From a virus: 37,618 nucleotides of DNA. The stretch is taken from positions 1-37,618 of the IMG/VR virus record IMGVR_UViG_3300007038_000002. One strand, 5' to 3'. Shown in pieces: positions 1 through 37,618 of the stretch; position 1 is the first letter of the stretch, and each line of letters opens with the position of its first letter. Position numbers and translations under genes: made by a program. The notes under the pieces are model-generated. The model saw only the letters and a program-made list of their open reading frames with translations, was not told the DNA's origin and made no database searches.

Positions 1-3
1 GGA

Positions 4-16
4 GCCACGAAGTGGC
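4..16. other. Short GC-rich hairpin at window edge
   Basis: A perfect inverted repeat GCCAC-GAA-GTGGC. It may be the remains of a terminator or a structured tail of a gene left of the window. No T tract follows, so the role is unknown. Confidence 0.3.
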
Positions 17-70
17 GAAGCGCAGCCAGTGTTCATAATGTTTGTACTAAGAATCTCTTTACCTATAGAT

Positions 71-99
71 TTGGAATTGTCGCAAATTTTTGTTATATT
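71..99 (+). promoter_or_regulatory. Sigma70-like promoter for the leftmost early operon
   Basis: TTGGAA and TATATT are separated by exactly 17 bases, 50 bases before the first ATG. The -35 region reads TTGGAATTG, as in the promoter at 4503. A host sigma70 holoenzyme is the likely reader (inference). Confidence 0.6.
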
Positions 100-148
100 G
101 TACTAGACGACATGGACTAACCCCAACACACAAAACGAGGAAAAAGTT

Positions 149-424
149 ATGAGTGATGACTTAGGCACAACACCTGTACCGCTGGAGTTACGTACCAGCA
201 TCCGTAAGACAGCTGAGTTTCTGGACTCAACTAATAATAAATATGTTTTGACTGACCCAGATATTGGCTGGTCACTGCAGACAGACTTAGTCAGCTTTTG
301 GGAAGAGAATTGCGATCAACTACCTGCCAATGTTTTCTACCGGATCTTCTCCTTATCAAAGGGAGAATGCATTGTCTTCGGTGGTGGCGCTGCTGCTTCC
401 ATAACTTTAAGACGGGAAGTATAA
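149..424 (+). CDS. Hypothetical early protein, 91 aa
   Basis: First gene after the promoter at 71-99. The ATG is preceded by a clear Shine-Dalgarno sequence (CGAGGAAAAAG). The protein is slightly acidic with no motif I recognise, and no membrane segment or signal peptide is evident. Its stop codon overlaps the next start (TAATG), so the two genes are probably translationally coupled. Confidence 0.7.
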   Translation: MSDDLGTTPVPLELRTSIRKTAEFLDSTNNKYVLTDPDIGWSLQTDLVSFWEENCDQLPANVFYRIFSLSKGECIVFGGGAAASITLRREV

Positions 425-834
425 TGAAACGACCAGAAGAATCAATGACTGAGGAGTTCAAAACTTGGGCACGTAAGAGATTCTGCATCCGCAGATATTT
501 GCTCGAAACTCTTGATCTCCCTGACTATGGAATCAACGGATTGACTAAGGAGATTGATCAGCAGAACCGGACGTATAAAAACATGAAGCAGTATGCTGAC
601 CTTCTTCTAGCCAATGCAATAACAGATGCTATACCAGAAGATGCCAATCCCTATGATTTTTGCGTAGATCTGTTTGGCATACCTACTGAGTTGAACCAAA
701 GTCCTATCTCCACACCAGAGGAAAGAAACAGACATAACAAAAAAGATCCTAAGGAACAGTTTAAAGAGATCTTTGGCGATATGTCAGATGAGGATAAGCA
801 AGCCTTTAAGGATATACTTAAGAACAATGACTAA
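424..834 (+). CDS. Hypothetical protein with shared C-terminal helical motif, 136 aa
   Basis: Start chosen at the ATG overlapping the previous stop (TAATG); the open frame extends upstream to 298 but only as an overlap with the preceding gene. The N-terminal part (about residues 1-85) is a mixed-charge, probably helical region of unknown function. It is followed by a polar linker and a tail ending DMSDEDKQAFKDIL plus four residues. This tail resembles the C-termini of the proteins at 4615-5043 and 12074-12355, which are otherwise unrelated; it may be a docking peptide (inference). Confidence 0.7.
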   Translation: MKRPEESMTEEFKTWARKRFCIRRYLLETLDLPDYGINGLTKEIDQQNRTYKNMKQYADLLLANAITDAIPEDANPYDFCVDLFGIPTELNQSPISTPEERNRHNKKDPKEQFKEIFGDMSDEDKQAFKDILKNND

Positions 835-863
835 CCAATACTAATCAAAGCGAGGATAAAGTA

Positions 864-1340
864 ATGACACAGACAACTATGGATTACGACACCAGTAAAC
901 CAAACAAGCAGCTACATGAAGTGGACGCCCGTGCGTTGGAGCATATCTTATTAGTACGGAAGAATAAGACCTCTGCTCCTATTACCATAAGATCGAAACG
1001 CACAGGTAAGGACTACACCTTTAAGATAAGCCGCTCGGAGTATAAAGACATATGGTACAGCCACATCAAGATAGAACGTGGTGGACATCTGAGATTCTCA
1101 CACCTCGGTTTCTACAGTCGTGACGAAATGGCTATCATTAAGGATGGTAGTCACGTTACAACTAATGCAGCTCAAGGTATTGCTTGGGTACTTAACAGAG
1201 TAATGTATGACCAGTGGGAGAAGCTGGAAGAACAAGTGGAGATCATGCACTGCGGATATTGCATGGCGTGTGGTAAAAAGTTAACCGATGCTGACTCTAT
1301 CGAAAGAGGAGTCGGTCCAGTCTGTGCGGGGTTACAGTGA
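864..1340 (+). CDS. DUF6011-like zinc-binding protein, 158 aa
   Basis: An SD (CGAGGATAAAG) precedes the ATG. The C-terminus carries CMACGKKL, then SIERGVGPVC, giving cysteines near 130, 133, 136 and 154. This is the treble-clef-like signature of DUF6011, common in phage and plasmid proteins. The N-terminal 120 residues look like a mixed alpha/beta domain of unknown role. The stop overlaps the next start (GTGATGG). A nucleic-acid-related function is plausible but not shown. Confidence 0.75.
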   Translation: MTQTTMDYDTSKPNKQLHEVDARALEHILLVRKNKTSAPITIRSKRTGKDYTFKISRSEYKDIWYSHIKIERGGHLRFSHLGFYSRDEMAIIKDGSHVTTNAAQGIAWVLNRVMYDQWEKLEEQVEIMHCGYCMACGKKLTDADSIERGVGPVCAGLQ

Positions 1341-1468
1341 TGGGATACTTTAGATGCAAAGCGTGCGGTGCTATCGACACAAGATTGTGTAACGGAGATA
1401 ACTCCATCTGCACTGAGTGTGGTTCACCTGATCAATTCGAAGAAATAGAAGAGAAAGAGGAGGAATAA
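1340..1468 (+). CDS. Zinc-ribbon miniprotein, 42 aa
   Basis: A very small gene whose ATG overlaps the TGA of the preceding DUF6011-like gene. The protein has two CxxC knuckles (CKAC at residues 6-9 and CTEC at 24-27) and an acidic C-terminal tail rich in Glu. This is the pattern of a minimal rubredoxin-like zinc ribbon. GAGGAGGAA at its 3' end supplies the SD for the next gene. Function unknown; coupling to the DUF6011 gene suggests they work together (inference). Confidence 0.65.
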   Translation: MGYFRCKACGAIDTRLCNGDNSICTECGSPDQFEEIEEKEEE

Positions 1469-1470
1469 CT

Positions 1471-1626
1471 ATGGCACCACAAAAGCGGACACTTATATAT
1501 CTAGCGATGAAATACCGGGAGAAAGCCAAGCAGGAACAAAGTAACCGTCTACTAAAAGATTTTTACTGGCGGATGGCGTTCGAGTACTTGGCTAACTACC
1601 GGCATTATTACGGAGGCTCATTATGA
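1471..1626 (+). CDS. Hypothetical basic protein, 51 aa
   Basis: ATG starts 2 bases after the previous stop, with GAGGAGGAA as SD. The protein is basic and rich in Tyr and Arg, probably two helices. No family recognised. It ends in an ATGA overlap with the next gene. Confidence 0.6.
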   Translation: MAPQKRTLIYLAMKYREKAKQEQSNRLLKDFYWRMAFEYLANYRHYYGGSL

Positions 1627-1829
1627 GGAAGTCAGCTGCCGTAAACATTATAACTGAAGTGGCACATAATTCTCATGGAATAGGAGACTGCCACATTGAG
1701 ATCGAAGTCTTTACTGCAGACTACCACTTTGTTACCAAGAGGATATTCAAGAATCGTGCCTCAAAGGCGAGAAAGTGGATAAAGCAGGAAGCTAAAGATC
1801 ATCAGAACTTCACACTTAATATAAAATAA
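1623..1829 (+). CDS. Hypothetical protein, 68 aa
   Basis: The start overlaps the previous stop (ATGA) and is preceded by CGGAGG, a good SD. The likely fold is beta strands followed by a basic helix (KNRASKARKWIKQEAKD). The basic helix could contact nucleic acid. No family recognised. Confidence 0.65.
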   Translation: MRKSAAVNIITEVAHNSHGIGDCHIEIEVFTADYHFVTKRIFKNRASKARKWIKQEAKDHQNFTLNIK

Positions 1830-1837
1830 CTAATATT

Positions 1838-2077
1838 ATGGCTAAGTCTACACCACAACAAGTGACAGAATCAACCAAATTATCTACACCTGTAGGTAGC
1901 AGCTCTTGGCGACCACCAAGGTGTGCTTTCTGCGGTAGGAAGATCAAGAATAATCCTATAACCAGGTTCCAAAGACATGGGATTGAATTCTTGGGTGAAG
2001 GTGAGAAGGCTCATAAAGGCTGTGCTTTTAACCAGTACGAGAAAGTAAAAGAAATGTTAATGAAGATGGAGGACTAA
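1838..2077 (+). CDS. Small zinc-finger protein, 79 aa
   Basis: It contains CAFC at residues 29-32 and HKGC at 59-62, a CxxC...HxxC arrangement typical of a small zinc finger. The first 25 residues look disordered. The start has no SD but lies in AATATTATG, a context repeated before several other genes here. An SD for the next gene (GGAGGA) lies at its 3' end. Function unknown, probably nucleic acid or protein binding. Confidence 0.65.
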   Translation: MAKSTPQQVTESTKLSTPVGSSSWRPPRCAFCGRKIKNNPITRFQRHGIEFLGEGEKAHKGCAFNQYEKVKEMLMKMED

Positions 2078-2079
2078 CC

Positions 2080-2379
2080 ATGTTGATTGCAATCTGCGGG
2101 ACAGGAAAAGCCTTGAAGAAATTCTGGCGTGAAGTAATAGAGAAAGAATTTCCTGAAGCTTCTCAAGTTGTTATATGTAAAGATACCAGCTTGGCTAATG
2201 ACTACCACTATATTACAGCACTTGATAGTCAGAGCAAGCCACCAGTAGGTTTAGCGTATTACTCCTACTGTAAACCAGCAGCTAACAGAACATACCTGCT
2301 TAATGTAAAAAGAGAGCGGGTAAAATTTCTAAATAAAATAGAAGAGGTATACAATGGGAAACTCAAGCAAAGAAGTTAA
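2080..2379 (+). CDS. Hypothetical protein, 99 aa
   Basis: Well-placed SD (GGAGGACTAACC before ATG). It opens with a hydrophobic strand and a glycine turn (LIAICGTGKALKKFW) reminiscent of a nucleotide-binding or TOPRIM/Rossmann-like start, but it is too short and lacks further motifs to assign. Overlaps the next gene by 26 bases. Confidence 0.65.
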   Translation: MLIAICGTGKALKKFWREVIEKEFPEASQVVICKDTSLANDYHYITALDSQSKPPVGLAYYSYCKPAANRTYLLNVKRERVKFLNKIEEVYNGKLKQRS

Positions 2380-2716
2380 AGACAATCTGGCAAAGGAAAT
2401 AACTCTGAGTTTACGCTTAGTCAAAAAGATGCGTGAGCTTATGAAGAAGTCTATCGAAGAACATGGTGAGTTAGATGAAGAATGGAACTTGGATATAGAT
2501 CAGGATTATGTGGACGAGGACGTAATCTTATCTGACGAGTTCTATGAAAAGTACAAAAAGATCTTTGATCACCTGTGGGATGAGGTAGCAGATGAAGCAA
2601 CCTATGAAATGCGTCAAGGTAAGCAAGAAAGGCTTGACCGAGAACGCACTGATAGGCGTGCCTTTAATGCAGAGAAAAATCGTGTAGCAAACAATATTAA
2701 TAAAAAGTATAACTAA
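2354..2716 (+). CDS. Hypothetical charged helical protein, 120 aa
   Basis: The ATG lies inside the previous gene and is preceded by GAGG. The protein is mostly charged residues with an acidic middle (about residues 35-60) and a basic C-terminus, probably all helical. No recognised family. It closes the first early operon, ahead of the structured gap at 2717-2821. Confidence 0.65.
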   Translation: MGNSSKEVKDNLAKEITLSLRLVKKMRELMKKSIEEHGELDEEWNLDIDQDYVDEDVILSDEFYEKYKKIFDHLWDEVADEATYEMRQGKQERLDRERTDRRAFNAEKNRVANNINKKYN

Positions 2717-2756
2717 AAGAACCTGCCCAAATCCTCGTTTGTGGTAGGGTTAGTCA

Positions 2757-2785
2757 GGGGCGGAGGCTGTGGTGGTCTCCGTCTC
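2757..2785 (+). other. Leader hairpin between operons
   Basis: GGGGCGGAG pairs with CTCCGTCTC: nine pairs including two G-U, with an 11-base loop. No T run follows, so it is not a classical terminator. It may be a leader structure, a processing site or a factor-dependent terminator. It fills most of the gap before the gene at 2822. Confidence 0.5.
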
Positions 2786-2821
2786 ATTACCAAACAACAA
2801 TCATAACAAAGACGGGATACA

Positions 2822-3331
2822 ATGTACGAAGCTATACAAGAATTACGGGAACAGATAGATGAAATAGAACTTAAAAGTAAGGAAGAGGATGAAGAAGGAG
2901 TTCTTATGGAATTCTCTTGTAGCTTCTCTTCCTATGATATAGGTGACATCTGTAATAACGTAGGAAAGGTTCGTCCCTATACTAAGGAGGGATGGGACTT
3001 TTACTACAATGATCTGTCTGCTGAAGAAGTATTCAAATTGCTGCACTTCATGACTAAGATAGCTGAAGCTGACGAAGTAAACACTCTTTTACAGGAAGCA
3101 TCTAAATTAACTATCGACCTATTGCATATAATCATAACTCTCCCCTGTCAGGTTGCGTTGAAGGAAGAGGAAGCTGGTTATCTTGAAGCAGTAGAGGTGG
3201 AAGTAGGTCACTATGTGGACAAGAAATCTTTTGAACAAGCACACGAAAAAATGCACGAAGTAATGAAGATGTATATATCCTATCATGAAGTAAGCGGGTG
3301 GGTACGTAACTGGAATATAAATAAAAACTAG
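2822..3331 (+). CDS. Hypothetical protein, 169 aa
   Basis: First gene after the structured gap at 2717-2821. The upstream CGGGAT is at best a weak SD. An acidic, probably coiled-coil N-terminus (residues 1-25) is followed by a mixed region. A hydrophobic stretch near residues 95-112 (LTIDLLHIIITLPCQVAL) more likely belongs to a buried helix than a membrane span. The C-terminal 40 residues are helical. No family recognised. Confidence 0.65.
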   Translation: MYEAIQELREQIDEIELKSKEEDEEGVLMEFSCSFSSYDIGDICNNVGKVRPYTKEGWDFYYNDLSAEEVFKLLHFMTKIAEADEVNTLLQEASKLTIDLLHIIITLPCQVALKEEEAGYLEAVEVEVGHYVDKKSFEQAHEKMHEVMKMYISYHEVSGWVRNWNINKN

Positions 3332-3338
3332 ACCAAAC

Positions 3339-3551
3339 ATGGATCAACAAGAAAAGTATATCGTCTCAGAAAATATGATAAACTACGGCGGCTCCTTCGT
3401 GAGTAAACTGGGAGAAGCTATTCGAGCAGCTGACCCCGATAACACTCGGAAAATAAAGTATGCCTTCGAAGATTATTGGGAAAAATACTATAATGACAGA
3501 CAACTAATAGGTGACAGTGATGGACAACAAAACTTTCATGACCAAGATTAA
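3339..3551 (+). CDS. Hypothetical protein, 70 aa
   Basis: Starts 7 bases after the previous stop. A small soluble protein with a Tyr/Trp-rich centre and polar C-terminus. The next start lies inside its 3' end, so translation is probably coupled. No family recognised. Confidence 0.6.
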   Translation: MDQQEKYIVSENMINYGGSFVSKLGEAIRAADPDNTRKIKYAFEDYWEKYYNDRQLIGDSDGQQNFHDQD

Positions 3552-3735
3552 TCGTCTTCCTCTGGGAACGGAGTTGAAGCGTGAATCTTATGGTAAACAC
3601 GGATCATACAGATGGTCTGGTAAGATAACTGTGAAAAACGGAGAAGATATCGGACCTATTCGTAACCCCAACTTAGGAACAGTAGTAGAACGTTTATTAA
3701 TCTTAAAAAGAAGAGCAGATAATGGAGAATCTTGA
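3520..3735 (+). CDS. Hypothetical basic protein, 71 aa
   Basis: A GTG at 3511 is also in frame, but the ATG at 3520 is better placed behind AGGTGA. The first 32 bases overlap the preceding gene. The protein is basic with a likely small beta sheet (GSYRWSGKITVKNG). No family recognised. Confidence 0.6.
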   Translation: MDNKTFMTKINRLPLGTELKRESYGKHGSYRWSGKITVKNGEDIGPIRNPNLGTVVERLLILKRRADNGES

Positions 3736-3889
3736 TATAATTAAAGATGTAAAAGAGATAGAAGAATGGGAGTTGCAGTTTGCATTCTATAAGGCAGAAG
3801 ATGTCTATGAAGGTTTCTTTAAAAAGGGGACTGAGAGTAAGCGAGAGCTGATAACATCAGAAGTCTATATGGAACTCCAAGAGCAGTAA
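3722..3889 (+). CDS. Hypothetical acidic protein, 55 aa
   Basis: The ATG overlaps the end of the previous gene and the frame ends at TAA 3 bases before the next ATG. Acidic and probably helical. Spacing and overlap are the main support; no family recognised. Confidence 0.55.
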   Translation: MENLDIIKDVKEIEEWELQFAFYKAEDVYEGFFKKGTESKRELITSEVYMELQEQ

Positions 3890-3891
3890 CT

Positions 3892-4227
3892 ATGTATGAA
3901 CTAATGCATGAGGCAAGAACGCCTGAACATGAGATTGCTGAGAAGTATGATGTCCTCACTTTTGAGGAATATAAAGCGTTCAAACATCAGCAGGATGATA
4001 AAACTATTACTGCCTGCAAGGTGAAGAACTGGACACCTATTCAGGAACTTGCTTTCACTGTAGTCTACTTCATACACTGTGCTGGGGAGAAGCAAAGATA
4101 TCTAATAATAAACAGGCAGTGGGCTCTTGATTGCTTAGAAGAACACGGCGATGTACCTAAGGAATTCGAGGGGATACCTCTTGTCTTTGATGAGACAGGA
4201 TTATTCAAGATAAGCTCACTGGCATAA
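3892..4227 (+). CDS. Hypothetical protein, 111 aa
   Basis: Soluble alpha/beta protein, last of the 2822-4227 gene chain. No recognised family or catalytic motif. Its stop is followed at once by the repeated element at 4229-4251. Confidence 0.65.
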   Translation: MYELMHEARTPEHEIAEKYDVLTFEEYKAFKHQQDDKTITACKVKNWTPIQELAFTVVYFIHCAGEKQRYLIINRQWALDCLEEHGDVPKEFEGIPLVFDETGLFKISSLA

Positions 4228-4228
4228 A

Positions 4229-4251
4229 CATTGTACAATAAATAAACAAAG
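4229..4251 (+). promoter_or_regulatory. Repeated intergenic element, copy 1
   Basis: CATTGT-N11-ACAAAG in sense orientation, between the stop at 4227 and the ATG at 4258. In this copy the left part is the palindrome TTGTACAA. Candidate phage promoter or operator. Confidence 0.6.
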
Positions 4252-4257
4252 TATATT

Positions 4258-4470
4258 ATGCATACTCACAGATTTGGAAGCATGTTTCATGAAATACTGG
4301 ATGAGTTAATAAGAGAATCGGCAGAACAAGATAGTAAGAAAGATTGCCCCGAATGTGATGGTGGAAAACTTGAACACGAGATGACTCTCACTGTGGGAGA
4401 CATTGAAGAAGATGAGGATTTAGAATACTATCAGTGCGGAAACTGTGAAACCTTCATTGTAAACCCATGA
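4258..4470 (+). CDS. Zinc-ribbon protein, 70 aa
   Basis: Two CxxC knuckles (CPEC at residues 30-33 and CGNC at 60-63) are separated by an acidic beta-rich segment. This is a classical zinc ribbon, as in many small phage transcription- or replication-associated proteins. No SD; the start lies in ATATTATG just after a repeated element. An N-terminal His-rich helix (MHTHRFGSMFHEIL) precedes the ribbon. Partner unknown. Confidence 0.7.
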   Translation: MHTHRFGSMFHEILDELIRESAEQDSKKDCPECDGGKLEHEMTLTVGDIEEDEDLEYYQCGNCETFIVNP

Positions 4471-4502
4471 CATATTGTCAGGAAATCTAACATTAAAAAC
4501 AT

Positions 4503-4531
4503 TTGGAATTGGTGCGAATAATCATTATAAT
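4503..4531 (+). promoter_or_regulatory. Strong sigma70-like promoter
   Basis: TTGGAA, a 17-base spacer, then a perfect TATAAT. The sequence TTGGAATTG at the -35 region matches the promoter at 71. It would give a leader of about 75 bases for the gene at 4615. Confidence 0.7.
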
Positions 4532-4614
4532 ATGTAATAACGAAATGAAGCAAAGCGGGGGCAAAGTGCTACCTGCAACTCTAACAAACACAAACCATAA
4601 ATCAAACTACTATT

Positions 4615-5043
4615 ATGGCTGAACAAGATCAAACACAGACAGCACAGGAAGAGCAAGCTAAGGATTCTCGAACAGGTTACGTTGAAGTAACTACTGGTTC
4701 GACTAAGCACCCAGACGCTAAGGATGCAGAGGATGGCAAAGTTGAAGCCGTTATCGGCGTGAAGGTTGGTGACAGTCTTCGAGAAGCCGTAGAAGAATAC
4801 GGTGAAGAATTTGTCTTCGACCAATATGTCCGGTCTGTGACGGTTGCTGCTCAGGGCAAAGTTCGTCGGGAACTCGACAAAGGTGTTCCAGTCAACACCG
4901 TTGAGAATGAACTTGACGATCTCGACCCAACAGAGAAGCGCACTACCGTCAAAGATCCTCAAGCACAAGCGGTTGCTGCTTGGAAGAACATGGACGAGGA
5001 GCAAAAAGCGAAGTTCCGTAATATCATGGATCAGCAAGACTAA
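4615..5043 (+). CDS. Acidic, probably abundant protein, 142 aa
   Basis: A single-gene transcription unit: the strong promoter at 4503-4531 lies upstream and a strong terminator at 5067-5107 lies downstream. Codons are unusually rich in C-ending forms compared with its neighbours (for example the stretch around 4860-4980), which suggests high expression. The protein is acidic, with a disordered first 45 residues, a helical core, and a C-terminal tail containing NMDEEQKAKFRNIM that resembles two other proteins here. It could be a DNA mimic, an ssDNA-associated protein or a host-takeover factor; none can be chosen from sequence. No SD is evident before the ATG. Confidence 0.75.
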   Translation: MAEQDQTQTAQEEQAKDSRTGYVEVTTGSTKHPDAKDAEDGKVEAVIGVKVGDSLREAVEEYGEEFVFDQYVRSVTVAAQGKVRRELDKGVPVNTVENELDDLDPTEKRTTVKDPQAQAVAAWKNMDEEQKAKFRNIMDQQD

Positions 5044-5066
5044 TCTCTTGTTGCTGGAAATACTTG

Positions 5067-5107
5067 GAGCAGGGTGTCTCTTCAGTAAGGCACCTTGCTC
5101 TTTTCTT
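5067..5107 (+). terminator. Rho-independent terminator
   Basis: GAGCAGGGTG pairs with CACCTTGCTC (ten pairs, one G-U) around a 14-base loop, followed by TTTTCTT. It ends the transcription unit of the acidic protein gene. Confidence 0.8.
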
Positions 5108-5108
5108 A

Positions 5109-5245
5109 GTCGGAGCTGAGGCAAAAGTAGTAAGTTGTGTAATATAAGAGATATCTTATAGTAGCAACAGAAGGTGTAGCCTGTGCGTGGTGAGGTCTTT
5201 AAAAACTCCACCAGACCTCCTGTAGGTTCGAATCCTACCTCCGAC
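5109..5245 (+). ncRNA. tRNA-like structured RNA, non-canonical
   Basis: A 7-bp acceptor-like stem GTCGGAG (5109-5115) with CTCCGAC (5239-5245) encloses a perfect T arm (GTAGG, TTCGAAT, CCTAC; 5222-5238) with the invariant TTC, A and C. Between them are a long hairpin (GTTGT/GCAAC, then TATAAGA-GATA-TCTTATA; 5134-5168) and a second hairpin (GAGGTCT/AGACCTC; 5192-5219). At 137 bases it is too long for a tRNA, has no normal D arm and does not encode CCA. It is also much shorter than known tmRNAs. It may be a tRNA-like decoy or regulator, a degenerate tRNA with insertions, or a copy of a host tRNA end. Confidence 0.55.
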
Positions 5246-5251
5246 TCAATC

Positions 5252-5270
5252 GAGCTGTTGTGTTCGGCTC
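5252..5270 (+). other. Hairpin downstream of the tRNA-like RNA
   Basis: GAGCTG and CGGCTC form six pairs (one G-U) around the 7-base loop TTGTGTT. It lies between the T arm and the following terminator and is probably part of the same transcript. Confidence 0.5.
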
Positions 5271-5271
5271 A

Positions 5272-5322
5272 GGGCGGACGAGATACTATCTCTGGACTAA
5301 AGGTTCCGCCCATTTATTTTAC
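5272..5322 (+). terminator. Terminator with nested hairpin
   Basis: GGGCGGA (5272-5278) pairs perfectly with TCCGCCC (5305-5311), followed by ATTTATTTT. A smaller hairpin GAGAT-ACT-ATCTC sits in the loop. It most likely ends the structured RNA transcript. Confidence 0.65.
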
Positions 5323-5352
5323 TTACTAACATTAATGACACTTATATAGACA

Positions 5353-5610
5353 ATGAGCAAAAAGCCGAAGTTTTCTTTTAGGGAAGATCAACATGAAAAG
5401 GTAGAAGAGTTTAAAGCTAAAGGATATGCAGTAATAGATAACCAACACAATGGTATAGCACTTGGTCTTGTTGACAGTGATGGGTTCAGGCAGAAGGTAG
5501 TTGTATCTAGACACGGGGCAGTCAGGCGATACAAACCTCGTAAAGCACGTACCAAAGAACATCAAAGTCTGCCAGTTCTTACTACAGAAACAACAAGAGC
5601 AAAGGCATAA
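5353..5610 (+). CDS. Hypothetical basic protein, 85 aa
   Basis: First gene after the structured RNA. Predicted beta-rich centre (residues 22-55) with a basic segment RHGAVRRYKPRKARTK that could bind nucleic acid. No SD and no recognised family. A repeated element follows directly after its stop codon. Confidence 0.65.
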   Translation: MSKKPKFSFREDQHEKVEEFKAKGYAVIDNQHNGIALGLVDSDGFRQKVVVSRHGAVRRYKPRKARTKEHQSLPVLTTETTRAKA

Positions 5611-5611
5611 A

Positions 5612-5634
5612 CATTGTGCAAATATTAAACAAAG
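5612..5634 (+). promoter_or_regulatory. Repeated intergenic element, copy 2
   Basis: CATTGT-N11-ACAAAG, in sense orientation, starting directly after the stop codon ending at 5610 and 16 bases before the next ATG. Confidence 0.6.
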
Positions 5635-5650
5635 ACGGGAAGGTATAACT

Positions 5651-6025
5651 ATGCCAACAGCCACAGCTAATGACAAAGTACAGGAAAACGACACCATGGA
5701 ACACTTTGAGGCACAGAGAAATGAGTTTGGTGTCTCTCAACGTTTTATGTGTAATGCGATAGATGTTCACGAAACTGCTTGGAGTAATTGGAAGGCGGAA
5801 GGACGAGTGTCGGACAGGTTGAAAGAGAAGATAGTAGAAGTATTTGACCAACTCTCTATGATTCAGCAAGGCTTTGAACAGGATGAGAAAGAACTTAACT
5901 TCTCTAAGGTTTATGAAGGTCTTGGAATCATAGATAAGATGGCAGACAAGAATGATTTATCTGGTCAAACAATCCAGTGGGTCACATCTCAGATCTATCG
6001 TGAACTTAAAAATCAAGAAAGATGA
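5651..6025 (+). CDS. Putative HTH DNA-binding protein, 124 aa
   Basis: Start chosen at 5651 behind a good SD (GGGAAGG, 7-base spacing); the open frame upstream overlaps the previous gene and the repeated element. Residues 20-60 (FGVSQRFMCNAIDVHETAWSNW and after) resemble a Cro/XRE-type helix-turn-helix. The C-terminal half is helical and charged. If the HTH is real, this is the only obvious transcription regulator in the window and a candidate to bind the repeated intergenic element, one copy of which lies just upstream of it (inference). Its stop overlaps the next ATG. Confidence 0.6.
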   Translation: MPTATANDKVQENDTMEHFEAQRNEFGVSQRFMCNAIDVHETAWSNWKAEGRVSDRLKEKIVEVFDQLSMIQQGFEQDEKELNFSKVYEGLGIIDKMADKNDLSGQTIQWVTSQIYRELKNQER

Positions 6026-6294
6026 AAACATTCTATGCAACATTCACACAGAGTAGCCCAACTCCAAAAGCGTACCTTGAGATAAAAGCTCCAGACGAAG
6101 GATTGGCACGGTTAGTAGCTCGTGCTATCTTGGATAAGAACTGGGCTTTTATTTACTCAGCGGAACGGACAGACTTCAGTAAGCAAGTACAACGATACCG
6201 CTTGTATCCTTGCGGGAAGAGTCCTATCAAGGTAGAGGAAGCAGACCGGGAATATTGGACAGAGAAAGTAAAGGAGTTACACAATGGCACTTAA
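6022..6294 (+). CDS. Hypothetical protein, 90 aa
   Basis: ATGA overlap with the preceding gene. The opening (MKTFYATFTQ) and the motif AYLEIKAPDEGLARLVA followed by WAFIYSAE are typical of a small phage alpha/beta protein of unknown role. A few bases overlap with the next gene. Confidence 0.65.
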   Translation: MKTFYATFTQSSPTPKAYLEIKAPDEGLARLVARAILDKNWAFIYSAERTDFSKQVQRYRLYPCGKSPIKVEEADREYWTEKVKELHNGT

Positions 6295-6529
6295 CTCTAA
6301 AAAAGTCAGGAAAATATTAACTGATAAGGCTCACCACTTGTCAGAAGAAGTAGAGAAACAATTGATGGGAGGTAATAGTAACTCTTCTATACTTCTACTA
6401 CATACTGCACGTAGTGGGGCTATTGTTGAACTTAAGTCTTTATTAAAAGCAATCGAGGAAAATCCTGATTGTACTAAGCAGCACATTACAGACGTAATAG
6501 AAATGAGAATAAAGAACTTAGACAGATGA
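6284..6529 (+). CDS. Hypothetical helical protein, 81 aa
   Basis: Mostly helical and basic at the N-terminus. The ATG overlaps the preceding gene by 11 bases and the stop overlaps the helicase start by ATGA. Possibly a partner of the helicase given the coupling; no family recognised. Confidence 0.65.
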   Translation: MALNSKKVRKILTDKAHHLSEEVEKQLMGGNSNSSILLLHTARSGAIVELKSLLKAIEENPDCTKQHITDVIEMRIKNLDR

Positions 6530-7758
6530 AACCAGAAAATGATGAGCTAACACTAAACGAAGATCAAAAGGAAGCCTTTGAGGGATTCAAAGAGTGGTTA
6601 AAGGGAGACGATTTATTCCGAGTCCTTGCCGGCTATGCTGGAACAGGAAAAACTACTCTCCTTGATTACTTTGTATCTCATGCTATCAGCGAGGACAATG
6701 GTTTGAAAAAGTGGGGGCTTAGCTGTGTTGTTACTGCAACAACTAACAAAGCAGTGAAGGTTCTCAAGGACAAGGTGGATGCCAGTACCTTTATGACTAT
6801 TCACTCCCTGTTAAACATCAAGCCTAAGAAAAAAGGTACAAAGGAGATCTTCGAACAGGTAACATATAATCAGAATGACTTTTCCAAGTATGATCTTGTG
6901 ATAATAGATGAATGTAGCATGATTTCGGAGAAGCTACTTCGTATCATTGAAAATCAACTGGAACCACTTGGGATAAAGGTACTATTCGTGGGCGATCCGG
7001 CACAGCTACAGCCTATTAATGAAGAACTCTCTGACTGCTTTGACTTCCCAGGCTGGCAGCTAACTGATGTTGTCCGACATTCTGATACAATCAGTCATAC
7101 AGCCAAGCGTGTCCGTTCAACTAGTAACCACGTACCTGTCAACTCCTTGATTGCTCCACCAGATATTGATTGGATATCTCTTAAAGATGCAAAGAGTATG
7201 TACTACGGCTGGAGGGATAATCCAGATAGTGTACGTCTCTTGTGTTGGACAAACAAGCGTGTACTGAAGTGGAATCAAAAACTTCGACAGGCTGCTTATG
7301 AGAACCCACCTACTGACCGCTTCGTTGAGGGCGACATCATTATTGCAAACAAGCCTTGCTTTGAAGGCCAGGAGAATATGATTATGATGAATTCTCAGGA
7401 AGGCGAAGTCACCAGTGTAACTGAGGAGTATGACTCGTGGCGATTAAAAGTCAAGAAGTTTGCAGGTAGTTGGGCTAACCTTCGAGTAATAAAGCGTGAC
7501 TTCCAGAAGCAGCATGATAAGGACTTGCAACAATTTGCTGCGGCTAAGAACTGGAAGGAGTTCTGGCGTGAGAAAAAGAAGTACCACCAAATAAGACATG
7601 CCTATGCCTTGACGACACACAAGTCACAAGGTTCTACCTTCGAGAATGTGATCATTGACCCGAAAGATATCGGGAAAAACAAGGATACTAAGGAGAGAAA
7701 TCAACTCTTCTACGTAGCCATGACAAGAGCCGCAAACAAAGTTTATATATTAAGATGA
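6526..7758 (+). CDS. SF1B DNA helicase, Dda/RecD2-like, 410 aa
   Basis: ATP-dependent 5'-3' DNA helicase, expected to act in replication start, fork restart or recombination. Walker A GYAGTGKTT lies at residues 36-44, the DEC Walker B box at about 128-130, motif III GDPAQLQP at 156-163, and the UvrD-like C-terminal motif ALTTHKSQGSTFENV near 360-375 with VAMTRA at the end. Length is close to T4 Dda (439 aa). It starts by ATGA overlap with the gene before and ends by overlap with the next. The assignment to the Dda/RecD2 group rests on this motif set; which pathway it serves is inference. Confidence 0.9.
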   Translation: MKPENDELTLNEDQKEAFEGFKEWLKGDDLFRVLAGYAGTGKTTLLDYFVSHAISEDNGLKKWGLSCVVTATTNKAVKVLKDKVDASTFMTIHSLLNIKPKKKGTKEIFEQVTYNQNDFSKYDLVIIDECSMISEKLLRIIENQLEPLGIKVLFVGDPAQLQPINEELSDCFDFPGWQLTDVVRHSDTISHTAKRVRSTSNHVPVNSLIAPPDIDWISLKDAKSMYYGWRDNPDSVRLLCWTNKRVLKWNQKLRQAAYENPPTDRFVEGDIIIANKPCFEGQENMIMMNSQEGEVTSVTEEYDSWRLKVKKFAGSWANLRVIKRDFQKQHDKDLQQFAAAKNWKEFWREKKKYHQIRHAYALTTHKSQGSTFENVIIDPKDIGKNKDTKERNQLFYVAMTRAANKVYILR

Positions 7759-7925
7759 GCTTTTTAAAATACTTATTTATATGCAGCTGGTTGGGGCATA
7801 ACTGGCGTTGTTTATATAGAGAGCATTGGACAGATGATCAAAATTTTTCTAGAGGTTCTGAAACTACAGCATGGGAGTGTTGTAGATGTAATAAGATTGA
7901 TCACCAACAATGGGATGAAAGATGA
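7755..7925 (+). CDS. Small Cys/Trp-rich protein, 56 aa
   Basis: Tightly coupled at both ends (ATGA with the helicase and with the next gene), which supports it despite its size. It contains CCRC at residues 42-45 plus C11, C19, H15 and H49, compatible with a small metal site. The N-terminal 14 residues are hydrophobic (FLKYLFICSWLG). The pattern HNWRCLYR...WECCRCNK resembles small phage zinc-knuckle proteins. Function unknown. Confidence 0.6.
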   Translation: MSFLKYLFICSWLGHNWRCLYREHWTDDQNFSRGSETTAWECCRCNKIDHQQWDER

Positions 7926-8236
7926 TTAGAATACACAAACAGACACTCGAGCTACCATTCGGACACCATATAGGTATATACTTACCTGTGGGTTCTGCGA
8001 TCATAAAAGTTGCAGTTCAGGAGACTGTACCTACGATCTGGTATCAGTTCGATCATCAGGATACGGCAGATAAAGAGGGAAAGTTAACAAACCATCTTGA
8101 GTTTGAAGAACGTGAATTTGTAGTACAAGGTACAGGGCATAGCTTCGGGGAAGATAATAATCTAAACTATAATCATATAGGCACATGCCTCTCCCCTACG
8201 GGTAGGCTTGTCTATCACATATACGAGGTATTATGA
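7922..8236 (+). CDS. DUF7352-like protein, 104 aa
   Basis: The pattern TLELPFG, then VAVQETVPTIWYQFD, then FVVQGTGH, then HIGT and LVYHIYEV matches the DUF7352 family of small phage proteins (recalled family pattern). These are beta-rich with no known function. Coupled to both neighbours by ATGA overlaps. Confidence 0.65.
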   Translation: MIRIHKQTLELPFGHHIGIYLPVGSAIIKVAVQETVPTIWYQFDHQDTADKEGKLTNHLEFEEREFVVQGTGHSFGEDNNLNYNHIGTCLSPTGRLVYHIYEVL

Positions 8237-8442
8237 CACTACTAGCATGGATATGCGCTTTAGGTTTGGTAGGAGCTTTTATTTCATCTTGGATACTCAA
8301 GATTGCTATAAGAGATCATAGCAAAACAAATGATTTGTCAACTATGGTAACGTACACTGTAGTAATATTGATAGTTAGTATAACTTCTGTGTTAGCATCA
8401 GCTATGCAATTATGGAGGATGATTAAGGATTGCTTACAATGA
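8233..8442 (+). CDS. Small membrane protein with two spans, 69 aa
   Basis: Residues about 3-24 and 38-60 are hydrophobic and helical, with a short polar loop (RDHSKTND) between and a short charged C-terminus. The size and two-span layout fit a holin or an inner-membrane protein affecting host physiology. No lysis genes lie next to it, so a holin role is only a possibility. Confidence 0.6.
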   Translation: MTLLAWICALGLVGAFISSWILKIAIRDHSKTNDLSTMVTYTVVILIVSITSVLASAMQLWRMIKDCLQ

Positions 8443-8969
8443 AATACAAACCTAAACCAACTTTAAATACAATGGTTACTAAACATATAGTATTCGGACA
8501 GGGCCATATACATCCTGACTCTGGAATGAATCTGCGAAATCACACTGTAAAGGTACAAGCATTGACGAGTATCTTGGTACGCAAGGCTGCACAACGACGC
8601 TTTGGACATCAGTACAGTAGGATTATTCAAAGACCATCTAAGACGCACTTCCCGGATGGAGTGTATGAGACTATTATCTTAGATGATAAGGAAGATCAGC
8701 TACACTGCTTCAAAGGTGAACATTCACATGAGCTTGTGAAACAGAAAGAATATACGTTCGAGAAGGAAACTGCTGAGATAGCGCAGCACTACACTACTCC
8801 TAACCTTAAAAACAAAGAAGACGATGAGCAGAAAGACAAAGAGCCAGCTGGAGAGCGAACTGGAGGAACTGAGACACCGGCACCAAGATCTCAGAAGCCG
8901 ATACAAGGAACTGGAAGTGAAGAAGGGTCTACTTCAGAATCTGATGGAGACTACGATTACCTTTCTTAG
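8439..8969 (+). CDS. Hypothetical protein with disordered C-terminal tail, 176 aa
   Basis: Start chosen at the ATG overlapping the previous stop (ATGA). Residues 1-110 look folded (basic, with HIVFGQGHIHPDSG near the start). Residues 115-176 are polar and disordered, rich in Glu, Gly, Ser and Thr. The sequence coding for this tail also codes, in another frame, for the N-terminal coiled coil of the protein starting at 8824. No family recognised. Confidence 0.65.
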   Translation: MKYKPKPTLNTMVTKHIVFGQGHIHPDSGMNLRNHTVKVQALTSILVRKAAQRRFGHQYSRIIQRPSKTHFPDGVYETIILDDKEDQLHCFKGEHSHELVKQKEYTFEKETAEIAQHYTTPNLKNKEDDEQKDKEPAGERTGGTETPAPRSQKPIQGTGSEEGSTSESDGDYDYLS

Positions 8970-9045
8970 CAAACCTCCTGAATTGGAGCAGGTTCCAAGT
9001 AAGATTTCAATGCCAAACTCTAATCCAACAAAAGAGGAAGAATGA
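8824..9045 (+). CDS. Coiled-coil protein overlapping the previous gene, 73 aa
   Basis: Its first 146 bases lie inside the preceding gene in a different frame. Residues 8-45 form a regular heptad pattern (LESELEELRHRHQDLRSRY and onward), strongly suggesting a dimeric coiled coil, followed by a polar tail. The final codons are GAG GAA GAA with the stop overlapping the next ATG, and the GAGG there serves as the nuclease SD. The heptads support real coding. Function unknown; a partner of the nuclease downstream is possible. Confidence 0.6.
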   Translation: MSRKTKSQLESELEELRHRHQDLRSRYKELEVKKGLLQNLMETTITFLSKPPELEQVPSKISMPNSNPTKEEE

Positions 9046-10139
9046 TACAAATACCGGAAACACTACCTGTACCGAAGCATCCAACAATGAGTACGGTGGA
9101 CTCTTCTAAAATCCAAGCCTTTCAGGACTGCCCTCGGAAGTTCTTCTTTCGGTACGTCCTAGGTTTGCAACAGGAAGGTCCGAATATTCACTTGGACTTC
9201 GGGAGCGCATGGCATGAAGCAATGGAGCATCTACTATTGAACGGCTACGGTGAGGATTCAGTAGAAGGTGCTTTCAAAAAGTTCCTAAAGATCTATAGAG
9301 AAGCCTTCCCGGATGAAATAACAGATCAGGATAAAGCACCGAAGAATCCTGAGTATGCATGGAAGGCTTTGAACCAATACGTGAAGCAGTATGAATCTGA
9401 TAACTTTGAAGTACTGTACACAGAAACTGCAGGACTTGTCCCTGTTCGTGAGGACAGACAACTTGCAGTGAAGTTGGACTCAATACTGCGTGACCGTAAC
9501 TCTGGAGAAATCCTCAGTATGGAGCACAAGACTACTGGTCGAAACTCCAGATCATGGAGAGAAAAGTGGTCAATGATGTTGCAGGTTGAGTCATATACTC
9601 ACCTATTGTACAGCCTCTATCCACCGGAAAATGTAGGCAAGGTAATGATTAACGGCTCTGTCTTCACCAAAACACGGACGTGGGATGGAGTGCGGATACC
9701 TGTCTATAAGTCACCTAAGCAGATGAATGCATTCCTTTGGAACGTAAACCACTGGATAGATCAGATTGAGTGGAACTTCCAACAACTGGCTCAGACTGAG
9801 AAAGATGATTCAGTAATGGAGGCGTTCCCAATAAACTGTGCATCTTGTTCTAAGTTTGGATGCAGTATGGGCGGAATATGCCATACCTTTCCAAACCCAA
9901 TCAAGTTCGCAGAAGATCCGCCAGCAGGATATGAAGTAGATTTTTGGGATCCTCTGCGTAAAGAGGAAGAGGCAGACAACGTGATAGAAACTGATGAAGA
10001 AGGTAAAGTATCTATCAAAGGAAAGTCTGAGGAAGAGAAGAAGCAAGACGAACAAAAGTTAGAAGAGCGTAAGAAGAAAGAGAAGGAAAAAGAAGATGAC
10101 TTCTCCTACTTACTTCCGCCGGAGGATACTGACTATTAG
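9042..10139 (+). CDS. PD-(D/E)XK nuclease with likely iron-sulfur cluster, Cas4/AddB-like, 365 aa
   Basis: RecB-family exonuclease fold. Visible are AFQDCPRKFFFRY (30s), H58 in GSAWHEA, D146 in KLDSI, the E161-x-K163 core in SMEHKTTG, and the QxxxY motif at 181-185. C30 together with C266, C269 and C274 or C280 fits the [4Fe-4S] arrangement of Cas4 and AddB nucleases. A Glu/Lys-rich tail ends the protein. It probably processes DNA ends in phage recombination or replication, alongside the ATPase and ssDNA-binding protein downstream. No CRISPR array is present, so a Cas4 adaptation role is unlikely. Confidence 0.85.
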   Translation: MIQIPETLPVPKHPTMSTVDSSKIQAFQDCPRKFFFRYVLGLQQEGPNIHLDFGSAWHEAMEHLLLNGYGEDSVEGAFKKFLKIYREAFPDEITDQDKAPKNPEYAWKALNQYVKQYESDNFEVLYTETAGLVPVREDRQLAVKLDSILRDRNSGEILSMEHKTTGRNSRSWREKWSMMLQVESYTHLLYSLYPPENVGKVMINGSVFTKTRTWDGVRIPVYKSPKQMNAFLWNVNHWIDQIEWNFQQLAQTEKDDSVMEAFPINCASCSKFGCSMGGICHTFPNPIKFAEDPPAGYEVDFWDPLRKEEEADNVIETDEEGKVSIKGKSEEEKKQDEQKLEERKKKEKEKEDDFSYLLPPEDTDY

Positions 10140-10231
10140 TGATTAGTTTTACTTTTAAACTTCTAGCGATTATAGCAGTAGTTCTCCTGATCTATTACTT
10201 CCCAGCTTGGAACAGTAGTAGTCAGGAGTAA
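10139..10231 (+). CDS. Single-span membrane miniprotein, 30 aa
   Basis: A GTG start overlaps the TAG of the nuclease gene. The peptide has a basic start, one hydrophobic span (residues 8-21, LLAIIAVVLLIYYF) and a polar tail. GGAGG lies 13 bases before the GTG, somewhat far. It ends just before the promoter at 10240. Small size makes this tentative. Confidence 0.4.
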   Translation: MISFTFKLLAIIAVVLLIYYFPAWNSSSQE

Positions 10232-10239
10232 CCAACTGC

Positions 10240-10268
10240 TTGACATTGATAAAATTTTTTCGTATATT
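10240..10268 (+). promoter_or_regulatory. Consensus sigma70-like promoter
   Basis: TTGACA, a 17-base spacer and TATATT, 22 bases before the ATG at 10291. It drives the ATPase gene and probably the genes up to the terminator at 11746. Confidence 0.75.
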
Positions 10269-10290
10269 AAACTCAAAGGAAACAAACATT

Positions 10291-11226
10291 ATGACTAAAC
10301 AGACGGGAAAACCAGATTATATGGAGAACTCAGGTAAGCAAGACTCTGACACTAAGAAAGAGAAGAATTATGAGAATGAAGGTAAAAAGCGGATTGATGA
10401 GCTTAGGGATATTTACTCTAAGGGTAGGGATGAGGAGAAGTTAGCAAAGATTCTCTTCTATGGCTCGTGGGGAACATACAAAACTTCCTACGCTATGTCC
10501 ATGCCAAGAGATATTCTCCTAATGTCGTTTGACCCAGGTGGAGAGAAGATCTTTCACGTACAGAAAGGTGTGGACGACGGCTCTATTGTAGTAGATAATC
10601 GTTGGGCTTCTCGGACAATGGAAGACAGTAAGGAGAAGTTCAAAGGTTGGAACGATGAGTACAATAAGATGAAACAACAAGGCGTGTTTGAAGAAGTTAA
10701 CACACTGGTCATTGATTCCCTAACTACCTTCCAACGCTTCGTCATTGATGCAACTATCGAGTCCAACAATAAGAATAAAAAGATGTCGAAGTATATGCCT
10801 TTCAAGGTTCCGCAGATGCGTGATTACAACGTGCAACACAGCGCGATTGAGTTTGTTGTCTCGGATATGCTTGACCTTCCTTGTCATGTAGTTATTATAG
10901 CTCACAGTGAAGAGGGACAAGATGATGATACCAATCTCTTCTACTGTCGGCCTCTTATTATCGGAGCTAAACTCCGTGAAAGATTACCAATGCTCTTTGA
11001 CGAGATATACATTTCTCGGCAGAAAGGTAATAGCACAGAACTATTGACTGCACCAAAGAATGTTTACAAAGCACGATCACGATTAAGAAAATTGAGTAAA
11101 GGGATAGAAGATAGCTATAAATTGGATGAGCCAAGTAGCTTCTCTTTCTCAAGAGACATACTTCTTCCTGCAGGCTATTGTACTGAAGAGGAAGTTGTCA
11201 CTCTGGAGTCATTCCCAGAGGATTAA
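10291..11226 (+). CDS. AAA_24-type phage nucleotide-binding ATPase, 311 aa
   Basis: RecA-like P-loop protein: Walker A GSWGTYKTS at residues 58-66, a following strand ILLMSFDPGGEK, and Walker B LVIDS at 139-143. Start chosen at the ATG behind AAAGGA; a longer frame from 10240 would run through the promoter. The first 50 residues are charged and disordered. Proteins of this family (pfam13479 type) sit beside DUF669-like and PD-(D/E)XK genes in many phages and are thought to act in recombination, like a RecA/Sak4-type annealing ATPase; Sak4 likeness is inference. Confidence 0.8.
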   Translation: MTKQTGKPDYMENSGKQDSDTKKEKNYENEGKKRIDELRDIYSKGRDEEKLAKILFYGSWGTYKTSYAMSMPRDILLMSFDPGGEKIFHVQKGVDDGSIVVDNRWASRTMEDSKEKFKGWNDEYNKMKQQGVFEEVNTLVIDSLTTFQRFVIDATIESNNKNKKMSKYMPFKVPQMRDYNVQHSAIEFVVSDMLDLPCHVVIIAHSEEGQDDDTNLFYCRPLIIGAKLRERLPMLFDEIYISRQKGNSTELLTAPKNVYKARSRLRKLSKGIEDSYKLDEPSSFSFSRDILLPAGYCTEEEVVTLESFPED

Positions 11227-11232
11227 TAAAAA

Positions 11233-11255
11233 CTTTGTGCAATAAATGCACAAAG
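11233..11255 (+). promoter_or_regulatory. Repeated intergenic element, copy 3 (perfect inverted repeat)
   Basis: CTTTGTGCA-ATAAA-TGCACAAAG: nine perfect pairs. This is the most symmetric of the eight copies and shows that the element is at heart a dyad. The palindrome CTGTTAACAG follows at once (11256-11265). Confidence 0.65.
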
Positions 11256-11293
11256 CTGTTAACAGTAAACTTAAATAAAACAATCATAATATT

Positions 11294-11710
11294 ATGCAAG
11301 ACGATTATTTAGACCTAGCACAACTGGATAATATTCCAGAGCAGGTTATCCTCGAAGACGGGACAGAACATGAAGTTCAAATTACTTTTGCTGAGCTAGG
11401 CGCAAGCGATCTGGATCGGAAAACAGCTGGACAGAAGTACCTCCGGGTGCTTTATCAAGCTACCGATGTACCAGACAGCAAACCTTTCTCGGATGTCTTC
11501 ATGCTTCCATTCAGTGGCTTGGACAAAGAGACGTTCAACCGTCGAGGTCGAAACCTGAAAACTTTCTTCCAGTGCTTCGACTTCGAGTATCAAGGATGGA
11601 ATATCTTTGAAGACACTCAAGATCTTGTCGGTCTTGAAGGTGAACTCGTTGTACGTGTCGAAGACGATGACATGTATGGTGAGCAGAACCAAGTTAAGAA
11701 GTATCTGTAG
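11294..11710 (+). CDS. DUF669-like protein, probable ssDNA-binding protein, 138 aa
   Basis: Directly downstream of the AAA_24-type ATPase, the usual place for DUF669 proteins. The C-terminal part (GLEGELVVRVEDDDMYGEQNQVKKYL region) fits that family's ending, and the protein appears beta-rich with an acidic tail region, as in phage ssDNA-binding proteins. Codon choice is C-rich as in the abundant protein at 4615, and a strong terminator follows, both consistent with high expression. The start is in AATATTATG with no SD. Single-strand binding is inferred from context. Confidence 0.65.
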   Translation: MQDDYLDLAQLDNIPEQVILEDGTEHEVQITFAELGASDLDRKTAGQKYLRVLYQATDVPDSKPFSDVFMLPFSGLDKETFNRRGRNLKTFFQCFDFEYQGWNIFEDTQDLVGLEGELVVRVEDDDMYGEQNQVKKYL

Positions 11711-11745
11711 GAACTAATCCTGGCGGGTTAGTTGCCTAACGGCAA

Positions 11746-11797
11746 AAAGGGCGGGGGAATTCTGTTTGGCGACAGGTCCTCCCTCGTCCTTTCTTTT
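11746..11797 (+). terminator. Strong rho-independent terminator
   Basis: AAAGGGCGGGGGA pairs with TCCTCCCTCGTCCTTT with G-U pairs and a small bulge, plus CTG/CAG near the loop, and is followed by TTTCTTTT. A smaller stem TTGCC-TAAC-GGCAA precedes it at 11731-11744. Confidence 0.8.
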
Positions 11798-11828
11798 AAT
11801 AATCTATCACTTTAAAGAATCGCATATT

Positions 11829-12077
11829 ATGCCTAAGAATAAAAAGAATGCGTCTGATAAGGATGTACGCATATGCTTCGGTGTTGACCGAGAGCTGAAA
11901 GAACGACTGAATGATCAGGTAGAGTGGGGCGACCTGAAGAAAATCTACACCCCTATCACTGAACAACTGGTTGAACTCATGGAGAAGTACGACGCTGCTA
12001 TGATTCAGGCAGCTATTGTTAGTGAAAAGCTGAAACTCTCTAAACTTATAGACCTAAACAAAGGTGATAAAGAATGA
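11829..12077 (+). CDS. Hypothetical protein, 82 aa
   Basis: Start chosen at the ATG in CATATTATG; the open frame extends back into the terminator but that part would not be translated. Helical, with a basic N-terminus and the segment DVRICFGVDRELKERLNDQVEWGDL, which resembles a ribbon-helix-helix type strand-helix, though the match is loose. The stop overlaps the next start. Confidence 0.6.
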   Translation: MPKNKKNASDKDVRICFGVDRELKERLNDQVEWGDLKKIYTPITEQLVELMEKYDAAMIQAAIVSEKLKLSKLIDLNKGDKE

Positions 12078-12355
12078 GGCTAGAAAATCTTAAACAACCT
12101 TGGTCGGACAAGAACCGTGCCGAGAAAATCTCTTTGATTGAACGTACTCAAGAGAAGAGGCTTAAGGCATTCGAGGCTCGTAAGAAAAAGAAGAGTAAGA
12201 AATCCAAATCTAAAAGTAAGTCTAAGAAAAAGAGTAGGAAGTCTAAATCTTACACGAAGCCCAAGACTCCGGAAGAGCTTATGAAAATGAAGAAAAACAT
12301 GAGCAAGGAGGAATGGGAGAACTTTAAGATGATGGTCAATATGAGTAATGGCTGA
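12074..12355 (+). CDS. Lys/Ser-rich protein with shared C-terminal motif, 93 aa
   Basis: Residues 37-58 are almost only Lys and Ser, a low-complexity basic tract likely to bind nucleic acid. The C-terminus contains NMSKEEWENFKMMV, the same pattern as the tails of the proteins at 424-834 and 4615-5043. ATGA overlap at the start and a short overlap with the next gene at the end. The basic linker suggests the tail is presented on DNA or RNA (inference). Confidence 0.6.
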   Translation: MRLENLKQPWSDKNRAEKISLIERTQEKRLKAFEARKKKKSKKSKSKSKSKKKSRKSKSYTKPKTPEELMKMKKNMSKEEWENFKMMVNMSNG

Positions 12356-12497
12356 TGATTACAAAGATTACATGGTAAAGACTGATAAAAAAAGGTTTAT
12401 CGTTGAAGCTACAGACAGACACCATGCTAAACAAAGGGCTGACAGGATAGCCAAGAAACGTAATGAGAATATTAAAGAAATCTATAGACTCAAATGA
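12348..12497 (+). CDS. Hypothetical basic protein, 49 aa
   Basis: The ATG lies inside the previous gene's end and the TGA overlaps the next ATG (ATGA). The sequence FIVEATDRHHAKQRADRIAKKRNENIKEIYRL is a strand followed by a basic helix, as in small phage proteins of unknown role. Coupling at both ends supports it. Confidence 0.55.
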   Translation: MADDYKDYMVKTDKKRFIVEATDRHHAKQRADRIAKKRNENIKEIYRLK

Positions 12498-13888
12498 AGG
12501 AACGTAAACGCTTTGGTAAAATACCTATCAATAAAATCGACTTCGGAAAACGGCACAGAAAAGATTACAACAACATTGAGGAACTTGCTGCAGATATAAA
12601 AAAGATGGGACTTATAAACCCTATCACTCTGGCTGACAAGAAACAACTTGAAGATGGTAAGTTGGGCGACCTCGATGATATTGAAACAGATGATGATAAG
12701 CGATACTTGCTACTCGCTGGAGGTAGGCGTATAACAGCATGGAAGCAACATCTTATAGATGAAGAAGATTTCGGCTATGAGATTCCTTCCTACATATTTC
12801 CACGCCTGCTTACTTACTACGAGATTCGGGAACTCGAACTGATGGAGAACATCTCTCGGGAGAACCTAAACTGGCAGGAAAAATCTACCTTGACGAAAGA
12901 GCTCCATGATCTTGAACAGGAGAAGAAAGGCAAAAAAGTCAAGTCCTCTGAAGGTGGGCACGGACTCAAAGAAACAGCAGAGATGGTCGGCTCTTCTAAA
13001 TCTACAGTAAAGAATGAGGTAGACCTTGGACGTGCCCTGGAGGAAATGCCTGAACTCGGTGAAATAAAGAACAAGACCGAGGCACTTAAGGTAATGAAGG
13101 AGATTAAGAAAAACGACCAAGCTGAACGCAAGGCTAAGCGGGTTCGTAAAGAAAGAGAAGAAAAAGGAATGGATGGCATGAAAGAAGAAGTGATGGATGC
13201 CTTTGTTGAAGGTGACTTCTTCGAAAGAGCCAAGAAACTCAATGCTAATTCCTTTGACCTTATCGAGATCGACCCTCCTTATGCTATTGACTTGGCAAAC
13301 AAAAAGAAGAAAGCCAAGCATAAGACTCTCACCTATAATGAAGTCCCGGCTGATGAATACGAACACTTTATGACAAAAACATTTCATCATGCAAAGAGGT
13401 TAATCAAACCTGATGGATGGCTTGTCTGTTGGTATGGAATCTCACCGTGGCATGATATGATGGTTGAGTTAATGCGTGATGCTGGGTTTAAAACTAACGG
13501 CATCCCAATGCTTTGGGTAAAAGATAGCGGTCAAACCATGCGACCACATCATTACTTTGCCAGTTGTTATGAACCCGCTCTTTATGCCCGGGCTAGTGAA
13601 GATTCTCGCCTTAACAAGAGTGGTTCAGCCAATTATATGATACATAAGAAGGTTCCCCACTCTAAGAAGTGGCATCCTACGCAAAGACCAGTATCTCTGA
13701 TGAAAGAGGTCATTGAACGCTTTATTCCTGATGGTAAGATACTCGTACCCTTTGCTGGCTCTGGTGTCACACTCAGAACTGCGTACAACATGGGCATGAA
13801 AGCGGTAGGCTTTGATCTTGATGAAGATGCAAAGAATAAACATGATGCCTATGTAGGTGATCAGGAAGATATTAACTTCGAACTCTAA
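12494..13888 (+). CDS. ParB-like domain fused to DNA methyltransferase, 464 aa
   Basis: Residues 7-120 are a ParB N-terminal (ParB/Srx-type) domain with the AGGRR box at 75-79. Residues 156-183 form an HTH-like segment and 205-235 a basic linker. Residues 250-450 are an amino-methyltransferase with DPPY (260-263), HPTQRP (394-399) and FAGSG (420-424). The order catalytic motif before SAM-binding motif is that of beta-class N6-adenine or N4-cytosine enzymes; DPPY favours adenine. No partner restriction gene is visible, so it is an orphan enzyme, probably protecting phage DNA or regulating genes. Confidence 0.9.
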   Translation: MKERKRFGKIPINKIDFGKRHRKDYNNIEELAADIKKMGLINPITLADKKQLEDGKLGDLDDIETDDDKRYLLLAGGRRITAWKQHLIDEEDFGYEIPSYIFPRLLTYYEIRELELMENISRENLNWQEKSTLTKELHDLEQEKKGKKVKSSEGGHGLKETAEMVGSSKSTVKNEVDLGRALEEMPELGEIKNKTEALKVMKEIKKNDQAERKAKRVRKEREEKGMDGMKEEVMDAFVEGDFFERAKKLNANSFDLIEIDPPYAIDLANKKKKAKHKTLTYNEVPADEYEHFMTKTFHHAKRLIKPDGWLVCWYGISPWHDMMVELMRDAGFKTNGIPMLWVKDSGQTMRPHHYFASCYEPALYARASEDSRLNKSGSANYMIHKKVPHSKKWHPTQRPVSLMKEVIERFIPDGKILVPFAGSGVTLRTAYNMGMKAVGFDLDEDAKNKHDAYVGDQEDINFEL

Positions 13889-13898
13889 ACACAGGAAG

Positions 13899-14279
13899 AT
13901 GCCAAATAAAACTAAGGTTATAATAGACTCGGATACCATTGACTTTGGTACAGCCAAAGATTTGAACATGGTAGAGAGTAGACTGTCTGAGATAATGGCA
14001 GATATTCGTGAACGTGCTCTGTTACAATTCTTCAATGAATTCGCTCATAAGAAGATAAGTAATCTAAACAGAAAAGGTAGACGAGAGTTAGAACGGTGGC
14101 TTGACAAGAATGAGGTTAAGTTCCAAGACTCTTCAGATGGCTATGATTTCATAGTTATGATACCTACTCGGTCAGAAGCTATGTATTGTAATATAGCAGT
14201 AAGCACCGATGATGCAGAAGTTACTTATGAATTTACAAGAGTACATAAGCGCGAACTTGGAGGTAAACAAGAATCATGA
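13899..14279 (+). CDS. Hypothetical protein, 126 aa
   Basis: Start chosen at the ATG following CAGGAAG; a GTG at 13857 would overlap the methyltransferase. An alpha/beta protein with a basic helical middle (KKISNLNRKGRRELERWLDKN) and a beta-rich C-terminus. No family recognised. A hairpin-prone, mostly AT-rich gap (14280-14437) follows in which I find no gene; CCTAA/TTAGG repeats at 14287-14313 are the only structure seen. Confidence 0.6.
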   Translation: MPNKTKVIIDSDTIDFGTAKDLNMVESRLSEIMADIRERALLQFFNEFAHKKISNLNRKGRRELERWLDKNEVKFQDSSDGYDFIVMIPTRSEAMYCNIAVSTDDAEVTYEFTRVHKRELGGKQES

Positions 14280-14437
14280 ATTTCAATCCTAAGCGGTTCA
14301 AATTGGTTTAGGCATGTTACACCATTAACAAAAATTTTTAATTGATTGTACCCCTATTGTGGGCGGTAATGTGGCAAATGAGTATGTAATAAAAACCCCT
14401 ACATGGGCACAATAAAAATTACCACAAAACAACTACT

Positions 14438-15022
14438 ATGACTACAAAGAAAATAGCACAAGATAAGTTTACAATACTCATTGACTGTGATGGAGTTCTT
14501 GCAAACTTCGTTGGTGGAGTTGAGAAAGAGTTTGATGTTGACTTAACTGGACTTGATCACTGGGGAATGTGGGACGAGATTGGAATAAGTCCTGAAGAAT
14601 TCTGGAAGCAGATACAGCAGAACGATAGATTCTGGGCTGACCTTGAACCCTATCCTTGGGCACGTTCTCTTGTTAATACAATAGATGAATGGACTAAAGG
14701 TGATTCTTGTATCGTGACATCACCAGATAGGGCAGTGAGTACTTTTGCACAAAAAGCCTACTGGGTATATAATCATTTCCCGCACTATAACAGAAAGCTA
14801 TTTATTGGTGCAAGGAAAGAACTGATGGCTGATGATACAACTATCCTGATTGACGACTCACAGAAAAATTGTGATAAGTTTAAAGATCATGGTGGGTCAG
14901 CTATTGTATTCCCACAGCTTTGGAACAATCTTAATCAGGAACCAGATATGTCTTGCATCAAGCATGTAGAGGCATCTATTGAAGAGATAGTAGAACAGTG
15001 GAGTAATGCTGTGACGAACTAG
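14438..15022 (+). CDS. 5'(3')-deoxyribonucleotidase, HAD superfamily (NT5C-like), 194 aa
   Basis: HAD phosphatase that removes phosphate from deoxynucleoside monophosphates. Motif I is DCDGVLANF with D16 and D18; motif II is T94-S95 in VTSPDRA; K127 is a candidate motif III lysine; motif IV is ILIDDS with D139-D140. The length matches bacterial and phage NT5C proteins. Located just before the uracil glycosylase-polymerase fusion, it probably shapes the dNTP pool, perhaps by removing dUMP or dTMP (inference). Confidence 0.85.
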   Translation: MTTKKIAQDKFTILIDCDGVLANFVGGVEKEFDVDLTGLDHWGMWDEIGISPEEFWKQIQQNDRFWADLEPYPWARSLVNTIDEWTKGDSCIVTSPDRAVSTFAQKAYWVYNHFPHYNRKLFIGARKELMADDTTILIDDSQKNCDKFKDHGGSAIVFPQLWNNLNQEPDMSCIKHVEASIEEIVEQWSNAVTN

Positions 15023-15032
15023 AATATACAAG

Positions 15033-15055
15033 CCTTGTGCAATAAATAAACAAAG
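15033..15055 (+). promoter_or_regulatory. Repeated intergenic element, copy 4
   Basis: CCTTGT-N11-ACAAAG, differing by one base from the common form, 5 bases before the ATG at 15061. It stands at the head of the polymerase transcription unit. Confidence 0.6.
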
Positions 15056-15060
15056 TTGTT

Positions 15061-15240
15061 ATGAAGAAACTAAACCTCAACACTACACAGCTTGAATTTC
15101 TTAAACAGGCTGTAGATAAGATGATACATCCTCATAATCAGAGACGGTTGGAAACAAGGTATAGCGATCTCTCTGAGTGTGAGAAAGAAGACCTCAAAAA
15201 ACAGTTACATAAACTTGAACCTAAAAAACCACAGGTATGA
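15061..15240 (+). CDS. Hypothetical protein, 59 aa
   Basis: Small helical protein coupled to the polymerase gene by an ATGA overlap, and first gene after a repeated element. Sequence is polar and basic with no recognised family. It may be a polymerase-associated protein or simply a translational leader. Confidence 0.6.
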   Translation: MKKLNLNTTQLEFLKQAVDKMIHPHNQRRLETRYSDLSECEKEDLKKQLHKLEPKKPQV

Positions 15241-17729
15241 ACTTAGACGACATCCAAACTAAGAAAACAATAGTTCCGGGTGTAGGAAACCCTGATACTA
15301 AGATATTGGTAGTAGGTGAGGCTCCTGGGAAGAAGGAAGTACAAAAGGGCGAACCATTCGTTGGACGCTCTGGTAGACTTCTGAAATCCTTATTCTTTAG
15401 AGCCAAGCTGACTTGGGATTCCTGCTACATTACTAACGTAGTCAAGGAGAGACCACCTAAGAATGATATTAAGAAATTCATAAAACTCAAGAACAAATAC
15501 CCTAAGGTAAAGGACGAGAGTTATCACAAATACGTGGATTATCTAAAGGAGGAGATCAAAGAAGTTAATCCAAATGTTGTTCTTGCAGTAGGTAATGTAC
15601 CAATGTATGCTCTTTGTGAGAAACGTGGTATTACTTCTTGGCGTGGCTCAGTTATCGAGAGTACATTAATCCCTGGCCTGAAGGTAATACCTACGATACA
15701 CCCATCTGCTGCAATACGTAGATATATGTATCAGTATTACATCTTCAATGATATTAAACGTCTTAAGGATGAACAGTCATTTCCTGAAGTACGTATCCCA
15801 CCTTACCAGTACATAACAGATCCTACACTGGAGCAGGCTCAACAGTACTTAGCACAAGCTGCTATGAAAACTGATGAGGATGAATTCGTGGCTTGGGACA
15901 TTGAAACCAATCGAAAGCCAGACGGAAATAAGGAAGTTACGGCAATATCATTTTCTAAGGACAGAGAAACTGCAATCTGTATTCCCTTCACTGATCGTGG
16001 ACAGAACAAGTGGAGTGAGAATAATGAACTGATGCTTTGGGAACAGATAGCTGATGTACTCCAAAAGCCTTCAGTTAAGAAGATTGCACACAACAGATTC
16101 TTTGACCAACACTTCTTATTCCACCGGTATGGTATCATACCTAAGAATAATGAAGATACGATGATAGCTCATAAGATAATGAGACCTGACTTTCCAAAGA
16201 GTCTGGACTTTGTCAACTCGATGATGACTCGTATCAACTACTATGCAGACACCAGCGTGGAAGCTTGGAGATATCGTGACCAACAGCATAACTTCTGGCT
16301 TTACTCTGCAAAGGACAGTATGGTAGTATCATTAGCCTGGCCACAGATTAAAGCAGAGTTGAAAGAGAAAGGTAACTGGGAAACCTATCAAGCACAGAAC
16401 GAGATTGTCGAATCTCTGATCTTCATGACTGAACACGGTATCAAGGTTGATACTGAAGGTCTTGAGAAAAAGAACGAAGAGACTAAAAAGAAGATTAAGG
16501 AGATCGAGGAACTCTTCTATGATATGGCTGGTAGGGAGATCAACCTACGATCACACAAACAATTAAAGGAATACTTTTATGGACCGAAGGCAGATGGTAA
16601 CTTGGGACTTAAGCCCTACAAGAAAAGAAGTACAGGTAAGCCAACAACGAATAAAAGAGCATTACGACAGATGGCTAAGCCTATCCAAAGACGACCTGCT
16701 GTGCCTGAAGCGAAACTCCTCCTCAAGCATAGAAAGTTATCTAAACTTAAGGGAACGTATTATGAACTTAATTACGATGACGATGGGCGTGTCCGCTCGG
16801 CATATAATCCAGTCGGGACAAAGACAGGACGGCTCAGTAGTTCGAAGAACCTCTTCGGCACAGGGACAAATATGCAGAACCAGCCGTATGGAATGAAGGA
16901 GTTTTACCTAGTCGATGATAATTATGTTGGTTACGAGATTGACTTGGCTCAAGCCGAGAATCGTATTGTAGCCTTTTGTGCTCCAGAGCCTAAACTTATA
17001 AAGGCTTTCGAGAATGGCATTGATATCCACAAGCGTACAGCTTCATACATTTTCGGAAAACCGGAGGAAGAGATCTCACCTGAAAAAGGTTCTGCTGAAC
17101 AGTTCGGTAACGGACAACAGTCGGAACGATACTGGGGAAAGAAAGCTAATCACGCATTCAACTACGGACAAAGTGCGAAGGCGTTCTCCAAGCAGATGCA
17201 GATCTCTCAAGGTGAAGCACAGAAGATACATAATGCTTATCACAATGCCTATCCCGGTATTAAGAAGTACCATAATATGATTCAGCAACAGCTTCAGAAG
17301 AGCCGGACACTAACAAATCTGTTCGGTAGAAGATATACATTCCTTGGTCGCAATGACTACAGGTTGTATAATGAAGCCTATGCGTTCATACCTCAGTCAA
17401 CAATCGCTGATACGATAAACAGATGGGGACTTACTCCTATCTATAACAAGATGCCTGAGGTTGTGCTTCTTAACCAAGTACACGATAGTGTTGTATTTGA
17501 GATAAGTAAAGACCAGCCCTATGAGAAACACGCTGAAATTATAATAAGAATTTGTGACCACTTATCACAACCAATGAGTTGGCACGGAAGAGAATTTCGC
17601 ATACCTTGCGAAGTATTGATTTTACCTACAAACTTAATGGAAGGACCTGAAATCGAAATAAACGAGGAAATATGTCAGACAGAACTAGCGAACAAGATCG
17701 AGGAGACAGTAATCTCCCAGAATGGATAA
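15237..17729 (+). CDS. Uracil-DNA glycosylase / DNA polymerase A fusion, 830 aa
   Basis: The phage replicative polymerase. Residues 15-175 are a family-4-like uracil-DNA glycosylase domain: GEAPG (27-31), PFVGRSGRLL, YITNVVK, and IHPSA (154-158). The cysteines that bind the iron-sulfur cluster in family 4 are absent. Residues 215-375 are a 3'-5' exonuclease with DIE (221-223), NRFFD (286-290) and Y356-x3-D360. Residues 390-800 are a family A polymerase: motif A EIDLAQAENRI with D569, fingers helix R631/K635 and Y643, and motif C VHDS (748-751). The fingers residue equivalent to E. coli Phe762 is His639. SPO1-type polymerases carry a similar N-terminal domain. It ends with a 58-base overlap with the next gene. 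Confidence 0.93.
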   Translation: MNLDDIQTKKTIVPGVGNPDTKILVVGEAPGKKEVQKGEPFVGRSGRLLKSLFFRAKLTWDSCYITNVVKERPPKNDIKKFIKLKNKYPKVKDESYHKYVDYLKEEIKEVNPNVVLAVGNVPMYALCEKRGITSWRGSVIESTLIPGLKVIPTIHPSAAIRRYMYQYYIFNDIKRLKDEQSFPEVRIPPYQYITDPTLEQAQQYLAQAAMKTDEDEFVAWDIETNRKPDGNKEVTAISFSKDRETAICIPFTDRGQNKWSENNELMLWEQIADVLQKPSVKKIAHNRFFDQHFLFHRYGIIPKNNEDTMIAHKIMRPDFPKSLDFVNSMMTRINYYADTSVEAWRYRDQQHNFWLYSAKDSMVVSLAWPQIKAELKEKGNWETYQAQNEIVESLIFMTEHGIKVDTEGLEKKNEETKKKIKEIEELFYDMAGREINLRSHKQLKEYFYGPKADGNLGLKPYKKRSTGKPTTNKRALRQMAKPIQRRPAVPEAKLLLKHRKLSKLKGTYYELNYDDDGRVRSAYNPVGTKTGRLSSSKNLFGTGTNMQNQPYGMKEFYLVDDNYVGYEIDLAQAENRIVAFCAPEPKLIKAFENGIDIHKRTASYIFGKPEEEISPEKGSAEQFGNGQQSERYWGKKANHAFNYGQSAKAFSKQMQISQGEAQKIHNAYHNAYPGIKKYHNMIQQQLQKSRTLTNLFGRRYTFLGRNDYRLYNEAYAFIPQSTIADTINRWGLTPIYNKMPEVVLLNQVHDSVVFEISKDQPYEKHAEIIIRICDHLSQPMSWHGREFRIPCEVLILPTNLMEGPEIEINEEICQTELANKIEETVISQNG

Positions 17730-18076
17730 AAGAAGAACCAGAATCTCAAACCATAGAAGAGGAGGATGAAGAAGTTGTACCACATACACCCAGTCGTGAG
17801 AAAGAGCTCGGCTGGGCTTATACCACAAAAGAAGGTGGAGACATCAATAAGCTGAGCTTCCCTAAGACAGAAAAGAAGATAGAGGAAGTTGTATCACAGC
17901 TGGAAAATCCACGCAACTGGCGTAGGTATAAGAGGCACCCACAAGGCGGACATCGAAACTATACACAGGTGACTTGTTTTCCACCGTTCGATTTCCTACG
18001 TCTTGCAGAACTTTACCTGCCGGATGGTCGAGTTTGGAAAAGTAGAACACGGCAATTTCATGAACAAGATAACTAG
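17672..18076 (+). CDS. Hypothetical acidic protein, 134 aa
   Basis: ATG preceded by CGAGGAAAT, a good SD, inside the 3' end of the polymerase gene in another frame (58-base overlap). Residues 1-50 are acidic and disordered. Residues 75-134 are basic with HPQGGHRNYTQVTCFPPF and a LAELYLPDGRVW segment. No family recognised. The gene sits between polymerase and the DUF3987-like ATPase, so a replication role is likely. Confidence 0.65.
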   Translation: MSDRTSEQDRGDSNLPEWIKEEPESQTIEEEDEEVVPHTPSREKELGWAYTTKEGGDINKLSFPKTEKKIEEVVSQLENPRNWRRYKRHPQGGHRNYTQVTCFPPFDFLRLAELYLPDGRVWKSRTRQFHEQDN

Positions 18077-18078
18077 TA

Positions 18079-19266
18079 ATGAGAAAAGTTAATGACTGGA
18101 TTAACACGTATCTCAACTTTACACGAAATAGTGAACCCCCAACAACATATAAGAAATGGACAGCTATCTCAGTTATTGCATCAGTACTCCAACGTAAATG
18201 CTATTTGGATTGGGGACCTATAACCTTTTATCCAAATATGTACATAGTATTAGTTGGACCTTCGGGAAAGTGTAGAAAAGGAACAGCTATGAGTGTCGGT
18301 GGGAAGTTTCTCCGAGAGATCGGAATCAACCTAGCGGCTGAAGCAACTACACGTGAGGCACTTATTCGCTCGCTTGAGGAAGCAGGTGAAGATGGTGGAC
18401 TTTCTGTAGATGCTGAAGGTGAGATGTACAATCACTCATCACTTACAATCTTTAGTCCTGAACTCACTGTATTCCTAGGCTACAATAATCTTCAGCTTAT
18501 TTCCGACCTTACCGACTGGTATGATTGTCGGGATGAGTGGGAGTATCGAACTAAGAATAGTGGAGTTAATACTATAGAAGGAGTGTACGTAAATCTTCTT
18601 GGAGCCACAACTCCTGACTTAGTAAGATCAGCCTTACCTCAGGATGCAGTAGGTGGTGGTCTAACATCTCGGATGATCTTCGTTAGTGAGTGGGAGAAGT
18701 CACAGGTAGTACCTTTCCCATTCTTAAAAGATGAAGACCTTGACACCTACGATGACCTCCTGCACGACTTAGAGGAAATCTATACTATGCGTGGAGGCTA
18801 TGAGATAACTAAAGGCTTTAAGAAGATATATAAGTCTTGGTATCAAAGTAGTGAGAATAACCCACCATTTAAGGACAATCCAAAGTTCGAGGGGTATGTT
18901 AACAGAAGAGCTAACCATGTACTTAAACTCTGCATGATTTTATCAGCTGCTGAAAATAACAAAATGATTATAAACAGCAGTCATGTAGAAAGAGGTATTG
19001 AATACTTAAGGGAGATAGAAAAGAAGATGCCTTCAGTATTCTTTGGTCATGGAACAGCGGAGAATGCAGACCTTACTGGTCGAGTTCTTCAGCACATTTC
19101 AGCTGTTGACCCAGAAGAAGGGGTACACATTAATCAGATAATGAGAACGTATATCGGCTATGTAGGCGGACCTTCTGACCTGACAGATATTATAAGGAAA
19201 CTAGATGCATCAGACTATATAAACTTTGACAAGCAGACACAGATGATTTACCCTAAAGATATTTAA
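18079..19266 (+). CDS. DUF3987-like P-loop ATPase, possible replicative helicase/primase-associated, 395 aa
   Basis: N-terminus (MRKVNDWINTYLNFT then WTAISVIASVLQRK) is typical of DUF3987. An unusual Walker A, GPSGKCRKGTA, lies at residues 60-70, and GGGLTSRMIF follows near 190-205. The remaining C-terminal half is helical, with a winged-helix-like end. Members are often fused or adjacent to primases in phages and plasmids and are thought to act as replication helicase-like ATPases. No DnaB-type helicase or primase is seen here, so this may supply that function (inference). Starts 2 bases after the previous stop. Confidence 0.75.
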   Translation: MRKVNDWINTYLNFTRNSEPPTTYKKWTAISVIASVLQRKCYLDWGPITFYPNMYIVLVGPSGKCRKGTAMSVGGKFLREIGINLAAEATTREALIRSLEEAGEDGGLSVDAEGEMYNHSSLTIFSPELTVFLGYNNLQLISDLTDWYDCRDEWEYRTKNSGVNTIEGVYVNLLGATTPDLVRSALPQDAVGGGLTSRMIFVSEWEKSQVVPFPFLKDEDLDTYDDLLHDLEEIYTMRGGYEITKGFKKIYKSWYQSSENNPPFKDNPKFEGYVNRRANHVLKLCMILSAAENNKMIINSSHVERGIEYLREIEKKMPSVFFGHGTAENADLTGRVLQHISAVDPEEGVHINQIMRTYIGYVGGPSDLTDIIRKLDASDYINFDKQTQMIYPKDI

Positions 19267-19272
19267 TCTCAA

Positions 19273-19295
19273 CTACGTGCAATAAATAAACAAAG
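19273..19295 (+). promoter_or_regulatory. Repeated intergenic element, copy 5
   Basis: CTACGT-N11-ACAAAG, a degraded left half with an intact right half, directly before an ATG at 19296. The only gene it could serve is a 17-residue frame. Confidence 0.5.
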
Positions 19296-19349
19296 ATGGA
19301 AGATAAAATACTTGTAAAGATAACTGAGTTAAGGAAGAGGAGTCCATAG
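19296..19349 (+). CDS. Possible 17-residue peptide
   Basis: An ATG placed directly after a repeated element opens a 17-codon frame ending in TAG. It could be a real peptide or a decayed gene left at the end of the early region. There is no other evidence. Confidence 0.25.
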   Translation: MEDKILVKITELRKRSP

Positions 19350-19350
19350 A

Positions 19351-19369
19351 AATAATCCCAAACATTATT
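19351..19369. terminator. Weak candidate bidirectional hairpin at the convergence point
   Basis: AATAAT-CCCAAAC-ATTATT, six A-T pairs, just beyond the last rightward frame and the last leftward gene. It is too weak to be sure of, but no other structure separates the converging transcripts. Confidence 0.3.
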
Positions 19370-19371
19370 GA

Positions 19372-22300
19372 TTAACGCTCGAACGGTTGGAAGGAGTCGG
19401 AGCGGATAGCATCAATATCTCTGCTAGCCAATCCACTCTCTTCCATTATCGTCTTCAACTCACTCCAATGTACTCCTGTTCTCTGAGCAGCCCGAGCCAC
19501 ATTAACCATCTCTTCATGAATCTCTCGATACTTCTCATTGCTTGCTTGGTAAGCTTCATCCTCAGCACGTGAGCTTTTAGTCTCATCAAACTTAACTGAG
19601 TTATAGCGTCTGCGTACATTCCGGATTCGTTCTCTGAAGTCTCGAATCTTAAAGCCAAAACTCTTACGAACATTTATCGTAGAAGCACGTGCACCAATAA
19701 AGCCTGCCATTTCATCTCCTACCTCACGATCTGAATCACCATCAAACACTGCTTCCTTAACTCGTCCGGCAGAGCTAATTGAGCCAGGCTCGAAAGCTGT
19801 CCAGGCATGGAGAAGTGCTTTTTGAGCTTTAGTACCTAAGGGATCTTCAGGATTCCAAATCTCACTGTCAGTAGAACTATCCCGATTGTACGCTATGTCA
19901 GCAACTGCCTTTGTGGCGAGCTCTGCATTAGCTACAGGCTTGACAAATTCCCAAGCAGCTTCACCCATTCTTTCCATAACAGTCCGTTCATCATCTCCAG
20001 CCAATAAGGCGAACATAGGGTCTTGAACAAACTCGTACGGGTTGGTAAAGGAGGTATTGAAATATCTTACCTTACCGTTACCTTTATCAAAATAGACAAC
20101 GCTTGAGTTTTTAGACCAAGGAGGCATGAACTGTCTGTAAGCCTCATCTTCATCATCACCTATATTCAGCATAGCCATACTTGCCGCACCAGCAGCTGTA
20201 AACATTGACATGGTAGTACCCATACCTGCTATTCTCTGCCACCCTATCTTCTGCATAGCTTTGTTATCAGATTGTATTTCCATCTTAGCTCTCCGCGCCG
20301 TGTTGATTGAAGTACGGACAACCTCTGCAGGAAAGGAGATAAATGGTGCAACAAGTATGTTTTTACGAAGACTTTTGATACTCTCGTTTACTCGATCATA
20401 GTTAGGATAAAGATCATTTACGAGGTCAGCTACCTGTTGATCAGCTATATTAGGGTCAGCTGCCTGTAACCGAGCTTTTTCCAACTCATACATCCATACA
20501 CGCAAGAAGGTGTCTTCCGCCTTGTATAAGTTAGTAGCCTTTCGGGAAAACCTTTTGAACCAACTCTTAGACTTCTTATAGGCAGACATTCCATCTCCGT
20601 CCGCATTAGCATGATTAAAGTTGTTGGACATGAAACCTTCAACAGTAAGATCTGCGTCATTCAGCATGTCCGCTAACTCACCTTCACGAACAGAGCCTCC
20701 TGTTAAACCAAGTTCTACATATTTAAGCCATTGCTCTTCCAACTCCTTCTTATTGAGTTTCTTATAAGAGCTGAAGACATTTTTAGCTTTCTTCCATGAG
20801 GCATCTCGATCAGCTCTGTTAAACATATGTCCATTGAAGCCTAAGAAGGCGGTACCACCAACTACGTTACGAATATGAGCAACGTGTGATAGTACAGTTT
20901 TACTATACTTAGCACCAGCCACAAGTCGCATCATCTTAGGATACGCAGCTTCTTGAGGATCTTCCTTAGACTTCAGTGCATCGAACATCATCTCGTGCAT
21001 ATAGACGTCCTCTAACTTACTACCTACACCGGTATCTACTCCTTTAATGTAGTTGTTCTGATCTTCACTAGCCTTAGTTACATCATCCAGGTTTTGGAAG
21101 AATAGTTCACCCTCAAACCTATCTGCAATAGTATCAAAGAACTGTCTTTTATGTACAGTCTCTGCCATCTTGGAGATAGTGTTCATGTAGTTAACATCAG
21201 GCTGTGTGTATTCACCAAGCACCTGTCGAATAACTTTAGGCACTTTCAACCTCTTCTTAAGGAGATCCATGTCCCCTCTATCTTCCGTAAAATCTTTATC
21301 CTCAAAATGCTTATATAGACTCTTCGAGTCACGAGAGCGGAGCATTTCCTGAAGAGCTTTCTCTGATTTACGTGTTAACTCTTCTTCAGTAATATCAATC
21401 TGCTGATCTGTAGTAGAAGGGTCACGTAACCTTTGCATAGTTTCAAGTGCAGTAAGGTTATCGTTTTCTTTGATCTGCTGTTTACGTAAATCACTTCGAA
21501 CCTTATTCCTCATAAAGACAACAGCTTTTTGCCAAATATCATCAGGTACATGATCTTGTGTCCACTCAACATCTTGGCGAAAAGCACGATAATCACGGTG
21601 GATATAATGTCCTATACCCTTCAAGAAAGACTGCTTCAACTTGCCTTGAATATCCAGAGTAGTCATCATCTTAATAGACATAGCATCAATATGCTCTCGA
21701 ATACGCTGGACATCACCTTCAATCTCTTTAGGCAGGGCAGCATCTTCACCACGTAGTTTCTTATCTATCTCTACCGTCAGATTGTTTGGTACTGCATCAC
21801 TATCATCCTTAACTGCATCAATCACAGTACCGTGGTCAGACTCATAGTAATCAAGTATCTTTGTGTTCAGTTTTTCAAGATTAACCTTAGCCTGTTCAAG
21901 CTCTCTATCCATCTGAGCCTGCATTTTTTCACGTTCAACTGCAACACCTTTAGTCTCACGACCTCCAGTCTTAAGCCATTTAATCCACAAGTCCTTCCAC
22001 TTCTTATCATCATAAACACTATTTTTAGTAGTAGGTGATAGGATACCTTCTGACGTAGACTTAGGCTCACTAATAATCATCTTCTGTTCAGAACCCGTGC
22101 CGAAAATAAGATTTTGTATACCACTCACTGCGTCCGACTTACTTTCAGCATCGAGTAGAGTCATAACATCGTAATTATTCTCTACCAAATCAATAGCGGC
22201 AGTCCCAGCTGCAATACGTTCTTCCCAAGTATCAGCAAATGTTTTCTTCTTGAGTAAACCCTGAAGTGACATATCAGCAACTGTACCCATGATAGCACCT

Positions 22301-23331
22301 GCTCCAAAGGCTTGATAAACATTGTCCATCAGATTTCTGTTACTATCATAGATGGCTTGAGCAGTAGAGTTCTCATACATCTGTTGAACCGCCTCCTGAG
22401 AACCCTCCGTCACGCTACCTTTAAAGCCTTGCTTCATCAGAGCTTTAAACCCGCCATCTATTGATTCTTGAGTAGTCAGCTTACCTGCAAACTTCTTCCA
22501 AGCACCACCTGTTGACTTGTCGATAACCTTGACAAACCGCGCAGCAGTCAGACTTTCAAGAGCAGAAGTACCAGCTAAGTTAACCATCATATTGGAGAAG
22601 GCTTCTTCATCACTAGCACCTTCCATCTTAGCTTGATCATAATACTCATGAGAAAGAGTCGCGTTATGAATAGCACTTGTTCCGGCAGCTATTGCAGTAG
22701 AACCACCTGACGCCAAACCAGCCATAACCTGAGGTATGAATCGAGCAGTCATTTTAGGTACAGTTCCAGCCCAAAATTCTTCACGATAAATAGGATTAGT
22801 CGGAAAGATCTCTTTGAGCTGTTTGGATATTTCTTCTCCTGCACGATAAGATGGAAGATACTCAGCCTTTATATCATTCTCCTCATCAGCAAGAAGGTTG
22901 TACATACCTGCATACATATGAGCCTTGAATTTCATAGCTCCAGGTATAACCTTAGTAATCTCTGCTGAGAAGTTGGAAGCTGCTTGATAAGCCTTATAGG
23001 CAACTGAGTCATCTTTCTTAAGATCTTCATTCATCTTCTTGGTCATTTCCCTCAAGTTCTCACTAGAAATAGTTTGAGCTGCTTGACGTACAGTTGCTCT
23101 ATTATAAACTTGTTCTTTAGATAGACCCTGACCTTTCTCTCCGAGATCAATGTTACCTTTATTAGCAGCATCAAGAATAACTTGTCCCTTAGAGAGACCT
23201 TGCCCACGTTGACGTTCTTTCCCATCTTCCTGAGCATCTATATCACTACTAGTTGAAGTATTAACCATCGTAGTGTTCTGCTTCGCAGGTTCTAGAACAG
23301 GTCTACGAAAGTCATTGTTTTCGTTAGCCAT
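19372..23331 (-). CDS. Large internal virion / ejection protein, 1319 aa
   Basis: The last and largest gene of the virion operon, in the position of T7 gene 16, and with nearly the same length as T7 gp16 (1318 aa). SD AAGGTGA precedes the ATG. The first 80 residues are disordered and hold two GQGLSK-x-QV repeats (43-51 and 67-75). Alanine/glycine-rich hydrophobic stretches occur near residues 195-220 and 1035-1060, and much of the rest is helical. I see no lytic transglycosylase signature, unlike T7 gp16. It probably travels in the capsid and is ejected to help DNA cross the envelope (inference from position and size). Confidence 0.7.
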   Translation of the reverse strand: MANENNDFRRPVLEPAKQNTTMVNTSTSSDIDAQEDGKERQRGQGLSKGQVILDAANKGNIDLGEKGQGLSKEQVYNRATVRQAAQTISSENLREMTKKMNEDLKKDDSVAYKAYQAASNFSAEITKVIPGAMKFKAHMYAGMYNLLADEENDIKAEYLPSYRAGEEISKQLKEIFPTNPIYREEFWAGTVPKMTARFIPQVMAGLASGGSTAIAAGTSAIHNATLSHEYYDQAKMEGASDEEAFSNMMVNLAGTSALESLTAARFVKVIDKSTGGAWKKFAGKLTTQESIDGGFKALMKQGFKGSVTEGSQEAVQQMYENSTAQAIYDSNRNLMDNVYQAFGAGAIMGTVADMSLQGLLKKKTFADTWEERIAAGTAAIDLVENNYDVMTLLDAESKSDAVSGIQNLIFGTGSEQKMIISEPKSTSEGILSPTTKNSVYDDKKWKDLWIKWLKTGGRETKGVAVEREKMQAQMDRELEQAKVNLEKLNTKILDYYESDHGTVIDAVKDDSDAVPNNLTVEIDKKLRGEDAALPKEIEGDVQRIREHIDAMSIKMMTTLDIQGKLKQSFLKGIGHYIHRDYRAFRQDVEWTQDHVPDDIWQKAVVFMRNKVRSDLRKQQIKENDNLTALETMQRLRDPSTTDQQIDITEEELTRKSEKALQEMLRSRDSKSLYKHFEDKDFTEDRGDMDLLKKRLKVPKVIRQVLGEYTQPDVNYMNTISKMAETVHKRQFFDTIADRFEGELFFQNLDDVTKASEDQNNYIKGVDTGVGSKLEDVYMHEMMFDALKSKEDPQEAAYPKMMRLVAGAKYSKTVLSHVAHIRNVVGGTAFLGFNGHMFNRADRDASWKKAKNVFSSYKKLNKKELEEQWLKYVELGLTGGSVREGELADMLNDADLTVEGFMSNNFNHANADGDGMSAYKKSKSWFKRFSRKATNLYKAEDTFLRVWMYELEKARLQAADPNIADQQVADLVNDLYPNYDRVNESIKSLRKNILVAPFISFPAEVVRTSINTARRAKMEIQSDNKAMQKIGWQRIAGMGTTMSMFTAAGAASMAMLNIGDDEDEAYRQFMPPWSKNSSVVYFDKGNGKVRYFNTSFTNPYEFVQDPMFALLAGDDERTVMERMGEAAWEFVKPVANAELATKAVADIAYNRDSSTDSEIWNPEDPLGTKAQKALLHAWTAFEPGSISSAGRVKEAVFDGDSDREVGDEMAGFIGARASTINVRKSFGFKIRDFRERIRNVRRRYNSVKFDETKSSRAEDEAYQASNEKYREIHEEMVNVARAAQRTGVHWSELKTIMEESGLASRDIDAIRSDSFQPFER

Positions 23332-23342
23332 AATTAATCACC

Positions 23343-24653
23343 TTATTCATTATTATTATTCTCTTCGCCGCCTACAAATTCGTCATACTCATCAGGAGGT
23401 AAAGGCCGTCCATCAGGAGCTATTCTGTAAGTAGTTCCCGCAATATTAACCCAAGAACCTTGAGGTTTTGTAACAGCTGCATCATAACTAAGTTTTACTG
23501 GTGCATCCTGTGTTCCAACTGGAGTATTCTGTTGATCGTTATCTCCACCACCTCCTGTGTCAGGAGAAGGCTGACCGCTACCAGCACCAAGTCGGGCACT
23601 CTGGACAGATTCAAGATTATTAAGAGTACTCTCTGTTCGTGACTTCTGACGTAGTACAGTATCTAACTGACCTACTAAAGCCTGTGCTTTCTGTTGACCC
23701 TGTCCGCTATATAAAGGCAAGTTACTATCATCTGCAGAAGAGATGTCTACTTGATCAACAGTTATATCACCTGACTTGAGGGACTGTATAGTAGATCTAT
23801 CTAAGTCAACATCAAGGTCAGAGAGCATATTTTTGATGTCACGAACCTCTTGGTCATATGTGCTTTTTCTCTTATCGAGTACTTCAATAAATTTATTAGT
23901 ACGCAGAGCAAGATTCTTAGCATTTCCTTCTTCTTGGTTAGCAATAGATTCCCAATAAGCTTGTCGTGCATCTGCAACCTGTTGATCAATCTTAGCCTGT
24001 TTCTCCATGTTTTGTATACGAGCTTCAGCCATATCTCCGTCCATCTGCTGTTTTGCAAAACGATAGACAGAATCGTTCAAGAGACGTGTGCGTTCTATAT
24101 CCAATCCCTGCTCTTTAATCTCCATACGTTGATCAAACTGCTCTTTCTGTTGCTGCTGTTGTTGGAGACGAGAGACAAGTTTAGGGTCTGCAAACTGTCC
24201 AGCAGCCTGTGCAACATCTTCACCCTCTTCAAAAGCTTTCTGTGCACGCTGGTTAGCAGTCTGTCTTATCAAAGCCTGGCCACCTTGAGCAAGAGACGTT
24301 GCAGCAGTACCTTCCTTCCCACCTACAAAAGCCTTACCCATTTCAAGTAAAGCATTTTGAATGGCAGGCTGTTGAAGTAACTGAGCCATACCTGTCATCT
24401 TGTTTTGATTCCGAGCCTTGTTGACAACTACAGCATTTTCTTTAATATTATCATTAAGCTCCTGCTCAGGTCCTCGTGTAATAGACTGTTGACCAGCTGC
24501 TTGAGGCGTATTACTAATCTCTGCCTTAGGTATATTGTCAATATCTTTACCATCAACGCCATTCCCATTCTGGTTATTCATACCAGCCATAGGAGATTGA
24601 GCATTGGAATTAAGCATATTCTGTAACATCTGAACTTCTCTATTTCTAGCCAT
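23343..24653 (-). CDS. Glutamine-rich coiled-coil internal virion protein, 436 aa
   Basis: Between two other internal-virion-type genes. Rich in Gln and Asn (LQQQQQQKEQFDQRMEIKEQ region), with long helices from about residue 150 to 340 and a Pro/Gly-rich C-terminal segment ending in acidic residues. No family recognised. The gene starts 6 bases after copy 6 of the repeated element, without SD. The likely place is the inner core or ejection complex. Confidence 0.65.
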   Translation of the reverse strand: MARNREVQMLQNMLNSNAQSPMAGMNNQNGNGVDGKDIDNIPKAEISNTPQAAGQQSITRGPEQELNDNIKENAVVVNKARNQNKMTGMAQLLQQPAIQNALLEMGKAFVGGKEGTAATSLAQGGQALIRQTANQRAQKAFEEGEDVAQAAGQFADPKLVSRLQQQQQQKEQFDQRMEIKEQGLDIERTRLLNDSVYRFAKQQMDGDMAEARIQNMEKQAKIDQQVADARQAYWESIANQEEGNAKNLALRTNKFIEVLDKRKSTYDQEVRDIKNMLSDLDVDLDRSTIQSLKSGDITVDQVDISSADDSNLPLYSGQGQQKAQALVGQLDTVLRQKSRTESTLNNLESVQSARLGAGSGQPSPDTGGGGDNDQQNTPVGTQDAPVKLSYDAAVTKPQGSWVNIAGTTYRIAPDGRPLPPDEYDEFVGGEENNNNE

Positions 24654-24659
24654 AACAAA

Positions 24660-24682
24660 CTTTGTTTAATAATTGAACAATG
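24660..24682 (-). promoter_or_regulatory. Repeated intergenic element, copy 6
   Basis: On the minus strand reads CATTGT-N11-ACAAAG, between the stop at 24687 and the ATG at 24653. Confidence 0.6.
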
Positions 24683-24686
24683 TCGT

Positions 24687-25850
24687 TTATTGAGTACTTA
24701 AATACCCAGCAAGACCTCCAATAACAGCTCCTGCTGCCAAACCTACTGGACCTCCAACTGCACCAGCCGCAGCTCCTGAACCAGCAGAAGCAAGAGCACT
24801 AGAAGCGGCAGCTGCTGTACCAACTCCAGTCATAGCACCACCTACGGCACTTGCAGCTGGACTTGGAGAGTCGGGTAAAGCAGTTCCTCCGCCCATACCA
24901 CCAAGTACAGCAGTACCTTTCTCATACACTCCCATTTCCCAGGTAGCATGTTTCCAGTTTAATTCCATAGTCTTAGAAGTATACTCCTGATCCATTACAA
25001 AGCTGATACGTTTAAGCTCTGTCAATGCTGTAGTAAGTATCTTCTTCATTTCTACTACAAACTGCTTATACTGCAGCATTATTTGAAATCCTTGCATCAG
25101 CATTCTATCGCGATCCTGTTTTTCAAGGCTTCTTACCTTTAAATGAGCATCAATCTCCATAGCTAAAGCTTTAGCATAAAACTCAATACCTCTTTTGTAA
25201 AGCTTATTACTGAACTTAGTTTGATACTCTCCAATCTCTCGTTCAAAATCCATCTCCAATAAAGCAAGACCAATTCCGTAAGCAGAAGATCTTTCAGCTC
25301 CAATGTTTGACATATTAGCCTTATATCGAGTCTTCATTCGTTCACGCTCTTTTTCACGTTGTCGGGCAAAAGCTCTAATAGCCTTAGTTACAACTACATC
25401 ATCTACCATCGACAAGGCTTTTTCTACAGCTTTTTGCAGATTATTACCTGTCTGCGTTTGAGCATTAGAAATAAGAGTAGCCATATCAATCTGATTTAAT
25501 ACACCAGCTTCATCAACCTTAGATACTGCACTATCTACTGCTGTATTAAAATCTGTAGTAGAATCAAGACCATCGACTTTAGTATTAAGAGAATTATACT
25601 CATTCTCAATCTCTGTAATATCAGACGTTGGGTCAGAGTAAGATAAACTCTCTATAGGATTATTAGCAAGAGCAGTTTCCATAGCATCATGAAGAGTGGT
25701 GGTCATAACTGGAGCGGAACCACTATAGTCAAACCACTCTTTATGAATATTTTTCATGTGTGTAGGGAAGTCAACCGCACCTGCACCCCCTCCTCCAGAA
25801 TAACAGACTCCGGAATTATACGTAAATTCTCTTTTAAGCCAGTAACTCAT
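24687..25850 (-). CDS. Internal virion protein with Gly/Ala-rich hydrophobic C-terminus, 387 aa
   Basis: Start chosen at ATG 25850 behind GAGGTG; a longer frame would overlap the previous gene and lacks an SD. After a Gly-rich patch (SGGGGAGAV, about residues 17-25) the protein is helical to about residue 310, with REKERERMKTRYKA. The final 75 residues are almost wholly Gly, Ala, Ser and Val (AAAGAVGGPVGLAAGAVIGG), a membrane-active pattern typical of podovirus ejection proteins such as T7 gp14. Function by position and composition only. Confidence 0.65.
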   Translation of the reverse strand: MSYWLKREFTYNSGVCYSGGGGAGAVDFPTHMKNIHKEWFDYSGSAPVMTTTLHDAMETALANNPIESLSYSDPTSDITEIENEYNSLNTKVDGLDSTTDFNTAVDSAVSKVDEAGVLNQIDMATLISNAQTQTGNNLQKAVEKALSMVDDVVVTKAIRAFARQREKERERMKTRYKANMSNIGAERSSAYGIGLALLEMDFEREIGEYQTKFSNKLYKRGIEFYAKALAMEIDAHLKVRSLEKQDRDRMLMQGFQIMLQYKQFVVEMKKILTTALTELKRISFVMDQEYTSKTMELNWKHATWEMGVYEKGTAVLGGMGGGTALPDSPSPAASAVGGAMTGVGTAAAASSALASAGSGAAAGAVGGPVGLAAGAVIGGLAGYLSTQ

Positions 25851-25851
25851 A

Positions 25852-26310
25852 TCACACCTCCAGTTGTAAGAAAGCGAATTCGGCATCTGCTCCCTGCTGT
25901 TCAAGAAGTCTCATAATACCTAAATCATTAACATACCCCATAATAGTATTACATCCATTACCTTTCGCGTAACGCTTTAAAGTTTTAATTCCATTTGTGA
26001 TTTCAGTTGGATTAACCTTACCTAGTCCGGTCAAAGAATAGATAAGTAGATTCTTACTAAGCGATATCTCATCCGTTCTTATCTGTGTAGTAGTTACATA
26101 TCTCTCATTCTCGTTACTGTCATAGTATACCCAAACAGTCAACTCTTCTTTGAGTATCGCACGTAAAACATTTGACATCCTCTTACGCCTATCAGCTACA
26201 ACAGGCGGTAAACTTTTTTCAATAAGTGGGGCAAACTTCTCCCACGAATCACTAACCTGCTCCGGAAGCATCTTGAGTAGCAAATATTCCTCTTGTTTGT
26301 CGGTTGTCAT
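25852..26310 (-). CDS. T7 gp13-like / GNAT-fold internal virion protein, 152 aa
   Basis: Position and size (T7 gp13 is 138 aa) match internal virion protein A. The sequence has LPEQVSDSWEKFAPLIEKSLPP then a strand-turn ELTVWVYYDSNE, and ends with GYVNDLGIMRLLEQQGAD, compatible with an acyltransferase-like fold. Catalytic activity is doubtful. Starts inside the previous gene (59-base overlap) and stops just before the next start. Confidence 0.6.
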   Translation of the reverse strand: MTTDKQEEYLLLKMLPEQVSDSWEKFAPLIEKSLPPVVADRRKRMSNVLRAILKEELTVWVYYDSNENERYVTTTQIRTDEISLSKNLLIYSLTGLGKVNPTEITNGIKTLKRYAKGNGCNTIMGYVNDLGIMRLLEQQGADAEFAFLQLEV

Positions 26311-27718
26311 CTATCTGCCATTTAAGTTCAATATTATCAATGTTTAAATCTTTAAAGGTATTTATCTCAGCTTCTATCTTATGGTTTTTACCATGAATAC
26401 GTGTAGCTGCATAGCCTTCGGGATTAAGCATAACCCAAGGAGACTCAACCCTACGATCATGGACAGTAGCAGTTGCACGGGCATTACCTTTCGGAACACC
26501 GTCTGTTGCAATAGCTACTCCTGTGAGAGTTTTTCTTGCAGTGATTCCAAGATCAATGCTCTGAGTCCTAAACCTCGCTTTCTTATCTCCTGTCTCAAGC
26601 GCAACTCCAGCGCGATGCTCATAAGCACCTGAGGCATGAGATACAGTTTGATAAACACGAGTAAGTTTACGACCTCTGAGAACATAAGAATTCTCCTCAT
26701 CACCAATATAAAATAGTTCTTCATCAGGGTCTTTTGTTACATAAATCGTGCCGGATAACTCCTTCATATACTCACTGAAGTCCAACAACTTAAGACCCTG
26801 TCTAGAAGCTTTCCATAGCTGGCTATGATTATCTATAAACACACAACTCTCATCATCACCGCCAGCTGCTCCACGTTTCTTAATTCCAATATTCTGACTA
26901 TTAATAAGTCCATAAGTAGCACCTGATGCCTGTTGAGATATAGTTAATTGAGCTACTCCATCTTCTCCGAATACGAGTACTTGGTCTGACATCTCCAATA
27001 TCTCAAGCACTGCACCACTAAAAGGCATTTCCATAAAGCCAAACTGATTACTGTACAGCATCTGCTTTATATCAACCTCGTCAGGATGGATCAGTCCGAA
27101 TGGAAAGTCCCGTGAATCAAAAGCACTCCATAGTACAAAATTAGTACCAAGGTTAGTATCCATAAGATCAGCAATACGTCCTGTAGGTGCAATTCGCTTA
27201 AGACGTCGAAGGAATCTATCAGTCCAAACACCATTAGTAGAACCTCCTAATATAGTTCTGTTATTATGCTTTAGCGCTGTACTAAATTGAAGAAGATCAG
27301 TATAATAAATCTCCCCATCACGCTTATAGATGCACTCATGCCTGTTAAATAGAATCCAATTCTCACCATAGTCAATACATCTGAAAGATTCGGAGAATTC
27401 ACCACCGCTCCAATTATCAACTGTCATGTATTCAAGATCTACAGGCATATAGCTATCGTCCACCTTATACAAACCATCAGGTAGGACAACAAAGTTATCT
27501 TCCTCTAACTCAAACCACTGAGGGAAGGGGTACATCTCTTTCCTGTCAATAGTGCTTGGGAAATCGAAGATGTCCTGTATATCTTGATAAGGTTCTAAAG
27601 CTCTTTCATCAGGTACTAGATTATACAAATCCTCAAAAAACATAGCATCCTTAATATGCTCTCCTGGTTTGAGACCATTTACAAGAGCTTCCTGTACGGT
27701 AGTGTTGAATTCTCGCAT
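26252..27718 (-). CDS. Tail hub / DNA stabilization protein (gp10- or gp12-like), 488 aa
   Basis: Beta-rich throughout, with repeated strand-turn units such as VLVFGEDGVAQLTISQ and KRGAAGGDDESCVFIDNHSQLWKAS, as expected of the beta-propeller-like P22 gp10 or T7 gp12 tail proteins. It follows the adaptor gene, separated by two small genes, and is followed by internal virion genes, the same order as in T7. It probably closes the portal and forms the tail tube base. Assignment to a single family is uncertain. Confidence 0.65.
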   Translation of the reverse strand: MREFNTTVQEALVNGLKPGEHIKDAMFFEDLYNLVPDERALEPYQDIQDIFDFPSTIDRKEMYPFPQWFELEEDNFVVLPDGLYKVDDSYMPVDLEYMTVDNWSGGEFSESFRCIDYGENWILFNRHECIYKRDGEIYYTDLLQFSTALKHNNRTILGGSTNGVWTDRFLRRLKRIAPTGRIADLMDTNLGTNFVLWSAFDSRDFPFGLIHPDEVDIKQMLYSNQFGFMEMPFSGAVLEILEMSDQVLVFGEDGVAQLTISQQASGATYGLINSQNIGIKKRGAAGGDDESCVFIDNHSQLWKASRQGLKLLDFSEYMKELSGTIYVTKDPDEELFYIGDEENSYVLRGRKLTRVYQTVSHASGAYEHRAGVALETGDKKARFRTQSIDLGITARKTLTGVAIATDGVPKGNARATATVHDRRVESPWVMLNPEGYAATRIHGKNHKIEAEINTFKDLNIDNIELKWQIDDNRQTRGIFATQDASGAG

Positions 27719-27727
27719 AGTTGGTTA

Positions 27728-28084
27728 TTATCCAGGGAGGACGTAAAACTCTACGTCACATTCCGCTGAGTTAGCTTTAGCATAGATTGTACCAGTTGGA
27801 GGAAAGATAGTAAATCCACCATTCTTAGGTAATTCTATGCAGTATTGTGAGGAAAGACCTATCTGAACACTGTTAGTGTCATCAAGATTGATAACCACAA
27901 TGTATCCGGAATTAGATACGTCACCAACATTTAATGTCTCTTCTGTAGTGCCGATAGTTTGGATACCAGTGTTATAGGTTTTCTCACTCGGTTCTAATGA
28001 GAACTCCAATTCCTCTGTGTCAATCAGTTTCCTATCTTCAGGTCGAAATTCTACCCTTCCTGTAATATTAAGTCGGTTTGCCAT
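27728..28084 (-). CDS. Hypothetical virion protein, beta-rich, 118 aa
   Basis: A compact beta protein (SGYIVVINLDDTNSVQIGL, then GGFTIFPPTGTIYAKA). The pattern resembles small phage head or tail spike accessory proteins. Positioned between the adaptor and tail hub. No SD. Confidence 0.65.
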   Translation of the reverse strand: MANRLNITGRVEFRPEDRKLIDTEELEFSLEPSEKTYNTGIQTIGTTEETLNVGDVSNSGYIVVINLDDTNSVQIGLSSQYCIELPKNGGFTIFPPTGTIYAKANSAECDVEFYVLPG

Positions 28085-28096
28085 TGTCTTAGTGTT

Positions 28097-28525
28097 TTAT
28101 TTGTTAACAGCTAAAGCGCTAAATCGAATTTGTTCTACCCGGAAATCTCCAGGATGTTTAAGATAGACAGACAGTAAGCATTTAGAAGGAACGTCTACTA
28201 CAATCTCTGCTTCATTCATACCTTCCTCGATTGGAAAAGCTGATATCTCATTAGCAGTCGCTCCTTTCTTATGAATAACAATCTCCATCTGTGGCTGAGA
28301 GATACTACCTGCATAGACAAGGATATTCCTTAACTGTAAATCAGTAGGAATAAGGTTCTCTATAAGAGGAGTACTATCAGTACAAACATCAGCACCACCA
28401 GAAAATATCGTAAGAATATTCTTCCCCACCTTAAGCTTCTCCTTTCTCTTCTTACGAGCTTTTTCTCGTTTAGTTTCCGTGTTAGTTTTCTCCATCTGTC
28501 TATCGGTATTTTCTTCACCACTCAT
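28097..28525 (-). CDS. Hypothetical virion protein, 142 aa
   Basis: Start chosen at the ATG 8 bases upstream of the previous gene's stop, behind AAGG. The first 40 residues are highly charged, including KREKARKKRKEKLKVGK; the remaining part is a beta sandwich-like sequence. Probably a head-tail joining or tail accessory protein by position. A longer frame from 28555 is possible but has no SD. Confidence 0.6.
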   Translation of the reverse strand: MSGEENTDRQMEKTNTETKREKARKKRKEKLKVGKNILTIFSGGADVCTDSTPLIENLIPTDLQLRNILVYAGSISQPQMEIVIHKKGATANEISAFPIEEGMNEAEIVVDVPSKCLLSVYLKHPGDFRVEQIRFSALAVNK

Positions 28526-29225
28526 TGCCTTCTGCCCTAAAGTTCCAACTATCATTCATTTGTGTATTGCTACCCATCTGACTCTCAATCGCGTTATAGT
28601 CCAGATTACGTAAGTCTTGTTGGATAGCAGCCATATGATCTCTCATTCCCTGACTATTACGATGAAAGCGTTCAATCTGATACATCGTAGCAGAAGTCAA
28701 GGTTTCCGGGTAGTTGAGTGTCCAAAAGTTTGTATCATTATCATTTTCTAATGGAATAGTCATCCGCCCGTAAACCTGAGCTGCATAACTTTGATCAGGT
28801 GCAGGACATATCTTAAAATGTAGACGTTTGAAAGCTGATTGCTCATTATCTAAAAAAGCATCACGTACAACACTAGCAATAGCATAATACTTAGGACAAC
28901 CAGAATTACTTCCGTCCAGTGAGAGTTTTTCTTCAATTTCCTGTTCTTGAATATGGTCTAAGGTGACCTTCCCAGAATCCGCAGAGAACTGTATGCCCTC
29001 AATAGAAAGCATGGAACGTGCCATGTAAAGAGCCTGGTTAGGCTTGAGTTTTACCGGCACCTTACCATAGCTTTTGTTATGAGTAAACATACTATCCAGC
29101 ATCCGCACTCCCATGTTTATGAGTGTGTTGGCGCCAGCGTCTGCGTAGTCCTCTCCGTCTTGTTTAACAAGGTCATAACGACCTGTCATCTTAACGAAGA
29201 AGTTTCTAAATTCTGAGAGGGTCAT
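28515..29225 (-). CDS. Head-tail adaptor (T7 gp11 / P22 gp4-like), 236 aa
   Basis: Helical N-terminal half beginning MTLSEFRNFFVKMTGRYDLV with NTLINMGVRMLDSM, a typical adaptor start, then a beta-containing insertion and a helical C-terminus with MRDHMAAIQQDLRNLD. Follows capsid and one small gene, as gp11 follows gp10 in T7. It would bind the portal ring and connect the tail. Start ATG at 29225 has no SD. Confidence 0.7.
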   Translation of the reverse strand: MTLSEFRNFFVKMTGRYDLVKQDGEDYADAGANTLINMGVRMLDSMFTHNKSYGKVPVKLKPNQALYMARSMLSIEGIQFSADSGKVTLDHIQEQEIEEKLSLDGSNSGCPKYYAIASVVRDAFLDNEQSAFKRLHFKICPAPDQSYAAQVYGRMTIPLENDNDTNFWTLNYPETLTSATMYQIERFHRNSQGMRDHMAAIQQDLRNLDYNAIESQMGSNTQMNDSWNFRAEGNEW

Positions 29226-29245
29226 AATCTTAGACGTATTTTAAG

Positions 29246-29452
29246 TTAATTAGAAGTCTTGAACGAGCCGTTCTTTTTAACCTTGTTAAGCACGTTCAAG
29301 CCGCCCTTGTTCTCAGGTTTTGCAGAATTACTTGCATTCCCGGGAGGGGCTTTGCTATTCTTACCTTTCATACGAGGTTTGGCTACACCACTTTGAGACT
29401 CCTTCTCGGACTCTGCTCGTTGGCTCGCCTTGTTAATCTTAGAATTAGCCAT
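29246..29452 (-). CDS. Small basic, disordered virion-region protein, 68 aa
   Basis: Start chosen at AATATTATG just after copy 7 of the repeated element; the longer frame would translate through it. The sequence is Lys, Asn, Ser and Gly rich with no hydrophobic core (RMKGKNSKAPPGNASNSAK). Probably disordered; could bind DNA in the head. Function unknown. Confidence 0.55.
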   Translation of the reverse strand: MANSKINKASQRAESEKESQSGVAKPRMKGKNSKAPPGNASNSAKPENKGGLNVLNKVKKNGSFKTSN

Positions 29453-29463
29453 AATATTACACC

Positions 29464-29486
29464 CTTTGTTCAAATTATGCACAATG
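29464..29486 (-). promoter_or_regulatory. Repeated intergenic element, copy 7
   Basis: On the minus strand reads CATTGT-N11-ACAAAG, 11 bases before the ATG at 29452, and lies just after the hairpin that follows the capsid gene. Confidence 0.6.
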
Positions 29487-29492
29487 TTAAGA

Positions 29493-29507
29493 GTGGGAAG
29501 ATCCCAC
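29493..29507 (-). terminator. Hairpin after the major capsid gene
   Basis: On the minus strand, GTGGGA-TCT-TCCCAC, six perfect G-C-rich pairs, then TCTTAAC. It lies between the capsid stop and copy 7 of the repeat. Weak as a terminator, plausible as an attenuator limiting downstream expression. Confidence 0.5.
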
Positions 29508-29528
29508 CCCTAACTGTGCGATTAAAGA

Positions 29529-30818
29529 TTATGGAATATCAACTCCAACATCTTCGAGGTATCCGAAGTGCTTTGGAAAGTGCATCTCCAAACCAGCCTC
29601 AGTCAGGAACTCTTCCTCGGCTCCGTCAATCCCGGAGTCAGAAGATTCCATGTTATCATACTCGATATCACCTTTGAAGATCGTATCCTGGATGTACCGA
29701 AAGACCAGTTTATCAGGCTCAACAATCATGATGCTGTTTCGCTTGACAGGGTCTTGAGTAAACAGAGGACTTGTCATCAAGTATAGAATACCGTGTGGTG
29801 TTATCCACTCAACGACTTGAAGACCGTAGTCAACTTGACGGGTCTCAAGGCTGATAGTACCAGTTGCTTCGGCAATATCATTCAAGCCTTGAAGTGCACC
29901 TGAACCGCAGATGCCAAGCTTTTCTGTATTACCGAAACGGTAGATTTTCTCCAGGATGCTTTTCAACCACTTGTTACCAGCAGAGACGAATGTCGTCCCA
30001 CCAGGTTCTCCCGAGTCATGTACAAAGCTCTCTCGGTTCTCAGGAGCTTCTGCATCAATAAAGGGGATAATACCACGAGTAGTTGTTTCAGGTTCTCCGT
30101 TATCTCCAATGGCTTCGGACATAACAGAGTCATATATCGCTTTTTCCATCCGGGTTGCATGATTTTCAAGAGCCTCTCGACGCGCCTCTTTGCGACTTTC
30201 TACAGTACGCAAGCGAGTCTGCAACGCAGTACGTGTCATGCTCAGAGGATCACGGAAAATCTGCGTATGATTATCATGCTTGGAGGGCTTGCGGAGTTGC
30301 GACTCCGGACGAGCACCACCTTGTGGATTACTGGTACCGATTACACGGACAAAGTCAATGTTCTCCGCACCATTAGAAGCAATATCTTTAATCAGCGATA
30401 CAGCAATATAGCTGTTTGAGCCATTCTTCACGACCTGCTGTACTTTACCATAACCCTTATTTGAGGCAGGGTTAGACTTGTCCAAGAACTGAACAGTCAG
30501 TCCACCTTTGTACTTACCTGCTTCCTCTTCCGAGAGTTGCAAGTAGAGGTAAGAACCTTTAGTTAGAGCAGCCGTGGTATAAGCACTGGACAGTTCAACG
30601 TCAGTGTAAATACCAGTTACGTCTGAAAACTCTTCCTTCAGTTCTTTTGTCCACCAGTGGAAATGGTAGTCAGTTGTTTTCTTACTTTTCATTTTGGACA
30701 GAATAGCAGTCAAAGGAGCAACACCGTTAGGGTACTCACGAAGAATGCCTTCTCTCCAGGATTTCGGGCGTTCGTCCTGTGCGAACTCTCCCGTTCCTTT
30801 CATTCCTAAAAAAGCCAT
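29529..30818 (-). CDS. Major capsid protein, SU10/DUF5309-like, 429 aa
   Basis: Fits the DUF5309 (SU10 major capsid) type: a loop region near residues 30-75, the helical part RTVESRKEARREALENHATRMEKAIYDSVMS (about residues 205-235), and a C-terminal half with HGILYLMTSPLF and a conserved DKLVFRYIQDT. It is flanked by scaffold and decoration genes upstream and the adaptor downstream. HK97-fold is expected of the family. Codons are C-rich as for highly expressed genes. The start lies in AATATTATG with a palindrome just before it, and no SD. Confidence 0.8.
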   Translation of the reverse strand: MAFLGMKGTGEFAQDERPKSWREGILREYPNGVAPLTAILSKMKSKKTTDYHFHWWTKELKEEFSDVTGIYTDVELSSAYTTAALTKGSYLYLQLSEEEAGKYKGGLTVQFLDKSNPASNKGYGKVQQVVKNGSNSYIAVSLIKDIASNGAENIDFVRVIGTSNPQGGARPESQLRKPSKHDNHTQIFRDPLSMTRTALQTRLRTVESRKEARREALENHATRMEKAIYDSVMSEAIGDNGEPETTTRGIIPFIDAEAPENRESFVHDSGEPGGTTFVSAGNKWLKSILEKIYRFGNTEKLGICGSGALQGLNDIAEATGTISLETRQVDYGLQVVEWITPHGILYLMTSPLFTQDPVKRNSIMIVEPDKLVFRYIQDTIFKGDIEYDNMESSDSGIDGAEEEFLTEAGLEMHFPKHFGYLEDVGVDIP

Positions 30819-30830
30819 AATATTAAATTC

Positions 30831-30847
30831 TTTTTAACGGTTAAAAA
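30831..30847. promoter_or_regulatory. Palindrome upstream of the capsid gene
   Basis: TTTTTAAC-(1)-GTTAAAAA is a perfect dyad, 12 bases before the capsid ATG. It could be an operator or an RNA hairpin affecting capsid translation. No second copy found. Confidence 0.4.
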
Positions 30848-30853
30848 TGATGA

Positions 30854-31204
30854 TTAACTTACGTTGATAGAAGCAAGCAGATGCCAGCTCTCGCCGTCAG
30901 AATAAATCACGGCTTTACCACCGGAAGCATTGGAGCAGGTTAAGTCTGCCCAACTCCGAGATTCGTTTTGATCTTGAATGGTGATGTTATTCACAGAAGC
31001 ATCATCCAAGATTTTGATTGCATACACCCGACCAGAAGCTTGTGCAACCGGCGGGAGCGTAACGGCAACTGCGCCAATAAAGCCAGTGACGTGAGCAACA
31101 TTCTCGTTTACACCGAGTGTTGCATCCGCACTGATAGATACAAAGCGGTCTTGGACAGTTTGGGAATCCCGATGTTGTCCAACACCTTTAGTTAAGTTAT
31201 CCAT
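30854..31204 (-). CDS. Capsid decoration-like / virion surface protein, 116 aa
   Basis: A beta-rich domain with VAVTLPPVAQASGRVYAIK, DDASVNNITIQ and KAVIYSDGESWHLLAS. The same pattern occurs in the C-terminal half of the protein at 34542-35003, so the two are probably paralogous domains. Directly upstream of the capsid gene, the usual place for decoration or head fibre proteins. Codon use suggests strong expression. Function by context. Confidence 0.6.
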   Translation of the reverse strand: MDNLTKGVGQHRDSQTVQDRFVSISADATLGVNENVAHVTGFIGAVAVTLPPVAQASGRVYAIKILDDASVNNITIQDQNESRSWADLTCSNASGGKAVIYSDGESWHLLASINVS

Positions 31205-31235
31205 AGTAATCTATAGATTTAAGTTAAATTGCTAA

Positions 31236-32171
31236 TTATTGTCCAAAGGTATCGTCCATTATCTTCTGCTGCTTAGAACGATTGTCCCCTCCGGAACTTG
31301 GTTGTTGTCGACCGCCAGCTCCCGCGAACTTAGGGTCATCATTATTGGAGTTTTGACGCTCCTGTTCCCGCTGTTTAGCTCGTTTGCTAATTTCTAAATC
31401 ACGCTCAGCACGTTTTCCAACTTCATTCAGAACCTTCTCTGCACCCCAATCAGGATGCTCGTTGGAAACTTGAGCAGTCATGTTCTGGACATATCCCATC
31501 TTGTCTTTCAGTTGAGGATAGTTATTAAAGAACTGCTCCTTAGAATTATTTACACGCTGAGCACGAGTCTGAGATTTGTTCACAACTTCTGGAATATTAC
31601 GTAGTACTTCTTCCTCAATCTCAGAAGCTCGCTTATCAAGTTGTTCAGTAAATTCCTGACGCGCTTGTTCCAACGCATCATCTCGAACACTCTTCATAAA
31701 ATCCGAGAATCGTTCAGGACTACTTGTAATTTCTTCAAACTCTTCTTCATCAAGGTCGAGGCTCATAGCCTCATATTCATCACCTTCCGGCTCTTCACTC
31801 TCTTCCCCGTCCTCTTCTTCATTAGCAGTCTTATCATCATCTTCCTCTTCTTCACTATCGTCGTCAGAAGTTACTTCAGGCTGTTCATGTTTACCAAGAA
31901 TCTTATCTAAGTCATCCGACATACCTTCTTCATCGCCGGAGTCATCGGAACTGTCAGAGGAACTTTCTCCTTCGCCACCTTCTTCCTCATCTCCGCCAGA
32001 GTCATCTTCTCCATCTCCGCCAGACTCCTCGGGAGAGTCGTACCCAAAGGTTTCTGCCATTGCACTTTGCTGTCGTTTAGAGTCAGGAGTGTCTTCAACC
32101 TCTTCGGTTTGTTCCTCCTCTTCTTCCTCTTCCTCAATAAAAAACTCTTCGTTGAATTCATCCTTGTCCAT
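31236..32171 (-). CDS. Scaffolding protein, 311 aa
   Basis: Start chosen at AATATTATG (32171). Long acidic, disordered N-terminal half almost wholly Asp, Glu, Ser and Gly, then helical segments and a Gln/Lys-rich C-terminus ending GDNRSKQQKIMDDTFGQ, typical of podovirus scaffolds that direct capsid assembly. Located between portal and capsid genes. The role is inferred from composition, length and order. Confidence 0.75.
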   Translation of the reverse strand: MDKDEFNEEFFIEEEEEEEEQTEEVEDTPDSKRQQSAMAETFGYDSPEESGGDGEDDSGGDEEEGGEGESSSDSSDDSGDEEGMSDDLDKILGKHEQPEVTSDDDSEEEEDDDKTANEEEDGEESEEPEGDEYEAMSLDLDEEEFEEITSSPERFSDFMKSVRDDALEQARQEFTEQLDKRASEIEEEVLRNIPEVVNKSQTRAQRVNNSKEQFFNNYPQLKDKMGYVQNMTAQVSNEHPDWGAEKVLNEVGKRAERDLEISKRAKQREQERQNSNNDDPKFAGAGGRQQPSSGGDNRSKQQKIMDDTFGQ

Positions 32172-32175
32172 AATA

Positions 32176-32493
32176 TTAGTTTTCCTCATCTAGTTCTAAT
32201 TCACGTTGTTCGGCAGCAGATTCTGCGTGTGCACAACTCTTTAAATAAGAGGGCATATTCAGCATCTCCTTCCATGCTTTCATTTGATTCTTTAATGCTC
32301 TAAGTTCTTGTGTCGAGTCACTTTGTAGCAGTAATTCCTGTAAATACTTAGTTCGATCTTCTATTAAATTCCTCATGTCGAACCAAACAGTAGAATTCTG
32401 AAATCTATCGAACCCGTTAGGGTCGGTTCTCAGAGGAGTTTCATCTACTGTGTTCTTACGTCCTTCCGTTGTTGGCTGCTCGAGATTGTCCAC
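32176..32493 (-). CDS. Hypothetical protein between portal and scaffold, 105 aa
   Basis: Uses a GTG start at 32493 behind AGGGTGA and overlaps the end of the portal gene by 38 bases. Helical with an acidic C-terminus; residues 40-75 (LIEDRTKYLQELLLQSD region) look like a coiled coil. No family recognised. Confidence 0.6.
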   Translation of the reverse strand: MDNLEQPTTEGRKNTVDETPLRTDPNGFDRFQNSTVWFDMRNLIEDRTKYLQELLLQSDSTQELRALKNQMKAWKEMLNMPSYLKSCAHAESAAEQRELELDEEN

Positions 32494-34450
32494 TTTGTGT
32501 CACCCTGTCACTTTGGATTAAGTTTCCTTGTTGCTGTTGTCGTCTGATTTTCTCATCAGGCTGTACTTCTACTATGAAGTCATCTACATTCTTAGCTCCT
32601 AGATTTCGACCTAGGTGCTTAAAGAGTTTTATCCAGTTCAATTTCTGTGCAATCTGAGGATTACCGGAAGCTATCCGAAACAACTGTGTCCATGTCTGAG
32701 GATCTTCACTTCCAGGTATTTGACCGTTAGTAGGTTGAACATCATAATCAACTAACAAGTCAAGAGGATTAATTCTTAACCTACCATCCTGATCGGTTAA
32801 ATCAGATCGGTACTTATCAGGCCAGTCACCAGTTACTTTGATATAAGATTCTTCTTTCATATATTGCTGGGTATGCTTCGCTAACATCTCCGCAAGTGGT
32901 TGCATACTCTGCATATCGATAATCTGTGCATTCTTCTGGAAGCGGCTCAATGAAGCACCGATAGCACCTCCAGCTTCCTTAGCACTAATTCGAGTAGTTC
33001 GACTCTGACCACCTGGAGAACCTTGAAGAGTATCACCAGTAGCACTGACTCGCCTCATAAGATTGCCGAGCTGATTAGCCTCGACTACATTTTGCTGAGT
33101 TACGTCCTGTACATCTAACTGCTTAAAAGCATGATCAAGCATTTGGTTGCCCCAAGCAGCTCTTCGTGTCCTAATAACCTTGCCCGGCTCAGGGTCTTTT
33201 ACATCATAGTAGTTCACAATACTTGGGTCAATCAAGAACATATCGTTCAAAGACTTGCGTACGTTACGCACGTGACTCGTGTACATAAAGTTAATGAGCT
33301 TCTGTATGTCGTGGACAACACTTAGTTTACTGACAGGTGTTGCGGAATAACCATCGTAGTTAGAAGCACATACACAAACAGGCGTCATACCATGAAGATA
33401 GCTAACGGGCTGTGCGCTGATAATAACTTCGTCAGCAGCTAGTCCGAATAACCATTTCTCCGGTTTATCCTTCCGACTAAGACCCCACTCTCTCGGGATA
33501 AGATCAATATACATCCAAATTACATCAGCCTGTGCATCTACAAGATTATTCGTAGGATTGTCGGCACGTGTTTTCTGCTTCTCACCAACAACAGTGTATT
33601 GAGATCGTGCATCAATTTCTTTTAAGTACTCCACGTTGAAGAGCATAGAATCGGGGTCTGACTCTATATCCAATAGAGACATCTTTGTAGTCTCCTCTAT
33701 CCATCCTTGGAACTCTCCTTTCTGAGGTTCATGGATAGGAACTGAAGGATCAGGTAAATAAAGATAAGGATTAATATTTTGAAGCTCATTGCCTTCGTAG
33801 AGTAGTACATCTTCTTCTATTACACGCTCTTCACGAGTAATCTCGAATACTCCATCAGAGCGCATCTGACCAAACTGTTTGTTACGAGCCCTTTTGCCAT
33901 AATACCTACGCCATCTTGGAGCCACGGCACCGAAGCCATAGGCAGTATCATCACGGAATTGAGTATGCAGATTAAGTCCCATTGAAGCCTTCTTCACTTG
34001 ATGCGAGATTATATGCGTCATGAGTCTTGCACCAACTACATCCTCGGGACCTGTCCCTTCATAAGATATGATAGGATCCTGCATAAAGGAAGACATATAG
34101 TACGTAAGGATAGTTTCCATAGTTGCATAGGATTCTGGGATTACAATATCTGCATAATCATCAGAACCTTTCTTACGTTTTTTCTTATTGTCTTCTGCCT
34201 CAGGCGGTACGTACATACGAAGTACTCGATCAATATCTCGCCAACGGTCTTTGTATCGTGACATTACGTTATGAGAAGCCTGTGCCCGATCAACTATCTT
34301 TTCCTTAATCTCATCATGAAGATTACTGTCGGGACGTAGATTTAACCCATTAGGATAGTCATACCCCTTATCTTCCGAAAAACTTGCACGACCGTCTGAT
34401 CTGTTAGAAGTACTGTTGTCCTGAGTATTTCCTTTTACTGATACTGGCAT
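32456..34450 (-). CDS. Portal protein, 664 aa
   Basis: The dodecameric vertex through which DNA enters and leaves the head. It has the portal-like long helical start (EIKEKIVDRAQASHNVMSRYKDRW), a beta-rich middle with WIEETTKMSLLDIESDP, and the crown/stem region with GNLMRRVSATGDTLQGSPGG. The Gln-rich C-terminus may be disordered. Length is within the range for podovirus portals. Between the terminase block and scaffold, as expected. Confidence 0.8.
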   Translation of the reverse strand: MPVSVKGNTQDNSTSNRSDGRASFSEDKGYDYPNGLNLRPDSNLHDEIKEKIVDRAQASHNVMSRYKDRWRDIDRVLRMYVPPEAEDNKKKRKKGSDDYADIVIPESYATMETILTYYMSSFMQDPIISYEGTGPEDVVGARLMTHIISHQVKKASMGLNLHTQFRDDTAYGFGAVAPRWRRYYGKRARNKQFGQMRSDGVFEITREERVIEEDVLLYEGNELQNINPYLYLPDPSVPIHEPQKGEFQGWIEETTKMSLLDIESDPDSMLFNVEYLKEIDARSQYTVVGEKQKTRADNPTNNLVDAQADVIWMYIDLIPREWGLSRKDKPEKWLFGLAADEVIISAQPVSYLHGMTPVCVCASNYDGYSATPVSKLSVVHDIQKLINFMYTSHVRNVRKSLNDMFLIDPSIVNYYDVKDPEPGKVIRTRRAAWGNQMLDHAFKQLDVQDVTQQNVVEANQLGNLMRRVSATGDTLQGSPGGQSRTTRISAKEAGGAIGASLSRFQKNAQIIDMQSMQPLAEMLAKHTQQYMKEESYIKVTGDWPDKYRSDLTDQDGRLRINPLDLLVDYDVQPTNGQIPGSEDPQTWTQLFRIASGNPQIAQKLNWIKLFKHLGRNLGAKNVDDFIVEVQPDEKIRRQQQQGNLIQSDRVTQSGQSRAANNGRT

Positions 34451-34541
34451 AAAGTCCGTCTGTCTTTTGTTTGTACTTACAAGGTAATAAAAAATTTATA
34501 AGAATATCAAGGTGAAACTTTTTGGGAATTCACCAACTTTA

Positions 34542-35003
34542 TCATACATTACCAGCTACCTGATAGACATCGCCACCGTCTGAGTAGACTGAGATATATT
34601 CATAGTCATTCTGAAGTGATACAGTCCCAACCCCTTCTATCGTATCACCAGTATCTGCATTAATGTTTACATTATTGGCAGATGTATCACGTTTCTTTAT
34701 AGTAATAACTTGATCCCCCCAGTTAACAGAGGGAGGCAAGTTTACTTCAATAACACCATTTGTTGCATCTGCTAATACAAAATTTCTTGTCGCATTATGA
34801 GTCGGTGTATAAGGAGAATCAACTGCAACAATACTTGTATGGGCATACGGTTGAGCAGGTACATCAGGAGTAACTTGTACTGGATTGTTGTTTGAATCTC
34901 CAGCATATATCTGATAGTCTCCACTGCTACCTACCAATACAACAGCCCTGTGTTCAAGTGTTGTCGGAGGAGAACTTTCTAATACTAGTTTGAAAAAAGC
35001 CAT
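34542..35003 (-). CDS. Beta-sandwich virion protein, 153 aa
   Basis: Residues 1-60 are a strand-rich domain; residues 75-153 contain LADATNGVIEVNLPPSV, VITIKKRDTSANNVNI and YISVYSDGGDVYQVAG, the same pattern as the 116-residue protein at 30854-31204. Likely a minor virion or fibre-type protein. Its ATG overlaps the previous stop (TAATG). Confidence 0.6.
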   Translation of the reverse strand: MAFFKLVLESSPPTTLEHRAVVLVGSSGDYQIYAGDSNNNPVQVTPDVPAQPYAHTSIVAVDSPYTPTHNATRNFVLADATNGVIEVNLPPSVNWGDQVITIKKRDTSANNVNINADTGDTIEGVGTVSLQNDYEYISVYSDGGDVYQVAGNV

Positions 35004-35209
35004 TAGTGTCCAAAGTCTATAGTTATAATTAAGTTTTCACAATCTAAATCATATTCAGCCAGAGCCATATCTATACCCTCTGTTTGTAAAACACGTATAA
35101 GACTGATATTTTCTGCATCAACCTCACCATCTGTCTGTATAGCTTTACTCTTAGAGTCGTCATAAATAAAAGGTCCAATACCGGCTATTGTTATTGCTCT
35201 ACGCGCCAT
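35003..35209 (-). CDS. Hypothetical protein, 68 aa
   Basis: Small protein with a hydrophobic, glycine-bearing start (AITIAGIGPFIYDD) and an acidic remainder. First gene after copy 8 of the repeated element and coupled to the following gene. No family recognised. Confidence 0.6.
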   Translation of the reverse strand: MARRAITIAGIGPFIYDDSKSKAIQTDGEVDAENISLIRVLQTEGIDMALAEYDLDCENLIITIDFGH

Positions 35210-35213
35210 AATC

Positions 35214-35236
35214 TTTGTTCATTATTTGCACAATGT
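35214..35236 (-). promoter_or_regulatory. Repeated intergenic element, copy 8
   Basis: On the minus strand reads CATTGT-N11-ACAAAG, between the terminase stop (35240) and the ATG at 35209. The nearest typical copy to copy 2. Confidence 0.6.
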
Positions 35237-35239
35237 TTG

Positions 35240-36793
35240 TTATATATTGCTTATAATCAGAGGCTCCTTCTCCGACCTACTGTAATTAAGTCCCTTAAAT
35301 TCATCTTCAACTTTCTTCTTACTCGGAATATCATCTTGCCGTGATTGAGCATACTTCTTACCTTTTTCAAACAACTCAACAAAGTAAGCAGCTGCATCCA
35401 TAATATCCCATTTCTTCGATCTTGGAAAACTCAACAGTTGCCCTTCCAAACCTCCGCAGTTCACATGGTTGTGATAAATGTCTCCTCTGCGATAGAAACC
35501 TACAAGAGATCGTACTCGTGCAGTCTTACCGTCCTCCTTACGCCCACCACGAGCATGCAACTCAATCAGTTGGACACCGGGAGCATGTTTTCGCAGCTGT
35601 GTCCGTATTGGGTATGTAGCGAACTCGTTTAGTCCCGTAACCTCGACACCAACAACATCAGGGTTCATCCTCTTAACCATACGAATCATTTCATCATATA
35701 GTTCATTTGGGTGAAACTTACCTGACACAATATCTCTGTAATAAATCTCGCCGTCAGTCACGTTTATAGAACCGCCTACCAGAGCAGAGTCTGCAGAGTG
35801 CATGTTTGCAGTCTTAGCAGGGTCAATTACAATAGCATGTGTGTACTTACCTTTGTCACTAAAGTTAGGTTTGTTCCAGTTAGACTGATTATTAGGGTTT
35901 GTGTAGTACTGAAAGTAATCCTCGATTATAGGTTTATCTTCAGTAGCAATCGGCATGTTTCGATACTCTCTGTAGAACGTACCGAGCTGACCCTGATTCC
36001 TGTACTTAGCAACTAAGTCCTTAACCTGCTCTGTTGACATAAGGTTCGGGAACTTAGTTTCGTACTGATCGTTACAGAGTTCAAGCACTACACTGTCCCA
36101 TGCCGGGTCATCTATAAGGTCTTGAAGTAGGGAGTCTTCGTGCTTCAATGTATCAATGTATATGATCTCCCAGTCATCTCTACCTCTGTCTACAATATTT
36201 ACTAATGGTCCAAAGAACCAGTTCTTCAATCTTTTACGCTGCTCCTCTGATCGTAGATAGTCGTCGTCCTCCAAGTCATCTATGATCACAAGATCAGGTC
36301 TATAGTTATGGTACAAAAGACCACGTACCTGCTGCTTAGCACCTTTAGGCCAGACCATTGAACGCTCTCCGCCAGCGAACTCCAATACCCACTGTTTCTT
36401 GGAGAAGTTCTGCGTCTTTTCTATCCGAAACAAAGTGTTGAGAACTTCATTGGTTTGAAACTCGTGCTTTAAGTTCTCAGCCTGAAGTTCAGCACTTCCT
36501 TGAGTAGAAGATACTGGAACCATGAAACGAGAGTCCAAGAATGCTAGCCGCTTAGCAGGTATCAATAAGTTCATGATAGACGTCTTACCTGTACCACGAG
36601 GTGCTGCAATACACTTCTGATTATTATCACTGTTATCTAACAGGTCGAATATCTTATCGTGTTCCGAATCAAAGTCACGATAGAATCTCTGGGGAAAAAG
36701 GATCTTAGCAGCCTTCTTTGTGTCATTATAACACATTTGGCTAAGTTCCTTTATATCCTCTTTTGTAAGACTGTCTGTTCTCGGATTTCTCAT
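35240..36793 (-). CDS. Terminase large subunit, 517 aa
   Basis: Motor and nuclease that packages DNA into the prohead. ATPase: Walker A AAPRGTGKTS (63-72) and Walker B RPDLVIIDDLEDDD with D171-D172. Nuclease: first acidic residue D323 in HAIVIDPAKT, then VVGVEVTG (E383) and WDIMDAAAYF (D462/D465). The layout and length are standard for T7/P22-type terminases. The Walker A is the usual P-loop variant with Arg before Gly. Start ATG at 36793 has no clear SD. Confidence 0.92.
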   Translation of the reverse strand: MRNPRTDSLTKEDIKELSQMCYNDTKKAAKILFPQRFYRDFDSEHDKIFDLLDNSDNNQKCIAAPRGTGKTSIMNLLIPAKRLAFLDSRFMVPVSSTQGSAELQAENLKHEFQTNEVLNTLFRIEKTQNFSKKQWVLEFAGGERSMVWPKGAKQQVRGLLYHNYRPDLVIIDDLEDDDYLRSEEQRKRLKNWFFGPLVNIVDRGRDDWEIIYIDTLKHEDSLLQDLIDDPAWDSVVLELCNDQYETKFPNLMSTEQVKDLVAKYRNQGQLGTFYREYRNMPIATEDKPIIEDYFQYYTNPNNQSNWNKPNFSDKGKYTHAIVIDPAKTANMHSADSALVGGSINVTDGEIYYRDIVSGKFHPNELYDEMIRMVKRMNPDVVGVEVTGLNEFATYPIRTQLRKHAPGVQLIELHARGGRKEDGKTARVRSLVGFYRRGDIYHNHVNCGGLEGQLLSFPRSKKWDIMDAAAYFVELFEKGKKYAQSRQDDIPSKKKVEDEFKGLNYSRSEKEPLIISNI

Positions 36794-36795
36794 AA

Positions 36796-37618
36796 TTAAA
36801 AACCACTTGGTATATCAGATTTCCAAAAGTCACTAAAATCTCCAGGAGTTGTCGTATTCTTTAGATCTCCATCCCAGTTACCTACGTCATCTGTTACTGT
36901 TCCTCCACTTCCTCCAAGCAAACTATAATGCACATAGAGATCAGAATGGTTTGCAGGGTTAAGAAGTTTATTCATGTTATCATTTATCTGCTGATCAGTT
37001 CGTAATGATGTCCAAATTCTTGGATTAAATACAAGTACATCAAAAGTATTATTGTAATGACCGCCAAGAGAAGAGCCATCCCACCCGCCTATAATACTCA
37101 TGAAACCAGAAGGAACTCCAGGACTACCAGCTACAGTACCATAGTGTTCATCACGCTCAGATATTCCATCAAGTAGTATATCATAAGTACCAGGCTGTCC
37201 AAAGGTTCCTTTAATAGCTATATGATGCCAGTTATTATCTCCAAATCCTGTATCATGATTAGCATGGGCATAACTATTATCTCCACTTGGATTCTTAAAC
37301 GGAGCTATCATAGCACCTGAATAGTACCCATAATTAGATCGTGTATTCATTCTAAAAGCAAATACACCACTCTGATTAAATAGTCGCCATCTACCAGCAG
37401 TAAAACCAGTCTTTATCCAACACTCAAATGTAAAGGAGGTCAAGTTCTGCCAGAATGAATCAGGTAAATCTCCAATTACAATACCTCGATCTTCTCCAAG
37501 TTTTAAAGAATAGGGCAGTACATATACTACAGGTGTTGCTGAACGTTCTGTATAGGAAGATAGTTTTCCATCATTATCTTTTGCTATAATATAGTAAGGA
37601 TATGACTGACTATTATTT
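36796..37618 (-). CDS. Tail fibre or surface protein with LamG-like domain, 5' end outside the window
   Basis: The frame stays open to the right window edge, so the true start is not here; TTG at 37443 is only an internal codon. The visible N-terminal 58 residues (YPYYIIAKDNDGKLSS and after) look like the end of a fibronectin type III domain. The next 200 residues match a concanavalin A-like/LamG domain (FTFECWIKTG, WHHIAIKG, YDILLDG, DVLVFNPRIW). Such domains bind carbohydrate, so it probably recognises the host surface. The stop is 3 bases before the terminase ATG. Confidence 0.7.
   Translation of the reverse strand, partial: NNSQSYPYYIIAKDNDGKLSSYTERSATPVVYVLPYSLKLGEDRGIVIGDLPDSFWQNLTSFTFECWIKTGFTAGRWRLFNQSGVFAFRMNTRSNYGYYSGAMIAPFKNPSGDNSYAHANHDTGFGDNNWHHIAIKGTFGQPGTYDILLDGISERDEHYGTVAGSPGVPSGFMSIIGGWDGSSLGGHYNNTFDVLVFNPRIWTSLRTDQQINDNMNKLLNPANHSDLYVHYSLLGGSGGTVTDDVGNWDGDLKNTTTPGDFSDFWKSDIPSGF

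Follow-up and report, generated by a model that had tools for sequence, protein, structure and literature searches.

Plant-virus 3′ tRNA-like structures mimic tRNAs without decoding and contain pseudoknots; they form the 3′ end of RNA genomes, whereas the RNA described here has a gene of its own in a DNA phage. The species 1 RNA of phage T4 has reportedly stood unexplained since the 1970s, for some fifty years. Its function is described as unknown (PMC3014915, PMC9697503). This RNA, encoded by rnaC (band C) of the Tevenvirinae, is 139 nt long (locus L185, 1909-2047) and folds in the order acceptor, AGG/CCT helix with a long arm, hairpin and T arm with the loop TTCGAAT, with no CCA. In a comparison of nine Tevenvirinae versions, 18 pairs displayed double-sided changes, a value that supports this fold and that none of 500 shuffles attained, and in eight of the nine the acceptor carried two U.U mismatches at fixed places. 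A loop-loop pairing, TTGAYG/CRTCAA, is suggested by the same alignment; it is complete in 9/9 versions, with one compensated change only, and its score was reached by 64/500 shuffles. In fGh-Ecl01 and NM4.3 the long arm of rnaC has been replaced, and both the frame and this pairing have been kept.

The window, by which we mean the whole stretch of DNA analysed, is a 37,618-base IMG/VR phage record whose genes include a Dda-like helicase, a portal and a terminase. It also encodes a PolA fused to an N-terminal uracil-DNA-glycosylase domain (15237-17726) and a DNA methyltransferase with ParB similarity (12494-13885), and Desulfofustis phage LS06-2018-MD01 is among the relatives that carry both of these genes. 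The tRNA-like RNA and its surroundings are listed in Table 1. It is flanked upstream by a terminator-like hairpin and downstream by a terminator-like stem, and no sigma-70-type promoter match was found near it.

Table 1. Coordinates of the tRNA-like RNA of the window, its structural parts and its neighbours.
Feature	Position	Strand	Remarks
Upstream gene	4615..5043	+	142 aa, function unknown, conserved family in the window's phage family
Terminator-like hairpin GGAGCAGGGTGTC..GGCACCTTGCTC + TTTTCTT	5066..5101	+	Terminator scan; between gene 4615-5043 and the RNA
tRNA-like RNA, acceptor 5′ end to position-73 base U	5109..5246	+	138 bases
Acceptor stem 5′ strand GTCGGAG	5109..5115	+	7/7 Watson-Crick with 5239-5245
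Long bulged arm closed by AGGC (5119-5122)/GCCT (5179-5182)	5119..5182	+	MFE; possible D arm with loop insert
Inserted hairpin GTTGT/GCAAC	5134..5168	+	MFE; D-loop inserts in relatives
Inner stem TATAAGA/TCTTATA within the GTTGT/GCAAC hairpin	5143-5160	+	MFE
Hairpin GAGGTCT/AGACCTC	5192..5219	+	MFE; ends 2 nt before T stem
T arm GTAGG-TTCGAAT-CCTAC	5222..5238	+	Canonical
Acceptor stem 3′ strand CTCCGAC	5239..5245	+	Followed by U5246 (position 73) and CAA; no encoded CCA
Small trailer hairpin GAGCTG/CGGCTC	5252..5270	+	3′ of the window RNA
Terminator-like stem GGGCGGA/TCCGCCC with ATTTATTTTA tail	5272..5321	+	26-nt loop region; T-rich tail

A preliminary description of this DNA had proposed a perfect 7-bp acceptor and a canonical T arm bracketing about 105 bases of other hairpins, and these parts are indeed present: the acceptor GTCGGAG/CTCCGAC pairs at 7/7 positions, the T arm lies at 5222-5238, and the intervening segment measures 106 nt. 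The minimum free energy (MFE) of 5109-5247 is -42.7 kcal/mol (z -3.4), and none of 200 dinucleotide shuffles was equally stable. The MFE fold contains the GTTGT/GCAAC hairpin with its inner TATAAGA/TCTTATA stem, the outer AGGC/GCCT helix and the GAGGTCT/AGACCTC hairpin. In the region of the latter, alternative or crossing pairs (TGGTG/CACCA or GGTG/CACC) could form; the best crossing helix found in the window RNA was 4 bp long and not significant (z about -1.2). The trailing hairpin at 5252-5270 was borne out, as was the presence of a terminator-like stem with a T-rich tail; a terminator scan, however, did not call the stem at 5272-5321, whose loop is too long.

The RNA had also been held to be neither a tRNA nor a tmRNA, and the searches agree. 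ARAGORN returned no tRNA and no tmRNA for it, and none in intron-aware mode at the default threshold, while Rfam 15 yielded no family at the gathering threshold, tRNA and tmRNA included; below threshold, tRNA-Sec scored 15.8 bits (E 2.1). A permuted tmRNA was called by ARAGORN solely at the 50% threshold, and we rejected it. The earlier statement that there is no D arm is ambiguous: AGGC/GCCT is readable as a D stem with GTTGT..GCAAC in the D loop, where several relatives have inserts as well. With tmRNA (ssrA, RF00023) the window RNA shares tRNA-like ends and a long internal domain, but it is far too short, has no tag reading frame and lacks the G3-U70 pair.

The closest likeness in part order is to T4 rnaC. 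The two RNAs are 139 and 138 nt long and both display a 7-bp acceptor at the same position, a short AGG(C)/(G)CCT helix immediately within it, a long bulged hairpin, a linker of about 9 nt, a second hairpin separated from the T arm by 1-2 nt, a TTCGAAT T loop, no encoded CCA and a U after the acceptor. The window RNA thus follows the rnaC order of acceptor, AGG/CCT helix with long arm, hairpin and T arm, and its AGGC/GCCT arm is the topological match of the AGG/CCT arm. They differ in that rnaC bears the two U.U mismatches in its acceptor, and no counterpart of the TTGAYG/CRTCAA-type loop-loop motif was found in the window RNA. When a covariance model of the nine rnaC genes was run against the window RNA, the T arm alone scored (6.6 bits). 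The topology of the two RNAs is the same, and the covariance-model match is limited to the T arm. This relative by topology was absent from the suggestions of the preliminary description.

We gathered related phages through their terminase, exonuclease and primase (223 loci, 3.16 Mb) and scanned them for strict T arms. Twenty-nine were found on the early-gene (+) strand and none on the other; only a few of the 29 belong to ordinary tRNAs according to ARAGORN. A perfect Watson-Crick acceptor partner lay 55-300 nt upstream in 13/29 cases, versus 0 on the - strand, while the same 3.16 Mb after shuffling held four strict T arms, none with a perfect acceptor at that distance. On the early-gene strand the window RNA likewise has a perfect acceptor and a T arm around a long non-anticodon insert, and its structure is non-random. 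Comparison of the window DNA with phage records gave no match, searches for relatives through the upstream protein, the Dda helicase and an exact 14-mer gave nothing useful, and no close homologue of the RNA region was found among the sequences searched. The rnaC covariance model found its best match among the relatives at L169 4554-4712 (E 1.5). We note that this locus carries tandem tRNA-like genes (4480-4551 and 4557-4713), the first without a recognisable anticodon arm and the second with an 8-bp acceptor, a D arm, an encoded CCA and an insert of about 65 nt; ARAGORN -i calls the second a tRNA-Leu with an intron, a call that shuffled controls render uninformative.

Most of the T-arm RNAs that are not ordinary tRNAs fall into a wider phage class with a common frame: a 7-bp acceptor of any sequence, TGGCGGAATTGGTAGACGC, unrelated sequence, GCAGG-TTCGAAT-CCTGC and the acceptor 3′ strand. 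The TGGCGGAATTGGTAGACGC element is the D arm of bacterial tRNA-Leu and is present in most members, and the anticodon and variable arms are replaced by 43-230 nt of unrelated sequence. The frame is conserved, whereas nearly every phage has an inner domain of its own. Bacterial (class II) tRNA-Leu thus shares the acceptor and T arm with all of these RNAs, and the TGGCGGAATTGGTAGACGC D arm and A73 with most relatives; it differs in that the class has no anticodon arm. Position 73 is A in 69/87 members, among the matches listed. Inserts in the D loop occur in L201, L213, L240, L241, L286 and L349, and that of L201 is a hairpin (GGAAT, then TGGCAAG..CTTGCCAT as the insert, then TGGTAGACG). The acceptor compensates strongly across the class: it is paired at 7/7 positions in 94/109 RNAs among the matches listed, in which 39 acceptor sequences are represented, and the figure falls to 9% when partners are swapped; the D arm and the T core were search criteria and acceptor pairing was not. 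The variable domains are modestly structured relative to shuffles (nested mean z -0.5) and modestly enriched in H-type pseudoknots (mean z -1.03). A kissing-loop architecture was considered as a general rule and dropped, being hardly enriched (mean z -0.34). A tmRNA tag end, GCNGCNTAR, was found in none of 87 members.

The window RNA lacks the tRNA-Leu D arm TGGCGGAAT(T/A)GGTAGACGC and has U5246 rather than A at position 73; it would therefore be a divergent or convergent member. It is nearest to the members without a Leu D arm, namely those of L213 (10250), L240, L245 (two) and L306.

The pattern TGGCGGAATTGGTAGACGC-N46-76-GGTTCGAATCC was present in at least 120 viral contigs and in 9 of 11.3 million bacterial and archaeal contigs. 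All three bacterial contigs examined (L475, L476, L478) are prophage-like regions: L475 and L478 have Erf-like annealing, exonuclease and antirepressor proteins among their neighbouring genes, and L476 has a phage-type exonuclease. As far as examined, the class is confined to phages or prophages. The frame also occurs, without an overlapping annotation, in cultured phages of Leuconostoc, Weissella, Bacillus, Brochothrix and Enterococcus; the T loop of these Gram-positive phage members is TGCAAAT. Rfam made no call on the cultured-phage members and scored some metagenomic ones as tRNA. The Leu-type frame of the Weissella RNA is also matched, again without annotation, in phages of Lactobacillus plantarum and Enterococcus, for example phiJL-1 (AY236756 36568-36603) and EFDG1 (KP339049 46669-46692). 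Further cultured matches were set aside, those of Rhizobium (L487, L491), a cyanophage (L492) and Vibrio (L490) as ordinary tRNA-Leu and that of Acinetobacter (L488) as being without a T arm. The class is large and mostly unannotated, in so far as the open-access literature covers it; it may have been described earlier elsewhere.

Relatives of the gene at 4615-5043 mostly have just a terminator-like hairpin on their 3′ side, and some members of the family have an RNA gene there. In L173 an intact tRNA-Met (CAT, 2003-2075) occupies the same slot, which makes the 3′ site of this family a repeated landing place for RNA genes. In L172 (IMGVR_UViG_3300035698_010165), an RNA of about 290 nt with a terminator lies 3′ of the homologue (9120-9420); it is highly structured (z -3.2), and neither a T arm (strict scan) nor a significant Rfam match was found in it.

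Our favoured reading, with a probability of about 0.5, is a phage gene that encodes a stable, processed, non-decoding tRNA mimic or decoy; its processing, charging and decoy function we infer. Four elements lead to it: the tRNA-like ends, the missing anticodon arm, the requirements of leucyl-tRNA synthetase (LeuRS) and the use of phage tRNAs against defences. The main rival is that the tRNA frame serves solely as a maturation and stability cap, whose ends RNase P, RNase Z and the CCA enzyme trim and protect, and that the inner domain does the work as a regulatory RNA, by antisense pairing or protein binding. A conserved frame around an inner domain that varies from phage to phage is what such a cap would give, and so is the exchange of the rnaC long arm within a retained frame in fGh-Ecl01 and NM4.3. 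A pure cap, however, needs neither a near letter-for-letter tRNA-Leu D arm nor A73, and we regard this explanation as rather unlikely. That the RNA is a structured 3′ UTR resembling a tRNA end by chance gains from the fact that the T arm and acceptor amount to just 31 bases, but it is hard to reconcile with the fold z of -3.4 and with the scan of 3.16 Mb, in which neither the opposite strand nor the shuffled sequence gave a match, and it is the most improbable of the explanations considered.

Two further explanations start from a true tRNA gene. In one, a phage tRNA-Leu or another tRNA has acquired insertions and is decaying without function. Phages often carry tRNAs, and the L173 slot holds an intact one, yet decay would not keep 7/7 acceptors over 39 sequences while losing the anticodon arm alone; the exact D arm and T core are also kept, though both were search criteria. 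We consider degeneration improbable. In the other, the 18-base hairpin at 5143-5160, or other inserts, would be spliced out to leave the anticodon loop GTAAGTA. The arithmetic of the preliminary description is correct on this point, as removal of the 18 bases from GTTGT/GCAAC gives a 5-bp stem and a 7-base loop with U33, and L201 and L241 recover a textbook Leu D arm when their D-loop insert is removed. Single deletions in the window RNA did generate 44 ARAGORN matches, but 13/60 shuffles equalled this, and the intron-aware search of the unaltered RNA gave none at the default threshold. Across the class, intron-aware calls were as frequent with shuffled variable domains (80-83 of 87) as with real ones (83 of 87), with no preferred anticodon. 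To our knowledge, group I introns are the only self-splicing tRNA introns in bacteria, and the inserts are too short for them. Splicing thus appears slightly less probable still than degeneration.

For the favoured mimic or decoy, a scheme can be outlined. Transcription would enter the window RNA from upstream, and the transcript would be trimmed by host RNase P at 5109 and by RNase Z or exonucleases after 5246, and then given a CCA; since the acceptor and T arms present standard tRNA ends, RNase P cleavage, 3′ processing and CCA addition are to be expected. Its lack of an anticodon arm precludes a role as an ordinary elongator tRNA. The mimic would occupy host readers of the acceptor/T-arm end, such as EF-Tu, aminoacyl-tRNA synthetases or defence nucleases that target tRNA, and its variable arm would be adapted to the phage-host pair in question. 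Defences that cleave tRNA are countered by phage tRNAs; one of these, a tRNA-Tyr for which a decoy role has been proposed, neutralises Septu (PMC13096335). Leucylation of E. coli tRNA-Leu persists when the anticodon arm and the long variable arm are absent, and it then depends on A73 and on D-T loop contacts (PMC9976931). The Leu-type majority may thus have kept the parts that LeuRS needs (Leu D arm, A73) and replaced the arms that it does not. With U73 and no Leu D arm, leucylation is not predicted for the window RNA, to which the LeuRS step does not apply.

The phage tRNA look-alikes probably imitate tRNA to hijack or distract the tRNA-handling machinery of the infected cell. The earlier list of a tRNA mimic, a tRNA-derived regulator, an RNase P/Z substrate or an undescribed phage RNA is supported in kind, and the window RNA joins the many tRNA-like RNAs of phages that lack an anticodon arm. 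More tentatively, phages of many host groups might encode widespread, so far unannotated tRNA-Leu-derived RNAs that keep A73, the D/T-loop contacts and the acceptor, in which a fast-evolving pseudoknotted domain replaces the anticodon and variable arms. These would act as leucine-charged, non-decoding decoys for tRNA-handling enzymes or tRNA-cleaving defences, the T4 species 1 RNA and the window RNA being older or convergent forms; we hold this extended proposal to be possible.

The anatomy of T4 species 1 RNA is thus found outside the T4 group, and more than 100 Leu-type relatives exist, some of them in cultured phages. Current genome annotation misses such genes or handles them as odd tRNAs. 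Together with the rnaC-like anatomy, the Leu-type relatives in cultured phages provide a comparative set and tractable systems, and they lead to direct predictions: processing by RNase P, CCA addition, and leucylation without an anticodon.
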